This document shows positions 1 through 64,000 of a stretch of DNA of 64,000 nucleotides, piece after piece. The DNA lies in contig JHYJ01000006.1 of the NCBI GenBank assembly GCA_000621425.1, positions 186,001 to 250,000 on the forward strand, given 5' to 3'. Position 1 is the first letter of the stretch. Every line of letters starts with the position of its first letter. Source of the stretch: Lachnospiraceae bacterium AB2028. GTDB lineage: Bacteria; Bacillota; Clostridia; Lachnospirales; Lachnospiraceae. The position numbers and the translations under genes were made by a program. The notes under the pieces were generated by a model. It saw only the letters and a list, made by a program, of their open reading frames with translations. It had not been told where the DNA came from and made no database searches.

Positions 1-66
1 AATGTGACTGTTTATGTCAAGTCAGAAGAAACATATAGTTTTGTTGCGGTACAGGGGAAAAAATAA
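1..66 (+). CDS. C-terminal end of a secreted repeat protein (partial)
   Basis: The first 21 codons of the window form an open frame ending in TAA at 64-66. The peptide, NVTVYVKSEETYSF and onward, ending VQGKK, resembles the C-terminus of the two paralogues downstream (NTVYAGGSKFYVKGNMECKF-type ends at 3276 and 6107). I read it as the last residues of another member of the same tandem family whose body lies upstream of the window. Too short to assign more. Confidence 0.55.
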   Translation, partial: NVTVYVKSEETYSFVAVQGKK

Positions 67-149
67 AATCAGTTTTTAATGGATGATGCCGGACGGTGAG
101 GACTCGGACAGTGTGGTGAATGCCTTGAGGGGGGCAGGTTATTAGGGGA

Positions 150-755
150 ATGAAATTTAATATTAAAAAAGGGCTATTACGAATGCTGTCAGCTATACTG
201 GTGGTTATGAGTGTTCTGGCAAGTTCTGAGTTTGGAAATGGAATAAGGAATGTTCATGCGGCTGATGAACCTATTCGTCCGGATAGAGTTAATAGTGGTG
301 TAGCAATCACTGCTTATGAAAATGATTATTCAAATACTGGAATATCTGTTTTTTTCTGTCTTTATGATGAAGATGTCTCGTATTACAGTGATTTTAGCAA
401 TCGATATGTTACCCCCAATTTAAATGTGTCGAGTACTAATGGCGTTGGCAAAACAACGGTTGTAACACCTTCATCTGTTGCTGGTAAATCTGTTTCGGAA
501 TGGATCCTAAAGAAGTATTATGGTGAAGCGGCGACTGCAGGATGGGGAGCGGATTATATTCTGGTGTATCAGGCAGTTTATGATAAGACTATTACGTATA
601 GTCCGAATGGCGGAACCGGTACAGCTATTAACCGGACGGAAAGTGTAGATCTGACAAGCGGAGACGGTTCAATAACACTTTTGAGCGCGGCAGAATCAGG
701 ATTTAAGCGGGCAAATTATAAACTCAGCGGATGGAAAGAAAATAATAACTTATAA
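150..755 (+). CDS. Truncated secreted InlB-type repeat protein
   Basis: A 201-residue protein with a signal peptide (basic start, hydrophobic stretch about 10-27, likely cleavage near VHA-A about residue 37) and one Listeria/Bacteroides-type repeat at the C-terminus (about 148-200: TYSPNGGTG, then YKLSGW). The start is supported by AGGGGA just upstream of ATG 150. Family members normally carry several such repeats and MBG-like Ig modules, but this one stops in the middle of a repeat. One missing base near 752-756 would extend the repeat as L-Y-N-A-G-D-T-F, but that frame then runs straight into the signal peptide of the next gene. It therefore looks like a copy cut short by recombination within the tandem array. 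Role unknown; probably surface or secreted. Confidence 0.6.
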   Translation: MKFNIKKGLLRMLSAILVVMSVLASSEFGNGIRNVHAADEPIRPDRVNSGVAITAYENDYSNTGISVFFCLYDEDVSYYSDFSNRYVTPNLNVSSTNGVGKTTVVTPSSVAGKSVSEWILKKYYGEAATAGWGADYILVYQAVYDKTITYSPNGGTGTAINRTESVDLTSGDGSITLLSAAESGFKRANYKLSGWKENNNL

Positions 756-784
756 ACGCTGGAGATACATTTCGGAGAAAACGT

Positions 785-3276
785 ATGAGAGATAAGATGC
801 GGATAACAGGTATCGGTTTTGTAAAGAGAATCCCTTTAATTATAATGGTAATCTGTATAGCGGTGGGGCTACAGAGTGGAACGGATAAAGGGACTATGAC
901 TGTATATGCAGATGATGGTGATATCAGTCCGGGGACATTGATTGATTTTGTAGGTACTATGACATTCTATCTGTATGAGGATAAGGCGAAAGCCGGGGAT
1001 TATAGTGAAGATTACTGTGTGACCAAAAGACATGCCGGTGGAAAGATTCTGGTACCTTCGAGTGTAGGGGGATATGATGTATATGCATGGAGACCCTGTT
1101 CTTCAACGGAGTATTATGCTGTGTTGGAAAGTGAGTTCAGGTATTTCCCCGGTGAAGGAACGGGAGAGACTTTATATCAGTATCATTATAAAACTATCAA
1201 TTCTACATCTACGGTTCAAAGTTTTACATTTCCCTCAACTGCTGATTTTGTAAGACCGAATTATAAGCTTAGCGGGTGGACTACCGGAGACGGTAATAAT
1301 TTTAACCTGGGAAGTACCATTTTATTTCCGGGAATAACAACAGAGGCAGTTTTTACCGCCTGGTGGGTAGAAAAGGCAGATTCCAGTGTAAGTGTTGCTG
1401 TTAATGGGCCTATTTACGAGGGGGATCCATTAGCGGATAAGATTAGTGTAGAAAAAGTCTGGCAGACGGAACTGTCACTTTAGAGTATAAGAAAAAAGGA
1501 ACCGCAGACAGTACATATACATCGGCAGCACCTTCGACACCCGGCGAATATACGGTAAGGGCGACCCTGGCAGAAACTGCTGATTACAAATCAGCTGAAG
1601 ATACAGCGAATTTTGAGATACGGAGTAATAACCTGAACGTTTACATAATATATAACCCCAATGGCGGTACCGGAAATACAATAAGTGAGAACAAAGTGTC
1701 AGTTATGACTGCCGGTGCAGGTACGGTTACGCTGCTGTCCGAGGCGGATTTTAAAAAGACCGGTTACAAGCTGACCGGGTGGAAAGATACTGACGGAACC
1801 CAGTATGCGCTGGGAGCGGAGTGTGAGGTTTCAGAAAGCAATTATGTTCTTGCTTTTGATGCTGTCTGGACGGAGAAGAAAGCCGGCAGTGTGGATATAG
1901 ATGTAAAGAAACCGGTCTATGTCGGGGCAGATTTTAAATATGATATAGATAAGAATTCTGACGGAGATGTGACGCTGGAATATAAGAAAAAAGGCGCAAA
2001 GGACGAAGATTACAGCAAGAAAGTTCCAACTGAACCCGGAACATATACCGTAAGGGCAAGCCTTGAAGAAACAGATGACTACACCTTGGCTGTGGATACA
2101 GCAGACTTCGAGATAACATACTTGTCTGCACCGGAGAATCCGTATTCTTATCAGGAGGTAAAAAACAGCACAGGTACAGTTACCGACCTGAAAATTTTAC
2201 CTGCTGAAGGATACAGTGTAGGTATATCAGTTACGGATTCTTTTGGGGCATCAGTGCTATATTCAGCTGTCGTGACATCAGGCGGGGTATATTTAAAGAA
2301 TATTGATAATAAGGGCATAACTGATAAGATAGCTCTTAATGAGTATACCGCAAAAGATACCCCAAAGATAACGGTACCGGAAAAAACATACTATGGAACC
2401 GGTTTTAGTGTTACGGCTATATCTTTGTCACCGGCAGAAAAAACCATTACTTATAAAAAAGCAGGGGCACCCGACAGTGCCTATTCAGCTACTGTGCCTA
2501 CTGCACCCGGAGATTATGTGGTAAGACTAAGTGCACCGGCATCCGGATTTTATGCAGCTGTTAACGAAACGAAGAATTTCTCAATTGTATATTTGGAAGC
2601 ACCTTCTGATAAGGCATACCTGGATGGCAAAAAGGGAAATGATGGGTGGTTCAAATCAGATGTTGAGATAAAGGCTCCGAAGGGGTATCTCATAAGCACT
2701 ACACTTGGAACTGGATATACTGATTCAATAGAGTGGAGCGACAAGATAAAGAAGCTTTATTATAGGCGTGATGACGGAGCTATGACCGATGCGGTGGATT
2801 TTGACCCTTCTGCAAAGATTGATATGAAGGCACCGGTAGCAAAATTTGACAGCAGTCTCGGAATAAATAACCCGAGCGGAACTGTAAAGGTTACAATGGA
2901 TAATCTTACATTCACACTTGAAGATGACAATCTGGAAAAAGTGACTGTAAATAATAAGCCATATGATGTCTCAAAAGGAAAATGCGTTATAAGACTTGAT
3001 TCAGGTTCTGATACTGAATCCTGGATCGTGGTGGCAACGGATAAGGCAGGTAATAGCTATACGTTTACTATAGAATTGTCACCCCAGTGGATGTCCAATA
3101 ACACAATGCCGGCAGGCCGTGTGGTTACTCTTAAGTCGAATATCGAGTATTCCTTTGCGGGCGACGGTGACTGGATGGTAGAAATTGAAGGCAAGGTAGA
3201 CAATACTGTCTATGCCGGTGGCAGTAAGTTCTATGTAAAAGGAAACATGGAGTGCAAGTTCGTAAAGAAATCGTAG
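785..3276 (+). pseudogene. Secreted InlB/MBG-repeat protein, frameshifted
   Basis: Two open frames that belong to one gene. The first, 785-1483, encodes a signal peptide (cleavage near VYA-DDG, about residue 43), one InlB-type repeat and the start of an MBG-like Ig module. The second, ending at 3276, continues the same module in the -1 frame and adds another InlB repeat, two MBG-like modules and the long C-terminal domain of the paralogue at 3429. Coding similarity in the second frame extends upstream of its first ATG (1696) to about 1457 (SLADGTVTLEYKKKG). The break falls in the A-run 1452-1456: with six A's the reading is VEKSLADGTVTL and the gene is open for about 830 codons. It may be a true pseudogene, a phase-variable tract or a sequencing error. 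The ribosome site CGGAG precedes ATG 785. Confidence 0.75.
2590..3275 (+). repeat. Long direct repeat, copy 1
   Basis: The 3' part of the frameshifted gene matches 5410-6095 nearly base for base, for example the stretch encoding YLDGKKGxDGWFKSDVEIKA and the stretch encoding KFDSSLGINNPSGTVKVT. Differences are mostly silent third-position changes, which points to recent duplication or gene conversion. Confidence 0.8.
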
Positions 3277-3343
3277 AATGCCCGAAAAGCCATAAATGTA
3301 ACATGAAGCAGGGTTAAAGAAGAGAATACATTGTGATATTATA

Positions 3344-3370
3344 GTAGCGGCTGACAGAGTCAGTCGCTAT
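3344..3370 (+). terminator. Hairpin between the two surface-protein genes
   Basis: AGCGGCTGAC, loop AGA, GTCAGTCGCT forms a 10-bp stem with one G-T pair, at 3346-3368, followed by a weak T-containing tail (ATTGTTATA). It probably ends transcription of the frameshifted gene; the poor T-run lowers confidence. Confidence 0.5.
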
Positions 3371-3428
3371 TGTTATATATAAGCAAAGCAATTAATAAAG
3401 GCGGATTCTGATAGGGGGATGATAGCTA

Positions 3429-6107
3429 ATGTTTTATGGTAAGTGCAAAAAAAAGAACATATTGCGTATGGTACTATCAGCGTTCATTATGCTGTGCTTA
3501 TTGTTCATCACAAATTTTCTATGCATACACACAAGTGTATATGCAGCTTCGGAATTCGATCTTTATCTCTCCGGAACACTGACCCCTGGAGCTACCCTTA
3601 CGGCAACTCCGCCCACAGGCAGTTTAACTGAATCTTGGGCCGGAACATATATCGTTTTTTGCGAACATGAGGCAATGGCACAGAATGCTTACAATTCGGT
3701 AGGAACCAATACGGATTCGATATCTGATGCTATAGATAGTATTAATGCTTGCGAAGGAGAAAAAAGAGTATTAGAAGTTAATTATGTTAGTGGCTCTTCT
3801 GTAACTGTTCCCAGTGGAAGTCATATAAAATCATGGAAAATGTATAGATCTCAAAAAAAAGTGCGGGGGCCGCTTCCGGCAATGTCTAATCTGGCTCCTT
3901 ATATTTTTCTTGTTGTCTATGTTGCCGAATACGAAACTACAATAAATTATTACTCAAATGATGGAGAAAATCAGACTTATACAGATACAGTAACAACCAC
4001 CTTTGCTGACGCTAGTTCGGGTAGTTCATTCACTCTGGCTGCAGATGATACTTTTTCAAGGACCGGATATAGTCTTGTTAAATGGAAAGAACGTGGAGGT
4101 GGTGACTTTGAGTATGAACCCGGTTCCAGTTATGGGTTCGGCAACCCTACAACGTATAGTTTTGATGCAGTCTGGGAACCTTTGTCTTCCGTTACGGTAA
4201 AAGTGCATTATAATCCGAACGGCGGAGATGGTTCAACGGTAACACAGACTGAAAATGTGGACCTTGACCCCGGCGCACCTGAAACGGGTGATTTTCGCTT
4301 ATGGAATACAACAGAAATGACGCGGGATGGCTACAGGCTTGTAGGCTGGCAGGCTTCTGATGGTAATGCTTATTCTTTAGGGGAATCTTACGAGTTTTCG
4401 TCAGATGTTACGGACATATACTTTGATGCAATATGGGAGGAGCTTCCTATAATTAATATCCCGGTAACCTACAGACCAAACGGTGGAAGTGGGACTGTTA
4501 TAAGCGAAAATGAGGAAGTGCAGCTGGATATATATGATGAAGGAAGTTTTACGCTTCGGGCTTCAGCAGATTTTACACGGCCTGGTTATAAGCTTACCGG
4601 TTGGAAGGATCAGGACGGCATGGAATACGACCTGGGGGATACATATGATGTTGTTTTGATGTCGGACCCGCTTACGTTTGATGCCATATGGACAGAGAAG
4701 ATTAAGGGAACCGTTGATATAGATATAAAGAAGCCTGTTTATGTAGGGGCTGAGATAAAATACGATATAGATAAGAATTCAAAAGGCGATGTAACAGTAG
4801 AATATAAGAAAAAGGATGAAAAGGACGAAAAGTATTCCAAGAAAGTGCCTACGGAACCCGGAAAATACACGGTAAGGGCAACGCTTGAAGAGACTGACGA
4901 GTATACTGCGGCGGAAGATACTTCAGAGTTTGATATCGATTATCTGGCTGCACCCGATAATCCCTATTCGTATCGGGAGGTTAAGAACAGCGCAGGGACA
5001 GTTACGGATGTGAAGGTTATTCCTGCAGAAGGATACAGCATATCGTCTTCTGCTGATGCGGATTTTGCGTCATCAATATCCTATACAGCGGTAAAAGCGG
5101 CAGGTGGTTCTGTTTACCTGAAGCGCGAAAAGGATAAGGCTATTACCGCGGCTGTTAAGATTACGGAGTATCATCTGGAAGATACAATTAAACTAACCGT
5201 TCCGTCAAAAATCTACTATGGTACGGAACTGAAAGTTACTGCCTCGTCATTATCGCCTGCGAAAAAGGTAATTGAATACAAAAAGGCAGGTGCACCTGAT
5301 AATGCTTATTCAGCAACGGTGCCCACCACTCCTGGGGATTATATCGTAAGATTCAGTGCACCTGAATCGGGATTATATCTTGCCGTAAATGAAACTAAGA
5401 ATTTCTCGATAGTATATCTGGAGACACCCTCTGATAAGGCGTACCTGGATGGCAAAAAGGGAGATGACGGGTGGTTCAAATCTGATGTTGAGATAAAGGC
5501 TCCGAAGGGGTATCTCATAAGCACCACGCTTGGAACCGGCTATACGGATTCCATAGAGTGGAGCGATAAGATAAAGAAACTTTATTATCAGCGTGATGAC
5601 GGAGCTATGACCGATGCGGTGGATTTTGACCCTTCTGCAAAGATTGATATGAAGGCACCGGTAGCAAAGTTTGACAGCAGTCTCGGAATAAATAACCCGA
5701 GCGGAACTGTAAAGGTTACCCTGGATAACCTTACATTCACTCTTGAAGATGATAATCTGGAAAAGGTGACTGTGAACGGTAAGCCATATGATGTCTCAAA
5801 AGGAAAATGCGTCATAAGTCTTGATTCAGGTTCTGATACTGAGTCCTGGACCGTGGTAGCAACTGATAAGGCAGGAAACAGCTACACATTCACCGTAGAG
5901 CTTTCCCCCCAGTGGATGTCTAACAACGTAATGCCGGCAGGCCGTGTGGTAACCCTTAAGTCGAATATCGAGTATTCTTTTTCCGGCGAAGGCGAGTGGA
6001 TGGTTGAAATCGACGGTAAGGTAGATGATACTGTATATGCCGGCGGTAATAAGTTCTTTGTAAAAGGAAACATGGAGTGTAAGTTCGTAAAGAAAACTGA
6101 AGCTTAG
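3429..6107 (+). CDS. Secreted InlB/MBG-repeat surface protein
   Basis: An intact 892-residue member of the tandem family. It has a signal peptide (1-39, cleavage after SVYA) and an N-terminal region of about 130 residues unlike the other copies. Three Listeria/Bacteroides (InlB B-repeat-like) repeats follow at about 169-255, 257-340 and 343-425, each with the pattern (N/Y)xNGG ... GYxLxGW ... FDAxW. MBG-like Ig modules lie at about 427-500 and 585-660, and a C-terminal domain of about 220 residues is nearly identical to the preceding gene. No LPXTG motif, terminal membrane anchor or catalytic motif is visible, so it is probably released or held non-covalently. Such repeats are usual in adhesins and other extracellular proteins of gut and rumen bacteria; the actual ligand is unknown. 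GGGGGAT precedes ATG 3429. Confidence 0.8.
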   Translation: MFYGKCKKKNILRMVLSAFIMLCLLFITNFLCIHTSVYAASEFDLYLSGTLTPGATLTATPPTGSLTESWAGTYIVFCEHEAMAQNAYNSVGTNTDSISDAIDSINACEGEKRVLEVNYVSGSSVTVPSGSHIKSWKMYRSQKKVRGPLPAMSNLAPYIFLVVYVAEYETTINYYSNDGENQTYTDTVTTTFADASSGSSFTLAADDTFSRTGYSLVKWKERGGGDFEYEPGSSYGFGNPTTYSFDAVWEPLSSVTVKVHYNPNGGDGSTVTQTENVDLDPGAPETGDFRLWNTTEMTRDGYRLVGWQASDGNAYSLGESYEFSSDVTDIYFDAIWEELPIINIPVTYRPNGGSGTVISENEEVQLDIYDEGSFTLRASADFTRPGYKLTGWKDQDGMEYDLGDTYDVVLMSDPLTFDAIWTEKIKGTVDIDIKKPVYVGAEIKYDIDKNSKGDVTVEYKKKDEKDEKYSKKVPTEPGKYTVRATLEETDEYTAAEDTSEFDIDYLAAPDNPYSYREVKNSAGTVTDVKVIPAEGYSISSSADADFASSISYTAVKAAGGSVYLKREKDKAITAAVKITEYHLEDTIKLTVPSKIYYGTELKVTASSLSPAKKVIEYKKAGAPDNAYSATVPTTPGDYIVRFSAPESGLYLAVNETKNFSIVYLETPSDKAYLDGKKGDDGWFKSDVEIKAPKGYLISTTLGTGYTDSIEWSDKIKKLYYQRDDGAMTDAVDFDPSAKIDMKAPVAKFDSSLGINNPSGTVKVTLDNLTFTLEDDNLEKVTVNGKPYDVSKGKCVISLDSGSDTESWTVVATDKAGNSYTFTVELSPQWMSNNVMPAGRVVTLKSNIEYSFSGEGEWMVEIDGKVDDTVYAGGNKFFVKGNMECKFVKKTEA
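5410..6095 (+). repeat. Long direct repeat, copy 2
   Basis: The partner of the repeat at 2590-3275, inside the 3' end of the intact surface-protein gene. Same orientation, offset about 2.8 kb. Recombination between the copies would delete one gene or create chimeras. Confidence 0.8.
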
Positions 6108-6126
6108 AGTAAGAGGAACATTCTAA

Positions 6127-8058
6127 ATGAAGGAAAAAATAAACAAAAGTGAAATAATCTATGACATACTGTTCATGATCCTTGCGGCAGTGCTTGTCTT
6201 CATACTCACGATCACAAATTCATTTTCCAGACTGGATTACCTGGCAACGGATGCACTGTACCAGACCCCTCGAGGTGTGTCGAGCAAGATTAAGATAATA
6301 GGCATTGATGAGAATACACTTGAAAAATATGGCCCCATAAATACCTGGTCGCGTTCAATCTATGCAGACCTGATCAAAAAGCTTACTGAAGATCCGGAAA
6401 ATGAACCGGATATCATAGGTTTCGATATACAGTTTTCCGGTCATGTGGATGAGGCAGGGGACACGGCTTTTGCCGAGGCTGCCAGGGAATATGGCAATGC
6501 GGTGGTTGTAGGCCAGTTTAAATATGATGACAGGCCTTTGCGTGATCCCAACGGTAATATCTATTACGCCGTAAAAGATATTTATCTTCCTTTTCAGGAA
6601 CTTGCAGATGAGTGTTACATGGGATACTCAAACGTTTCTCAGGATTCTGACGGAACAGTGCGCCGTATAACAACGGAAACAGAGTACAATGGTACCGTTT
6701 ATAGAAGTTTCCCTTGGATGATATATAAGAAATACAGTGAGAATCAGCATGTAGAGCCCCTTGCTTATTCCAAGGATCAGTACGGTAGGTCCATAATAGA
6801 CTATTCCGGTCGTCCTGGTGACTATGAGTATGTTCCGTTGGTAGATGTACTGGAGGGGAAAATAGATCCCAGGGCATTCTCCAACTGCATTGTACTGGTA
6901 GGTGCATATGCTCCGGGCATGATGGATAATTTTAATGTACCCACCGGCGGAACAAAGCAGATGTACGGAGTGGAGATACACGCGAACATCTTGCAGGCTT
7001 TCATGCAGAACCGTTTCTCAGTAAACGGAAATCCCTACCTCTATGCAATCATATTTGCGATAGTAGCAGCCCTGCTGGTACTGGTATTTAGAAGGCTTCA
7101 TGTAGTCATTGCATCAATTGCTGCTGTACTTATGATAGTAGCGGAAGTGATGTTCGGTGTCATGATGCACAATAATAAGGGCATAGTCATCAGCATCATT
7201 TATTTTCCGATAGTTGTCATTGTATTTTATGTGTACAGTCTCGCTAAACGGTATATACAGGAATACAGGAACAAAGCCAGGATACTTCAGGCTTTTAGCA
7301 AATATGTGGCACCTCAGATCATTGAGGAAATTGCACGGACAGGAACATATAAGGTAAGTCTTGGTGGCGAGAGCCGCGACATATCGGCATTATTCGTTGA
7401 TATACGAGGCTTCACTACCATGTCTGAGGCTTTAAGCCCCGAAGATGTAGTGGCCATCCTGAACCAGTACCTTGCCCTTACTACCAAGGCTGTTTTTGAC
7501 AATCTTGGCACCCTGGATAAGTTCGTGGGTGACTGTACCATGGCAGTATTTAATTCGCCCTTCGATCTGGATGACTACGAGTTCAAGAGTGTATGTGCGG
7601 CTATGGATATCGCAATGGGAAGCGAACCCTTGAATCAGAAGATCGAGGAACAGTTCGGCCGGAAGATAGGTTTCGGTGTGGGTGTAAACTGCGGACCTGC
7701 CGTTACAGGTAACATCGGATGCGATTTCCGTATGGACTATACGGCTATAGGTGATACCGTAAATACTGCGGCCAGACTTGAAGCGAATGCCGGAGCCGGT
7801 AAGGTATATATAAGTGATGTGCTTTATGCCCGTGTAAAGGAAAGAGTGGATGTAGAGGAAGTCGGAGTCATACCTCTCAAGGGTAAGAAAAACGGTGTGG
7901 TTGTTTATTCTGTGACGGCAGTGCACAAGGATATACCTGCTCCTGATCCGGAGGAAATGGCAAGGCGCAGGGCTCTTTACTGTGTGGCAGGAAACATGCC
8001 GGAGAATGAGAATGCTGAGAATGAGGCTGAAGGTGAAAATAAGTCAGTTGAAGGCTGA
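6127..8058 (+). CDS. CHASE2-domain class III adenylate cyclase
   Basis: A 643-residue membrane protein. It has an N-terminal membrane helix (12-30), an extracytoplasmic CHASE2 sensor (about 35-290), three membrane helices (about 303-321, 327-347, 353-373) and a cytoplasmic class III cyclase domain (about 410-590). Catalytic residues are in place: metal-binding D425 (LFVDIRGFT) and D469 (KFVGD), base-contacting K465 and T539, and N546/R550 in GDTVNTAARLE for transition-state binding. It should make cAMP from ATP as a homodimer in response to an external signal. Guanylate cyclase activity cannot be excluded from sequence, although the K/T pair fits ATP. The tail (600-643) is acidic and disordered. 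The gene starts 19 bases after the surface-protein gene and may be cotranscribed with it. No CRP-like regulator is in the window. Confidence 0.9.
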   Translation: MKEKINKSEIIYDILFMILAAVLVFILTITNSFSRLDYLATDALYQTPRGVSSKIKIIGIDENTLEKYGPINTWSRSIYADLIKKLTEDPENEPDIIGFDIQFSGHVDEAGDTAFAEAAREYGNAVVVGQFKYDDRPLRDPNGNIYYAVKDIYLPFQELADECYMGYSNVSQDSDGTVRRITTETEYNGTVYRSFPWMIYKKYSENQHVEPLAYSKDQYGRSIIDYSGRPGDYEYVPLVDVLEGKIDPRAFSNCIVLVGAYAPGMMDNFNVPTGGTKQMYGVEIHANILQAFMQNRFSVNGNPYLYAIIFAIVAALLVLVFRRLHVVIASIAAVLMIVAEVMFGVMMHNNKGIVISIIYFPIVVIVFYVYSLAKRYIQEYRNKARILQAFSKYVAPQIIEEIARTGTYKVSLGGESRDISALFVDIRGFTTMSEALSPEDVVAILNQYLALTTKAVFDNLGTLDKFVGDCTMAVFNSPFDLDDYEFKSVCAAMDIAMGSEPLNQKIEEQFGRKIGFGVGVNCGPAVTGNIGCDFRMDYTAIGDTVNTAARLEANAGAGKVYISDVLYARVKERVDVEEVGVIPLKGKKNGVVVYSVTAVHKDIPAPDPEEMARRRALYCVAGNMPENENAENEAEGENKSVEG

Positions 8059-8140
8059 AGCGTAAATATATTATAATAATGCTGGTGGTTATGCCGCATA
8101 AATGCTGCAAGAACAAAGTGTTCGTTATGGAGGGGATAAT

Positions 8141-8524
8141 ATGAAAATGACAAAGAAGAAAGCGTCCGTTTTCGGAATGGCAGCCGTGACGCTTTTCAGT
8201 GTCGGGGGTTTTAGTGCCTGCGGACAGGGTGCAGATGTGCCTGCAGTTTACGGTCCGCCTACTGATTTTGGCATAGAAGACAATCAGCAGGAAGATGTCT
8301 ATGGTCCCCCTGTGGATTTTGATATTGATATAGATGATAATGAACCAGCCGCTGTTTATGGTCCGCCTGCTGACTTTGAGATGGAGGAGAGTGAGGACGA
8401 TACCGTGTCGGATGATTTCGCTACAGTGAGCGATAATGAGGAACCTCCGCTGTACGGTCCGCCTGAAGAAGTGGATGTCGATAATAATGAAAATGCCGAT
8501 GTCTATGGACCTCCTGTGGAATAA
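8141..8524 (+). CDS. YGPP-repeat lipoprotein, candidate radical SAM substrate
   Basis: A 127-residue protein starting at ATG 8141 behind GGAGGGG; an upstream in-frame start at 8102 has no ribosome site. Residues 1-27 form a lipoprotein signal with lipobox FSAC (Cys27). The rest is acidic (D/E/N rich) and has five copies of the motif YGPP, with Tyr at residues 37, 54, 73, 105 and 122. Three are followed by x-D-F and the last ends the protein as YGPPVE. The stop codon overlaps the start of the radical SAM/SPASM gene (TAATG), so the two are translationally coupled. Repeated short motifs next to a SPASM enzyme are typical of ribosomally made peptides modified at each repeat; here Tyr or the neighbouring residues would be the targets (inference). 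The lipoprotein signal suggests the modified product is displayed on the outer face of the membrane. I do not recognise a named family. Confidence 0.8.
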   Translation: MKMTKKKASVFGMAAVTLFSVGGFSACGQGADVPAVYGPPTDFGIEDNQQEDVYGPPVDFDIDIDDNEPAAVYGPPADFEMEESEDDTVSDDFATVSDNEEPPLYGPPEEVDVDNNENADVYGPPVE

Positions 8525-9600
8525 TGGCCATGACGAGAGAAGAGATAAAAGTAGCCAACTTAGACCTGCTTGCGGAGCATCAGAGGAAACTTTGCCGTGA
8601 GCCTGAACTGAGGCAGCTTTTCCTGGAGCTGACATTGAAGTGCAATGAGCACTGTTTCCACTGTGGCAGCAGCTGTGCCGGCAATCTGCCGGACGGTCTT
8701 CCTTTGGAAAAATATAAAGAAATCCTGGATGAAGTAAAGGCAAACTTCGGTACTAAACTGCTGATCGCCGTAACCGGCGGTGAGCCTTTGCTTTACCCTG
8801 ACTTTTTTGAGCTTGTGGAGTATATCCATAAGCTAGGTTTTCCTTGGGGAATGACCAGCAACGGCACCCTGATTACGAAGGAAGTGGCGCACCGCCTGAA
8901 AGAGACTGGTATGCGCAGTATTTCCTTAAGCATTGACGGCATACCGGAAACCCATGACAGATACAGGGGCTTAAAGGATGCATATAAGCTTGGCATGCAG
9001 GGCATACAGAACCTGGTGGATGAGGACTGCTTTACCACCATGGTTACCACTGTAGTTAATCATGAGAACATAAAAGAACTGGATCAGCTGTTTGAGATAT
9101 TCGACAATATTGATATCAACGAATGGCGTCTTACCGGCATAGAGCCCATAGGCCGTGCGGAGCTTGTTCCCAATATGCTGCTGACACCTGATGACAATAG
9201 GTATCTGATGGAGTTCATTAAGGCAAAGCGTGAGCAGAGAATCCCGGTGACATATTCATGCTGCCACTTCCTGGGAACAAAGTATGAGGCGGAAGTCCGT
9301 GACTGGTATTTCCTTTGCAATGCCGGAATATATGTGGCTGGTATACTGGTTAATGGTGATGTGACTGCATGCCTGGATATTCCCCATAATGTGAAATCCA
9401 TACAGGGCAATATCTACAAGGATAGTTTTACGAAGATATGGAAGGAACGCTTTCAGATATTCCGCAATCCATTATCCGATCGCAATGAAAAATGTGCATC
9501 CTGTCCGGAGGCAAAGTGGTGCAGGGGCGGAGCGTACCACAGCTGGGACTACGAGAACGAAAAGCCGAAGGTATGTTTCAAGGGTGTGCTGTTTGAGTGA
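8524..9600 (+). CDS. Radical SAM/SPASM peptide maturase
   Basis: A 358-residue radical SAM enzyme. The CX3CX2C cluster motif is at C40/C44/C47 (CNEHCFHC), followed by the GGEP SAM-binding motif. The C-terminal SPASM domain has Cys at 265, 283 (GX4C), 324, 327, 333 and 351. Relative to the usual seven-cysteine pattern, the position of the last Cys of CX5CX3C is Ala337, so one auxiliary cluster may have an unusual ligand. SPASM enzymes modify peptides or proteins by radical chemistry, making crosslinks, thioethers, cyclophanes or epimers. The ATG at 8524 overlaps the stop of the YGPP lipoprotein, making that protein the likely substrate. No peptidase, exporter or separate RRE-domain gene is adjacent; export through the Sec/lipoprotein route would make a dedicated exporter unnecessary (inference). 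The exact reaction cannot be read from sequence. Confidence 0.9.
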   Translation: MAMTREEIKVANLDLLAEHQRKLCREPELRQLFLELTLKCNEHCFHCGSSCAGNLPDGLPLEKYKEILDEVKANFGTKLLIAVTGGEPLLYPDFFELVEYIHKLGFPWGMTSNGTLITKEVAHRLKETGMRSISLSIDGIPETHDRYRGLKDAYKLGMQGIQNLVDEDCFTTMVTTVVNHENIKELDQLFEIFDNIDINEWRLTGIEPIGRAELVPNMLLTPDDNRYLMEFIKAKREQRIPVTYSCCHFLGTKYEAEVRDWYFLCNAGIYVAGILVNGDVTACLDIPHNVKSIQGNIYKDSFTKIWKERFQIFRNPLSDRNEKCASCPEAKWCRGGAYHSWDYENEKPKVCFKGVLFE

Positions 9601-9741
9601 GTGGCTATTTGCGGAATAGTATGTTTTAGGCAATAGACGAATTCGATAAGAAAACAGGGTTATCTCATATAAGACACATTTGTAAAAGGATTTTTTAGGC
9701 TGTATTTGAAGAGCAGTAATAATGCGGCAGGAAGGAAGCAT

Positions 9742-10095
9742 ATGATAAAAGTATACTGTTATCAAAAATGTACTACATGCAAGAAAGCACTGAAGTGGCT
9801 TGATGACAACGGAATCGAGTACAAGATTATAGACATAAAGGAAGACCATCCGGACGAGAAGACCCTGCGCAAATTCCATAAGCAGAGCGGTCTTCCGCTT
9901 CGCAAGTTCTTCAACACCAGCGGAATGCTTTACCGTGAGCTGGAGCTTTCAAAGAAACTGCCGGACATGAGCGAGGACGAAATGTTCAAGCTCCTTGCAT
10001 CAGACGGTATGTTGGTAAAAAGACCTCTGCTTGTAGCTGATAAGAATGTGCTTACGGGATTTAAGGAAGAGGAGTGGAAAAAGGTGCTGGGCTGA
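9742..10095 (+). CDS. ArsC/Spx-family thioredoxin-fold protein
   Basis: A 117-residue protein of the ArsC/Spx/MgsR family. It starts at ATG 9742, preceded by AGGAAGG; an in-frame start at 9706 lacks a site. The N-terminal strand is followed by CTTC (Cys10 and Cys13) and KKALKWLDDNGIEY, then KxxxxLPLRKFFNTSG and a C-terminal RPLL segment, the usual family blocks. The CXXC resembles Spx, which contacts RNA polymerase under thiol stress, and also small uncharacterised YusI-like proteins. Arsenate reductase itself needs an Arg set around a single Cys, which I cannot confirm. I favour an Spx/MgsR-like or generic redox role. No arsenic-resistance genes are adjacent. Confidence 0.8.
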   Translation: MIKVYCYQKCTTCKKALKWLDDNGIEYKIIDIKEDHPDEKTLRKFHKQSGLPLRKFFNTSGMLYRELELSKKLPDMSEDEMFKLLASDGMLVKRPLLVADKNVLTGFKEEEWKKVLG

Positions 10096-10201
10096 ATTTA
10101 TAGTAAAGCGGGTAATTTGACAAATAGTTTGCTATAATTCATATATCAAGCAGTCAGCGGGGAAGGGGAAGTTTCCTGACCTGGCGATAATAACTGTTAT
10201 G

Positions 10202-10232
10202 AAAACGACCATTGATGGTCGTTTTTATTTTT
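10202..10232 (+). terminator. Intrinsic terminator
   Basis: AAAACGACC, loop ATTGAT, GGTCGTTTT forms a perfect 9-bp stem followed by TATTTTTTT. It lies 107 bases after the ArsC/Spx-like gene and can end either that transcript or a short RNA begun in the gap. Confidence 0.8.
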
Positions 10233-10420
10233 TTATGTAAAATGGTGTTTCTTGAAATTTCATTAATTTGTGATATATTCATTAGGCGCAGTTAGGCTTA
10301 TCTAAGATCATAAGTCAATGTCATTCGGCATCCCGATTCGGGAGAAACTGCAAAATCACATTTTTATTATTTTTGAAGAATTTAAAAATTATGGTCATTG
10401 TATACATATGGCTGTTGATA

Positions 10421-10439
10421 TTACACAAAAAGTGTGTAA
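10421..10439 (+). promoter_or_regulatory. Inverted repeat in front of hicA, likely HicB operator
   Basis: TTACACA, five bases, TGTGTAA is a perfect 7-bp inverted repeat 20 bases before the hicA start. It lies between TTGATA (10415-10420) and TAAAAT (10437-10442), which could be -35 and -10 elements 16 bases apart. Position and symmetry fit autorepression by the HicAB complex (inference from the family). If that promoter is used, the leader is only about ten bases. Confidence 0.5.
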
Positions 10440-10458
10440 AATATAAGGAGGGAGCAAA

Positions 10459-10632
10459 ATGAAGCGTCGAGATTTAATCAAGCGGCTGGAGAGAGCCGGA
10501 TTCGCGTTAGACAGACATGGCGGAAGTCACAATGTATATAAAAGAGGCTGTGATGAAGAGCAGATTCCCCGACACAAAGAAATAAACGAAATGTTGGCAA
10601 AAGCAATTTTGAAAAAATGGGGAATTGAATGA
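10459..10632 (+). CDS. hicA: HicA-family mRNA interferase toxin
   Basis: A 57-residue small basic protein. It starts MKRRDLIKRLERAGF and carries RHGGSHNVY, the HicA block with the catalytic His in G-S-H; the C-terminal half has IPRHKEINEMLAKAI, also typical. HicA has a double-stranded RNA-binding-like fold and cleaves mRNA independently of ribosomes when released from HicB. AAGGAGGGAG precedes ATG 10459. The antitoxin gene starts 19 bases after the stop. Toxin before antitoxin is the standard hicAB order. Regulation is probably through the inverted repeat at 10421. Confidence 0.88.
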   Translation: MKRRDLIKRLERAGFALDRHGGSHNVYKRGCDEEQIPRHKEINEMLAKAILKKWGIE

Positions 10633-10651
10633 TCATCAGAAGGAGGTAAAA

Positions 10652-11059
10652 ATGACAATGGTATATCCGGTAATAATTACACAAACAAATGATGAAAAAA
10701 ATACTTGTCTTGTAGAGATTCCCGATCTTAACGGTATGACAGAAGGCTATGGCATGGCTGATGCCATAAAAATGGCAAGGGATTATATAGGCGGATGTCT
10801 TTATGATAAAAAGGAGAACGAGTATCCGGAAGCAAGTTCAAATTTGGATCTGACAAAAGGCAGATTTGCTGATGCAGGAAAAAGTATAGTCACGCTGGTT
10901 GATATAGATATGGATGTGTATAAAAAGAAACTCAATTCCAGAGCGGTGAGAAAAAATGTAAGCATTCCGGCATGGCTTGACCAGAGAGCACAGGAGGAGC
11001 ATATGAATTTATCCCATGTGCTTCAGGAGGCCCTTATGGAGAAACTGAATCTGGCGTGA
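10652..11059 (+). CDS. hicB: HicB-family antitoxin
   Basis: A 135-residue antitoxin. The N-terminal part (VYPVIITQTNDEKNTCLVEI then DLNGMTEGYGMADAIKMARD) is the degraded RNase H-like HicB fold that caps HicA. The C-terminus (about 93-135, VSIPAWLDQRAQEE and so on) looks like a ribbon-helix-helix DNA-binding segment for autorepression. I chose ATG 10652, seven bases after AAGGAGG, over the ATG at 10625, which overlaps hicA and lacks a site. The pair appears complete and intact, so it is probably functional as a stress or stability module. Confidence 0.88.
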   Translation: MTMVYPVIITQTNDEKNTCLVEIPDLNGMTEGYGMADAIKMARDYIGGCLYDKKENEYPEASSNLDLTKGRFADAGKSIVTLVDIDMDVYKKKLNSRAVRKNVSIPAWLDQRAQEEHMNLSHVLQEALMEKLNLA

Positions 11060-11483
11060 TGGTTTATTGCAAGTAAACAAGAACATTAAGTAGTGGGATT
11101 GTAAAGTTTTTATAATCATATTTTTAGCAATGTTGGTTTCGGATTTGTTTCGGCAGGGGATAGATAAATATGGTATAATACCAAGGTGGGTTATAAGGGT
11201 TACGGTCAATAAGATTTAATGTTGACAATGAATAAATTTTTTTTTCATACATACATAGTATTATCGTGTTTGGGGATGACTATTGGAAAAGCGCACAGGA
11301 TATTGTGCGCTTTTTTGTGCAGAAAGATATGTGAGTATAACATAGGCTGATTCAGAATACCACCAAAATGGTGGGGATGAAAGGCCGGTTATTGGGATAG
11401 AATGTTTTAGTATAGTTTTTGCAATTTGGTTTATGTGGCACCGTTATTAAAGTATAAAAATTTTTCAGAAGGAAATTGAAAAT
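11060..11483 (+). other. Intergenic region downstream of hicB
   Basis: 424 bases without a gene. It holds a palindromic promoter-like TGGTATAATACCA (11171-11183), a TTGACA at 11222-11227 followed by an A/T-rich tract, and a strong terminator at 11291-11316. A transcript of roughly 60 bases between about 11257 and 11316 is conceivable. The last 150 bases are the A/T-rich leader of the channel gene with its AGAAGGA ribosome site. Confidence 0.4.
11291..11316 (+). terminator. Intrinsic terminator
   Basis: GCGCACA, loop GGATAT, TGTGCGC forms a perfect 7-bp stem followed by TTTTTT. It is 230 bases beyond hicB, so it may end a separate short RNA as well as read-through from hicAB. Confidence 0.8.
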
Positions 11484-13352
11484 ATGAAAAAGAACAAGAA
11501 AAACAACTACAACTTCGAACGGAAATTCCAATATGGGTTTGAGACATTTATTGGCAAAGGTACTGTGACTATGATACTTGTGCTTTTTGGAGCTACTATC
11601 ATAGTATCATGTATCGTTGGTTTTATTAAGGCGGGAGTTTTCGGCGGAAATCCCGGTAAGATAATTTGGGATAGTTTTATGCATACTCTGGATGCTGGTA
11701 CACTTGCCGGTGACTCGATTGAAGACAAACCCAATGTGATCTTTATGACTTTGATGACCGTATTCGGTCTTTGTTTTACCAGCGTTCTTATCGGTATTGT
11801 TAACAGCAGTTTTGAGCAGAAACTGTATGATATGCGACATGGAAAATCCAAAGTAATGGAGAAGAACCATGTGGTCGTATTGGGATATAGCTATACCTTG
11901 TTTAAGATAATAGAATCTCTTGTAGAAGCTAATGCAAATCATAAAAATCAGTGTGTGGTTGTAGTTGGTGATGAAGAAACGGAAGTGATGTTGGACGCGA
12001 TAAAGTCTCGTGTGGGTGATTTTAAAACAACAAAGTTAATATGCCGTAGTGGAAAAGTCTATGAAGAATATGTGCTTGAGAGAGCCAGTGTTGAAAGCGC
12101 AAAGTCAGTTATTATCAACGGAAGAAATGATGTTCATTCCATAAAAACTCTGCTGGCATTTACATCATACATAAAAGATAAGCAGCTTTATAATCCGGAT
12201 CTTTTTGTGACGGTTGTTATTCATGATAAGAAATTTGTTAAAGCGGCTAAACTTGCAGGTGGAGACCGGGTTGAGGTTATTTATGCCAAGGACATAATTT
12301 CGAGAATGATAGCACATGCATGCAATCAACGCGGTTTATGCAGTGTGTTTGATGAGGTGCTTGATTTTTACAATAATGAAATTTATTGTGAGCACATTCC
12401 TGAAGTAAAGGGGATGAGGTTTCATGATGCTTTGCACAGTTTTGAGGCACAGATTCCTATTGGTATATATGGACTTGATGGTATAGATATTAATCCTGAT
12501 ATGGACAGGGTTATAGGGGATAATGATGAGCTTATTATGTTTGAAGCTGATGATGGTGATTTTGTTTTATCAAAAAGCAAAGTTGAGATTGATGAGTCTG
12601 TGATAAAAACGGAAGCCGTGAAGAGCGGGGATAGGAACGAACTTGTTATACTCGGCCAGAATGATCGTCTGGATGACATTCTTATCGAATATGATAAGAG
12701 TATTACTAATACTGCTGTGGTTAACATTGTTGATACGGCGGATGAATTAAAGTATGAGTTGAGCAAATGTACACATTTAGAGATCAGCTTTATTCATATT
12801 GCTGAGTTTAATGCTGAGAGCATACGGGCTGTTTTGAAAAACAGAGAGTTTAATGTATTGGTTCTTACGGATGACGATGCTGATTATGAGACTGCTGATT
12901 CTGAGTCAATGTTAAAGCTTATCGAACTGAATGCCATAGCAAAAGAAACCGGGAATAATTTTGCGATAACCTGTGAGATAAGAAAAAGTTCCAACCAGCG
13001 TCTGGCAGAAATAATTGGTGCAGAGAATTTTGTTGTCGGTTCAAATATAGGCGGCCTGCTGTCGGTACAGATTGCGGAAAACCGGCTTATGACAGATATT
13101 TTCAAAGAACTGTTGAGCACCGAAGGGGCTGAGCTGTATATGAAGCCTGTTGAAGATTATGTTGAAACCGGTAGGGAAATGACTTTTGATACAGTATTAG
13201 AGGCTTTTGCAAGAAAAAATAGTATTGTGTTGGGATTCCGGAAAATTGATCAAAAGACCGGAAAAGCGACTTTGAAAACCTGCCCAAGGCGACGGGATAA
13301 ATTCGTTTTCAATAAAGGGGATATGTTCGTTGTGCTTTCGGAAGAGTGGTAG
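11484..13352 (+). CDS. CASTOR/POLLUX-type ion channel with RCK-like domains
   Basis: A 622-residue membrane protein. It has two membrane helices (about 26-50 and 84-106) around a pore loop with DAGTLAGDS (70-78), the filter motif of bacterial relatives of plant CASTOR/POLLUX. A large cytoplasmic part follows with Rossmann/RCK-like units: HVVVLGYSYTLFKIIESL (about 129-146) begins the first and ELVILGQNDR (about 389-398) the second. In plants the family conducts cations, with calcium gating; the ion and ligand in bacteria are not established. AGAAGGA precedes ATG 11484. It stands alone, convergent with the GGDEF gene, 21 bases apart with no visible terminator between them. Confidence 0.85.
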   Translation: MKKNKKNNYNFERKFQYGFETFIGKGTVTMILVLFGATIIVSCIVGFIKAGVFGGNPGKIIWDSFMHTLDAGTLAGDSIEDKPNVIFMTLMTVFGLCFTSVLIGIVNSSFEQKLYDMRHGKSKVMEKNHVVVLGYSYTLFKIIESLVEANANHKNQCVVVVGDEETEVMLDAIKSRVGDFKTTKLICRSGKVYEEYVLERASVESAKSVIINGRNDVHSIKTLLAFTSYIKDKQLYNPDLFVTVVIHDKKFVKAAKLAGGDRVEVIYAKDIISRMIAHACNQRGLCSVFDEVLDFYNNEIYCEHIPEVKGMRFHDALHSFEAQIPIGIYGLDGIDINPDMDRVIGDNDELIMFEADDGDFVLSKSKVEIDESVIKTEAVKSGDRNELVILGQNDRLDDILIEYDKSITNTAVVNIVDTADELKYELSKCTHLEISFIHIAEFNAESIRAVLKNREFNVLVLTDDDADYETADSESMLKLIELNAIAKETGNNFAITCEIRKSSNQRLAEIIGAENFVVGSNIGGLLSVQIAENRLMTDIFKELLSTEGAELYMKPVEDYVETGREMTFDTVLEAFARKNSIVLGFRKIDQKTGKATLKTCPRRRDKFVFNKGDMFVVLSEEW

Positions 13353-13373
13353 CTATCGGGGGTAATATTTAGC

Positions 13374-14795
13374 TTACTCCGCCAGCAGACCTGCCAGATA
13401 GTAGAGTATGGCGCATTCATTTTCCTGCCAGATGCGGTGGCTTCTTTCTACTGCACAGACGAGATAGCCGTACACGGTATCGGCCTTTCTGATCCGTACT
13501 ACCATTGCGGATTCAAAACCGTTTTTCAGAAGAGTATCATAGAATATAGGTGAGTCTTTTTCTACTTGTTCCAGTGAGTCTTCAGAGAATACATCTTCAT
13601 TCATAAGGTTTGCGATATCGTCGGCATCTTTGTCAAAGGCTGTATCGTTTACAGCTCTCATACGTCCATCTTCAAGGACGTAATACATATCACGAACCTG
13701 CAGTATATCTGCCAGCAGGGGCATTACCGCTTTCATCTTATTCTCAAAACCCTCAGTATTTTCGGTGTCGAGTTTCATTCTGTGCATAGAAGTGAAGACT
13801 CCCTGTTTTGCAATCTTGGAAATCTCCACATTTTTGTGTTCAGACTCGTCATATATCGTGTAGCAGTTACGTCCTCTGCTTTTTCCGAGATAGAGCATCT
13901 TGTCTATGATTCCGAACAGGTCCGTAAAGTTGTCTGAGTCTTCAGGGAATGTTGCGCATCCGGAAGTTCCTGTGATAAGGGCAGAGCCGTTGTCGAAACG
14001 CAATTTCACCCGAAGTGCGGAAGAATTTGTATAAAGCCTTTCAAAGAAAGCAATCTTGGAATCCTGGTCGGTATTCTTAAGGTCGATAAGCAGAAGCTCG
14101 TCACCGCCAAAACGCCCCACCAGGCCGAAACCGTCAGCAAGCTCAGCAAGTTCCATCGTAACTGATTTTAATACCGTATCACCGGCGCTGTGGCCGTAGC
14201 TGTCGTTGATGAATTTAAAGTTATCCAGATCCAGGATAGTAAAAGTAAAGGGCGTCTTATCAGCAATAAGTGCCCTGACATATTTCATGGCGTAGGCACG
14301 TGAAAGGACGCCGGTCAGCGGATCCAGTATTTCATCCAGGCTGATTTCGTCTATGATGTGGTCAAAGAAACTGAACTTACGTAGCTTGTCCAAGGTATAT
14401 ACGACTTGGGCGTTGTCAACACCGTTTTTGCGGCGCAGCACATCTGTGATGTCCACGAAACTGCCTACCAGTCCGACTATTTTGTCACCCTCGTACAGTG
14501 GACGCTTGGATGCGATGATATCTCTTTCTTCGCCGCGGATAAAACATTTTCCCTGAACTTTATAGGTGCTTCTCCCGGAGAGTACAAGGAGCTCATCATG
14601 TTTAAAGGGCTCCGGATCTGAGTGCCAGCCCATATCTTCGTCAGTTTTTCCTATGAGAACGTCAGCTGATTCAAAGCCATAGAAATCTAAAAACGCCTGA
14701 TTAACGCCTAAGAACCTGCGCTCGTTATCTTTCCAGAAGACGCAGTCCTGCGATGTGTTTATTATGCTGTCAAACAGTTCCACTGTCATTTCCAT
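13374..14795 (-). CDS. PAS-GGDEF protein, candidate diguanylate cyclase
   Basis: A 473-residue soluble protein from ATG 14795, eight bases after GAGGAC; a GTG at 14819 is a weaker alternative. A PAS domain (about 5-120: DCVFWKDNERRFLGVNQAF) is followed by GGDEF (about 155-310) with FKFINDSYGHSAGD and the signature GGDEL at 230-234. Leu in place of Phe is a tolerated but uncommon variant, so activity is likely but not certain. No RxxD inhibitory site is evident before the signature. The C-terminal third (about 340-473) resembles a weak GAF-like domain. It would make cyclic di-GMP in response to a PAS ligand. The gene is convergent with the channel gene and 87 bases downstream of the SGNH gene on the same strand. 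Confidence 0.85.
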   Translation of the reverse strand: MEMTVELFDSIINTSQDCVFWKDNERRFLGVNQAFLDFYGFESADVLIGKTDEDMGWHSDPEPFKHDELLVLSGRSTYKVQGKCFIRGEERDIIASKRPLYEGDKIVGLVGSFVDITDVLRRKNGVDNAQVVYTLDKLRKFSFFDHIIDEISLDEILDPLTGVLSRAYAMKYVRALIADKTPFTFTILDLDNFKFINDSYGHSAGDTVLKSVTMELAELADGFGLVGRFGGDELLLIDLKNTDQDSKIAFFERLYTNSSALRVKLRFDNGSALITGTSGCATFPEDSDNFTDLFGIIDKMLYLGKSRGRNCYTIYDESEHKNVEISKIAKQGVFTSMHRMKLDTENTEGFENKMKAVMPLLADILQVRDMYYVLEDGRMRAVNDTAFDKDADDIANLMNEDVFSEDSLEQVEKDSPIFYDTLLKNGFESAMVVRIRKADTVYGYLVCAVERSHRIWQENECAILYYLAGLLAE

Positions 14796-14882
14796 AGCAA
14801 TGTCCTCGGTAATGTCCACGATAGAAAATGATCATCCAAACAGTATATATATTAACATAATTTTGTTGTTCATTCCACAGGG

Positions 14883-15953
14883 CTAGGGTGTGTAAGCCGG
14901 GATATCCGGGTAGTATTCTGTAATCTCTTCGGAAGAGAACGCCAGAACTTTTTCCCTAAGCTGTTCTAAGTCTTCATCAACCGTGTCAGCATTCATCAGA
15001 TACAGGCCATCCTTCATATCCTCATACATTGCTTGGTTGACCTCCGGTGAAAAGTGCACAACGTCCATATATTTGTCCAACTGTGTATATTCATCCGCAT
15101 TGTAAAATCCGTAAAGCCTGGCGTTAGGGCAGTCCGCAAACGCAGATGAAAGTTCTTTAAGTAATTCAAGGTCGGCATCCAGGCAGCCGGCACGCAGCTC
15201 ACTGTCCCACCACAGCATGGAAACCGGGGGATAGAACAGATAGAATTCAGTTTCCGGATGGGAAGTGATTTCAGCTTTTAACAGCGCAAGATTTTCATAG
15301 AATGTTTCCGGCACAGGCTGTGGATCATTAAAAACGGTATCGGGTACATAGTGTGTCAGCATTGCATCCTTGGAGAATGTCTTGGTACTGTACCAGGCAT
15401 AAGCCTCGTTTTCGTTGTAGTCCAGTACAGTGTTATATGCTAACTGTAAGGGTATTTTTTTCAGCAGTACATCTTTGTTCCACAGGTACTTCCAGTCGTT
15501 AATCGGATTCTTATCCACCAGGTAATAATAATCGTTTTCAGGAAACGTTACCTTGGTATCGGCTACAAGGGCGGCCTTGTCGATACAGTAGAACACCTTT
15601 TTCAGATCCTGTTTTTCATACGCCCTGTCCAGATAAAAGAGTATGTCTGCATTGCTGCCGCCAGCCCTAATGGCTTTTATGGCGGTCACATCAAAGTACT
15701 CTGCGAGAATGGCTGTGTTGGTATTCTCGACAAGGGAGTCACCCAGCAGTACAGCATCATAGTCAAAATGGTCTATGGTTCCTATCACTTCATAATCCCG
15801 TTCTTCCAGGACTGCCTTCATGCCGGGGAGCGGAGCATGGTAGTGATAGAAAGGATCGAAGAGTATGACAATAAATGCTGTCGCAAATAAAATGCAGACA
15901 GTACATATGGTCAGAAGCTTTATGAATTTTTTTGCTTTTGCGTTTGAGTCCAT
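14883..15953 (-). CDS. Membrane-anchored SGNH-like protein paired with MBOAT
   Basis: A 356-residue protein with one N-terminal membrane helix (about 10-32) and an extracytoplasmic SGNH/GDSL-like domain. It has LLGDSLVEN with Ser73 as candidate nucleophile and DVVHFS near residue 300 as the D-x-x-H block. This pairing is the AlgI/AlgJ or DltB/DltD type: the MBOAT partner moves an acyl group across the membrane and the SGNH protein passes it to a polysaccharide or teichoic acid. The gene starts 20 bases after the MBOAT stop, an operon arrangement. The ribosome site is weak (AAGAAG directly before ATG). The substrate polymer is unknown; no alginate or dlt genes are nearby. Confidence 0.8.
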   Translation of the reverse strand: MDSNAKAKKFIKLLTICTVCILFATAFIVILFDPFYHYHAPLPGMKAVLEERDYEVIGTIDHFDYDAVLLGDSLVENTNTAILAEYFDVTAIKAIRAGGSNADILFYLDRAYEKQDLKKVFYCIDKAALVADTKVTFPENDYYYLVDKNPINDWKYLWNKDVLLKKIPLQLAYNTVLDYNENEAYAWYSTKTFSKDAMLTHYVPDTVFNDPQPVPETFYENLALLKAEITSHPETEFYLFYPPVSMLWWDSELRAGCLDADLELLKELSSAFADCPNARLYGFYNADEYTQLDKYMDVVHFSPEVNQAMYEDMKDGLYLMNADTVDEDLEQLREKVLAFSSEEITEYYPDIPAYTP

Positions 15954-15973
15954 CTTCTTAAAATATACGCATT

Positions 15974-17440
15974 TCAGAAGTTAAAGTATAAAAAAGTGCT
16001 AACCTGGTTTAAGCTAACAACCACCATTCCCAACAGCGCGGCGAGGTATATCGCATAACCTATGGGATAGTTTTTGCTTTTTATCTTTGTACAAATAGTG
16101 TATGCATTTTTTCGTTGAATGATAACCGCTACAGCTATGAGCAACACAGTCAATAATACGATGTATAACACATTTATAATTCCTGGGGCCATTGTTTCAA
16201 CTGCCCTTGTAAGTATATAGAATTCCGGAAGGTCAGAGAGGCAGGATGCCAGTTCCGGTACAAAGGATATGCCGTTATAAACAAACATTGCTTTCAGCAT
16301 TCGCACCATGAAATCGAGATTGTCACTTCTGAATATCATGAAAGCCACCACCACGAATGCCCTGGTAAAGAAACCGGAAAGCCATTTGTACTTTATCCTG
16401 AAGAAACTCCGTCTGTCCCATATCATTGCCAATCCGTGCATTGCTCCCCATATGACAAATGTCCAGGCTGCGCCGTGCCAGAGTCCGCTTATAAGGAACA
16501 CTATGAGAATGTTTATACAGGTACGGATTTTCCCATTTCTGTTGCCTCCAAGGGGGATATAGAGGTAACGGGTGAAGAAACGCGTCAGTGTCATATGCCA
16601 GCGTTTCCAGAAATCACCTATGCTGACTGCTTTGTAGGGGCTGTCGAAATTTTCAGGCAGTGTAAATCCGAACATTCCGGCAAGCCCGCAGGCCATATCA
16701 CTGTATCCGCTGAAGTCAAAATAAAGCTGTACGCTGTAGCACACTGCCACTATCCAGGCGGAGGCGGTATCGATCCAGTAGACCTTTTCAAATCCAAAAT
16801 CAACTATATGGCCGAACAAGTCCGCAATGAGTACTTTTTTTGAAAGTCCTGTGATAAAGCGGCAGAGCCCTAAGGCAAATTTTTCATAATTGAAAATACG
16901 GTTATTTTTATCCCTGAACCGGGGGATGAGCTCATCCGAAAGGACTATGGGACCGGCTACCAGCTGGGGAAAGAATGTCACAAATGCAAGATATTCTATG
17001 AAACTGTAGTCTTTTGTGTTTCCGCGATAGGCGTCTACGAGGCCTGCAATCTGCTGAAGGGTATAGAAACTTATTCCCAGGGGGAGCAGTATATTAAAGA
17101 AGGACTGGTCCGTGTGCAGGGTATCGTTTGCAATGGAAATGATAAAGTCAAGATATTTGAAAATCCCGATAAGCACGATGTTTGCGGATAACCCGAAGAA
17201 GAGAAGTACACCGGCGGCTTTCCTGAATTTAGTTATAGCCTTCATCAGGGCAAAATTTACTATTATGCTGCCTATTATTAGTATCAGGTATGAAGGCTTG
17301 AAATAACCATAGAAAACAAGTGAGGCAACGGATAAAAAGCATAAAGCGGCGCGGTTTAAACCAAAACGGTTCAAGCCGTACCATCCGAACAGTGTTATCG
17401 GTAAAAATGCGAAGAGAAATATTGCCGAATTAAAAAGCAT
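15974..17440 (-). CDS. MBOAT-family O-acyltransferase
   Basis: A 488-residue polytopic membrane protein of the AlgI/DltB/PatA type. Recognisable blocks are LLPLGISFYTLQQIAGLVD, the YFDFSGYSDMA segment and LISGLWHGAAW with the invariant catalytic His322. It should transfer acetyl or another acyl group to an extracellular polymer together with the SGNH protein encoded 20 bases downstream. It starts at ATG 17440 on the minus strand. The promoter must lie in the 146 bases shared with the divergent htpG region. A GTCCG-CGGAC mini hairpin near 17493-17508 sits in the leader. Confidence in the family is high; the acyl donor and target are not readable. Confidence 0.9.
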   Translation of the reverse strand: MLFNSAIFLFAFLPITLFGWYGLNRFGLNRAALCFLSVASLVFYGYFKPSYLILIIGSIIVNFALMKAITKFRKAAGVLLFFGLSANIVLIGIFKYLDFIISIANDTLHTDQSFFNILLPLGISFYTLQQIAGLVDAYRGNTKDYSFIEYLAFVTFFPQLVAGPIVLSDELIPRFRDKNNRIFNYEKFALGLCRFITGLSKKVLIADLFGHIVDFGFEKVYWIDTASAWIVAVCYSVQLYFDFSGYSDMACGLAGMFGFTLPENFDSPYKAVSIGDFWKRWHMTLTRFFTRYLYIPLGGNRNGKIRTCINILIVFLISGLWHGAAWTFVIWGAMHGLAMIWDRRSFFRIKYKWLSGFFTRAFVVVAFMIFRSDNLDFMVRMLKAMFVYNGISFVPELASCLSDLPEFYILTRAVETMAPGIINVLYIVLLTVLLIAVAVIIQRKNAYTICTKIKSKNYPIGYAIYLAALLGMVVVSLNQVSTFLYFNF

Positions 17441-17586
17441 CCCTGCGCCTCACAATGGAATTGAAAAATATAGTCCGGATAAACGGACCTTCTGGTGTAT
17501 GGTAGCATAAATCATGCGGTTACTCAATGATTCGGTATTTTAGGTGTTATGTTCAAAACGATTCCGGAAATCGTCCTGGAATTTTG

Positions 17587-17613
17587 TTAGCACTCAATAA
17601 AAATGAGTGCTAA
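17587..17613 (+). promoter_or_regulatory. CIRCE operator for HrcA upstream of htpG
   Basis: TTAGCACTC, nine bases (AATAAAAAT), GAGTGCTAA is an exact match to the CIRCE consensus. It ends seven bases before TTGACT (17621-17626), a good -35, with a possible -10 TTAAAC at 17643-17648. HrcA would repress htpG from here and release it on heat shock. Homodimeric symmetry also lets it act on the divergent MBOAT promoter, though it is about 150 bases from that gene. Confidence 0.95.
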
Positions 17614-17620
17614 TTTTCTC

Positions 17621-17648
17621 TTGACTTTTTTCTTTGCCGGTCTTAAAC
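17621..17648 (+). promoter_or_regulatory. Probable htpG promoter
   Basis: TTGACT at 17621-17626 and TTAAAC at 17643-17648 are separated by 16 bases. The promoter sits directly after the CIRCE operator and about 115 bases before the chosen htpG start. Confidence 0.5.
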
Positions 17649-17763
17649 TCTTTATTATGAAATGACGGTCCGGATGTACGGTGCGAGCAGTGGAGAACCG
17701 GTACGGATTGCAGACAGAAAAGCATTTATAAAGAATCATATAAAAGAAAGGATGTGTATCAAA

Positions 17764-19863
17764 ATGGCAAGCAAGGGAAGCTTATCAATCAGCAGCGAGA
17801 ATATTTTCCCGATCATTAAAAAATGGATGTATTCTGACCAGGATATCTTTTACAGGGAGCTGGTCAGCAACGGTTCTGACGCCATCACCAAATTAAAAAA
17901 GCTGGATATGATGGGTGAGTACAGCCTTCCTGAGGGCTACAAGGGCAAGATCGAGGTCATCGTAAGCCCTGAGAACAAGACCATCAAGGTAATTGATAAC
18001 GGCCTTGGAATGAGCGAGAAGGAAGTTGAGGAGTACATCAACCAGATAGCATTTTCCGGCGCTACGGATTTCATCGAGAAATACAAAGATAAGGCTAACG
18101 AAGATCAGATAATCGGACATTTCGGTTTGGGATTTTATTCTGCATTCATGGTAGCCGAGGAAGTTGAAATCGATACCCTTTCATACCGTGAGGGCGAGAA
18201 GCCTGTTCACTGGAGCTGCAACGGCGGTACCGATTATGAGATGACAGAGGGCAGCAGGACTGAAGTGGGAACTGAAATCACCCTTCATGTATCCGAGGAC
18301 TGCACCAAGTACTGCAATAAATATGAGGCCGAGGACGTACTGAAGAAGTACTGCTCCTTCATGCCTTATGAGATATTCCTTGCAAAAGAAGGCGAGGAGC
18401 TGACCGAGACCATCAAGGTTTCTGAGAAACTTGATACAGACGAGGTACTGGAAGAAATCCCCGGCACATATCCTAAGGATGCTGATGGAAATGAAGACAC
18501 CAGCAAGGAAAAGAGCGAGGACAAGCTTAAGATAAAGAAACGCCCTGTAGCCCTGAATGATACCACACCTCTCTGGGCAAAGCATCCCAATGAGTGCACA
18601 AAAGACGAGTATCTGGACTTCTACAGAAAGGTATTCCATGATTATAAGGAGCCGCTTTTCTGGATACATCTGAACATGGACTATCCGTTTAACTTAAAGG
18701 GTATACTTTATTTCCCCCGTATCAATATGGAATTTGAGTCCATTGAGGGCGTGATAAAGCTTTACAACAATCAGGTATTCATAGCAGACAACATCAAGGA
18801 AGTTATTCCCGAGTACCTGATGCTCTTAAAGGGTGTTATAGACTGTCCGGATCTTCCGCTTAATGTTTCCAGGTCTGCATTGCAGAATGACGGTTTCGTG
18901 AAGAAAATCTCCGAGTATATTTCCAAGAAGGTCGCTGACAAGCTTGCCGGAATGTGCAAGACAGAGCGTGAAGAGTACGAGAAGTACTGGGACGACATCA
19001 GCCCCTTCATCAAGTATGGCTGCTTAAAGGATGACAAGTTCTGCGAGAAGATGACAGATTACATTCTCTTTAAGGACATAGACAGCAAATACATGACTCT
19101 GCCTGAGTGTCTTGAAGTCAAGCCTATTGACACAGAGGACGGTGAGTCTGAAGAGAATGCAGTAGATGAAGACGGTAACAAGGTAGAGGCTGAAATCGTA
19201 AGCGATGACGAGAAGAAGTCACCCGCGGATGAGACTGAAACTGAAGAACCTAAGGAAAAGAAGATATTCTATGTTACAGACATGCAACAGCAGAGCCAGT
19301 ATGTGAATATGTTCCGCAAGGCAAAGAAGACTGCTGTCGTTCTCAAGGATAATATTGATCAGCCCTTCATGCAGCAGCTTGAGAGAAAGAACGAGAATAT
19401 CCACTTCCTGCGCATAGATGCAGAGATCACCGATGACCTGACTGCCAAGAAGTCCGGCAAGGTAGAGGAAGAATTGGCTGAGCAGACCAAGATCCTTGAA
19501 AAGATATTCAAGAAGACTATCAAGAAGGATAATATCACTGTAAAGGCTGACAAGCTCAAGAATAAGGATATTTCTTCACTCCTTACGGTTTCTGAGGAGT
19601 CAAGGCGTATGCAGGATATGATGAAGATGTATGCGTCAAACGGCCTTGATATGGGTGGTTTCCCCAAGGAAGGCCAGACGCTTATCCTGAATACATCCAA
19701 TAAGCTGGTTCAGAAGATCCTGGCGGATCAGGACAGCGAGAACTCACAGCTTCTCTTCGAACAGCTTTACGATCTCGCACGTCTCCAGAACGAGCCACTG
19801 GATCCCGATGCAATGACCAAGTTTGTTGCAAGGTCCAATAAGCTTCTGTCTCTGCTGGCATAA
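17764..19863 (+). CDS. htpG: Hsp90-family chaperone HtpG
   Basis: A 699-residue ATP-dependent chaperone. I start it at ATG 17764 (MASKGSLSISSENIFP), 11 bases after AAAGGA; the longer frame from 17662 has no site. The N-terminal GHKL ATPase shows ELVSNGSDA, DNGLGMS and GHFGLGFYSAF, and the middle domain shows NVSRSALQ. It is longer than typical bacterial HtpG (about 620-630). The extra length is mainly two charged insertions, about residues 225-260 and an acidic one at about 455-499, reminiscent of the charged linker of eukaryotic Hsp90. There is no MEEVD tail. It acts as a cytosolic dimer that remodels client proteins. CIRCE control through HrcA is unusual, since htpG in the best-studied Firmicutes is not a CIRCE gene. 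Confidence 0.97.
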   Translation: MASKGSLSISSENIFPIIKKWMYSDQDIFYRELVSNGSDAITKLKKLDMMGEYSLPEGYKGKIEVIVSPENKTIKVIDNGLGMSEKEVEEYINQIAFSGATDFIEKYKDKANEDQIIGHFGLGFYSAFMVAEEVEIDTLSYREGEKPVHWSCNGGTDYEMTEGSRTEVGTEITLHVSEDCTKYCNKYEAEDVLKKYCSFMPYEIFLAKEGEELTETIKVSEKLDTDEVLEEIPGTYPKDADGNEDTSKEKSEDKLKIKKRPVALNDTTPLWAKHPNECTKDEYLDFYRKVFHDYKEPLFWIHLNMDYPFNLKGILYFPRINMEFESIEGVIKLYNNQVFIADNIKEVIPEYLMLLKGVIDCPDLPLNVSRSALQNDGFVKKISEYISKKVADKLAGMCKTEREEYEKYWDDISPFIKYGCLKDDKFCEKMTDYILFKDIDSKYMTLPECLEVKPIDTEDGESEENAVDEDGNKVEAEIVSDDEKKSPADETETEEPKEKKIFYVTDMQQQSQYVNMFRKAKKTAVVLKDNIDQPFMQQLERKNENIHFLRIDAEITDDLTAKKSGKVEEELAEQTKILEKIFKKTIKKDNITVKADKLKNKDISSLLTVSEESRRMQDMMKMYASNGLDMGGFPKEGQTLILNTSNKLVQKILADQDSENSQLLFEQLYDLARLQNEPLDPDAMTKFVARSNKLLSLLA

Positions 19864-19875
19864 AATAATGAAAAC

Positions 19876-19912
19876 AAATCCCACGCTGAAAGTATTCGGC
19901 GGGGGATTTTTT
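19876..19912 (+). terminator. htpG terminator
   Basis: AAATCCC-A-CGCTGAA, loop AGTA, TTCGGCG-G-GGGATTT forms a 14-pair stem with one mismatch and one G-T pair, followed by TTTTTT. It directly abuts the -10 element of the next gene. Confidence 0.85.
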
Positions 19913-19913
19913 G

Positions 19914-19922
19914 TGCTATAAT
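19914..19922 (+). promoter_or_regulatory. Extended -10 promoter of the lipid kinase gene
   Basis: TGCTATAAT is a consensus extended -10 element. Its predicted transcription start (about 19929) is only about three bases before ATG 19932, so the mRNA would be leaderless or nearly so. Confidence 0.65.
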
Positions 19923-19931
19923 ATATATGTT

Positions 19932-20825
19932 ATGGAAACCTACAAGCGACTACTTTTTATAATAAATCCAAATGCCGGAATAAAGCGTAAGGAGAACAGG
20001 TTAAGCGAGATCATCATAATGTTCTCCGATTACGGCTATGAAACTATAATTTTTTTCACGGAAAAGAGTGGCGATGGCACAGAACTGGTGAAAAAGCATG
20101 CCCGTGACGATATTGCGCTTATTGTATGCATGGGCGGTGACGGTACCTTGAATGAAGTCATAGAAGGCTGTATCAGTATAGGCTGGGAAAAGCCCATAGG
20201 TTATATACCGGCTGGCTCCACCAATGATTTTGCGTCAAGCCTTGGACTTCCGGAAGAACCGGATGAGGCGGCTCACCGTATAATGACCGGCAAGGAGCGC
20301 AGGATAGATACAGGGGTTTTCAACGGAAGAGGTTTTGTCTACACGGCCACTACCGGACTTTTTTCCAAGACCTCATATGAGACACCACAGGCGGTAAAGA
20401 ATCTGCTGGGACATTTTGCATATGTAATGGGGGGAATCAAGGATTTAAGTGAATTTTCTCCTATGGAGATGACCATAGAGGCTGACGGCGTCCAGTATGA
20501 AGGCGTTTATTCACTGGTTTCGTTGTGTAATACATATTCGCTGGGCGGAATGATGAATTTTGAAGAGAGTTCCGTTGATCTTTCCGATGGCTATTTTGAA
20601 CTTCTGATGATAATGAATCCCGATGACATACTGGAGCTGGATTCCATCAGGCGGGCTCTTGTGGAGCGTGATTTCTCCACCGGACTCGTAAGTATGATAA
20701 AGGTAAAAAATGTAAAGATCGCATGTAAGGATATGCCGGACTGGTCACTGGACGGCGAATACGAAAAAGGTTCCAGGGTGAACAAGTTTTCCATAAGGGA
20801 GGGCGCGATCACCATAATATGCTGA
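19932..20825 (+). CDS. YegS/DgkB-type lipid kinase
   Basis: A 297-residue protein of the diacylglycerol kinase catalytic family. The N-terminus FIINPNAGIKRKE and the nucleotide-binding GGDGT (68-72) with NEV and the later GSTNDFA are diagnostic. It phosphorylates diacylglycerol or a related lipid with ATP, recycling headgroups released during teichoic acid synthesis (family knowledge). No Shine-Dalgarno sequence precedes ATG 19932; instead an extended -10 lies just upstream, suggesting a leaderless message. An upstream in-frame TTG at 19911 would lie inside the promoter and terminator and is unlikely. The next gene follows 61 bases downstream. Confidence 0.92.
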   Translation: METYKRLLFIINPNAGIKRKENRLSEIIIMFSDYGYETIIFFTEKSGDGTELVKKHARDDIALIVCMGGDGTLNEVIEGCISIGWEKPIGYIPAGSTNDFASSLGLPEEPDEAAHRIMTGKERRIDTGVFNGRGFVYTATTGLFSKTSYETPQAVKNLLGHFAYVMGGIKDLSEFSPMEMTIEADGVQYEGVYSLVSLCNTYSLGGMMNFEESSVDLSDGYFELLMIMNPDDILELDSIRRALVERDFSTGLVSMIKVKNVKIACKDMPDWSLDGEYEKGSRVNKFSIREGAITIIC

Positions 20826-20886
20826 TGATAGTAAGTTGAGATGGCGGGCGTGGATGCGCCTTGTATGAAAACGGAGGGTTACAGTT

Positions 20887-22487
20887 ATGAAACTTACATT
20901 TATCGGAGCGGATCATGAAGTTACCGGCAGCTGCCACGTGCTGGAGGCCTGCGGTAAGAAAATTCTTTTGGATTGCGGTATGGAGCAGGGCACGAATGTG
21001 TTTGAGAACGCGGAGCTGCCCTTTGAGGAAGGTCTGATCGACTATGTGCTGCTTTCACATGCCCATATCGATCACTCGGGTCTTTTGCCTTTGATCTATG
21101 CGAGAGGTTTCAGGGGTCAGATAATGGCTACGGAGGCAACAGCAGATCTGTGCAGCATAATGCTCAGGGATTCTGCACACATACAGATGCAGGAAGCTGA
21201 GTGGCGTAACAGGAAGGCACAGAGATCTGCAAATAATTCTGTATTGGAACCGCTTTATACCATGGAGGATGCTGACGGTGCCATCAGGCATCTGGTGCCT
21301 TTTCCATATGATGAAATAGAGGAGCTTTGCGACGGCATAAAGTTCCGTTTCACTGATGTGGGACATCTGCTTGGCTCAGCAAGTATTGAGATATGGATCA
21401 CTGAATCCGGAGTTACCAAGAAGTTAGTATTTTCCGGTGATATCGGAAATAAGAAGAGTACCCTCATAAGGGATCCCCAGTATGTGGAAGGTGCTGACTA
21501 TGTCATCATGGAATCCACATACGGTGCAAGGCTCCATACTACTGAAAAGCCTGATTATGTGGGAGAACTTGCAGCGATAATCTCCGAAACCCTTTCAAGG
21601 GGCGGCAACGTGGTAATTCCTTCCTTTGCAGTAGGGCGTACACAGGAGCTGCTTTATTATATCCGTGAGATAAAGGAAAGAAAGCTTGTTCCGGAGTTTC
21701 CGGATTTCCCGGTATATGTGGACAGCCCGCTGGCGGTTGAGGCTACTGAGGTCTTCCACAGAAACATAGAGAACTGTTTCTCGGATGAAGCTCTTGAGCT
21801 TGTCCATAAGGGAATAAATCCGATCACTTTTACGAACCTTCACTTGAGCATCACCAGTGAAGAGTCAAAGATGATCAACTTTGAGAACGAGCCCAAGGTC
21901 ATCCTTTCAGCATCCGGAATGTGTGATGCCGGCCGTATCAGACACCATCTGAAACACAACCTTTGGCGGCCTGAAAGTACCATCCTTTTTGTAGGATATC
22001 AGGCTGTGGGCACTCTTGGACGCATCCTTGTGGACGGTAAAAAGGAAGTAAAGCTCTTTGGTGAAGAGATCGAAGTGAGAGCTGATGTAAGGACCCTTGC
22101 CGGAATGAGCGGACACGCTGACAAGAACGGCCTTCTTGAGTGGCTGCAGAATATCGGTGAAAAGCCCCAGAAGGTATTCGTGGTACATGGTGATGACGAG
22201 TCAGCCAAGCTTTTTACGGAGTGCTTAAAGAGCGAGTATGGGTATGATGCATATGCACCATACAGCGGTACGGTCTTCAATATGATAACCGGCGAGTTCA
22301 TCTATGAAGGCAAGCCCATTCCCGTCAAGAAGAAGGCTGCACGTATCTCTGAGGTATTTGCAAGGCTTATTGCAGCAGGCCAGAGGCTTATGGCTGTTAT
22401 TTATAAAAACGAGGGACTTTCGAATAAGGATATGGCGAAGTTTGCCGACCAGATCAATTCCCTCTCAGATAAGTGGGACAGAAAATA

Positions 22488-22488
<1 letters not shown>
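20887..22488 (+). CDS. Beta-CASP metallo-beta-lactamase-fold hydrolase
   Basis: A 533-residue protein of the CPSF73-like RNase family. The metallo-beta-lactamase motif HAHIDHSG (H58, H60, D62, H63), the later GHLLGSAS and SGDIG for metal ligands, a beta-CASP insert (VIPSFAVGRTQELLYYI, SASGMCDAGRI) and the C-terminal RMMBL block (GMSGHADKNGLL, VHGDDESA) are all present. Family members are Zn-dependent RNA endo- or exonucleases. In Firmicutes this form is distinct from RNase J and its substrate is not established. CGGAGGG precedes ATG 20887. Its stop overlaps the start of the next gene (TAATG). About 60 C-terminal residues after the RMMBL block are extra. Confidence 0.9.
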
Positions 22489-24484
<1,996 letters not shown>

Positions 24485-24499
24485 GTAATAATTTTTTAG

Positions 24500-24556
24500 C
24501 CACGACGGCCTTATAATAAACGTAAAATGTTGATTAGAGGGCAGTCGTGGTCTTTA
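24500..24556 (+). terminator. Long-loop terminator after guaB
   Basis: CCACGAC (24500-24506) pairs with GTCGTGG (24544-24550), followed by TCTTTATTTTT. The 37-base loop contains a CC-rich to GG-rich extension that could lengthen the stem. The long loop is unusual; it may still end guaB transcription. Confidence 0.55.
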
Positions 24557-24589
24557 TTTTTGGAAAAATATTTTTCCTAATCAAGACGT

Positions 24590-26572
24590 GTGGAAAGATT
24601 TGATCATTCAATGAATCATTTAGGGTACAGAGACAAAAAAAAGACAGCAGTCAGACGTGTGTTAAAGTACGTAAGGGGAATCAGTGTTATAGTTATGATT
24701 CTCTTTGTCTTTACTGCGTGCGAAGGCAGCAGTGCTGTACCTTTGAAGGATCCAAATGCCAAAAGCGCAAATGAACTTTTAGCAGGAAAAAGTGTTATTT
24801 TTTCAGTCGGTTCAGGCTTTTATAATGAGGGATTTGGGCTGGAAATGACTGTAAATGAAGATGTGATAGAAGATGCATCAAAAGTGAGTATTTATTATAC
24901 GGTAGATGGCACGGATCCTGCGGATAGTCCTACACGTATATTGTATGATGGGGCTGTCTCGGTAACGGATAGAAGTGGTGACGAAAACAACTTATCCGCG
25001 GTAGATCCGGATCTGTTCACTATAAGACACACTATAGTTGTTGAGGATGGTTCGCTGGGAAATGATTCAGAGCTTCCTGCCAAAGAAGATGTTGATAAGT
25101 GTTCAATTATAAGGGCTGTATGTGTTGACAAGTCCGGAAAGACTTATGGTGAGAATCAGGGATTTTATTTTGTGGGTGACATGTCAGAACATGTGCAAGG
25201 TGCATCTGAGTGTGCATCTGCCGGCTGGGATTTCTTCATAATAAGTATACAAATGGATGAAAAAGACCTTCTGGACTATGATAATGGTATATACGTTAAA
25301 GGTGCTGCTTTCGATGAGGCAGTTAGGGCTCTTAAAGATAATGGTGTTGAAGGGGAAGAACTTATTGAACAGATAACGCCATGGACCGAGGCAAATTACA
25401 ATATGCGTGGAAGAGAATGGGAGAAAACTGCTGCACTGAACATTCTTAAGGTTGAATCTGACGGTAGCGTATCTGAGGTGATAACTCAGAACTGTGGAAT
25501 CCGTATACAAGGTCATGCCAGCAGATCTGCAATGCAGAAAAGTTTTCGTCTGTTTTCACGTGTGGAGTATGGTTCAAATGATTTTACTTATCCGTTCTTT
25601 GGGGAAAATCTGAAAGATGATAAAGGAGAGTGTATTGATACCTTCAATACGCTTATCCTGCGTTCCGGATATAATGGTCCTGCTTATATGTCAAAGTGTG
25701 AGGATGCGATGCTGCAGGATATGTTGTATGGTAGCGGAATGGAAAATGTTGAATTTCAAAAAACAAGTCCCTGTGTGGTATATCTTAATGGTGAATATTG
25801 GGGAGTATATAACCTGACTTCTGATTACTGCGCTCAGTATATAGCCTCGATACATGGATTGAAGAAGGATAATGTACTTTTTTATAAGATGGTGGATGAT
25901 TTTGTACCAACTCTTGAGGGCGGAAAACTACCGGCCGGTGTTACTGATGAAATGTATTATTTCAGAGACCTAAATAATTATTTTGACAAGGTTGACGGAC
26001 TTGAAAATGACGAGGATTACGAAGAGTTTTGTAAGCTTGTGGATCCGGATTCTTTTTTAGAGTATTTTGCTGCTGAAGTGTGGCTCAACAATATGGATTG
26101 GCCGGATGCCAATTGGATAATGTGGCGGACGATCGAAAAAGAAAATGATGAATTTGGAGATACCAGATGGCGGATGGCGTTAAATGATCTGGATCAGTGT
26201 GGAAGTTTCAGCGGAGAGGCAGAACGAAACACCATCACTGACTCTTTTACTGTTGCGGATGGTGGACTTTTGGCAAAGGATACTCCGTATCTGGCAGTTA
26301 AAGTGTTTGCGTATCTCATGAGTAATGAAGGCTTTAAGGAAAGGTATAAGGCAAAACTTCTGGAAATGTCTGCTGATACTTTTAGTGAAGAAAGAGTTAA
26401 TACTTATTTTGAAAAATATGAACATTTGATGTGTGATGAACTGCTTGAGCAGCATTACCGCCGTTATCCATCGGATGGAAGTGTTGATGAAGCAAGGGAG
26501 CATTTTGATAAGCTGCACAGGTTTATGGGTGACAGACCGGTATATATTTGGCCTATGCAGAATGATTTATGA
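24590..26572 (+). CDS. CotH-family kinase-like lipoprotein (first copy)
   Basis: A 660-residue lipoprotein with lipobox FTAC (Cys44 from the GTG start at 24590; an ATG at 24611 is an alternative, and neither has a good ribosome site). After the signal comes a chitobiase C-terminal-like module (IYYTVDGTDP, about 100-120). The CotH domain follows (about 270-650): RIQGHASRSAMQKSFRLFSR, VVYLNGEYWGVYNLTSDY, and RWRMALNDLDQ as the candidate metal-binding D-x-D. CotH of Bacillus is an atypical protein kinase of the spore coat. In non-spore contexts relatives are surface lipoproteins near polyphosphate or cell-wall genes. Here it heads a four-gene cluster and has a paralogue at its end. Outer-face membrane location is inferred. 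Confidence 0.88.
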   Translation: MERFDHSMNHLGYRDKKKTAVRRVLKYVRGISVIVMILFVFTACEGSSAVPLKDPNAKSANELLAGKSVIFSVGSGFYNEGFGLEMTVNEDVIEDASKVSIYYTVDGTDPADSPTRILYDGAVSVTDRSGDENNLSAVDPDLFTIRHTIVVEDGSLGNDSELPAKEDVDKCSIIRAVCVDKSGKTYGENQGFYFVGDMSEHVQGASECASAGWDFFIISIQMDEKDLLDYDNGIYVKGAAFDEAVRALKDNGVEGEELIEQITPWTEANYNMRGREWEKTAALNILKVESDGSVSEVITQNCGIRIQGHASRSAMQKSFRLFSRVEYGSNDFTYPFFGENLKDDKGECIDTFNTLILRSGYNGPAYMSKCEDAMLQDMLYGSGMENVEFQKTSPCVVYLNGEYWGVYNLTSDYCAQYIASIHGLKKDNVLFYKMVDDFVPTLEGGKLPAGVTDEMYYFRDLNNYFDKVDGLENDEDYEEFCKLVDPDSFLEYFAAEVWLNNMDWPDANWIMWRTIEKENDEFGDTRWRMALNDLDQCGSFSGEAERNTITDSFTVADGGLLAKDTPYLAVKVFAYLMSNEGFKERYKAKLLEMSADTFSEERVNTYFEKYEHLMCDELLEQHYRRYPSDGSVDEAREHFDKLHRFMGDRPVYIWPMQNDL

Positions 26573-28205
26573 TTTTAGTAAGGATAGTGACTTTTTGAAT
26601 AGACAAGTAAATTATAAATTTAAATGTGATAGAAATGTAGTTGCATTTGCGTTCTGCGCGATATCGGCATTTACTGTTCTTCTTTTTGCAACAAAGAATT
26701 CTCCACTTTATCCTTTTCAAGATGGATTGGATGCCAATACTTTTTTTTCAGTGGGAAAATCACTATTTAATGGCAAAGTGCTTTATCGGGATATATACGA
26801 GCACAAAGGCTTGATCTTATATCTTTTATATGGCTGTGCATACCTTCTTTCTCATGAGACTTTCATCGGAGTTTTTTTTATTGAACTACTATGTGGCACT
26901 TTTACACTATGGTACTCATGGAAGATAATCAGCCTCTATGAAAAAAAAACATATCTGTTTTTACTTCCTATATTCGGTTGCGCCCTATGGTCAGGGGACG
27001 CTTTTTCTTATGGCGGCCAGCCGGAGGAGATAGTTCTCCCTGTACTTATGTGGGGCTTATATACATTTCTTGAGTTGGGTAAGAGGGCAAATTCAGCCAA
27101 TAGTGTAAAGGATAAAGACGGTGATAAGCACATTTATGAGTTGCCGCTATCAAAAGTATTTCTGTGTGGTTTGTGGGCGGCTGTGCTTTTTTGGATGAAA
27201 TATACGCTCACAGGTTTCTTTTTGGGACTTGTGATTATCATGTTTTTTGTCCAGATAAAACACAGAAATTATATTTATCTTGTAAAATGCGCAGGTGCAT
27301 TTATTGCGGGATTTTTTTCAGTCACCATCCCTGTGTTGATATATTTTCTGGTAAATAATGCATTGGGGGACCTGTGGCAGGTATATTTTTACAATCTTAT
27401 TTTCAGATATAACGAACGCGATATAGGCATGAGCCGTATCGAATACTCATTAAGGAAGGTACTGCTGACTTTTTGGAGAAACAAGCGTTTCTCTCTTATG
27501 ATTGTTGCGGGGGTGATATGGTTTGTTACGAGTGGTCTATGGAAAAAGAATAATGAAAAAAAAGACATATTCACTTCTATGGGACTTTTGTTTTTGTGCA
27601 TAGTAACTACTGTATCCATATATTACAGCAGACAATACAACAGATACTGGGGGGAAGTACTGGCAGTTTTTTCAGTGACCGGATTGGTACTTGCTAATCG
27701 GTGCTGTGGTAGGCTGATATCATGGACAAAGAAAAAAATGGATGCAACTGTATTGGATAGAATAAAATATACGGAAATAGTGTCGGCTGTTTTATCAATA
27801 ATGCTTGCAACTGTTACTATCCGGACTTTCGGGGACAACACGTATCTGTTAAAATACGACCGTGAACAGATGCCGCAGTATATTTTTAAGGAGATAATAC
27901 TTGAACGGGAAGGCGGAGATACGGCGGGGTTAAAGATTCTAAATTATGAATCGCTGGATCTTGGTTTACATACCGTGATGGATAATGTTCCGTTTCTTAA
28001 GTATTTTTGTGATTGTAATATAATTCTGCCGGAACTCTATGATGCTCAGGATAATGCGCTTATTAATGGGGAGGCAGATTATGTGATATGTCTTGATCCT
28101 ATCGATGTTGGAGTGGACAGGTATGAACTTATAGAAAAAGTCCCGTTTGAAATGGAATGGGAAAATTATTATAGGGATTATTACTTATACGGACTGAAAA
28201 AATAA
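26562..28205 (+). CDS. GT-C (ArnT/PMT-like) membrane glycosyltransferase
   Basis: A 547-residue polytopic membrane protein with about ten hydrophobic helices. The first loop has YPFQDGLDANTFFSVGKSLF, then YRDIYEHKGLILYLLYG: the acidic pair and the Y-x-D-x-x-x-x-K-G pattern of polyprenyl-phosphate-sugar-dependent GT-C enzymes such as ArnT and PMT. It would transfer a sugar from a lipid carrier to a protein or polymer outside the membrane. I place the start at ATG 26562, overlapping the CotH stop by 11 bases; TTG 26595 is possible, having AAGGA upstream. The C-terminal part (about 430-547) is extracytoplasmic. Base composition is visibly A/T-richer than the housekeeping genes. Confidence 0.75.
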   Translation: MIYDFSKDSDFLNRQVNYKFKCDRNVVAFAFCAISAFTVLLFATKNSPLYPFQDGLDANTFFSVGKSLFNGKVLYRDIYEHKGLILYLLYGCAYLLSHETFIGVFFIELLCGTFTLWYSWKIISLYEKKTYLFLLPIFGCALWSGDAFSYGGQPEEIVLPVLMWGLYTFLELGKRANSANSVKDKDGDKHIYELPLSKVFLCGLWAAVLFWMKYTLTGFFLGLVIIMFFVQIKHRNYIYLVKCAGAFIAGFFSVTIPVLIYFLVNNALGDLWQVYFYNLIFRYNERDIGMSRIEYSLRKVLLTFWRNKRFSLMIVAGVIWFVTSGLWKKNNEKKDIFTSMGLLFLCIVTTVSIYYSRQYNRYWGEVLAVFSVTGLVLANRCCGRLISWTKKKMDATVLDRIKYTEIVSAVLSIMLATVTIRTFGDNTYLLKYDREQMPQYIFKEIILEREGGDTAGLKILNYESLDLGLHTVMDNVPFLKYFCDCNIILPELYDAQDNALINGEADYVICLDPIDVGVDRYELIEKVPFEMEWENYYRDYYLYGLKK

Positions 28206-28227
28206 TCAAAAAGTTTATGGATTGGAT

Positions 28228-31209
28228 ATGGGAACAATGTTAGGAAATATAATTTATAATATATTGATTACCCCGGTATATTACCTGGTTGAATTGGTTT
28301 TTTTTGTGATGTTCAGAGTGTTTTCAAACGTGGGACTTGCTATAGTGGGAGTGAGTCTGACGGTTAATGTACTGTGTTTTCCTTTGTACAAAAGAGCTGA
28401 TGCTGTTCAGGAAGCGGAACGTGACAAACAGAAACGTATGAAACCCTGGCTGGATCATATTCGCAATAACTTTACCGGTGATGAGCGTTTTATGATGACC
28501 CAGACTTATTATAAGGAACAGAGATATACAGCACTTTCAGCATTGAAAGGAACGGTGACCTTATTGCTTCAGATTCCGTTTCTTTTAGCTGCGTATAGAT
28601 ATCTGTCAGAGTTGGTTCTTCTCCAAGGCACATCTTTCTTATTTCTGAATGATCTGTCTGAGCCGGATGGACTTATAAAGATTGGAACAATATCCATAAA
28701 TCTGCTTCCGATCCTTATGACGCTCATAAATTTCGCATCAAGTTTTATTTACACCAAAGGGGTATCTTCCATAAAGGATAACATACAGTTGTATGTTGTG
28801 GCCCTTGTTTTCTTGGTGGTCTTGTACGATTGCCCATCGGGGCTGGTAATGTATTGGACTCTGAATAATCTCTTTTCATTTGGGAAAAATCTTTTTATGA
28901 AATATGTAAAGAACCCGGGAAAGGTAGTCAGCGTGTTGCTTTCCGTTATGGGATGGGCAATGATAATATTCTTTTTGGCTTCAGGTGGATGCACAAAGTT
29001 CAATTTTGAGATTGGTGTTGAGGTGATAGCGTGGAGTCATATTGCCATGGCAGTATTCATGTTTCTGGTGATGCAGATACCTCTTTTAGTGATGCTTATA
29101 AGGCTATATTTGGCAAAAAAAGGAGTGGGCGATACTGTTGGTAATGTCGCTACAAAATGGAATGTCGAGAGTTTAGCAGGAATAACTCGTGATGCAGAAA
29201 AAGATAGTAACGCAAATGTTTCTGCTGGCAACGGTCGACTTTGGATGATGTCAGGACTTGTGATGGTCAGTATACTCGGTCTTTTGGTACCGCTTTCAGT
29301 GATAAGCGCATCTCCTGTTGAATTTGTGACTGCGGGAGAATTTGTATCTCCTTTAAGATTTTCTTTTAGCAGCGTATGTATAAGCCTTGGTTTATTCTTT
29401 TTCTGGGGCGGGATTATTTATTTCCTAATCCAGGAAAAGTGGAGAGGGTTTTATGCGGAAATATACACGATGCTTGCTGTTATAGCATTATTAGATCATA
29501 TGTTGTTTGCTGATGATTTTGGGGTGTTGTCTACGGAATTTAGATTTTCATCGGAAGTGAATTTTTCATTCCTAATTATAATCATAAATGCAATCGTGAT
29601 ATTTGTGGCTGTGGGAATAGTCATACTGCTCAGACGAAGGGCTATGCGTTTTTTAAGCTGGGGAATGACCGTGATTCTGCTTGGATGTGTTGCCTTGGCT
29701 GGTTTAGATGCATATAAAGTTAATACAGAGCTTGCGGAAGCAGGATATGTTGTATCGGTATCAAATGCGAACGATAGCACCGATAAAGCAAATGATGTTC
29801 AGAGTGATTATCAGTATGCTCGGCCCAATGTTGATAAAGAGATTGTTCAGGAAGAGAATAACATACAAGGGGATACAACAAGTGGAAAGAAAACAGGGGG
29901 TACAGAAGGGGAGGCCTTTATTCATCTGGATAAGAACGGAAGGAATGTCATTGTGCTGATGCTTGACAGAGCAGTAGGCGGGTATGTGCCATTCATCATG
30001 CAGGAAAAACCGGAACTTGTTGAACAGTTTGATGGTTTCACTTATTTTCACAATACCGTATCTTTTGGTGGACATACCAGATTCGGTGCACCTGCACTTT
30101 TTGGCGGATATGAGTATATGCCGTCTGAGCTGAATGCACGAAAAGACGAGCTTATGGTTGAGAAACATGATGAGTCTTTGAAGGTGATGCCGGTGCTGTT
30201 CTACGAAGCAGGTTTCGACACCGCAGTGACGGATCCGCCCTACGCAAATTACCAGGAGATAGGGGATCTTACCATATATGATGACTATCCAGGAATGCGT
30301 ACATACACAACAATAAACGGAGAGTATTTGGATCTGTTAGAAGATAAGGAGATAACTACGCTTATAGACAGATCCAGAGAAAGAAGATTCTTTTTCTACA
30401 GTGTATATAGAACTGTGCCTTTGGTGATGAGAAAGATTGTATATGATAGGGGAAATTATCTGTCGGCTGAAGATATACCGGTGGATTTTCTAAATAACTA
30501 TGTATTAATGAAACATCTAAACCAGGTAACTGTTATTGATGATGATGGGAAGGATCATTTTCTTATGATGACCAGCGAGTTGGCTCATGATTCGGCAAAA
30601 CTCCAGCTACCGGATTACACGTTCTCAAGATATGTTGATAACAGTGATTATAGTTCATATCGTGAAGATGGTAATGGTAATACCCTTAATGCGGATAAGG
30701 GTGGAAACTACTACTATCATATCAATATGGCATCATTCCTGTGCTTGGGAGAATGGTTCGATTATTTGAAACAGCAAGGTGTGTATGACAACACCCGTAT
30801 AATTATTGTTTCAGATCATGGAACGGATGAAGGCCAGTTTGAAAATATGATATATGAGAATGGTTTTGATCTTGAAAATTTCATGCCCTTGCTACTGTTC
30901 AAGGATTTTGATAGCAGGGGATATTGCGTAAGTGAGGAATTTATGACCAATGCAGATGTACCATCACTTGCGCTTAGGGGGATTATAGAACAGCCTGTTA
31001 ATCCGTTTACAGGAAACAATCTTGATATGGAAGGAAGTATTAAATCAGAGGGAACTATTCAGATTACATCATGCTCCGAGACTGCTATCGACAGGGAAAT
31101 AACAGTATTTGATACGGGAGAATCGGATTGGTACACAGTGCATGATAACATATACGATATAAACAATTGGGAGTGTCTCGGACCGTTCAATGCTGCAGAT
31201 GAAGATTGA
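28228..31209 (+). CDS. YidC/Oxa1-like insertase fused to alkaline-phosphatase-superfamily domain
   Basis: A 993-residue membrane protein in two parts. Residues 1-230 look like YidC/Oxa1: a first helix, LTVNVLCFPLYKRAD, a charged cytoplasmic loop, then LLQIPFLLAAYRYL, and later DCPSGLVMYWTLNNLFSF. Six or seven further helices follow (to about 510). The outer C-terminal domain (about 565-990) resembles the sulfatase/LtaS type: NVIVLMLDRAVGGY, then FGGHTRFGAPALFGG (candidate Thr nucleophile) and IIIVSDHGTDEG with metal-binding D-H. The partner in LtaS-like enzymes moves phosphoglycerol or phosphoethanolamine. The start is ATG 28228, with TTG 28222 possible. It lies between the glycosyltransferase and the second CotH (20-base overlap), suggesting work on one surface polymer. 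No canonical sulfatase CxPxR motif is present. Confidence 0.78.
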   Translation: MGTMLGNIIYNILITPVYYLVELVFFVMFRVFSNVGLAIVGVSLTVNVLCFPLYKRADAVQEAERDKQKRMKPWLDHIRNNFTGDERFMMTQTYYKEQRYTALSALKGTVTLLLQIPFLLAAYRYLSELVLLQGTSFLFLNDLSEPDGLIKIGTISINLLPILMTLINFASSFIYTKGVSSIKDNIQLYVVALVFLVVLYDCPSGLVMYWTLNNLFSFGKNLFMKYVKNPGKVVSVLLSVMGWAMIIFFLASGGCTKFNFEIGVEVIAWSHIAMAVFMFLVMQIPLLVMLIRLYLAKKGVGDTVGNVATKWNVESLAGITRDAEKDSNANVSAGNGRLWMMSGLVMVSILGLLVPLSVISASPVEFVTAGEFVSPLRFSFSSVCISLGLFFFWGGIIYFLIQEKWRGFYAEIYTMLAVIALLDHMLFADDFGVLSTEFRFSSEVNFSFLIIIINAIVIFVAVGIVILLRRRAMRFLSWGMTVILLGCVALAGLDAYKVNTELAEAGYVVSVSNANDSTDKANDVQSDYQYARPNVDKEIVQEENNIQGDTTSGKKTGGTEGEAFIHLDKNGRNVIVLMLDRAVGGYVPFIMQEKPELVEQFDGFTYFHNTVSFGGHTRFGAPALFGGYEYMPSELNARKDELMVEKHDESLKVMPVLFYEAGFDTAVTDPPYANYQEIGDLTIYDDYPGMRTYTTINGEYLDLLEDKEITTLIDRSRERRFFFYSVYRTVPLVMRKIVYDRGNYLSAEDIPVDFLNNYVLMKHLNQVTVIDDDGKDHFLMMTSELAHDSAKLQLPDYTFSRYVDNSDYSSYREDGNGNTLNADKGGNYYYHINMASFLCLGEWFDYLKQQGVYDNTRIIIVSDHGTDEGQFENMIYENGFDLENFMPLLLFKDFDSRGYCVSEEFMTNADVPSLALRGIIEQPVNPFTGNNLDMEGSIKSEGTIQITSCSETAIDREITVFDTGESDWYTVHDNIYDINNWECLGPFNAADED

Positions 31210-33004
31210 AAAAAAATTACTCATAAGCACAATCTGTACACTGTTTTGTGCATCATGGATTCTGACCGCTTGCGGTGACGAAGGTGAACAGCCACCGGCT
31301 CCGGTGTTTTCTGCGGTTTCCGGTGCTTATGCTGCGGGGACTACTATTTCCATTACGGATGAGTCTTTCTGGGGGAGCATATGGTATACCACTGACGGCA
31401 GTGATCCCCGGACATCCGAAACAGCGATAAAGTATAAGAAAAAAGACCCCATAGAAATAAAGGACAGGAGCAAAGATCCTAATGTGCTCTCTGCAATTGA
31501 CCCTCTGCTTATCTCTCCCTGCCTTGGCGAAGTGAAGGAAGGTGACAATAAGGTGACCGGTGATGTGACTGTTCCTAAGGACAGCGACGTAGATAAGTGT
31601 ACTGTAGTAAGGGCAGCTTTTAGAAAAATTGGAGGTACATGGTCGGATGAGGTCAGCGCTGTGTACTTTGCCGGAAATATGACAAAGCATATTGCGGGGC
31701 TAACGGATAGCTGCTTAGCGTCTGACAGAGATATGATAGTCATAAGTATTCAGGCTGATTATAATGATTTCTTTGATTATGAGACCGGTATATATGTTGC
31801 AGGAAAGGCATTTGACGATAAACTTGTAGAGAAACTTGCAGAGAATGACACAAGCCTGAGCATCCCGTGGATGGACGCAAATTATAGGAAAAAAGGGCGA
31901 GAATGGGAACGAACAGTACGCATGGATGCCCTTTCTGTATCAGCCAACGGTTATGTGAAAGAGCTGCTTTCTCAAGATTGTGGCATAAGAATACAGGGCA
32001 ACTATTCCAGGGCACTGCTTCAGAAGAGTTTCAGGCTCTATGCAAGGGAAGAGTATGGCGCAAAGAAATTTAATTATCCTTTCTTTGGTGAGGATTATAA
32101 GGCTGATTCCTTCAAACATTTAGTGTTAAGGAGCGGATGCTCGGAGGGATTTACGGAGCAGGCAAAGTTCGGTGATGCAATGCTGCAGGACATGTCAGCA
32201 GAGGCAAGTGGACTTCCAATCCAGCAGACCAGGCCCTGTATTGTTTATCTGAATGGAGAATACTGGGGGCTGTATATCCTGACGGAAGACTATACTGAAA
32301 AGTACTTTGAGGATGTATGCGGACTCGCAAAAGATGATGCAGTGTTGTATAAATCCTACGGAACCGGTGACTGCAGACTGGATGAAGGTGAGGTACCGGA
32401 AGGCTATGATGAGATGTATTATATCGATGAGCTGAACGCTTTCATGGACGGGTTTGATGACCTTAGTGATGAGGATGATTATGAAGCTTTCTGCGAGATA
32501 GTGGATCCTGAGAATGTAATGCAGTATTTTGCGGTGGAGATCTGGCTGGATAACCAGGACTGGCCGGCAACTAACTGGTCCCTGTGGCGCAGCAAGACCG
32601 TTACGGATGATGGTTACGGTGACGGCCGCTGGCGTTTCGTTCTGCAGGACCTGGACCGCTGTGCCCTTAATCCCGGCGAAAATATGATTGAAAAGAAAGA
32701 ACTTCTAAATACTGACACAGATAATCCGGCTGTGAGGATCTTTGCACTTCTCATGACCAATGAAGGATTCAAGGCTGACTATAAGCAGTGCCTGTGGGAT
32801 TACTCGCTGGATGTATTTACCGAGGACTATGTGGATGATTATATCGACCGCTACACTGATGAATACGAGCCGCTTTATGACCAGTTTTTTGCCCGTTACC
32901 CGGATCTCGGAAGTACAGAGGGGGCACTGGATGAGATAGATGCTTTCGAGGATTTTATGGATGACAGGCCGGCATATATCTGGCCTATTCAGGATGAGCT
33001 GTGA
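31190..33004 (+). CDS. CotH-family kinase-like lipoprotein (second copy)
   Basis: A 604-residue lipoprotein with lipobox LTAC (Cys28), a paralogue of the protein at 24590 along its whole length. It has the chitobiase-like IWYTTDGSDP module, RIQGNYSRALLQKSFRLYAR, IVYLNGEYWGLYILTEDY and RWRFVLQDLDR. Both copies end in DRPVYIWPMQNDL or DRPAYIWPIQDEL. ATG 31190 overlaps the preceding gene by 20 bases; ATG 31199 (MKIEKK) is equally plausible and gives a cleaner signal peptide. Keeping both copies around one glycosyltransferase/phosphatase pair suggests different substrates or sequential steps. Codon use is closer to the following genes than to the A/T-rich 28 kb region. Confidence 0.88.
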   Translation: MLQMKIEKKLLISTICTLFCASWILTACGDEGEQPPAPVFSAVSGAYAAGTTISITDESFWGSIWYTTDGSDPRTSETAIKYKKKDPIEIKDRSKDPNVLSAIDPLLISPCLGEVKEGDNKVTGDVTVPKDSDVDKCTVVRAAFRKIGGTWSDEVSAVYFAGNMTKHIAGLTDSCLASDRDMIVISIQADYNDFFDYETGIYVAGKAFDDKLVEKLAENDTSLSIPWMDANYRKKGREWERTVRMDALSVSANGYVKELLSQDCGIRIQGNYSRALLQKSFRLYAREEYGAKKFNYPFFGEDYKADSFKHLVLRSGCSEGFTEQAKFGDAMLQDMSAEASGLPIQQTRPCIVYLNGEYWGLYILTEDYTEKYFEDVCGLAKDDAVLYKSYGTGDCRLDEGEVPEGYDEMYYIDELNAFMDGFDDLSDEDDYEAFCEIVDPENVMQYFAVEIWLDNQDWPATNWSLWRSKTVTDDGYGDGRWRFVLQDLDRCALNPGENMIEKKELLNTDTDNPAVRIFALLMTNEGFKADYKQCLWDYSLDVFTEDYVDDYIDRYTDEYEPLYDQFFARYPDLGSTEGALDEIDAFEDFMDDRPAYIWPIQDEL

Positions 33005-33034
33005 TGTGACTTTTCAGTAAAAATATTGTATAAT
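33005..33034 (+). promoter_or_regulatory. Promoter of the GGDEF/EAL gene
   Basis: TGTGAC (33005-33010) and TATAAT (33029-33034) are 18 bases apart. The -10 is perfect and the -35 weak. It lies between the CotH stop and the strong GAGGGGAGGA ribosome site at 33054-33063. Confidence 0.55.
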
Positions 33035-33070
33035 GTTATAGATTGTATTTTCCTGAGGGGAGGATAGTAT

Positions 33071-36000
33071 ATGATCGATAGCAGACAGTGTTTACGTAGA
33101 ATAGCAGAGGTATTATTGCCGGATTTTATCAGCGTTTATTACGTTGATATTGCAACGGATGAGTATGTCTGCTTTTTTGTTTCTCCGGATTCCAGATCCC
33201 TTGAGATAAAGAAGAGCGGTGATGATTTCTTTGCCTTCATGTCGGAATATACCGCTGAAAATGCTTGTGCGGATGATCTCCATATTTTTGAGGAGGATCT
33301 TAAGAAGGAAAATCTTCTGAAAAAACTTGAAGCCGGTGAGGAACTGACTGTTGTATATAGACTTTATATTGATGGGAAGTCTGTCTATCATCAGCTACGT
33401 GTAAACCGCGATGTCCATGACGGTGAGGAGTTTTTTGTTCTTGGCGTGCAGAATGTGGATGAGCAGGTTCATGAGAGGCAGCAGGCTGACCGGACCGAAA
33501 ACGAGAGGGATATCTATAACCAGATAGTAGAAAGCCTGGCGGCAAAATATGACGTGATATATTATGTAGATCCTGACAGCGGAAAGTATTCCGAATTCAG
33601 GGATAATCCGGAAACGGGCAGTCTGGATATCCAGGAAAAATCCGGCGATTTCTTTGCGGATTCGATGGCGGATATAGAGATGATTATCTTTCCGCAGGAT
33701 CGGTTCAGGATGAAGAACATATTGGAAAAGAATAATCTCCTTTCACTGATTGCCGGAAAAAAATCATATAGCGTGGATTACCGTCTGGTGGTCGAGGGGA
33801 AGATACAGAATACCCGTATGACCATTGCCCGTGTAAGCGACCGTAATCATATTGTTATAGGTGTTATTAATATAGATGAGGAAGTGGCAAAGGAAAAGGC
33901 CCGTGTTAATGCCATCAACTCAGCCAATGAAAGAGCCACCAAGGATGAACTGACAGGCGCTAATAATAAGAATGCTTACGGCAGGCTTGAAGAGGAACTT
34001 CAGGAAAAGATCGACAATGGTCTGGATCCGGAAATCTGTCTTATAGTCAGTGATCTGAATAATCTGAAACTTGTAAATGACTCCATGGGTCATAAGGCCG
34101 GTGACGAGTATATCAAGTCCTTATGCCAGATGCTTTCGGATATTTTTCCGCATAGCTATATTTACAGGATAGGCGGCGATGAATTTGTAGTCTATCTGCG
34201 GAAATCGGACTGTAGAAGAAGGCTGGTCCTTTTTGAAAAACTAAAAAAACAGATCCTTGAGAATAAGGCAACCGGAGAGGGCCCGGTGGCTGCAGTCGGT
34301 ATGGCAGTATTTGATCCGTCAAAAGATGAGAAAGTGACTGATATATTTGACCGTGCCGACAATATGATGTACATGGATAAGCATGAGCTAAAGGGCGATG
34401 ATGAGCAGGCGGTCGCGCATAAAGCGGACACGGGCAAGGAAATCAATGCCCTTCACAAAGCTATGCTGGATTCCCTGTTTGAAGCTTTTTCAGTAGTGGC
34501 AGAGGGGAGTTATGTTTATATCTGCGATATGAAATATGACTATTCCAGATGGTCAAAGACGGCGGTAGATACCTTTGAGCTTCCTTCGGAGTATATGTAC
34601 AATGCCGGTGCCATCTGGGAGGAAAAGATACACCCCGATGACAGGGCGGCATATGCCGAAGGAATAAATGCTGTTTTTACAGGCAGCTCGGAAGCCCATG
34701 ATATGCAGTACAGGGCAAGGCGCCCCGGCGGAAAATATGATGTTTGCACCTGCAGGGGTCTGGTAATGAGAAACCAGCAGGGAATACCCACTTATTTCGC
34801 GGGAGTTATCAGGAACCACGGAATGCAGGGCAATATGGATTCCTTGACCGGACTTCGTAATCAGAACGGCTTTTTTGATGATCTTCGCAGAAATATGAGC
34901 CAGGGTACCGATACAAGGCTTTTCATGATCGGTATCAGGAGGTTCTCTGATATAAATGAAATTTACGGCTATGATTTCGGTAACAGCGTTCTGCAGAAGC
35001 TGGGAAGGATCTTCTTTGAAAGGCTGGGGAACCGCGGCAGCCTTTACCGTCTGGACGGAACGAGATTTGTTGTTATGACAAATGTTATTTCAGTTTCTGA
35101 GATGCGCGTAAGATACGAAGAGATGCGGAGTTTCTGCCGCAGGGGCTTTGAGGTGGAAGGCAGGTCGGTGGTGTTGGAGCTTAATGCCGGTGCCATTTCC
35201 ATCGATCATTTTTCCATAGACGAAAAGACTATCTACTCATGCCTTCAGTATGCATATAATGAGTCAAAATACCAGCGTCAGGGCGATCTGATAGAATTCC
35301 AGAACGCTATGAACGAAGAGGACAGAGTCCGGATCGAAAAGATCCATTCCATCAGGGCGTCCATAAGCCATGGTTACAAGGGCTTTTATCTGCTGTACCA
35401 GCCTGTTGTGGATGCGGATAACGAATATATAAAAGGAATGGAAGCACTGCTTCGCTGGAAGGACGAAGACGGCAAGGTGGTGCCGCCGGATAAGTTTATT
35501 CCCATATTGGAAAATGATCCTCTTTTCCCGGAGCTTGGGAAATGGATACTTAAGGAAGCACTTCTTGCCGCAAAGCCTATACTTGAGTACAGGCCGGACT
35601 TTGTGGTTAATGTAAACCTTTCATATTCCCAGCTTGAGAGGGCGGATTTTCTGGACACTGTTTTTTCGATCATCAAAGAGACCGGTGTGCCAAACGAAAA
35701 TATCTGTCTGGAGATAACGGAACGCTGCAGGCTTCTTGATATGGAGCTTTTAAAGAATGTTGTAGTTAATCTCAGAGGAAAAGGGATCAAAGTAGCACTT
35801 GATGATTTTGGTACGGGATTTGCTTCGGTAGGTCTTCTGAAGGATATCACATTTGATATCATAAAGATTGACAGGAGCTTTGTTCTTCACGTGGACAGAG
35901 ACAGAAAGGAACAGGCATTGGTTGACAGTTTCTCAAGTCTGGCAGAATCCTTTGGCACAAAGATCTGCGTAGAGGGAATAGAAAATGCCGCAATGCGGGA

Positions 36001-36106
36001 AGTTCTCATAAATTATAATGTACAGAGCTTCCAGGGCTATTACTATTCCAGACCGGTGGAGATTGATGAGATCATAGACAAAATTAAGGCTGAAGGCGGA
36101 GAGTGA
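33071..36106 (+). CDS. Dual-sensor GGDEF-PAS-GGDEF-EAL cyclic-di-GMP protein
   Basis: A 1011-residue cytosolic protein. Two homologous sensor modules (about 15-135 and 155-275, each with YYVD near the start, SGDxFFA, LxxxL and V-N-x-D-E) precede a canonical GGDEF (about 285-435, GGDEF at 368-372). Then come a PAS domain (about 470-585), a degenerate GGDEF (LDGTRF at 661-666) and an EAL domain (about 755-1005). EAL motifs are intact: EALLRW 791-796, NVNLS, EITER, ALDDFGTG, KIDRSF, VEGIEN and QGYYYSRP. The EAL domain should hydrolyse cyclic di-GMP. The first GGDEF may synthesise it, so the protein may switch between activities, and the second GGDEF is probably a GTP-sensing or structural remnant. 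It starts a run of five signalling genes ending at 44669. Confidence 0.92.
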   Translation: MIDSRQCLRRIAEVLLPDFISVYYVDIATDEYVCFFVSPDSRSLEIKKSGDDFFAFMSEYTAENACADDLHIFEEDLKKENLLKKLEAGEELTVVYRLYIDGKSVYHQLRVNRDVHDGEEFFVLGVQNVDEQVHERQQADRTENERDIYNQIVESLAAKYDVIYYVDPDSGKYSEFRDNPETGSLDIQEKSGDFFADSMADIEMIIFPQDRFRMKNILEKNNLLSLIAGKKSYSVDYRLVVEGKIQNTRMTIARVSDRNHIVIGVINIDEEVAKEKARVNAINSANERATKDELTGANNKNAYGRLEEELQEKIDNGLDPEICLIVSDLNNLKLVNDSMGHKAGDEYIKSLCQMLSDIFPHSYIYRIGGDEFVVYLRKSDCRRRLVLFEKLKKQILENKATGEGPVAAVGMAVFDPSKDEKVTDIFDRADNMMYMDKHELKGDDEQAVAHKADTGKEINALHKAMLDSLFEAFSVVAEGSYVYICDMKYDYSRWSKTAVDTFELPSEYMYNAGAIWEEKIHPDDRAAYAEGINAVFTGSSEAHDMQYRARRPGGKYDVCTCRGLVMRNQQGIPTYFAGVIRNHGMQGNMDSLTGLRNQNGFFDDLRRNMSQGTDTRLFMIGIRRFSDINEIYGYDFGNSVLQKLGRIFFERLGNRGSLYRLDGTRFVVMTNVISVSEMRVRYEEMRSFCRRGFEVEGRSVVLELNAGAISIDHFSIDEKTIYSCLQYAYNESKYQRQGDLIEFQNAMNEEDRVRIEKIHSIRASISHGYKGFYLLYQPVVDADNEYIKGMEALLRWKDEDGKVVPPDKFIPILENDPLFPELGKWILKEALLAAKPILEYRPDFVVNVNLSYSQLERADFLDTVFSIIKETGVPNENICLEITERCRLLDMELLKNVVVNLRGKGIKVALDDFGTGFASVGLLKDITFDIIKIDRSFVLHVDRDRKEQALVDSFSSLAESFGTKICVEGIENAAMREVLINYNVQSFQGYYYSRPVEIDEIIDKIKAEGGE

Positions 36107-36162
36107 TTTCCCCGGGGATCTGCCGATGATAACGGACACTGTACAGGAAGGAAGACAAGACA

Positions 36163-38226
36163 CTGAACGACAGATCATTACAAAATGCGAGAATACATAA
36201 TTCCGTTGCGATAATCTTAACCGTGGCAGGCGTACTGACTGCTTTGGTAAACATATCATTGGGATGGGAATTCTGGGTGCCGCCGCTGATCCTTGGCGGA
36301 CTTATAGCCTTATGGGTGCTGCATGTGGCACAGATCGGCACATGGACATCCAGAGAGAATTATTTTCTGATTTATTCCATGCTGGTTGCCTTTTATCATG
36401 GTGTTCACAGTACCAGCTTTTTTGACATCATTGCCGTATTCACATTGCTTATGGCTACTTTTTCAATGGTAAGGCGCAGGGAGTTTCTGGCCTTGCTTCT
36501 TGGTGAATTCTTTGTATTGATGATCATACAGTCCATTATGTTGTTTGCGATAGATGGCAGCGAAGCAGACTCACTTACTGTTTTCAGGATAATATTCCAT
36601 TGCGTGGTTGCTATCGGTGTATACAAGGGATTAAATGATGCTCTTAAGAATAACCGCAAGGACAGGGACGAGCTGGAGGTAATGTATAAGGAACAACAGG
36701 CATCAAGGGAAGAAACGGAGGATTTCCTTGTAAACATTTCCCATGAACTGCGTACCCCTGTAAATGTTATTAACGGAATGTCCGGTCTGATCCTTAAAAA
36801 AGAGGACAGGGAAGATGTAGTCTCCATAAGGAATGCCGGACTCAGACTTTCGGGGCAGATAGAGGATATCCAGGACTATAGTGAGATACAGCGTGGTGAC
36901 GTGATACTGGAAGAAGAAAAGTACATGATCACTTCACTTTTGAACGACATTATATCAAATTATCAGGTGGCAAAGCCGGATAAAAATGTTGACCTTATAG
37001 TGGATCTGGATCCTACTGTGCCAGCTATGATGAGGGGTGATGCCGGAAAGATAAGCCGTGTGATCCTTCATCTTCTTGACAATGCAGTTAAGTTTACCGA
37101 CCGCGGCGGCGTATATCTTAAGGTTTCATCCATAAAAAGATCCTACGGTATCAATCTCGTCATAGAAGTAACGGATACCGGAAAGGGTATGGGACAGACT
37201 GATATCGACAAGATCTCCAAGGGCATATTTCAGGCAAATACCAAGCGTAACAGAAATACCGGCGGAATAGGTTTAGGACTTTCCATCGTATACGGCTTTG
37301 TACGCAAGATGAATGGCTTTGTGAATATCGAGAGCAGGAAAGGAGAAGGGACAACTGTCCGTGTAAGTATCGCACAGGCTGTCATTGATCCTTCGCCGTG
37401 CTTAAGTGTGGACAGGGAAGAATATACCAGCATAGCATTCCATGTGACTCCTGAAAAATATGAGACACCGAAGGTGAGGGACTTCTACAGGATGATGGCT
37501 GCTTCAATGGCTTCCGGACTCAGGATGAATCTTTATTCTGCACCTGATCGTGCGGAGCTTGACAGGCTTATCCAGCGAAGTGATATTACCCATGTATTTA
37601 TGGGGCAGGAAGAATATGAGGCTGCCCCGGATTATTTTGATGATCTTGCGAAAAAAGGCATCACAGTGGCTGTGTCAGCCAAGGATGGTTTTAAGGTCAA
37701 TTCGGGCAGCGGTGTCATAGTAATGCCCAAGCCCCTGTACGGATGTCCTGTAGTTAAGGTTTTGAACGGCAACATCGGTGGTTCGCATATGCCGGGACTT
37801 GAAGATGAGAGACGCTCTGTTCTTGAAGGCATAAGGGCGCTGGTTGTGGATGATGAACCCATGAACCTTGTGGTGGCTACCGGAATATTTAAAGAATATA
37901 AGATGTACATAGACACTGCAGCCAGCGGCAAGGAGGCTATAGAGAAATATCGGAAGAATGAATATGACATAGTATTCATGGATCATATGATGCCGGAAAT
38001 GGACGGTGTGGAGGCTATGAAGCACTTAAAGGAAGTGGCTTCAGATCAGGGAAGGGTGCTTAGGATAATAGCCCTTACCGCCAATGCAATAAGCGGTGCC
38101 AGGGAGATGTTTTTGCGTGAAGGCTTTGATGAGTTTATCAGTAAGCCCATACATATCAATGAGTTTGAAAGGACGGTCAGCAAGGTTCTTCCCAGTAGGA
38201 ACGGCAGGAAGGGGGCTGGCGTATGA
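36163..38226 (+). CDS. Membrane hybrid sensor histidine kinase
   Basis: A 687-residue membrane kinase. Six hydrophobic helices at the N-terminus are followed by HisKA with NISHELRTPVN (His about 194), an ATPase with HLLDNAVKF, DTGKGMG and GGIGLGLS, a divergent middle segment, and a receiver with VVDDEP and FMDHMMPEMDG. Start choice: the first ATG/GTG in frame (GTG 36223) would cut the first helix and has no ribosome site. CTG 36163 lies eight bases after GGAAG in AGGAAGGAAG and restores a complete first helix (NARIHNSVAIILTVAG). I therefore propose a CTG start, which is rare. The stop overlaps the next kinase gene by four bases (ATGA), so the two are cotranscribed and may form one phosphorelay. 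Confidence 0.85.
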   Translation: MNDRSLQNARIHNSVAIILTVAGVLTALVNISLGWEFWVPPLILGGLIALWVLHVAQIGTWTSRENYFLIYSMLVAFYHGVHSTSFFDIIAVFTLLMATFSMVRRREFLALLLGEFFVLMIIQSIMLFAIDGSEADSLTVFRIIFHCVVAIGVYKGLNDALKNNRKDRDELEVMYKEQQASREETEDFLVNISHELRTPVNVINGMSGLILKKEDREDVVSIRNAGLRLSGQIEDIQDYSEIQRGDVILEEEKYMITSLLNDIISNYQVAKPDKNVDLIVDLDPTVPAMMRGDAGKISRVILHLLDNAVKFTDRGGVYLKVSSIKRSYGINLVIEVTDTGKGMGQTDIDKISKGIFQANTKRNRNTGGIGLGLSIVYGFVRKMNGFVNIESRKGEGTTVRVSIAQAVIDPSPCLSVDREEYTSIAFHVTPEKYETPKVRDFYRMMAASMASGLRMNLYSAPDRAELDRLIQRSDITHVFMGQEEYEAAPDYFDDLAKKGITVAVSAKDGFKVNSGSGVIVMPKPLYGCPVVKVLNGNIGGSHMPGLEDERRSVLEGIRALVVDDEPMNLVVATGIFKEYKMYIDTAASGKEAIEKYRKNEYDIVFMDHMMPEMDGVEAMKHLKEVASDQGRVLRIIALTANAISGAREMFLREGFDEFISKPIHINEFERTVSKVLPSRNGRKGAGV

Positions 38227-41200
38227 GACTGAGTGAGCGCCTGAAAAAAATGCTTAACGACCCCTCCAGGGAATTCAGCGAAAAGGTCTTTATACTGTTG
38301 ACCTTAGTGGCTATTGTTGTTGCCGTAGTTGCTCTTATAGGTGACCTGATATACGGTGAGAACATTGTGGAGATAATCCTTCTAACAGTGACTACCGTTA
38401 TGGTTCCTGTGGCAACAATTATTGCCATAAGGACAAAAAAGGTGCCGATCATGTCGCGTATTATCTCTGCCGGACTGATCTTTGTAATATTGCCGGTTAT
38501 ATTCATTTTCGGCGGCGGTCTTGAGGGTGGAGATATTCCCTGGCTGATCTTCAGTTATCTTTATATAGGTCTTGTGGTTACCGGTATGTGGCGTCTGGTA
38601 TTTATTGCGGTGCTTACTGCGGTCATCATTGTACTGTTTTTCATAGGTTACACATATCCGGAGCTGATATATCCTCATACAAGGGAGATTTTCTATATGG
38701 ATCTGCTACTGGGGGTGATCGAAGTCGGTCTGGTATGTTTCGTCATGACCTGGTTCCAGAATCTTCTGTACATACAGGAAAATAAAAGGGCAAGGGAAGA
38801 GACCAGGAAGGTTGAGGAACTGAACCGCTCCCAGAACCGTTTCTTCTCAAATATGAGCCATGAGATAAGGACTCCTATCAATTCCATTTTAGGACTTAAT
38901 GAAATCATACTCCGTCAGGAAGAAGCTACGGATGAGATAAAGCGGGATGCCGGAAATATCCAGGGTGCAGGCCGGATGCTTTTAGCGCTCATAAACGATA
39001 TTCTTGATTTTTCAAAGATCGAAGCCGGCAAGATGGATATAGTGCCTGTAAACTACAGCGTGTCTGCGCTCCTTTCGGAAATCGTCAATATGATCTGGCT
39101 CAGGGCTGAGCAGAAGGGGCTTGAGGTAAAACTGGAAGTGGATCCTTCCATTCCTACGGAACTTTTCGGCGACGAAGTGCGTATAAAGCAGATACTCGTA
39201 AACCTTCTCAACAATGCAGTGAAATATACCAGCGAGGGCAGTGTCACCCTTCGTATAGAAAAGGAAGATGTTAAGGATGACCAGATACTCCTGATGTTTT
39301 CTGTCATTGATACCGGTATGGGTATCAAGCAGGATGCATTGCCTTATCTCTTTGATGCATTCCAGCGTGTGGATGAGGAAAAGAACATAAATATCGAAGG
39401 CACCGGTTTGGGTCTGTCTATAGTAAAGCAGTTAGTGGAACTTATGGACGGAAAGATCACTGTAAACAGTGTTTATACTCAGGGATCAACATTTACGGTG
39501 ACCCTGTGGCAGATAATAGCAAGGAAAGAGGTTATTGGTGATGTCAATATAAGCAGTATAAGCGGTGGAGCTGCCAATGGAAAATACAAGCCTGATTTCA
39601 GAGCACCTGAGGCAAAGCTTCTGATCGTGGATGACAATACCATGAACCTGGAAGTTGAAAAGAAGCTCATCGTTTCCACTGAGATACAGGTGGATACTGC
39701 AACGAGCGGTGAGCAGGCACTTACAATGACACAGGCAGTTCGCTATGACATGATACTAATGGATCATCTCATGCCCGGCATGGACGGTATCGAATGCATG
39801 CAGCATATAAGGAAGCAGTATGACGGACTAAATAACCATGTTCCCATAATTGTCCTTACGGCAAATGCGGGAAGTGAAAATCGTGAGCTTTACAGCAGGA
39901 GTGGTTTTGACGGATATCTGATAAAGCCTGTCACCGGAAGACAGCTTGAGGAAGTGGCTATGACTCACCTTCCGGCATCCAAAGTTATCAGGACCGGAAA
40001 CAAAGATTTTGTCAAGATGCAACTCAATGCTACCGGAACGTACAGCCGCAAGATCCCGCTGCTAATAACGACAAATACAACCTGTGACCTGCCGGCAGCG
40101 GTGCTCGATGCACAACAGATAGATACTATTCCGTACAGTATTAATTCCGAAGGCGGAACCTTCTATGACGGACCAGAGGCCGGAGTGGATGAAATGTTGC
40201 GCTACATACAGGCCGGAGTGCGGTTCGATTCTGAGCCGCCCACTGTTGAGGAATTTGAAAGATTCTTCGGCAGAGAGCTCAAGAAGGCTCATAATCTGAT
40301 ATATTTTACCATTTCATCAGAATTAAGCGATGAATATGCACGTGCCATGGAGGCGGCAAAAGCCTATGGTAATGTCAGGGTTTTTGATTCCCAAAATTTA
40401 TCCGGATGTCTGGGGCTGATAGTCCTTATGGCACAGCGTATGAGTGCGCAGGGAAAGAGCCCTGAGAAGATAATAGATGAGCTGGAGTCCGTCAGGGACA
40501 AGATGCATTACAGCTTGATAACTGACGGTGCATACTTTAAGCGCGGAAAAAGCTTTTTTGATAAGAGTGTTTATAATTTGATCAGGATTATGAACATATG
40601 GACAGTGATAAGAATCCGGAACGGCCGTTTTGTCATGGGACGGATTGCCATGGGCGAGAAGGATGCATGCTATAAAAGATTTATTTCCTATGCATTTCCC
40701 AGATTTTCACGTCCTAATACAGATGTATTGATAGTTGCTTATTCCGGTCTGTCTGCGGATGAGATAGAGGAGATGAAGACGCAGATCAGAAAGCACAGTG
40801 ATTTCAAGAATATAATCTTCCAGAAAGCATCCGCTACCATGATGATAAAGAGCGGTGACGGAGCACTGGCATTTAATTATATAACAGCAGAAAGATTCGG
40901 CAATGATATCGGCAATATGTTCATAACAGAGAGTGTTGAAATGGACGATGATTCGGATGCGAAAGAACAGGCTACGGTATCTCCTGTTACAACAGACGAA
41001 TATGATCCGGAAATATCACATAAGGATATTGCTGAAAAACATGATAATGAACTGAATGAGGCAGAGACGGCGGAGCATGAAACTGATGCCGTGACGGTTG
41101 AAACTCGTGCTGAAGATGGTTCAATAGTGGAAAGTGCGGTAAATGATAGCTCGGATGATACACCTTGGTACGAGAGGATTCACGGCATAAACTATGAACA

Positions 41201-41792
41201 TGGCCTTGAGTACAGCGGGGATGAGGAAATATATTATACTGTCATGGAGGCTTTTTACGAGTCCATAGAGGAAAAGAGTGAAGAACTTGACAGATATTAC
41301 GAAAACGGCGAATGGGATAACTATACCATAAAAGTCCATGCCCTAAAGAGTTCGGCAAGGCTTGTGGGGGCCGATGAACTGGCTGATGATGCCCAGGCAC
41401 TTGAAACTGCCAGCAAGGATGGGGATGTTGATTATGTTAAGTCACACCATCCAGCGGTGATGAAGGAATTCAGGGCTTTTAGAGCTCCGCTTACAGTTAT
41501 ATTTGCAGATGGTGATGACGATATGACAGCTGTGGAATCAGAATCAGATGATGATGGTGATGACGAAACCAATGAACAGTTTGACAGTTTTCTGATCGAG
41601 TGTGTGTATGAAACATTGCGTGAAGGCGCAGAACAGAAGGATGATGAACTTATAGAGCAGACCTTACGGGAGATTGACGAGTACGATCCCAGGCCGGAGG
41701 CTGCTGAAAAGATAAAACGTTTGCGTGCATTTTTCGAATCAAAGGACTATGCGGCTATGATTAAGATGCTTGATAACGGAGGAGAAGTTTAA
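38223..41792 (+). CDS. Hybrid histidine kinase with DegV and HPt domains
   Basis: A 1189-residue membrane protein. Six membrane helices (about 22-178) are followed by HisKA with NMSHEIRTPINS (His213), an ATPase (about 310-432: NLLNNAVKY, DTGMGI, GTGLGLS), a receiver (about 464-582, Asp514 in LMDHLMPG) and a DegV-like domain (about 611-895: TTNTTCDLP, then FDSQNLSGCLGL, TDGAYFKRGK). An acidic linker leads to an HPt domain (about 1000-1075, His1039 in KVHALKSSARLVGA) and a short acidic helical tail. DegV proteins bind fatty acids, often delivering them to the FakA kinase. Placing one between receiver and HPt suggests lipid-responsive control of the phosphorelay (inference). Start overlaps the previous gene (ATGA). 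Confidence 0.9.
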   Translation: MRLSERLKKMLNDPSREFSEKVFILLTLVAIVVAVVALIGDLIYGENIVEIILLTVTTVMVPVATIIAIRTKKVPIMSRIISAGLIFVILPVIFIFGGGLEGGDIPWLIFSYLYIGLVVTGMWRLVFIAVLTAVIIVLFFIGYTYPELIYPHTREIFYMDLLLGVIEVGLVCFVMTWFQNLLYIQENKRAREETRKVEELNRSQNRFFSNMSHEIRTPINSILGLNEIILRQEEATDEIKRDAGNIQGAGRMLLALINDILDFSKIEAGKMDIVPVNYSVSALLSEIVNMIWLRAEQKGLEVKLEVDPSIPTELFGDEVRIKQILVNLLNNAVKYTSEGSVTLRIEKEDVKDDQILLMFSVIDTGMGIKQDALPYLFDAFQRVDEEKNINIEGTGLGLSIVKQLVELMDGKITVNSVYTQGSTFTVTLWQIIARKEVIGDVNISSISGGAANGKYKPDFRAPEAKLLIVDDNTMNLEVEKKLIVSTEIQVDTATSGEQALTMTQAVRYDMILMDHLMPGMDGIECMQHIRKQYDGLNNHVPIIVLTANAGSENRELYSRSGFDGYLIKPVTGRQLEEVAMTHLPASKVIRTGNKDFVKMQLNATGTYSRKIPLLITTNTTCDLPAAVLDAQQIDTIPYSINSEGGTFYDGPEAGVDEMLRYIQAGVRFDSEPPTVEEFERFFGRELKKAHNLIYFTISSELSDEYARAMEAAKAYGNVRVFDSQNLSGCLGLIVLMAQRMSAQGKSPEKIIDELESVRDKMHYSLITDGAYFKRGKSFFDKSVYNLIRIMNIWTVIRIRNGRFVMGRIAMGEKDACYKRFISYAFPRFSRPNTDVLIVAYSGLSADEIEEMKTQIRKHSDFKNIIFQKASATMMIKSGDGALAFNYITAERFGNDIGNMFITESVEMDDDSDAKEQATVSPVTTDEYDPEISHKDIAEKHDNELNEAETAEHETDAVTVETRAEDGSIVESAVNDSSDDTPWYERIHGINYEHGLEYSGDEEIYYTVMEAFYESIEEKSEELDRYYENGEWDNYTIKVHALKSSARLVGADELADDAQALETASKDGDVDYVKSHHPAVMKEFRAFRAPLTVIFADGDDDMTAVESESDDDGDDETNEQFDSFLIECVYETLREGAEQKDDELIEQTLREIDEYDPRPEAAEKIKRLRAFFESKDYAAMIKMLDNGGEV

Positions 41793-41797
41793 AAGAT

Positions 41798-42556
41798 ATG
41801 GGTAAAAGTGTTGTGGTCATCACATACAGTATGAGCGTTGTGGAGAGGACCATTGAAAAGGATCTACAGGAGAGGGGATTTGAGGTTACAAGAATGGCTG
41901 ACGATCCGGAGGCAGTTAAGAGGGCGATAGATACGACGGATGTTTTTATCGCATATCTTCCGGAAGAAGTCTTTACGGAGAAGGATGCTGCCAGAAGGCT
42001 TTTGCTGGTCAGCAGTGAACTGAAATCGGCGCAGAAGAATCTGATAGTTATAGCTGATGAAGGGAATATGGACGGTTTCTTAAAGGCTGTTCCGAATATT
42101 AAGAGTTTTCCGTATGTTACCCGTCCGGTTGAAATGGCAAAGCTTCTGAAAGAGATAGAAAAAGAGATCAAAAACAGTGATCATTTGAAAACCCTTAAGA
42201 GGATACTGGTTGTTGATGACGATCCACTATATGCGACTACTGTGTGTGAGTGGCTGAAAAAGGACTACCGCATGACGATGATTACGGATGGAATGCAGGC
42301 TGTAAGTTTTCTTGAGAATAACAGGGTGGATCTCGTATTGCTTGATTACTGCATGCCGGGGCTTGATGGATCAGAGGTCTTTGAGATACTGAAAAACAGG
42401 GCTGAGACTGAATCCATTCCGGTAATCTTCCTTACAGGTGCAGGCAATAGGGAAAACTTTAGCAAGATCATAAGCCTTGGCCCCCAGGGCTATGTATTAA
42501 AGTCTACTAACAGGGACGGACTGTTAAAGATACTTAAGGATTATCTGGGAGAGTGA
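41798..42556 (+). CDS. Two-receiver response regulator
   Basis: A 252-residue protein with two receiver folds and no output domain. The first (about 1-125) is degenerate: it lacks the acidic pocket and phospho-acceptor Asp (FIAYLPEE at that place). The second (about 133-252) is canonical: VVDDDP (D140-D142), Asp183 in LLDYCMPGLDG, FLTGAG and the Lys in YVLKST. Five bases after the DegV-kinase stop, it is the natural phosphate acceptor of the HPt domain and probably works through protein contact, for example on the next gene's product. The family resembles the CheY-like two-receiver regulators found beside hybrid kinases. Confidence 0.88.
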   Translation: MGKSVVVITYSMSVVERTIEKDLQERGFEVTRMADDPEAVKRAIDTTDVFIAYLPEEVFTEKDAARRLLLVSSELKSAQKNLIVIADEGNMDGFLKAVPNIKSFPYVTRPVEMAKLLKEIEKEIKNSDHLKTLKRILVVDDDPLYATTVCEWLKKDYRMTMITDGMQAVSFLENNRVDLVLLDYCMPGLDGSEVFEILKNRAETESIPVIFLTGAGNRENFSKIISLGPQGYVLKSTNRDGLLKILKDYLGE

Positions 42557-42560
42557 TATT

Positions 42561-44669
42561 TTGCGGAAGGAATCAAAGTCTGTCAGAAGAATATACGGTT
42601 TCGGCATAACATTCATCTTTATTGCGGTGGTATTGTATTCGCTGTTTTCGACGGAGGCTTTTTCGCCGGAGTCAGGGAAGAACATGCGGTCGTTCTCCGA
42701 TGGATGGTCTGCATCCAACGGCACTACCTGGCGGCTGGATGATGCAAGCACTAAAAAGCTGAATGGCAATGAACTTAGGAAAAGGCTTCCGGAGGACTTA
42801 GGAGACGGGGACTGCTTCTGTTTTTCGACAAGGAATGTATGCGTAAATGTTAGGATTGACGATGAGGTTATTTATTCTTTTTCGGGGGAGGAAAATCTTA
42901 CAGGCAGAGGTTACGGGAATGCCTATCATGTGGTGGGACTTTGTGCATCTGATGCCGGAAAGTATATAAGGCTGGAGCTAAGCCCTCTTTATGAAAATTC
43001 AGTTTCCGGGAAATTAAGGGAAGCTTGGATATGCCCTGCAGAGGATTATCTTCATGGAAAACTCTGTGCTGGTTTTGTGTCAGCTTTCGTATCCGTTATG
43101 ATCATGCTCCTTGGATTTTTCATGGTGCTGGTTTATTTTGGGGTTCCGGACAAGGAAAATATGCCGTTTAACCTGCTGGCATTAGGATGCCTATGCATGG
43201 TGATGGGAACATGGCTTTTAGCAGACTCAAATATACCGCAGCTGTATACAGGATATTTATACCTATGGCGCTATATAGGCAGGACGCTGGTATTTTTAGC
43301 TCAGTATTCATTCATATGTTTTCTTGTGTCACTTACTGCCACAAAGCGGGATCTGTACAAGCATATTGCATTCTGGCTGGCGTTTGCTGAACTGGCAGTA
43401 CTGATTGCATCAAGGTATATCGGCGGGATTGATATGACAAAATCCTTCCAGGTGATGATATACATAATGGCGGCGCTGCTTATAGCACTTTCTTTTGTTA
43501 TTGTCATAGATAATGTGATTTACTGCCGGTCTAATGGACTTGTGATTTACCTTAGGAAGTTTTATATAGGCTTTGCAGGTCTGGGGATTTGCATTGTATC
43601 CGATATCCTGATATTTGCTTTAAGACAAAGCCGTAGCGACACCAATGGGGATCTCACAAGATGCGGCATAGTGTTCTTTGTGGTATATGCGCTTTATGTT
43701 TTTTCAGGATGGTGGAGCAAGGATAGGGCAAGCATTGAGAGGGACCGTATCGTCAATAGGACACTTCAGTATGCGCTGGCACCGGAATCGCCGGAGGAGT
43801 GCATCAGGTTAATGCTTGGCTATATGGGAAAAGAATTAAAGGCCTCCAGGGTATGCATCTTTGAGGAACACGGCAGTGGTCGCTTTAGGGGTTCGTATGA
43901 GTGGTACAGGGAAGACTTGTCCTCGGATGGAACTGACATTCTTTATCTGCCTTACGAAGGTTTCCTGGATGAACTGTATAAGTCGTATCTTGGCAATGAT
44001 AAAAAGCTGATAATCCGTGATACGGAAGAATTTAGGTCTGTGCATCCCGCACTATATAACCTGCTTAAGTCCAGTGGCATAAAAAGCCTGGTGGGCGGTC
44101 CGCTTGAAAACAGCGGAAGGCTTACGGGATTCCTGGTATTGTTGGATATTCCTGAGGCTGACCAGGATTCTGCATCAGAAGTTATTTCACTGCTGACATA
44201 CTTTGTTACACAGCTTATAGCACAGAGGGAAGAACAGAAGCATCAAAAATACTATAACTACAATGATCCCCGTTCAGGCGTGCAGAACAGAAGGGCATAT
44301 AAGGAGTTTATTGATGACAGCCTTGATAAGTCATCGTCTTTCGGCTATATTTCCTGCAGGATAAAGGATTTTACGGAAATCAGCAACAACCAGGGTTATG
44401 AAGCAGGGGACCGTGTTCTGGCGGATACCGCAAGCTGTCTTGTGGAAGTATTCGGTAATGAAAATGTTTACCGTCTGGGCGGCGGTGAATTTGCGGCTTT
44501 CGGATTCGAGACTGATGAATCCTTCTTTGATTCTGATGTATCCAGGGCAGGGAAACTTTTGTCAGAAAAGGAGATAAGTGCTTCGGTTGGCGGCGTGTAC
44601 TGCACATACGGTACAATGAATATGAACAGCGTGGTTAAGAGGGCAAGGGAACACACATTCTTTAATTAA
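42561..44669 (+). CDS. 7TM-GAF-GGDEF-like sensor protein
   Basis: A 702-residue membrane protein. It has a short N-terminal helix (about 10-28), an extracellular domain (about 30-165), about seven membrane helices (170-385), a GAF-like domain (about 395-555) and a GGDEF-type domain (about 560-702). The architecture fits the 7TMR-DISM class. The signature is GGGEF (640-644) instead of GGDEF, so metal binding is altered and cyclase activity is doubtful. It may serve as a cyclic-di-GMP or GTP receptor. The start is TTG 42561, eight bases after GGGAGAG, right behind the receiver gene (four bases), so it belongs to the same operon. Confidence 0.82.
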   Translation: MRKESKSVRRIYGFGITFIFIAVVLYSLFSTEAFSPESGKNMRSFSDGWSASNGTTWRLDDASTKKLNGNELRKRLPEDLGDGDCFCFSTRNVCVNVRIDDEVIYSFSGEENLTGRGYGNAYHVVGLCASDAGKYIRLELSPLYENSVSGKLREAWICPAEDYLHGKLCAGFVSAFVSVMIMLLGFFMVLVYFGVPDKENMPFNLLALGCLCMVMGTWLLADSNIPQLYTGYLYLWRYIGRTLVFLAQYSFICFLVSLTATKRDLYKHIAFWLAFAELAVLIASRYIGGIDMTKSFQVMIYIMAALLIALSFVIVIDNVIYCRSNGLVIYLRKFYIGFAGLGICIVSDILIFALRQSRSDTNGDLTRCGIVFFVVYALYVFSGWWSKDRASIERDRIVNRTLQYALAPESPEECIRLMLGYMGKELKASRVCIFEEHGSGRFRGSYEWYREDLSSDGTDILYLPYEGFLDELYKSYLGNDKKLIIRDTEEFRSVHPALYNLLKSSGIKSLVGGPLENSGRLTGFLVLLDIPEADQDSASEVISLLTYFVTQLIAQREEQKHQKYYNYNDPRSGVQNRRAYKEFIDDSLDKSSSFGYISCRIKDFTEISNNQGYEAGDRVLADTASCLVEVFGNENVYRLGGGEFAAFGFETDESFFDSDVSRAGKLLSEKEISASVGGVYCTYGTMNMNSVVKRAREHTFFN

Positions 44670-44711
44670 TAAATTAAGAAATATTTAAGAATTATAGAAG
44701 AAACAGGTTAA

Positions 44712-44769
44712 GACTTTCACGGGACAACTGTTGTATATTAACAGTGTCGAGATGTGAAAGTCTTTTTTT
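44712..44769 (+). terminator. Branched terminator or attenuator before the efflux operon
   Basis: GACTTTCAC (44712-44720) pairs perfectly with GTGAAAGTC (44754-44762) and is followed by TTTTTTT. Inside the loop a second hairpin forms (ACTGTT, seven bases, AACAGT). It ends the signalling operon 42 bases after its stop, but also lies in the leader of the adaptor gene, so attenuation is possible. Confidence 0.75.
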
Positions 44770-44791
44770 CAGGTAAATAAGGAGAGGGACA

Positions 44792-46342
44792 ATGAAAAAG
44801 GATGTAATGAAAAAGATGATGAGAAGATCCGTACCGGCTGTATTTATGACAGGCGTGATGATTACGGCGTCTGTATTGACAGGATGCGGAAAAGGCGAGG
44901 AAATAAGCCGGGGAATGATAACAACCGTTACTACTGGGGACTATACGGAAAAGTTCACTGCTGAAGGAACGGTAGAGTGTGCAGATCCCCATTATGTGTA
45001 TTCAACCCTTTCTCTTCCGATAGAAGATGTCATGGTAAAGGAAGGTGACTATGTAACTGCCGGCACACTGCTCTGCGTATTGGATACAAAGACAATAGAA
45101 GACCAGATATCAGTAAAGCAGGCCGCTATAGAACTGTCGGAAAAGAAGGCGTCCACAAGCGTATCCACAGCAAGGACACAGTACAATATCTATAATGAAA
45201 GCCTTGCCAGCGGAATGGACATAAATCTTGTGGAAGCAATGGCAAAGATGGAAACGGCAAGGGAAGTATATGAGAATGCGCAGAAGACCTACGACGATTA
45301 CAAAGAGACATTAAGCTTGGGAATGGATCCCACGCTTGCTTCCGCAGACCAGACTGTTGCAAGGGCGGCAAATTCACTTCAGCAGGCCAAGTCATGGCAG
45401 TATGAGCTTGATGACACCCACGGTGTTTCAAAGCTTGAAAAGGAAGAGGCCGAAGATGCAGTGGACCGCGCAAGCCTTGCTTATGTGCAGGCTGTAGAGA
45501 GCAGGGATTATCTCCTGCGTCAGAGTGATATAAAGCTTGCTGAATATGCGAAGACTGCGGAGGATGCAAACTACAATTACATCATTGCACAGACCGCATA
45601 TACGGCAGCGGTAAAATCACTTGAAAATGCAAAGACTCTGAGCCAGGCTGCAATCAATCAGGCTATGATAAATGGGGATATGACGGTAGAAGAGCTGGAA
45701 CTTGCACAGCTTCAGGATAAACTCCTTGATGCGCAGGTGGTAGCTGAGTGCTCTGGAATGGTTACAGCCGTAAATATAAATGTAGGAGAAGAATCAACAG
45801 GCGTGCTTTTCGTAATAGAGGATACCAGCGACCTGATCTTTACAGCAAAGGTTTCCGAGAAGGAGATTAACAGCGTATCAGAGGGCATGGCTGTATCTGT
45901 ATCAACCAAGGCAGAGAATTCCGAAGACTATACAGGTATCGTAGAAAGAGTGGCTGCGTACACTGAGAAGACTGCAGAGGGCGAAACAGATACTTCAGGA
46001 AAAGATGCAGAGTTTAATGTAACAATTCGTTTAGAAGAGCCGGATGCAAATGTACGCATAGGAATGAACGGAAAGGCATCATTCATAGCTTATGAACAGC
46101 CTGAAGGACTGGCAGTTCCTAACGAATCCGTATATACTGATACGGATGGAAAGAAATATGTGCTGACCATCTCGTCCGATACAGAGAACGGAACTGTTGA
46201 AAAGAAGGAAGTGACCGTCAACTACAAGGGTAAGCGTGATACTTCAGTAGAGAGTACATCTCTTCACTCAGGCGACCATGTGCTGGTTGATGCCGCAACC
46301 TATTGGGATCTGATCGGACAGACTGTAACTATCACACAGTAA
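44792..46342 (+). CDS. HlyD/MacA-type efflux adaptor lipoprotein
   Basis: A 516-residue lipoprotein (lipobox LTGC, Cys32). The first barrel/lipoyl strand (EGTVECADPHYVYSTLSLPI, VMVKEGDYVTAGTLLCVLD) precedes a long coiled-coil hairpin (about 108-310). The second lipoyl half (VVAECSGMVTAVNINVGEEST) and beta-barrel (VSEKEINSVSEGMAV) follow. It should link the ATPase and permeases encoded downstream to an extracytoplasmic path, as MacA-like subunits do in Gram-positive peptide or antibiotic efflux pumps. GGAGAGGG precedes ATG 44792. The ATPase gene starts 41 bases later. Confidence 0.88.
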   Translation: MKKDVMKKMMRRSVPAVFMTGVMITASVLTGCGKGEEISRGMITTVTTGDYTEKFTAEGTVECADPHYVYSTLSLPIEDVMVKEGDYVTAGTLLCVLDTKTIEDQISVKQAAIELSEKKASTSVSTARTQYNIYNESLASGMDINLVEAMAKMETAREVYENAQKTYDDYKETLSLGMDPTLASADQTVARAANSLQQAKSWQYELDDTHGVSKLEKEEAEDAVDRASLAYVQAVESRDYLLRQSDIKLAEYAKTAEDANYNYIIAQTAYTAAVKSLENAKTLSQAAINQAMINGDMTVEELELAQLQDKLLDAQVVAECSGMVTAVNINVGEESTGVLFVIEDTSDLIFTAKVSEKEINSVSEGMAVSVSTKAENSEDYTGIVERVAAYTEKTAEGETDTSGKDAEFNVTIRLEEPDANVRIGMNGKASFIAYEQPEGLAVPNESVYTDTDGKKYVLTISSDTENGTVEKKEVTVNYKGKRDTSVESTSLHSGDHVLVDAATYWDLIGQTVTITQ

Positions 46343-46383
46343 AAAAATATGCGTAATCGCTAAAGGCAGCAGAAAGAGGAACT

Positions 46384-47211
46384 ATGGATAAGAAGATCAT
46401 ACTCAGTGCAAAGGACCTGTCAAAAACATTCTCAAATGAATCTGTGCAGCAGCATGTACTGAAGAACCTGAACCTGGATATTTACAAAGGGGATTTCACC
46501 GTAATAATGGGTAACTCCGGATCCGGAAAGAGTACTCTGCTTTATGCACTGTCAGGAATGGACAGGCCGTCATTGGGAACAGTTACATACTATGTGGAAG
46601 ATAAGGCTTTTAAGAGCAGGGATGGCGGAATTGAGATTTCAAGATTCTCAAATGACAAGCTGGCTCTTTTCAGAAGAAACCATGCAGGATTTGTTTTCCA
46701 GCAGAATTACCTGAATGACTCTATGAGTGCGATGGACAATGTAATGGTCTGCGGACTGCTGAGGTCAAAGAACCGCAAGGAGCTTGCGGCAAGGGCAAGG
46801 GATCTGTTTGCAAGAGTGGAGATAAGCGAGTCAGATTCGCGCAAGTTTCCTACACAGCTCTCCGGCGGTATGCAGCAGAGAGTGGCTGTGGTAAGGGGCG
46901 TCATCAACCGGCCAGAAGTACTTTTTGCCGATGAGCCTACCGGAGCTCTTAACTCACAAAATACTATAAACGTTCTGGATATCCTTTCGGATCTGAACAA
47001 TGAAGGCCAGAGCATAGTGATGGTAACTCATACCGTAAGTGCTGCGGAACGCGGACACCGCATCATATATCTTTCCGACGGTGTCATATCGGATGAGTGT
47101 GACTTGGGACCATATGTGGGCGGCTACAAGGATGATGAGAATCCTTATAAGGATCAGGCAGTAGAGAGACACAGGAAACTTAAGGAATTCTTACAGAAAC
47201 AAGGATGGTAG
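46384..47211 (+). CDS. ABC transporter ATPase (MacB/LolD type)
   Basis: A 275-residue ATP-binding subunit. Walker A GNSGSGKST (43-51), Q-loop FVFQQNYL, signature LSGGMQQR (from 159), Walker B VLFADEPTG (D183/E184) and the switch His in VTHT are all intact. The sequence type pairs with FtsX-like permeases. About 30 extra residues follow the D-loop at the C-terminus. AGAGGAAC precedes ATG 46384. A strong hairpin and a repeat array, not a terminator, separate it from the first permease. Confidence 0.95.
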   Translation: MDKKIILSAKDLSKTFSNESVQQHVLKNLNLDIYKGDFTVIMGNSGSGKSTLLYALSGMDRPSLGTVTYYVEDKAFKSRDGGIEISRFSNDKLALFRRNHAGFVFQQNYLNDSMSAMDNVMVCGLLRSKNRKELAARARDLFARVEISESDSRKFPTQLSGGMQQRVAVVRGVINRPEVLFADEPTGALNSQNTINVLDILSDLNNEGQSIVMVTHTVSAAERGHRIIYLSDGVISDECDLGPYVGGYKDDENPYKDQAVERHRKLKEFLQKQGW

Positions 47212-47216
47212 TGAGT

Positions 47217-47249
47217 GTGAACGATTACTCTGTAAGAGTAATCGTTCAC
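47217..47249 (+). repeat. Perfect 14-bp stem-loop after the ATPase gene
   Basis: GTGAACGATTACTC, loop TGTAA, GAGTAATCGTTCAC is a perfect inverted repeat five bases after the ATPase stop. There is no T-run behind it, so it is more likely an mRNA stabiliser or processing site than a terminator. Confidence 0.85.
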
Positions 47250-47255
47250 CTGACA

Positions 47256-47527
47256 GTTTGTGCCGAGCACAAACTGTCGGGCTATTGGAAACAAGTTAAT
47301 AGTTTGCACAGAGTGCAAACTGTCAGGCTATTGGAAATAAGTCAATAGTTTGTGCCGAGCACAAACTGTCGGGCTATTGGAAATAAGTCAATAGTTTGTG
47401 CCGAGCACAAACTGTCGGGCTATTGGAAACAAGTTAATAGTTTGCACAGAGTGCAAACTGTCGGGCTATTGGAAATAAGTCAATAGTTTGTGCCGAGCAC
47501 AGACTGTCGGGCTATTGAAAAGCTAAG
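47256..47527 (+). repeat. Six tandem 46-bp hairpin repeats inside the ABC operon
   Basis: Units begin at 47256, 47302, 47348, 47394, 47440 and 47486, exactly 46 bases apart. Each holds a stem-loop, in one of two versions: GTTTGTGC-CGA-GCACAAAC (A) or GTTTGCAC-AGA-GTGCAAAC (B). Both sides change together, so pairing is preserved. The order is A B A A B A. The linkers also alternate so that units 1-3 match units 4-6, a 138-bp higher-order repeat. CTATTG in one unit can pair with CAATAG or TAATAG of the next or of its own flank. The last unit has one base change that keeps a G-T pair. The array sits between ATPase and permease genes and ends at the permease ribosome site. Confidence 0.92.
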
Positions 47528-47537
47528 GTGGTTGAAA

Positions 47538-49940
47538 GTGTACAGGTTGTTCGTTATCGCAAAAAATAATATGAAGAAGCAGCGCGGGGATATGCTCACC
47601 TTCTTCGTCCTGACATTTATATCAGGATTTCTGATCTTTGACTGCGTTGCTGCCGGCCTGGGAACAGGCAAGGTGATGGATGACTGCTATGAAGCGGTAA
47701 ACGGATGCCATATTATCTTTACCTGCCCGGACAATGCTGCAACCGTAAAGGCTGCAGAAAAGACTTTTCAGGATAACGAGCATATCGATAAATACGAAAA
47801 GACGCCGGTTACTGTATTGACTACAAAATACAGGAAGAAGGGGACAAGAGAATTCAGCACATATGAATTTTATGCTGAAGCCTTTGATGAGGAGACTGAA
47901 TTCCTTTCCATGAAGAGACCGGTAAGCCATCTGGGAAGGAATGAGATAATCCTTCCTTATAACATGAAGAGCATGTTTGCCATAGGTGATACGCTGCAGC
48001 TCAAGATGGATGATGACATATATGATATGAGGGTGGTGGGATATACGGAAAATCCTTTCATGTGTTCTACTATATGTATAACAATCTACAGCGTGATCAT
48101 GGACAGGGAGATGCTGAGTGATCTTCATGATGAACATCCGAATTATGTTTCGGAAGGATACTTTTTTAAGATCCATGCAGATGAGAAGACCCTGAATGCA
48201 TCTTATGGCTTGGCGGAATTAGGTGACGACGTCTGCAAGGATTTTACGGCAGAAGCAAAAAAGTATGATGACGAGAAGGCCGGAGATTTCTGGCTGGAGA
48301 CTGACTGGAATTCGATGAGGGAGGGCTCATCCTTTGCACCGCTTATCTTTATTGCCATAGTATTTGTTTTCTCGCTTTTAGTGCTGGCGATTGCTGTGGT
48401 GATCATAACCTTCAGCATTCGGAATTTTATCAGGAAGAATATGAAAAACACCGGAATCCTTGAAGCCAGTGGGTATACGGTCAATGAACTGAGATGGGCA
48501 CTCGTCTTTCAGATGGCTTTCATTTCGCTGCTGGGAAGCATATGCGGTGTGGTGCTGGGAATCACTACTTTCGGCACTTTCGGGGAGCTTATAAGCATAG
48601 TGCTGGGACTTTACTGGAACCAGCCTGTTGATATTACAGCTGCATTATCTACGGTTCTGGGGACACTGCTTATAGTTGCGGTGGTTGCGCGTACCGCAAG
48701 CTCTGAATATAACAAAGTGAGCGTGCTTGATGCCCTGAGAGGCGGAATAAATACCCATAATTTCAAAAAGAATCTTTTCTCGTTTGAGAAAACAAATCTT
48801 CCTGTACCGGTTGTATTTGCACTGAAGGATACCTTTGGCGCCCTGGGCGGAAGCCTTATCATTGCACTGATGATCATGTTCTTAGATATTTCCACGAATG
48901 TGGGTTTTGGCCTGTATGAAAGCTTCGGTACCGATTCTGACAGGTTCTTCAGGATCTTTGCTATGGAAGTGGCAGATGCGTATGTGGAGGATGTGGGAAA
49001 CGGGGATTATGAGGAAGCAGAAGCGGTCTTAAGTGAGGCTGAAGGCGTGGAGAAGGTAGTGGCAATGTACATGACCGCAATGACGCTTAAATCAGGCGAT
49101 GCTGAACGTGCAGTGACAGCATCCATATATGATGACTTAAGCAAGCTGGAGTATTTATCCCTTACAGAGGGCAGGGTGCCGGAAACAGACAATGAGATAC
49201 TTATAACCACTGGTATATCTAAGGATCTGGGAATCGGTATCGGGGATGTGATAAGCATAAAGAACGGTGATGATGAGATAGACTTTCTTGTGGTAGGAAT
49301 AAACCAGCAGCTTCAGAATATGGGACGCGGTATCTCGCTTACAATGGAAGGCGCAGAGAAAGTGCTGCCTGCCGGTGCTATTTCACCTTATTACTATGTT
49401 TATGCAAAGGACGGAATGACATATGAGACCTTATCAAGAAATATCTACACAGTGGCCGATGACATGGGATATGACTTTTCGGTTATTGACTTTGAAAGTC
49501 TTATCATTGATACCATAAGCAGCGTGTTTCTGGTAATGAAGCTTATTTCGGTCCTGATAGTGGTCATAACGGTATTTGTTGTGGCTTTTGTGGAATCACT
49601 TATAGTCAGGGCAAAGATCAGCAGGGAGTGGAAAAATATGGGTGTCAGCAAGGCACTTGGTCAGACAACTGGCGGATTGATACTGCAGCTGATGCTTTCC
49701 AATATACCGACCATATTTCTGGGGGCAATCCTGGGAACCCTTGTTTCGGCAAAGGTAGGGCAGACCACAATGACAGCAATGTTTTCTCTTTTTGAGATGA
49801 GAAACATGTCCTTCTATTTATCGCCGGGATGGACTGTGGTAACGCTGGTGGGGATTGTGCTGGTAGCTGCCGGTACTGCCGGAATTGAGGGCCTGAGGGT
49901 AAGAAGGCTTATTCCGGTAGAAATGATCACTGAAGAATAA
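47538..49940 (+). CDS. FtsX-type ABC permease (first copy)
   Basis: An 800-residue membrane protein. I start it at GTG 47538 (VYRLFVIAKNNMKKQ), seven bases after AAGGTGG, matching the start of the paralogue at 49974. The longer frame from 47490 lies inside the repeat array. Layout: one helix (about 20-40), a large extracytoplasmic domain (about 45-270), three helices (about 275-410), a second helix/outer-domain/three-helix set (about 450-790). The FtsX core appears twice, the second with WKNMGVSKALGQTTGGLIL. It ends RRLIPVEMITEE. It should form a heterodimer with the next permease, using the ATPase and adaptor upstream. Cargo unknown; peptides or lipids are usual for the class. Confidence 0.88.
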   Translation: MYRLFVIAKNNMKKQRGDMLTFFVLTFISGFLIFDCVAAGLGTGKVMDDCYEAVNGCHIIFTCPDNAATVKAAEKTFQDNEHIDKYEKTPVTVLTTKYRKKGTREFSTYEFYAEAFDEETEFLSMKRPVSHLGRNEIILPYNMKSMFAIGDTLQLKMDDDIYDMRVVGYTENPFMCSTICITIYSVIMDREMLSDLHDEHPNYVSEGYFFKIHADEKTLNASYGLAELGDDVCKDFTAEAKKYDDEKAGDFWLETDWNSMREGSSFAPLIFIAIVFVFSLLVLAIAVVIITFSIRNFIRKNMKNTGILEASGYTVNELRWALVFQMAFISLLGSICGVVLGITTFGTFGELISIVLGLYWNQPVDITAALSTVLGTLLIVAVVARTASSEYNKVSVLDALRGGINTHNFKKNLFSFEKTNLPVPVVFALKDTFGALGGSLIIALMIMFLDISTNVGFGLYESFGTDSDRFFRIFAMEVADAYVEDVGNGDYEEAEAVLSEAEGVEKVVAMYMTAMTLKSGDAERAVTASIYDDLSKLEYLSLTEGRVPETDNEILITTGISKDLGIGIGDVISIKNGDDEIDFLVVGINQQLQNMGRGISLTMEGAEKVLPAGAISPYYYVYAKDGMTYETLSRNIYTVADDMGYDFSVIDFESLIIDTISSVFLVMKLISVLIVVITVFVVAFVESLIVRAKISREWKNMGVSKALGQTTGGLILQLMLSNIPTIFLGAILGTLVSAKVGQTTMTAMFSLFEMRNMSFYLSPGWTVVTLVGIVLVAAGTAGIEGLRVRRLIPVEMITEE

Positions 49941-49973
49941 AGATCGGATAAGTAAACGCAGGGGATTAAGAAA

Positions 49974-52373
49974 ATGTTTAAGTTATTTGTAATAGCAAAA
50001 AACAATATGAAGAGGCAGAAGGGTGACATGCTCACCTTTCTTCTGCTGACACTGATATCAGGGCTGATGATCTTTGACTGCGCATCTGCTATTAGCGGAA
50101 TAGATAAGATAATGGATGCTAAATTCGAGGAAATAAACGGTGCACACATACTGCTTTATACCATGGGTTCCGATGCAGAAAAAAAATCTGCACAAAAGGT
50201 GTTTGAGGAGAATGAGCACATAGTCGAATATGAAATGACTCCTATGATGCAGATGGTTGCCGGATACAGAAGGAAGGGCGAAAGAAGCTTTAATTCATTC
50301 AATTTCTTTGTGGAAAGCTTCGATGAAGAAAAGACTATCATGAATATAAGCAAGCCGGTGGCATATTTAGGGCGTGATGACATACTTGTTCCTTACAATA
50401 TGTCAAGCAGCTATGCAGTTGGGGATACCCTGCAGCTTAAAGTAGGGGATGATGTGTATGATCTCAATGTGGCCGGATATTTAGAGGATCCCTATTTTAG
50501 TTCCACAATGAACATTTCCGTCTATAGCGTGGTCATGACAAGGGAGCTGATGGAGGAGCTTGAGGATGAGCATCCTAAGGCGATGATCGTATGGACCTAT
50601 GTACATAAGGGCCAGATAGCAGAGGGCTCGATCCCAACGGTGGATCTGGAAAAAGAGATAGAGGATGCTTACAAGGATGAGCTGGAGAAGTATCCGGACG
50701 ATGAAAAGCAGAATTCTGACTATACGATATTAAACTGGGATTCCATGAAAGGCGGATCGGAATTCCTTCCACTTGTCGTAATAGCTACGGTACTTATATT
50801 TGCTGTGCTGATACTGGTGATAGCACTGGTTATCATTTCCTTCAGCATCAGGAATTTCATAAGGAAAAACATGAAGAATACGGGTATTCTGGAGGCCTGC
50901 GGATATACGGTAGCTGAGCTCAGACTGGCACTTACCATTCAGATAAGCTCAGTGGCTCTTGTGGGCAGTGCCTTGGGCATAGTAATAGGTGCAGTGACTT
51001 TCACGGGATTCGGAAATATCATCAGCATAGTGCTGGGACTTAGCTGGAATCAGCCTGCTGATCTGGCTGCGGCAGCATACATACTGCTCGGAATGACATT
51101 CCTGATAGCTGCTGTTTCAATGATAGTCAGCGGAGCTTACAATAAGGTCAGCGTACTTGATGCACTTCGTGGCGGCGTAAGTACGCACAATTTCAAGCGG
51201 AATTTCTTTCCCTTTGAGAAAACGGCACTTCCTGTGCCCGTTGTACTGGCGCTTAAGGATACTTTTGGAGGCATCAGGAGAAACCTGCTTATGTCTTTTA
51301 TCATATGCCTGCTTGCTGTTTCCACACTGATAGGCTTCTGTATGTATGAGAATTTCGGAGTCGATCCGGGCAAGATAATGTCCATAATGAGCGTGGAAGT
51401 CGGAACGGCTGCAGTACAGGAAAAAAAAGGCATCGGCGATTACGAAGGCCTGGCAGATGATATGAGGGAGGTAGACAGCGTCGAATCTGTTTTGGCATAC
51501 ACCGGATATGAGCTTTTAGTGACATCAGGGGATCTGGACCAGAGGATCTATACTACAGCCTATGATGATATGAAATATACCACAGCTACCAATACAGTGG
51601 AGGGCAGGATGCCTGAAACCGACAATGAGGTGATGGTGACTTCCGGCGTGGCAAAGGATCTGGATCTCAAGGTGGGGGATGTTGTTTCGATAAAGTATGA
51701 CAAAGATGAGGCTGATTACATAGTAGTAGGGATAAACCAGTCCATACAGAATATGGGACGCAGCATGAATATGACGCTCGACGGACTTAAGAAAATCATT
51801 CCGGGCGGTGAAGTCTATCCCATGTACTATGTATATGCAAAGGAAGGCGTATTGTACCAGCAGCTTGAAAGGGACCTTTATGAGATGGCTGATGAAGAAG
51901 GCTATGACGTGGAAGTCATAGACATGCAGGGCTTTGTAAGCGGAACCGTGGATTCAGTGGTATTGTCCATGAGGGCACTCTGTATCATCATAGTGCTGAT
52001 CACGGTCTTTGTGGTTGTCTTTGTGGAATCCTTAGTCATCCGCGCAAAGATCAGCAGGGAGTGGAAAAACATGGGGGTCAGCAAGGCGCTTGGACAGACC
52101 ACTGGCGGGCTGATGCTCCAGATAATGCTTTCAAATATGCCTGCTATCGTCTTAGGAGCTGTTATAGGCGGCCTTGCGGCAAAAGATATCGGAAAGGCTT
52201 TTATCTGCGGAATGTTTGCTATGTTTGAGCTAAATAATCTGGTGATCGGCCTTTCTCCTTTCTGGGTGATACTCACTGTCGCCGGAATCCTGGCAATAGC
52301 GGTCATAACTGCCGGCGTGGAAGGATTAAGGGTTAAGAAGCTTATTCCTGTGGAAATGATAACGGAAGAGTAA
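49974..52373 (+). CDS. FtsX-type ABC permease (second copy)
   Basis: A 799-residue paralogue of the preceding permease, alignable end to end (MFKLFVIAKNNMKRQKGDML, NFIRKNMKNTGILEACGYTV, REWKNMGVSKALGQTTGGLM, ending KKLIPVEMITEE). It has the same two FtsX halves and large extracytoplasmic loops. The outer domains differ most, which fits a heterodimeric transporter with divided recognition. AGGGGAT precedes ATG 49974; the gap to the first copy is 33 bases. A clear terminator follows, so this is the last gene of the operon that begins at 44792. Confidence 0.9.
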   Translation: MFKLFVIAKNNMKRQKGDMLTFLLLTLISGLMIFDCASAISGIDKIMDAKFEEINGAHILLYTMGSDAEKKSAQKVFEENEHIVEYEMTPMMQMVAGYRRKGERSFNSFNFFVESFDEEKTIMNISKPVAYLGRDDILVPYNMSSSYAVGDTLQLKVGDDVYDLNVAGYLEDPYFSSTMNISVYSVVMTRELMEELEDEHPKAMIVWTYVHKGQIAEGSIPTVDLEKEIEDAYKDELEKYPDDEKQNSDYTILNWDSMKGGSEFLPLVVIATVLIFAVLILVIALVIISFSIRNFIRKNMKNTGILEACGYTVAELRLALTIQISSVALVGSALGIVIGAVTFTGFGNIISIVLGLSWNQPADLAAAAYILLGMTFLIAAVSMIVSGAYNKVSVLDALRGGVSTHNFKRNFFPFEKTALPVPVVLALKDTFGGIRRNLLMSFIICLLAVSTLIGFCMYENFGVDPGKIMSIMSVEVGTAAVQEKKGIGDYEGLADDMREVDSVESVLAYTGYELLVTSGDLDQRIYTTAYDDMKYTTATNTVEGRMPETDNEVMVTSGVAKDLDLKVGDVVSIKYDKDEADYIVVGINQSIQNMGRSMNMTLDGLKKIIPGGEVYPMYYVYAKEGVLYQQLERDLYEMADEEGYDVEVIDMQGFVSGTVDSVVLSMRALCIIIVLITVFVVVFVESLVIRAKISREWKNMGVSKALGQTTGGLMLQIMLSNMPAIVLGAVIGGLAAKDIGKAFICGMFAMFELNNLVIGLSPFWVILTVAGILAIAVITAGVEGLRVKKLIPVEMITEE

Positions 52374-52407
52374 ATCAGTTGTGAGCGGGGAGTTTATACA
52401 TACTGTG

Positions 52408-52437
52408 AAAAAGGCGCCTTATAGGGTGCCTTTTTCT
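52408..52437 (+). terminator. Terminator of the ABC transporter operon
   Basis: AAAAAGGCGCC and GGTGCCTTTTT pair over 11 bases (one G-T) around a six-base loop, ending in a T-run. It lies 35 bases after the second permease. Confidence 0.9.
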
Positions 52438-52448
52438 ATGTATTTTAC

Positions 52449-52480
52449 GGTACGGTTTAGGAACGTAGGGATAATATAAT
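52449..52480 (+). promoter_or_regulatory. Direct-repeat promoter motif, copy 1
   Basis: GGTACGGTTTAGGAACG (52449-52465) contains two GGTACG-like half sites 11 bases apart, ten bases before TATAAT (52475-52480). There is no TTGACA-like -35. The layout resembles an activator site overlapping the -35 region. The same motif precedes the gene at 54075. Confidence 0.6.
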
Positions 52481-52561
52481 ACAGCGCGAAATATGGGAAA
52501 GTGGTATCATATATAATGGGTGATAGCATACAGATCCATTTTCAATTAAAAGGAGACCGTT

Positions 52562-53935
52562 ATGGCGAAGGAAAATGCAGTTTACGGAGAAATTGACGCA
52601 GAACTCATGAAGTGGCTTGATGAAGATGCCATGAAGCAGGATTCTGACCTGGGAGATGTGGAATCTGAGGCTAGGGAAATTTTCGGGAATCTTATGGAAG
52701 CATATAATAAGGATGATGAGGCCGACATCGTGGGCAGCCTGCCTGAGGATGCCCGCTTGCTGGCTGAGCTCGCGGAAAAAAAGGCAGCTGCTTTACGCCT
52801 GGAAGAGGAAGATGCTATCCCTAAGGAAATTGAGCATTCATACACCGATTACCTTGATGCATATTTCAAGGCGGCTAAGGTCATAAACCCGCTGGGGGGC
52901 TTTGGAAAAGTGCGGCTGGAAAGGGCGCTTGGGATACTTAGGGAGTTTGAAGATAAGCATTGGCCGCTGATGACGAGGATCACTAACGATAATATAAAGG
53001 CATTCAGGAACCTTATTCCGGACGAACAGTATGATGACATAGTAGCGGGCAGGAAGCGTGCATTAGGTGCCCTTCGGATGAAGAACGGAAGGCGCTGCTG
53101 TGCCGGTGCCGCAGTCTACCGCGTGGAGGCGCAGACTATCACTGCACTCCCTGTAATAAGGCTTGACTGGATATATGTGCCAAATGATTTCAGAGAACAG
53201 GGAGTGGCCAATATGCTTATGGCAGAGCTTGTGGGACTTGCATTGCAGGATGATGAGGCTTTCATTTCAGTAAACATGAATATTCCCGATGATTCCGACC
53301 AGGAAGTGAAGGAAGAATCCGTGGCGTTGGAGGCCTTCATCCGTTCATGGAACTTCAGGCTGCGTGTTGATACCGGCAGGGTCTTTTTCATCAATCTGTC
53401 ATCACTGAAAGATAATAAATACTTAAAGGATCAGGCTGAAGGAGTCAGATCATTGGCAGAGCTTGGCTCAAGCGGACGAGATATGGTCCAGCGGTTTTTC
53501 CGGAACCGGAATAAGGATTATGATGAGGGACTTAGAGTCTTTTCCTATGAGCATTATGACTTTTTTGACCCTGATGTAAGTGGAGCTATAGTAAACGGCG
53601 GGATTATCACGGCCCTTTTCCTGGTACACCGCTATCCAAACGGGAATTATAGGTATGAGGTCATGCGGTGCAGCCACAATACAGATCCTGTCATATTCCT
53701 GCAGCTGATGCGTCACGGTTACCACCAGGCCCTGAGGAAGGGGGACGGGAGCGGTATGTTCTTCGGCGCATTTGAAAGTGCAGAGGGTTATATGACGGCG
53801 GCAAAGATGATACCGGATACCATGATACTGACGCAGCTTGCCGGCACCATTATGCCGCCAAGGTCTAAGGAAACGGTTAGCTATGCAGACTGGGCAAAAT
53901 TAAAAAAGGCTGCGGGCCATTCAGAGGCCGAATAA
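52562..53935 (+). CDS. GNAT-like acetyltransferase-domain protein
   Basis: A 457-residue soluble protein with no signal peptide. The first 130 residues are helical and acidic. The centre (about 140-290) has a GNAT-like core: RLDWIYVPNDFREQGVANMLMAELV contains the acetyl-CoA-binding R/Q-x-x-G-x-A pattern after a core strand. The C-terminal part (about 300-457) has another alpha/beta region that may be a second, degenerate GNAT fold (FLVHRYPNGNYRYEVMR, FFGAFESAEGYMTAAKM). The substrate is unknown. AAAGGAG precedes ATG 52562. It is a single gene bounded by terminators, with the same promoter motif as the large protease-like gene downstream, suggesting joint control. Confidence 0.7.
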   Translation: MAKENAVYGEIDAELMKWLDEDAMKQDSDLGDVESEAREIFGNLMEAYNKDDEADIVGSLPEDARLLAELAEKKAAALRLEEEDAIPKEIEHSYTDYLDAYFKAAKVINPLGGFGKVRLERALGILREFEDKHWPLMTRITNDNIKAFRNLIPDEQYDDIVAGRKRALGALRMKNGRRCCAGAAVYRVEAQTITALPVIRLDWIYVPNDFREQGVANMLMAELVGLALQDDEAFISVNMNIPDDSDQEVKEESVALEAFIRSWNFRLRVDTGRVFFINLSSLKDNKYLKDQAEGVRSLAELGSSGRDMVQRFFRNRNKDYDEGLRVFSYEHYDFFDPDVSGAIVNGGIITALFLVHRYPNGNYRYEVMRCSHNTDPVIFLQLMRHGYHQALRKGDGSGMFFGAFESAEGYMTAAKMIPDTMILTQLAGTIMPPRSKETVSYADWAKLKKAAGHSEAE

Positions 53936-53948
53936 AATAGAAAAACTG

Positions 53949-53973
53949 AAAAAGCACCCTTAGGGTGCTTTTT
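53949..53973 (+). terminator. Terminator after the GNAT-like gene
   Basis: AAAAAGCACCC, loop TTA, GGGTGCTTTTT is a perfect 11-bp stem with A and T tracts on each side, so it can work in both directions. Confidence 0.9.
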
Positions 53974-53975
53974 AT

Positions 53976-54008
53976 GGTACGCTTCAGGTACGGAAGGTGA
54001 AATATAAT
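53976..54008 (+). promoter_or_regulatory. Direct-repeat promoter motif, copy 2
   Basis: GGTACGCTTCAGGTACG (53976-53992) has two perfect GGTACG half sites 11 bases apart, followed after ten bases by TATAAT (54003-54008). Same spacing and order as at 52449, within one base. Confidence 0.65.
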
Positions 54009-54074
54009 TTAGGCAAGCATTGCAGAAAAGTGATATTCTGTGCATAGGGGTAAGGCAAACAAAGGAGGAAAAGC

Positions 54075-57000
54075 ATGGATTCAAAGTTTATGGATGAAAA
54101 AAAGGAATTTAAAGCGCTAAATCAGCAGGAGTCATTATTTTCCACTGCCACCATGGACACAACTAAGCAGGTTGAACAGCATAAGGACGACAGCCGTGCT
54201 ATCCAGATGAAGAAGATGGAAGAGATGGAGCGCGAGAAGCAGTTCAAGGAATCCAGACAGGAAAAGCAGAACCCCATAACGGAAAAACAGACTGAAGTAA
54301 AGGTATCAGAACTCACCGCTGCTGATATGAACAAGGAAGAGGAGGCTCGCATCCGCAATATTTCAAAGGACGCTAAGGGGAGTCTTAAACATAGTGCTGG
54401 TTCTGATGTGGACAATAAGCTGAAGGCTATGGCAAATTTAGATGTCCGCAAGAAATTCAAGACAGCTCTTACGGATTATGTAAATATAAGGAAAGCTGTG
54501 CTGAAAGCAGGCAGCATTACTAAAGGCAAAGGCGGGAGTGTGGAAGGACTGACTGATAAGCAGCAGGCTGAACTGGCGGAAGCATATGAGGTGCTTAAGG
54601 CCGTTATAAAGGAGTATCTAACCAGCAGCGAGGCAACGGCCAAGTTTGGAATCGCTAAGAAAAATCTTGAAATGGTAAATCGTACCAATGAACTGATTGC
54701 TACCGATGATAAGTTCTTCAAACTGTCAGAATACAGAAAGACTCAGCTGGAACCCCAGGATGAGAAAAAGGAAAGTGCTAATCTTCCCAAACTCATTGCC
54801 AAGGTGAATAAGGAGACCCAGGAAGAGAAAAAGGAAGAACAGGAAAAAAAGAAGAAGGAAGATGACAAGAAGGCGGCTGACAGAAAAGAAGAGGACATGA
54901 CTCTTGAGGAGAAGCTTGCCATTTATAATCATCAGGAAAAGGAAAAGCATGTACAGGCACTTATTTCCAATAACATTCCTGTACCTGCAAGCGATGACGA
55001 GCTGACAAGGTTATGGAGGGATTATCGAAAGCCTATAGATAAAGTCGACGAAGACGGGAAGAAAACCACAGACTATGACTGGGATGAAACCAAGGTGAAT
55101 CCCGTAATGAAGGAGCATTACGACTGGCTGCACAAATACTATATGTACAATAACCTGACCGTGGATAACCACAGGAAAGTGTTAAAGCCTGCGCCGGCAA
55201 TAGAATTCAAGAACTATACGAACTATATGGATATCCCCGGTATGAACGGTACATATGAAAAACAGGGAACAAACAACTGTTACTGCTGTGCCGGTTCGGC
55301 CCTTGTAAATCAGTTCATCGCTAAGCGTAAAAGGGATAAGGGTGAAAAGAATGTTACCATTCAACAGGTGACAAACCAGAATCAGATGCGTGCATACAAG
55401 CCGAAGATTCGCCAATATGATAAATCATACGACCTTATTATGGATAAGGAAGGCTATGATTATAATGCAATGCAGATAGACGAATATGCAGGTGAGAAAA
55501 AGAAAAAAATTGGAAATCTCTATGCAATGGGTGACTTTCTTATTGACAAGCTTAAGGAAAACGGCATAGAGGATGTAATGCTTAACAGGATGGTAATGAA
55601 TGTGCCAAAGGACGGTGTGGCACCGAAATATAATTCAAGGGTCCGCAGCAATATGAAGGCCGTGTTTGCAGAGAAGATAAATGAGATCATCTCTGCCGGT
55701 GGCGTGGCCAGCGTCCTGACAGTAAAAGGTGCATACGCGCACTATGTGACAGTGACCGGGATAAAAGGTGATGAACTGCAGATTTATGATTCCTGGGGCT
55801 ACAATAAAAAGTCGACTAAAGCAAATATAAGCAGCCTGATCCAGGGTGGATATACCATTGAGATAAGCTGGCTGTCAGATATGAAGGAACCGGAAGAACT
55901 GACAAAAGAGTATAAGAATCTTCAGTATGATGAGAAGGAAGGATATTCAGTTAAGAGTCTTTCTTCACATCTGATAAATGATTCCCTTTCGCTTACAAAT
56001 GGCGTGACGGTCATTAAGGATTACACAGAGATGGGAGATTCCTATATGGACATATCCCAGATGGCTTATATCCCTGACAAAAAGCAGAAAATAGATTCTA
56101 CGGACTTTGACAGCTATGTAAAGACTGCAAAGCTTGAGATACAGAAGAAGAGGCAGGAAGAGAAGAAAAAGGACACGGCTAAGGCTGATCAGAAGAAGCA
56201 GGAGGTTAAAAACGCAGCCATAGAAGATGACTGGGTTGTTATCGGTGACAGCACTGCGACTAAGGAGAAGAGGGAAGAAAAGAAAGAAGAAAAGAAGTCT
56301 GAGGAGAAGAAGGCTCAGCAGGACAATAAAGAGCAGAAACCCGAGGAGAAGAAAGAGGAGAAAAAGGCAGAAAAGAAGGCTGAAGAAGATCCGGAATTGG
56401 CTAAGCTTGAGGCGTACTCGCAGGAGCTGAAGGATATTGCAGCGGCTAAAAGTAAAACTGTTAGGGAATGGTTCGAAAATGACCCTGAATTTACTGCGAA
56501 CAAGAAATACTATAGCAAGGGCAGTATGAAGGCAAGGTATAATCTGAGACAGATTAATATGCTCAATTATTTCAATAAAATGAGCGATGAAGAAGCCAAG
56601 GAAATGTATAAGGCACTTATGGTTGACACAGGAAATGGTGAGGTTGCGTTTGAGGAGAAGAAGGCAAAGGCGGAGCAGTATGAGAAAATCTTTGCGCTTA
56701 TACAGAATTTTGATTTAAAACAGTTCAATGTTAAGTCTGATAAGGAATTTTTAGAGCCGGGTAAGAAAGATGCTATGGTCGTGGCAGGAGCACTTTTTGA
56801 TTTCCATCCGAGTATGATAAAGGAGTATGAGAATCTGATAAAGATCAAAGGAATCAATAGTGCATATACACAGGAGCAGTTTAATGAGATTAAGGCAAAG
56901 TGGGATTTTATCCATTCGGGTATGAGTTGGATAATTGATATGGTTAGACTCAGGATGGAACAGAAAAATCGCAAGGATGTAGATATTTATGAAATGCTGA

Positions 57001-58715
57001 ATCGTCCTATGGCGGAATTAGAAGCTCTTCTGAAAAACGCAAAAGATGCAGATAAAGAACTATGTGCTTCTCTGGTCACTATCAGGTTTACGCGAGATCA
57101 GGGTGGCTTTCCGGGAGCCGGCTGTGATGTAGAAAAAGCCTATGACGCTTTCTGCATTAAGAAAGGGTATAAGAAACCTGCAATTGGGGACGGCTGGGAG
57201 GACCTTACGGAGGAGGCTTCCAAGCTTAAGAAAAAAGATGCAAAAAAGGATAAGAAGCCTGTGACTGCTAAAAAGACAGCAGAGAAAACAGAAAAGAAGG
57301 AAGAAAAGCCCATAGAGAAAAAGATTGAAAAAAAGAAACCTGCGAAAAAGACGGCTGAAGAAAAGGCTGCGGAAAAGTTTGAAAAGGATCTTTCAGCTGT
57401 CATCAGCAAGGGAAATAAAGCCCTTAGCAAGAGAAAACTGACTGCTATGAGGAATAATTATGGGCTGAAGCTTGAACAGGCTGCAACTCTGGATCTGATC
57501 CTTGGCGTAAATGTCAGGAAGAAGGAGGCCTATGAAAAGCAGCTTGCAGGTATAAAGAAACTGATAGCCGCATCCCGTCCAAAGTACGATCAGAATAAAA
57601 AGCTCGTAAACCAGGTGCTTACGCAGTTTGCAAAGCTGGGGGCGACGGAAAGAACGCTGGATGCAAAGAGCACCGATCTGAACATGGTGCGGAAGGGAAT
57701 CCAGGCATGTGCCGCTTACATAAGGAACATACTGACAGATGAGCCTGTTCTGCCTGAAGATGCAGTATATATCAGTCAGACATTCAAGAGCGAAGTGCCT
57801 GTCACTGACGGAAAAGGCAATGCTATCGATATGAACCGGCCAATCTATATGATACGGCATAAGGAAGCTGCGGAGAAGAATAAGAAGGTTTCGTCGGCAG
57901 CAAGGCTCCTGCAACGTGAAACCGAAGACATGAATTTTAACAATATCGGTAAATATTCGCAGCTGAGCGTTACCTATAATGATAAGCATAAGGACAGCTG
58001 GAAGGTCAGCAGCAGTATCAGGGATATTGTTCCAATCCTGCTTCCACTGGAAGGAAATGGAGAGATTCCGGAAGAAGAGATGAAGAAGTTTGCCCAGGGG
58101 CAGGATATGATACTTACCGGTCGGAATAAGGAGACAGACAAAAAGGCAACCAAAGAAGAACTGTTGGACGCATTTAATGATTTCCTTCCCTATTTCAGGG
58201 ACAGGGTTAAGGAACTTGCGGATTACAAGGCAAGATTCAGCAAGCTTTGCAGCAATAATGTAAGCTACACAGATATCTTCAAAATGGCAGGAAATGACGT
58301 AAGGCTGCTTATGGGTATTTCCCAGAAAGCACAGGCTATGGGATATGCTGTGAGACGTATACTTAAAAATCCGGTGCTTATGGAGATCATACCGGAGGAT
58401 ACGCTTAAGGAAATCCTTGACGGATGGAATGCATTGTCTCCGCTGCAGGGCGTTTTTGGAGAGCCGATTACCTCTCACTACAATAACATATGTGCTATGA
58501 CACCTAATGAACTGATCAGCAACGGATATGACGGATGGAAGACATTCAAGACTTACGACGAGCGTTTCGCAGAACAGAAGGTGAGCCACGAAAAGGAATT
58601 CCGTCTGGCAAGGAAAAAGGCTGACAGGAAAGAAGCGGAAAAAAAGAAGGCAGAAGAGGAAGCAGCAAGGAAGGATAAAAGGAAAGGCAGTAAGAAGAAA
58701 GAAGACAAGAAGTAA
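54075..58715 (+). CDS. Giant coiled-coil protein with papain/C39-like protease domain
   Basis: A 1546-residue soluble protein without signal peptide, with AAAGGAGG before ATG 54075. Residues 1-120 are Q/K/E-rich and disordered, and K/E-rich coiled coils occur at about 255-285, 685-790 and 1055-1110. Between them, about 375-620, is a cysteine-protease-like domain: GTNNCYCCAGSALVNQF with Cys402 or Cys405, AHYVTV with His556 and IYDSWG with Asp572, the Cys-His-Asp order of C39/papain folds. The C-terminal third (about 1110-1500) is helical with no motif I recognise, and the tail is a K/E run. The protein is likely intracellular or exported by a non-Sec route. A peptidase or transglutaminase-like role is inferred. 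It forms a transcript of its own. Confidence 0.75.
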   Translation: MDSKFMDEKKEFKALNQQESLFSTATMDTTKQVEQHKDDSRAIQMKKMEEMEREKQFKESRQEKQNPITEKQTEVKVSELTAADMNKEEEARIRNISKDAKGSLKHSAGSDVDNKLKAMANLDVRKKFKTALTDYVNIRKAVLKAGSITKGKGGSVEGLTDKQQAELAEAYEVLKAVIKEYLTSSEATAKFGIAKKNLEMVNRTNELIATDDKFFKLSEYRKTQLEPQDEKKESANLPKLIAKVNKETQEEKKEEQEKKKKEDDKKAADRKEEDMTLEEKLAIYNHQEKEKHVQALISNNIPVPASDDELTRLWRDYRKPIDKVDEDGKKTTDYDWDETKVNPVMKEHYDWLHKYYMYNNLTVDNHRKVLKPAPAIEFKNYTNYMDIPGMNGTYEKQGTNNCYCCAGSALVNQFIAKRKRDKGEKNVTIQQVTNQNQMRAYKPKIRQYDKSYDLIMDKEGYDYNAMQIDEYAGEKKKKIGNLYAMGDFLIDKLKENGIEDVMLNRMVMNVPKDGVAPKYNSRVRSNMKAVFAEKINEIISAGGVASVLTVKGAYAHYVTVTGIKGDELQIYDSWGYNKKSTKANISSLIQGGYTIEISWLSDMKEPEELTKEYKNLQYDEKEGYSVKSLSSHLINDSLSLTNGVTVIKDYTEMGDSYMDISQMAYIPDKKQKIDSTDFDSYVKTAKLEIQKKRQEEKKKDTAKADQKKQEVKNAAIEDDWVVIGDSTATKEKREEKKEEKKSEEKKAQQDNKEQKPEEKKEEKKAEKKAEEDPELAKLEAYSQELKDIAAAKSKTVREWFENDPEFTANKKYYSKGSMKARYNLRQINMLNYFNKMSDEEAKEMYKALMVDTGNGEVAFEEKKAKAEQYEKIFALIQNFDLKQFNVKSDKEFLEPGKKDAMVVAGALFDFHPSMIKEYENLIKIKGINSAYTQEQFNEIKAKWDFIHSGMSWIIDMVRLRMEQKNRKDVDIYEMLNRPMAELEALLKNAKDADKELCASLVTIRFTRDQGGFPGAGCDVEKAYDAFCIKKGYKKPAIGDGWEDLTEEASKLKKKDAKKDKKPVTAKKTAEKTEKKEEKPIEKKIEKKKPAKKTAEEKAAEKFEKDLSAVISKGNKALSKRKLTAMRNNYGLKLEQAATLDLILGVNVRKKEAYEKQLAGIKKLIAASRPKYDQNKKLVNQVLTQFAKLGATERTLDAKSTDLNMVRKGIQACAAYIRNILTDEPVLPEDAVYISQTFKSEVPVTDGKGNAIDMNRPIYMIRHKEAAEKNKKVSSAARLLQRETEDMNFNNIGKYSQLSVTYNDKHKDSWKVSSSIRDIVPILLPLEGNGEIPEEEMKKFAQGQDMILTGRNKETDKKATKEELLDAFNDFLPYFRDRVKELADYKARFSKLCSNNVSYTDIFKMAGNDVRLLMGISQKAQAMGYAVRRILKNPVLMEIIPEDTLKEILDGWNALSPLQGVFGEPITSHYNNICAMTPNELISNGYDGWKTFKTYDERFAEQKVSHEKEFRLARKKADRKEAEKKKAEEEAARKDKRKGSKKKEDKK

Positions 58716-58724
58716 TACCGGTGG

Positions 58725-58760
58725 AAACCGCCAAACTCGGACAGAGGGAGGCGGTTTTTT
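58725..58760 (+). terminator. Terminator after the giant protease-like gene
   Basis: AAACCGCC and GGCGGTTT form an 8-bp stem with a 17-base loop, followed by TTT. It lies ten bases beyond the stop codon. Confidence 0.85.
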
Positions 58761-58806
58761 CTATTCCACGGGTATTTTCACCCCGCTCGATCATAGGTCG
58801 GTTTTG

Positions 58807-58828
58807 GGTACGCTTAAGGGTATAGAAT
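58807..58828 (+). promoter_or_regulatory. Partial direct-repeat promoter motif, copy 3
   Basis: GGTACGCTTAAGGGTAT (58807-58823) keeps the first GGTACG half site and the CTTAAGG core but the second half is GGGTAT. TATAGAAT (58821-58828) is the nearest -10-like element and overlaps it, so the spacing differs from copies 1 and 2. Confidence 0.45.
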
Positions 58829-58904
58829 AGCATTTGTAACGGAGAAGATGTGCAAAAACATGTCATAAAGGAATATGGCAGCGAAGCTCAAAGGAGATGG
58901 GATT

Positions 58905-58973
58905 ATGAAAAAGACGATATTTGCATTACTTAGTGTGATCGTTATCAGTTGTGTATGTCTGCTGGTGATATAA
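58905..58973 (+). CDS. 22-residue hydrophobic peptide
   Basis: MKKTIFALLSVIVISCVCLL plus VI: two lysines followed by one hydrophobic helix, with two cysteines (16 and 18). A strong AAGGAGATGG lies eight bases before ATG 58905, and the stop is TAA at 58971-58973. It has the look of a membrane-inserted small protein, a toxin-like peptide or a leader peptide. VISC also resembles a lipobox, but nothing follows it. It precedes the GNAT-like and kinase-like genes by 54 bases in what appears to be the same transcript. Confidence 0.6.
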   Translation: MKKTIFALLSVIVISCVCLLVI

Positions 58974-59027
58974 AAAAAACAGAGATTAAATGGGGAGGCT
59001 GCATAAAAAGCGGCGGAAAGGGGCAAA

Positions 59028-59996
59028 ATGGATAAGATCTTGATTACCGGAGAAAACAGGGAACACTATTTAGATTTGGTGCCGGCTGATTTCGTGCATA
59101 TGATGTACGAGCCTGATTATATCACGGTAGGAGGCTATGAGACCAATGGTAAGAAGGCTGTTCCGGTCGCTGTTATGATAGTATCGAAAAATGGGAAGGA
59201 ACTGGTAATAAACTGGCTCTATGTGGCTGAAGACAAGCGCAACCTTGGCTATGGCGAAGAACTGGTAGATTATGCCTTTACACTTGCAGAGGAAAATTCA
59301 TTGATCCATATAATGGCTATGGTGCGCAGGACCGAAGCACATAACACTGCCGGTGATCCGATGGATTATTTCCTGTCCCTTGGCTTTGGTATTGCCGGCC
59401 ACAGCGAAAACGAGTGGCTGGTAACCCCTGAGGAAATTACTGTCAAGATTGCGGCTTTAGTTAAAGATACTTCAGCCGTTTCTTCAATTTCGGACCAGCC
59501 TGATTTTGTTCTCAAGTCAAGGCTGAATGTGGCAAGCGAGCGGATCGGTGAAGACAGCATACCGTTCATAGACAATGAAGTAAGCTGTGTTTATACGGAA
59601 AACGGCAAGGTTGCCGCATCGCTTATTGTAAAGAACATAGGCGGCATATACATACCTGTTGATTACCATTCAGAGACAAACAATCCTGTCTGCCTGCCGA
59701 CTATGATGGTATATGCGGCTGACAGGATAGTTAAGCAGAGCGGAAAGGACGCTTATATTTATGCCAGGTTCGACAACGAGAAATGGCAGGGAATGGCAAG
59801 GAGCATACTTGCTAAGTCCGAACCTTTGGAGCATGACATTATGAAGGCTCCTATCAATCTGGATGCAAATGAGGAAAAGGCATATGAAGAGTGGCTGGAG
59901 CAGGAAAAGAAGAGGACTGAGGCTTTGGAAGCCATTCCAACAGTGGCAGAAGTTATAGATATAGAGTATTTCAGCGGAGTGGGCATAGGCGACTAA
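59028..59996 (+). CDS. GNAT-like acetyltransferase-domain protein (second)
   Basis: A 322-residue soluble protein. The N-terminal half (about 15-140) is GNAT-like: VAVMIVSKNGKELVINWLYV then KRNLGYGEELVDYAFTLAEE, with the N-L-G-Y-G loop in the acetyl-CoA pyrophosphate position (canonical R/Q-x-x-G-x-G/A). The second half (about 150-322) repeats an alpha/beta pattern (KVAASLIVKNIGGIYIPVDY), perhaps a second GNAT-like unit as in the protein at 52562. The overall design of the two proteins is alike although sequence similarity is low. GGAAAGGGG precedes ATG 59028. The kinase-like gene follows after 62 bases with a very similar ribosome-site segment (GCGGCAGAAAGGGG against GCGGCGGAAAGGGG). Confidence 0.68.
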   Translation: MDKILITGENREHYLDLVPADFVHMMYEPDYITVGGYETNGKKAVPVAVMIVSKNGKELVINWLYVAEDKRNLGYGEELVDYAFTLAEENSLIHIMAMVRRTEAHNTAGDPMDYFLSLGFGIAGHSENEWLVTPEEITVKIAALVKDTSAVSSISDQPDFVLKSRLNVASERIGEDSIPFIDNEVSCVYTENGKVAASLIVKNIGGIYIPVDYHSETNNPVCLPTMMVYAADRIVKQSGKDAYIYARFDNEKWQGMARSILAKSEPLEHDIMKAPINLDANEEKAYEEWLEQEKKRTEALEAIPTVAEVIDIEYFSGVGIGD

Positions 59997-60058
59997 GCAT
60001 AATCCAATAAAGCTTGGATCGTAATGCGTAGCCGCTGATTGCGGCAGAAAGGGGATAC

Positions 60059-63000
60059 ATGGATTTCGCAGATAATAAACAGCAGGAAAGTCAGAAGGTT
60101 CAGCAGGGTCAGCAGGAACAGCAGCAGAACCTGCAGGCTCCGGTACAGAAGGCAAGGCTTGATCTTGGCGGGGGTAAGAGCCATGAGTTCGGACTTCATG
60201 TTGACAATATGGATATGTTCGATGACAAGGAGACTGCATCAAAGAGCGTCCTTAGGTCTCGGACCACAGAGTTAAAAACTACACTGGATTCACAGCTGCG
60301 TACCGGTGCCAATTTTGGAACGCGAAGGGTTACCGAGACGGATCAGTTCCATGTTGCAAGTTCAAGATTATGCAAGGATACCGTATGGTTCAGGTTTTCT
60401 GACTCACCTGAAATGATAAGAGTCAAGAAGACTGTCAATTTCCTGAATAACCTTCTTGACCTTAAGATGGATAGATATGTCAAGCAGCAGGGAAATGCGA
60501 AGGCTTTTGATACGGTTAAGCTTAAGGAAGAGCTGGATACCGCATTTGATGAGGCCCACAGTGCCTGTGTAGATTATATAGATAAAAAGGAGCGTGAGGG
60601 GAAGGCAAGGAAACGCCACGGCATCAGAAGAAAGCAGAAGGTCGTGGACATGATGAAGATGCTTGAGAAGGAAAAGCCTAAGTATGATGCTTTGGTCGAA
60701 GCTATTAGGCTGGAGTCCCTTACAGAGAATTCAGTAGAGAAGAATAAGGAATGTTCACCCAGGGTGCTCTCAAGCAAATTTAGGTCTTCCGTTGTTCTAG
60801 ACAAGGCTGAATGGCAGAATGAAGGCAATTCCACGGATGTCTACCGTGTAAGGATTGTGGAAAAAGTAGATGGAAAAGACCAGGAAAAGATATATTACCT
60901 TAAGAGAAATCTTCCTCTTATAAGTGCGGATATAAATGGATTCTTAGATAGGCGTATTACGCAGCTTGATAAAAGTTATGCCCGTATGACGAGTACTGAT
61001 CCTAAGGAAAAGGCGCTGGAGGAGGCAAGGCTTAAGAAGGCTAAAATGGAGGCTACTGATTACACTAATGCTAAAAATTTCCTTAAGGCGCTTAAGGAAA
61101 AAAGAGATAAAGCATCCGTTGCAGACAAGTCAAAGGTGGATAAAACCATAACCGATATGTTCCGCCATGATTTTGACAGGATGTTCAATGAACTACAGCA
61201 ATACAATACTGCGATAGATTATGTTGTAAGTAATACTGATAAAGACTGGGATATGATAGCCAAGGATCCAGGCCATGCTTTGAATGAAATTGCAAAGATT
61301 ATAGTAGAGCTCAAGGGCCAAAAGGCTAATGCCGGTGTCGGGGAAGAACAGCAAAAAGTTGTGCTTGAAAAGAAGAATGCATTTCAGTGGATACTGGAAA
61401 AGCTTAAGGATGATCTTGATAAAGCGAAAGATGCGGATATCATAAATGCTTTAGAGGATGTTCACAAAAGTGACGGTGCTAATGGAATCGAGAATCTTTT
61501 CCGGGTGATGCTTGGAAAGGAAGTAGAGCTTTTCGGACAGATGCGTGACCGTGGAAAAGGCGATGAAAGGGAACAGTCTGCCGCAAATAATTCCGGTGTA
61601 TACAGGATCGCTGAAATAACGGGGCTTACAGATGTTGTTACATCTTCAGATATCAGGATAGTCGGTTTTAAGGATCGGGACGAGGAATGGGTTGAAGACT
61701 TCTGTACGGTGACGGAGGAAGCGCCTGGAGAAGAACTCCTGAATATTCTTAAGAAGGCGGAGAATGAGAAAAAGAAAATAGACTATACTCCGGAAGCTAT
61801 AAGACAGCTAATGAGACTTCAGGCTCTTGATACTGTGACACGACAGGTGGACCGTCATGGCCGCAATCTCAAATGTGAAGTCGAGGCGCTGAACGGAAGG
61901 ATAGTGATTAAAAGCATCATGTCGTATGACCAGGATATGTCATTTGCTGAGGAAAATCTTAAGGATACCTTTAAGGCACAAGAGGACGGAACACTTGATT
62001 TCCAGGGTTTCCTTCCCCCGATGACTACAAAGATCAAGAAAGATAGTGCTTTCTTCAAGTACCTTAAGTATGAACGCTTTCAAATGGTGCCGGACATCTT
62101 CAAGAAAGTAGAAGAACCGAGATTCCGATACCCCATGTATAAATCGGATAGTTTATATGCCAGGAAGGGCGACGAGATGAGTCTCTGCCTGCCTTTCTTC
62201 AAACGCTACGAATTTTCCGATCCGGAGATGAAGATTAACCCGGATGATAACGCTTATTCTGAGATACATGGAAAAGTATATAGGATTCCTAAAACTGCGA
62301 AAGAGCGTAAACTTTTCAACGGCTTTATGACTCAGGATGCTGCCCGTGTCGCGGATAAGAAAGCGGATATGTTCATGGTAATTAATCCGGGAGAGGAAAA
62401 TTTAGTAGAAGAGGCCAAAAAATTAGTAGAAGAGGAAGCGGAAAAAGAGCGTAGAAGAAAAGGGAAAAACAAGGAAGCGGAAGAAGAGCCTAAATTAGTA
62501 CAGCAGGAAGAAAAGGCAGAAGAGAAGAAAGAAAACAGGGATGAAGTCACTGCTAAACTCGGCAGAATAATATCTGACATCCGTGGAATCGTTATAAGGG
62601 GCAGCAGTCCTAAGGATAAAGCAGAACGGGAGGAAATAGAAGAGAAATACAAAAAAGAGCATAAGACAAGAGGCAATAGAGTTCCAAGACATGTGACGGA
62701 TTTTAAGACTAAATATACGGATGAGGAAAAGATAAAACTTTGCAAGTATATTTATGAGCTTAAGGAAATGTATGATACTTATGATTTCCGTTTTGTTTCC
62801 TATTCAACTAATATGCCGGGAACGGAGGGATACGGAAAGCTCGATTTATGGATTCAGCAGTTTATTTATTTCTTTATTAACGCCTATAAGGATGACCAGG
62901 TTGTAATTGATGAATTTCTCAAAATCGAGGGAAAATATGATACAGCTAAGCCTAAGGAGAAGATTTTTAGCGAACTGCAGGATGAAAATGGAGATATAAT

Positions 63001-63529
63001 CCTTCCAACTTACCTTCATTTTGATCAGGAAGCCTATGAGGGACTGAAGAGGCTTGCAAGTGATGAAACTGACGGCGCTTTGAAACTTAAGCTTGAGGCC
63101 CTTAATTTTAATGAGCGTAAGATTTTACTGAATAAGGAGCGGGCAAAGGAAATGCTGGCTCAGATAGATGAGGCACAGAAGAAGGCCGAAAAGTTCTATC
63201 AGCTTATGGGATGGAAGGAACCGCCCCAGAATAAGTTCTTCCTGTCGAAAGACGATTATAAGGGCTTCAAGAATATTGAAGAACTGGCAGTGGATCCGGG
63301 TATGACCTATCTTTCCATAGATAATAGGAATTATATCTACAGAGTGCCGGAATTTAGCAGATATGCTTCAGATAATGAATATATGAGGGCATTCAAGGCA
63401 GAGGAAAAGAAGAGGCATGACCCTAAACGCTGGGATGATCAGGATTTTGGTAAAAATATAAAAAAAAATATCGATTATGCAACAACCATGATGGAAAATC
63501 CGCTTAGGGGTAACATAAGCGTCTTATAG
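60059..63529 (+). CDS. Large protein with PI3K/HipA-like kinase motifs
   Basis: A 1156-residue soluble protein without signal peptide; AAAGGGG precedes ATG 60059. The N-terminus (1-30) is Q-rich and disordered. A strand pair STDVYRVRIV and KIYYLKRN (258-284) offers Lys282 as ATP-binding candidate, followed by a long helical insertion (about 290-505). Then GVYRIAEITGLTDVV (513-527), and the catalytic-type motif VDRHGRN (D598, H600, N603) with YDQD (D624, D626) about 20 residues later. The D-R-H-x-x-N plus D order is that of PI3/PI4-kinase and HipA-type kinases. A K/E-rich linker (about 780-830) leads to a helical C-terminal region (about 830-1156) that I do not recognise. Protein, lipid or another substrate is possible. 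It is likely cotranscribed with the 22-residue peptide and GNAT-like gene. Confidence 0.7.
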   Translation: MDFADNKQQESQKVQQGQQEQQQNLQAPVQKARLDLGGGKSHEFGLHVDNMDMFDDKETASKSVLRSRTTELKTTLDSQLRTGANFGTRRVTETDQFHVASSRLCKDTVWFRFSDSPEMIRVKKTVNFLNNLLDLKMDRYVKQQGNAKAFDTVKLKEELDTAFDEAHSACVDYIDKKEREGKARKRHGIRRKQKVVDMMKMLEKEKPKYDALVEAIRLESLTENSVEKNKECSPRVLSSKFRSSVVLDKAEWQNEGNSTDVYRVRIVEKVDGKDQEKIYYLKRNLPLISADINGFLDRRITQLDKSYARMTSTDPKEKALEEARLKKAKMEATDYTNAKNFLKALKEKRDKASVADKSKVDKTITDMFRHDFDRMFNELQQYNTAIDYVVSNTDKDWDMIAKDPGHALNEIAKIIVELKGQKANAGVGEEQQKVVLEKKNAFQWILEKLKDDLDKAKDADIINALEDVHKSDGANGIENLFRVMLGKEVELFGQMRDRGKGDEREQSAANNSGVYRIAEITGLTDVVTSSDIRIVGFKDRDEEWVEDFCTVTEEAPGEELLNILKKAENEKKKIDYTPEAIRQLMRLQALDTVTRQVDRHGRNLKCEVEALNGRIVIKSIMSYDQDMSFAEENLKDTFKAQEDGTLDFQGFLPPMTTKIKKDSAFFKYLKYERFQMVPDIFKKVEEPRFRYPMYKSDSLYARKGDEMSLCLPFFKRYEFSDPEMKINPDDNAYSEIHGKVYRIPKTAKERKLFNGFMTQDAARVADKKADMFMVINPGEENLVEEAKKLVEEEAEKERRRKGKNKEAEEEPKLVQQEEKAEEKKENRDEVTAKLGRIISDIRGIVIRGSSPKDKAEREEIEEKYKKEHKTRGNRVPRHVTDFKTKYTDEEKIKLCKYIYELKEMYDTYDFRFVSYSTNMPGTEGYGKLDLWIQQFIYFFINAYKDDQVVIDEFLKIEGKYDTAKPKEKIFSELQDENGDIILPTYLHFDQEAYEGLKRLASDETDGALKLKLEALNFNERKILLNKERAKEMLAQIDEAQKKAEKFYQLMGWKEPPQNKFFLSKDDYKGFKNIEELAVDPGMTYLSIDNRNYIYRVPEFSRYASDNEYMRAFKAEEKKRHDPKRWDDQDFGKNIKKNIDYATTMMENPLRGNISVL

Positions 63530-63547
63530 TACGGTGCCCCAGAATGC

Positions 63548-63592
63548 ATACGGGAAGGGGCGTTCGGTACGCTCCTTCCCGTATTGTTTTTT
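63548..63592 (+). terminator. Strong terminator after the kinase-like gene
   Basis: ATACGGGAAGGGGCG, loop TTCGGTA, CGCTCCTTCCCGTAT is a 15-bp stem with one G-T pair, followed by TGTTTTTT. It lies 18 bases beyond the stop. Confidence 0.92.
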
Positions 63593-63679
63593 GGGGCGAT
63601 TATCAGGTGAATATTAGGGGAATATAGGGTATAATATACCTTAAGCGTCAAAAAAATTACCACATAATAATCCATAAAA

Positions 63680-64000
63680 ATGATGACGAATATGCTTATA
63701 AAAATTTTCAAGAAGTGCATGGTTTCTTTAATTCCTGCTGTAACGCTGATGACGGTACTGTCAGGCTGTACGGATGCCAGCGGATCTGATTCGGGTGTTA
63801 CTGAAAGCTCTGCCTACGGCAAGACTGGTATGGCACTGCCCGTACATCGATGTATACTCTTCTGCTGACGGACAGGTAAACGGAAAGGGCTACAGGGAGT
63901 TTACCCTTGTGCGTCTAGACGGCGAGTTCTGGGAGTCAGATCCCGGCTGTACCAACGAGCTTACCGTAAATAAGGGCGATGACTTTGAAGGCTGGGATTC
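63680..64000 (+). pseudogene. Frameshifted lipoprotein, 3' end outside the window
   Basis: The first frame (63680-63868) encodes a lipoprotein signal with lipobox LSGC (about Cys31) and a short Ser/Gly linker, then stops. Coding continues in the +1 frame from about 63842 to the window edge (YIDVYSSADGQVNG, FTLVRLDGEFWESD, ELTVNKGDDFEGWD). Removing one C from the CCC at 63839-63841 joins the two as ALPYIDVY. The second part looks like a beta-rich extracellular domain of unknown family. No clear ribosome site precedes ATG 63680. TATAAT at 63630-63635 is a likely -10. Either a real lesion or a sequencing error. Confidence 0.65.

What the first reader, a model, noticed from the sequence alone, without database searches (positions are those of the whole stretch)
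8141..9600. YGPP-repeat lipoprotein coupled to a radical SAM/SPASM enzyme: candidate new modified-peptide system
The sequence shows five YGPP motifs in an acidic 127-residue lipoprotein whose stop overlaps (TAATG) the start of a SPASM-type radical SAM gene. Repeated motif, small size, coupling and SPASM domain are the hallmarks of a ribosomal peptide and its maturase. Unusual points are the lipoprotein signal (product tethered to the membrane) and a Pro-Pro next to the likely target Tyr. No known system that I can name uses this core.
Basis: partly seen in the sequence, partly recalled or inferred. Interest (0 to 1): 0.88.

Follow-up and report, generated by a model that had tools for sequence, protein, structure and literature searches.

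The report
Lipoprotein with presumed Tyr-Gly editing enzyme
Side by side lie a gene for a small surface protein with five Tyr-Gly-Pro-Pro motifs and a gene for an enzyme that most likely edits that motif, perhaps by cutting out part of each tyrosine; the pair is one branch of a widespread but unexplained bacterial family, and what the edit is can now be tested directly.

Summary
Confirmed: a 127-residue lipoprotein with five YGPP motifs overlaps (TAATG) a radical SAM/SPASM gene. The pair is conserved but has relatives. The enzyme falls in the clade of NCBI family TIGR04133 ("rSAM_w_lipo"), though below its cut-off. Bacteroidota and Treponema relatives sit beside TIGR04134 lipoproteins; the three read share Tyr-Gly-x-Pro near the lipid cysteine. 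In 80 related loci (seven phyla by title), a YGxP lipoprotein lies within 1.5 kb in 57 (controls 2 and 2). In the genus, VYGPP clusters occur in 17 of 21 genomes with the enzyme and 0 of 14 without. Of 119 Bacteroidales genomes, all 14 with TIGR04134 are among the 30 with TIGR04133. The nearest sampled clade holds a TIGR04103 enzyme, the family I recall as that of PlpX, which excises tyramine from Xaa-Tyr-Gly; the precursor beside it ends ALYGLPPELF, close to VYGPPEDF/EWF in relatives of this lipoprotein. Best reading: each YG is edited in the cytosol before Sec export, leaving an anchored protein with several modified sites, most likely alpha-keto-beta-amino acids (about -135 Da each). The chemistry is inferred; a -2 Da crosslink is the main rival.

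The parts
8141..8524 (+). acidic lipoprotein, 127 aa, five YGPP motifs: the presumed substrate
8141..8218 (+). lipoprotein signal peptide (aa 1-26) with G-M-A-A-V-T-L-F
   Evidence: lipobox read by eye; the DNA pattern for Gx-AA-x-T-x-F hits the own genome once, here
8219..8221 (+). presumed lipidated Cys27
8249..8260 (+). YGPP 1 (VYGPP)
8300..8311 (+). YGPP 2 (VYGPP)
8357..8368 (+). YGPP 3 (VYGPP)
8453..8464 (+). YGPP 4 (LYGPP)
8504..8515 (+). YGPP 5 (VYGPP)
8524..9600 (+). radical SAM/SPASM enzyme, 358 aa (start possibly 8530); TIGR04133 clade
   Evidence: AlphaFold2 mean pLDDT 92.7
8641..8676 (+). CNEHCFHCGSSC: CxxxCxxC plus the clade's HCGSxC (C51)
   Evidence: C51 in 92 of 92 clade rows
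9316..9522 (+). SPASM region (Pfam match aa 265-328, drawn on to C333); the last Cys of CX2CX5CX3C is absent (Ala337)

Best explanation
The pair is a two-gene protein-editing unit. The SPASM radical SAM enzyme recognises xaa-Tyr-Gly-(x)-Pro in the lipoprotein in the cytosol, acts at each repeat, and the protein then leaves by the ordinary Sec/Lgt/Lsp lipoprotein route and stays anchored in the membrane; I saw no peptidase or exporter gene beside the pair. SHOWN by sequence: the motif, the association of enzyme and motif across phyla, and the tree position beside the clade that holds a PlpX-type (TIGR04103) enzyme. INFERRED: that the enzyme modifies the motif at all; [quoted passage not shown] that the product is a surface array of up to five electrophilic ketoamides, for example an anchored protease decoy or inhibitor. 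My odds: modification of YG by this enzyme about 0.9; tyramine excision as its chemistry about 0.5; protease-directed role about 0.25.
For: Association: YGxP lipoprotein within 1.5 kb in 57 of 80 related loci, against 2 of 80 on reversed and 2 of 80 on complemented sequence. Genus: at least two VYGPP hits within 1 kb in 17 of 21 genomes with the enzyme and 0 of 14 without (my count; Fisher 1.6e-6, blind to shared descent); in six of the 17 (G001, G020, G026, G030, G031, G032) the two genes lie on different contigs of the draft and the enzyme has other neighbours. Bacteroidales: TIGR04134 in 14 of 119 genomes, all among the 30 with TIGR04133. Motif: of 149 YG sites in neighbouring lipoprotein-like ORFs, chosen without looking past the YG, the third residue after Tyr is Pro in 113, against 23 of 300 YG in ORFs over 250 aa of the same loci. 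Chemistry: the clade and a clade with TIGR04103 and GDL-type enzymes form one side of a branch against 8 outgroup rows, 100/98; HCGS is in 92 of 92 and 6 of 6 rows and in 0 of 6 other rows; the Nif11 precursor beside the Nostoc TIGR04103 gene ends ALYGLPPELF; PlpXY acts naturally on MYG and LYG sites, and the two tags accepted in FtsZ (of 16 listed) carry GYGLPI, that is YGxP (PMC10533398, passages).
Against: No chemistry was observed. PlpX itself was not in my tree; that TIGR04103 is its family rests on recall and on the review's description (Nif11 precursors, IPR026482). PlpX works with a partner, PlpY, and has Nif11- or nitrile-hydratase-like leaders; neither was seen between 8058 and 10095. 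In the FtsZ tests of PMC10533398, 14 of 16 tags were not accepted, the two with LYGLPI among them, so YGxP alone does not make a PlpX site. By NCBIfam E-value AhbD, NirJ2, MftC and NirJ1 (148, 136, 135, 118 bits) stand above TIGR04103 (112), and the tree has only 8 outgroup rows. All 92 clade rows lack the last Cys of the SPASM CX3C that all 6 PlpX-side rows keep; instead they have Cys246 (92 of 92; 1 of 6 on the PlpX side) and His339 (91 of 92; 0 of 6), so the reaction may differ. In 15 of 149 sites the residue before Tyr is Cys, mostly the lipid Cys itself: splicing there would change the residue that Lgt and Lsp act on. In the GDL branch only 4 of 8 peptides read carry YG. For 7 of 80 loci I found no YG protein near, nor a TIGR04134 gene in the genome. 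Of the 30 Bacteroidales genomes with the enzyme, 16 have no TIGR04134 match.
Confidence: 0.5

Rival explanations
1. The enzyme links Tyr to a nearby residue (a cyclophane or other crosslink, -2 Da per repeat).
For: SPASM enzymes that join side chains are common (recalled); the fold's best PDB matches are SkfB and SuiB, the latter making a carbon-carbon link (recalled). A Tyr-x-x spacing would fit a three-residue cyclophane.
Against: The residue at +2 varies widely (P, T, V, S, C, M, Q, A) and is Gly in the Myxococcales repeat KYGGPP, which has no side-chain carbon to join. The nearest sampled enzymes are the PlpX-side clade. The constant Gly after Tyr is part of the PlpX motif Xaa-Tyr-Gly.
Confidence: 0.25
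2. The enzyme makes another change at the motif (epimer, desaturation, oxidation at Gly or Pro) that secures the lipoprotein's exit or folding near the membrane.
For: The first YG lies directly after the lipid Cys in 15 of 63 loci; the domains that follow vary, so the motif could act near the anchor. The SPASM cysteines differ from the PlpX side.
Against: In Firmicutes the repeats run along the whole protein, not only near the anchor.
Confidence: 0.15
3. The two genes are only neighbours; the enzyme acts on something else and YGPP is a structural repeat.
For: In six genus genomes the two genes are on different contigs; 7 of 80 loci show no YG protein.
Against: Co-occurrence holds when they are apart, in the genus and in Bacteroidales, and the motif follows the enzyme across phyla on different protein backbones.
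Confidence: 0.08

Closest known systems
NCBIfam TIGR04133 (rSAM_w_lipo) with TIGR04134 (lipo_with_rSAM)
   Same: Same enzyme clade; gene next to a lipoprotein; Tyr-Gly-x-Pro near the lipid Cys in the three members read (CEYGSP, CEYGTP, CYGMP).
   Different: Window enzyme scores 282.7 against a curated cut-off of 425; the lipoprotein has no TIGR04134 match at E up to 1 and five motifs instead of one, with no further domain found.
PlpX/PlpXY splicease, spliceotides (TIGR04103 by recall; Nif11-class maturase 3)
   Same: SPASM radical SAM with HCGS; target Tyr-Gly preceded by a variable residue; nearest sampled clade; LYGLPPELF at the Nostoc precursor's end.
   Different: No PlpY-like partner or Nif11 leader seen; substrates are exported, mostly membrane-anchored proteins; SPASM cysteines differ.
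GDL motif peptide/DUF1843 radical SAM system (TIGR03913)
   Same: In the PlpX-side clade; 4 of 8 peptides read carry YG.
   Different: Short peptides without an evident signal; YG replaced by YA or YM in the other 4.
Mycofactocin maturase MftC
   Same: SPASM radical SAM acting on Tyr (PMC8326336 passage).
   Different: On the other side of the branch in the tree; acts on Tyr and an adjacent Val.

Membership tests
TIGR04133 | score over the curated cut-off (425 bits) | tested here: not met
   282.7 bits; 0 of 35 genus genomes over it
TIGR04133 | one clade with proteins annotated or scored as TIGR04133 | tested here: met
   20 rows, 100/98; 48 rows
TIGR04133 | gene beside a lipoprotein gene | tested here: met
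   (lipobox by eye)
TIGR04134 | profile match of the lipoprotein | tested here: not met
   no family at E up to 1
PlpXY splicease | substrate with Xaa-Tyr-Gly | tested here: met
   five sites
PlpXY splicease | enzyme in the TIGR04103 clade | tested here: not met
   neighbour clade, not inside it; 112 bits against a cut-off of 725
PlpXY splicease | PlpY-type partner gene | tested here: not met
   no such ORF seen between 8058 and 10095; a copy elsewhere was not sought
PlpXY splicease | Nif11- or nitrile-hydratase-like leader | tested here: not met
   lipoprotein signal instead; no NCBIfam match, only DUF4794 at E 0.029, below its cut-off, in Pfam
PlpXY splicease | tyramine excision | not testable with these tools
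   needs mass spectrometry
SPASM domain proteins | CX2CX5CX3C (motif recalled) | tested here: not met
   last Cys absent in 92 of 92 clade rows; Pfam SPASM still matches over its cut-off, 2.6e-9
RiPP in the narrow sense | leader cleaved, small product exported | tested here: inconclusive
   no peptidase or exporter gene seen beside it; Sec lipoprotein route presumed

The most novel reading that the evidence does not exclude
A protein-splicing reaction is a routine step in making surface proteins: across several phyla, TIGR04133-clade enzymes excise tyramine from YG motifs in lipoproteins, M15-peptidase proteins and dockerin proteins, so that gut and rumen bacteria display genetically encoded electrophilic keto-amide residues, singly beside the lipid anchor or in arrays as here, able to trap proteases or bond covalently to amines.
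Probability: 0.35. Interest if true: 0.88.

Novelty: new variant of a known kind. Interest (0 to 1): 0.68.

Why it matters
TIGR04133/TIGR04134 is a named pair for which I found no function. This work gives it a target motif that crosses phyla (Tyr-Gly-x-Pro), shows that the likely substrates are whole surface proteins rather than small peptides, and ties it to the PlpX side of the family, which yields a sharp test: about -135 Da per repeat or not. If true, backbone-edited beta-residues would be a feature of surface proteins in a sizeable part of Bacteroidales (30 of 119 genomes sampled hold the enzyme) and in several Firmicutes.

Tried and rejected
Signal peptide as the recognition leader: in the genus, 15 of 25 hits of a GxAAxTxF pattern lie at YGPP lipoproteins (the other 10, four of them in genomes without the enzyme, were not inspected), but other Firmicutes and Bacteroidota have quite different signals, so it cannot be the general recognition element. 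Lipidation as a defining feature: rejected, because two Clostridia loci (L117, L120) and four Bacteroidales loci have apparently secreted YG proteins without a lipobox. Pro-Pro as the core: rejected. The lipoprotein as a TIGR04134 member: rejected by profile. A link with the neighbours (cyclase 6127-8058, Spx-like 9742-10095): upstream neighbours differ among genus genomes. Structure: AlphaFold2 and Foldseek only confirmed a fold like SPASM maturases; coordinates were not in the Python box, so the place of Cys51, Cys246 and His339 is unknown. A first pass for neighbouring lipoproteins (48 of 80, looser rules, some hits clearly spurious) was replaced by the strict scan with controls. A phylum sample of 398 genomes gave only 2 TIGR04133 matches at E up to 1e-60, the own genome and G275, so in Bacillota the enzyme is patchy.

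Literature: ten searches of the held open-licence library. YGPP with radical SAM, TIGR04133 with radical SAM (8), TIGR04134 (9) and 'radical SAM-associated putative lipoprotein' (14) gave no paper; two searches gave listings that I did not read further; concern spliceases. Seen: passages of PMC10533398, PMC11002830, PMC11117315, PMC8326336 and PMC10373908, and one section of the last (48). Scott et al. [quoted passage not shown] its reference seen); it may already include this clade. Haft and Basu 2011 (recalled) is not held.

Full report
WHAT IS THERE. At 8141-8524 lies a 127-residue lipoprotein gene and, overlapping it by one base (TAATG), a 358-residue radical SAM/SPASM gene at 8524-9600. 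An ATG at 8530 may be the enzyme's real start: Met at position 3 is in 9 of the first 10 rows of A1, Met at position 1 in 4. The mature lipoprotein has 101 residues, 31 acidic, none basic, and five tyrosines, all within YGPP; 100,000 shuffles never gave more than one YGPP. Codons vary among the five motifs, so the amino acids are what is kept.

THE ENZYME. Its best NCBIfam match is TIGR04133, rSAM_w_lipo, 282.7 bits against a cut-off of 425; then AhbD 148, NirJ2 136, MftC 135, NirJ1 118, and TIGR04103 112. AlphaFold2 gives a mean pLDDT of 92.7; nearest solved folds are SkfB, SuiB, BlsE, anSME and 5why/5wgg (CteB by recall).

ENZYME AND MOTIF TRAVEL TOGETHER. Of 60 relatives searched, 21 have the enzyme at E up to 1e-40, all in the genus (35 genomes; 0 of 25 others). 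A phylum sample gave 2 of 398 with TIGR04133 at E up to 1e-60. A scan for GTNTAYGGNCCNCCN over the 35 shows two or more hits within 1 kb in 17 of the 21 and in 0 of the 14 without the enzyme (Fisher 1.6e-6, which takes no account of shared descent). The four others are G018 and G033, whose neighbouring lipoprotein has YGVD, YGIP and YGVE; G014, whose neighbour has YYGCP; and G034, whose contig starts 113 bases before the match. G007, without the enzyme, has two lone hits, both in translations that do not look like lipoproteins. In six genomes the YGPP lipoprotein is on another contig than the enzyme. In the two of these six that I read in full, it lies between a DUF308-like gene and pyruvate:ferredoxin oxidoreductase genes (names from reading the translations).

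ACROSS PHYLA. In the 80 loci a strict scan (lipobox, then YGxP within about 80 residues, either strand, within 1.5 kb); the reversed and the complemented sequences give 2 each. By eye, without a control, 15 of the other 23 also have a YG protein near: L113, L116 and L189 (four YGPP each, the first after EAC or EGC, missed for the Glu), L117 and L120 (apparently secreted YGPP proteins without lipobox), L143, L151, L156 and L161 (apparently secreted proteins downstream; YGxP in the first three, YGVK and YGPR in L161), and L132, L146, L159, L160, L162 and L186 (YGPA, YGPR and YGPV in L132, L146 and L160). Of the last eight, L175's genome has a TIGR04134 gene; for L126, L127, L128, L149, L164, L168 and L190 I found no YG protein near and no TIGR04134 gene in the genome, which does not exclude other YG proteins elsewhere. 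L126-L128 form a clade of their own.

BACTEROIDOTA AND TREPONEMA. The plasmid hits in Parabacteroides, Phocaeicola and Treponema lie beside TIGR04134 lipoproteins, over the cut-off in 3 of 3 records, that read CGENGEIPCEYGSPHA, CDSDGPGNELCEYGTPSA and CYGMPENY. The fourth hit, Agathobacter, has no lipoprotein annotated beside it. Among 119 Bacteroidales genomes, TIGR04133 is in 30 (E up to 1e-60; 27 over the cut-off) and TIGR04134 in 14 (E up to 1e-8), all 14 within the 30. The converse fails: 16 of the 30 have no TIGR04134, which may reflect the other substrate shapes seen.

THE MOTIF. Of 101 lipoprotein-like ORFs on the enzyme's strand within 1.6 kb, 87 have YG, in 63 of 80 loci. Over their 149 YG sites: residue before Tyr V 53, M 22, E 21, C 15, K 8, L 7; after Gly P 57, T 26, V 15, S 11; then P 113. 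In ORFs over 250 aa of the same loci, the enzymes included, Pro stands there in 23 of 300. Backbones differ: acidic repeats only; D-Ala-D-Ala carboxypeptidase (PF13539, 6e-21 and 9e-22; L017, L015); a lipocalin-like match below its cut-off (L074); dockerin type I (L198, 6.8e-9); CarboxypepD_reg matches below the cut-off (L111, L109).

KINSHIP WITH PlpX. In a careful tree of 33 rows, the TIGR04133 clade (20 rows, 100/98) and a clade of a Nostoc TIGR04103 enzyme, two GDL/DUF1843-type enzymes, a Tropicibacter enzyme and an Agathobacter enzyme lie together on one side of a branch against 8 rows (six found with the AhbD model, MftC, one Paenibacillus enzyme), 100/98. In a quick tree of 60 rows with 6 outgroup rows (two of them shared with the careful tree) the same join has 85. 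HCGS follows the cluster motif in 92 of 92 and 6 of 6 rows and in none of 6 others. PlpX itself was not at hand: that TIGR04103 is its family rests on recall and on the review's description of PlpX (Nif11 precursors, IPR026482; PMC11002830, passage). The Nostoc precursor ends ALYGLPPELF; here the motifs are VYGPPTDF, VYGPPVDF, VYGPPADF, LYGPPEEV and VYGPPVE, with VYGPPEWF and VYGPPEDF in relatives. [quoted passage not shown] in FtsZ 2 of 16 listed tags were accepted, both with GYGLPI, while two with LYGLPI were not (PMC10533398, passages).

WHAT ARGUES AGAINST. No PlpY or Nif11 leader seen. The clade lacks the last Cys of the SPASM CX3C in all 92 rows and has Cys51 and Cys246 (92 of 92 each) and His339 (91 of 92): its auxiliary-cluster ligation, and so perhaps its reaction, may differ from PlpX. 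NCBIfam E-values rank four other families above TIGR04103. CYG sites would put the change on the lipid cysteine. In the GDL branch 4 of 8 peptides have YA or YM instead of YG. I hold modification at YG as very likely (0.9), tyramine excision as the best single guess (0.5), a crosslink at 0.25.

NOVELTY. The pair is a divergent branch of a catalogued but, as far as I found, unexplained family pair: a new variant of a known kind. The searches named under Tried and rejected found no paper on it in the held library, but that library lacks most subscription journals, and the one paper most likely to cover it, Scott et al. 2022, could not be read.

Noticed in passing
L061:8036-9610 and L060 (G014, G034): A divergent TIGR04133-like enzyme of 524 aa with an extra C-terminal part holding HSHPVQSELQYSIGD, which looks like a JAMM metallopeptidase motif (recalled; Pfam gave no match there); in L061 it lies beside a 62-aa lipoprotein with YYGCP.
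   Followed up: partly
L143, L151, L156, L161, downstream of the enzyme: Bacteroidales proteins, apparently secreted (three in a row in L143), with similar N-terminal regions, and one or more YGxP in L143, L151 and L156: perhaps a second substrate family (first 130 aa seen).
   Followed up: partly
L198:999-1673 and neighbours (L117 locus): Apparently secreted proteins in a row with YGPP; the one tested has a Pfam dockerin type I domain, which hints at display on a cellulosome.
   Followed up: partly
L015-L018: YG-repeat lipoproteins fused to a D-Ala-D-Ala carboxypeptidase domain (Pfam in L015 and L017) beside the enzyme; L016 and L017 show a similar gene just upstream.
   Followed up: partly
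L068-L073: When apart from the enzyme, the YGPP lipoprotein gene lies between a DUF308-like gene and pyruvate:ferredoxin oxidoreductase genes (2 of 6 loci read).
   Followed up: partly
L193, L215, L217: DUF1843/GDL peptides beside PlpX-side radical SAM enzymes; 4 of 8 carry YG.
   Followed up: no
L216: Tropicibacter PlpX-side enzyme in a row with a trypsin-like peptidase and an M23 peptidase gene.
   Followed up: no
window 6127-8058: CHASE2 adenylate/guanylate cyclase gene directly upstream; also upstream in L002-L004, other genes in more distant genus members.
   Followed up: no
window 3429-6107: Large apparently secreted protein with a List_Bact_rpt match.
   Followed up: no
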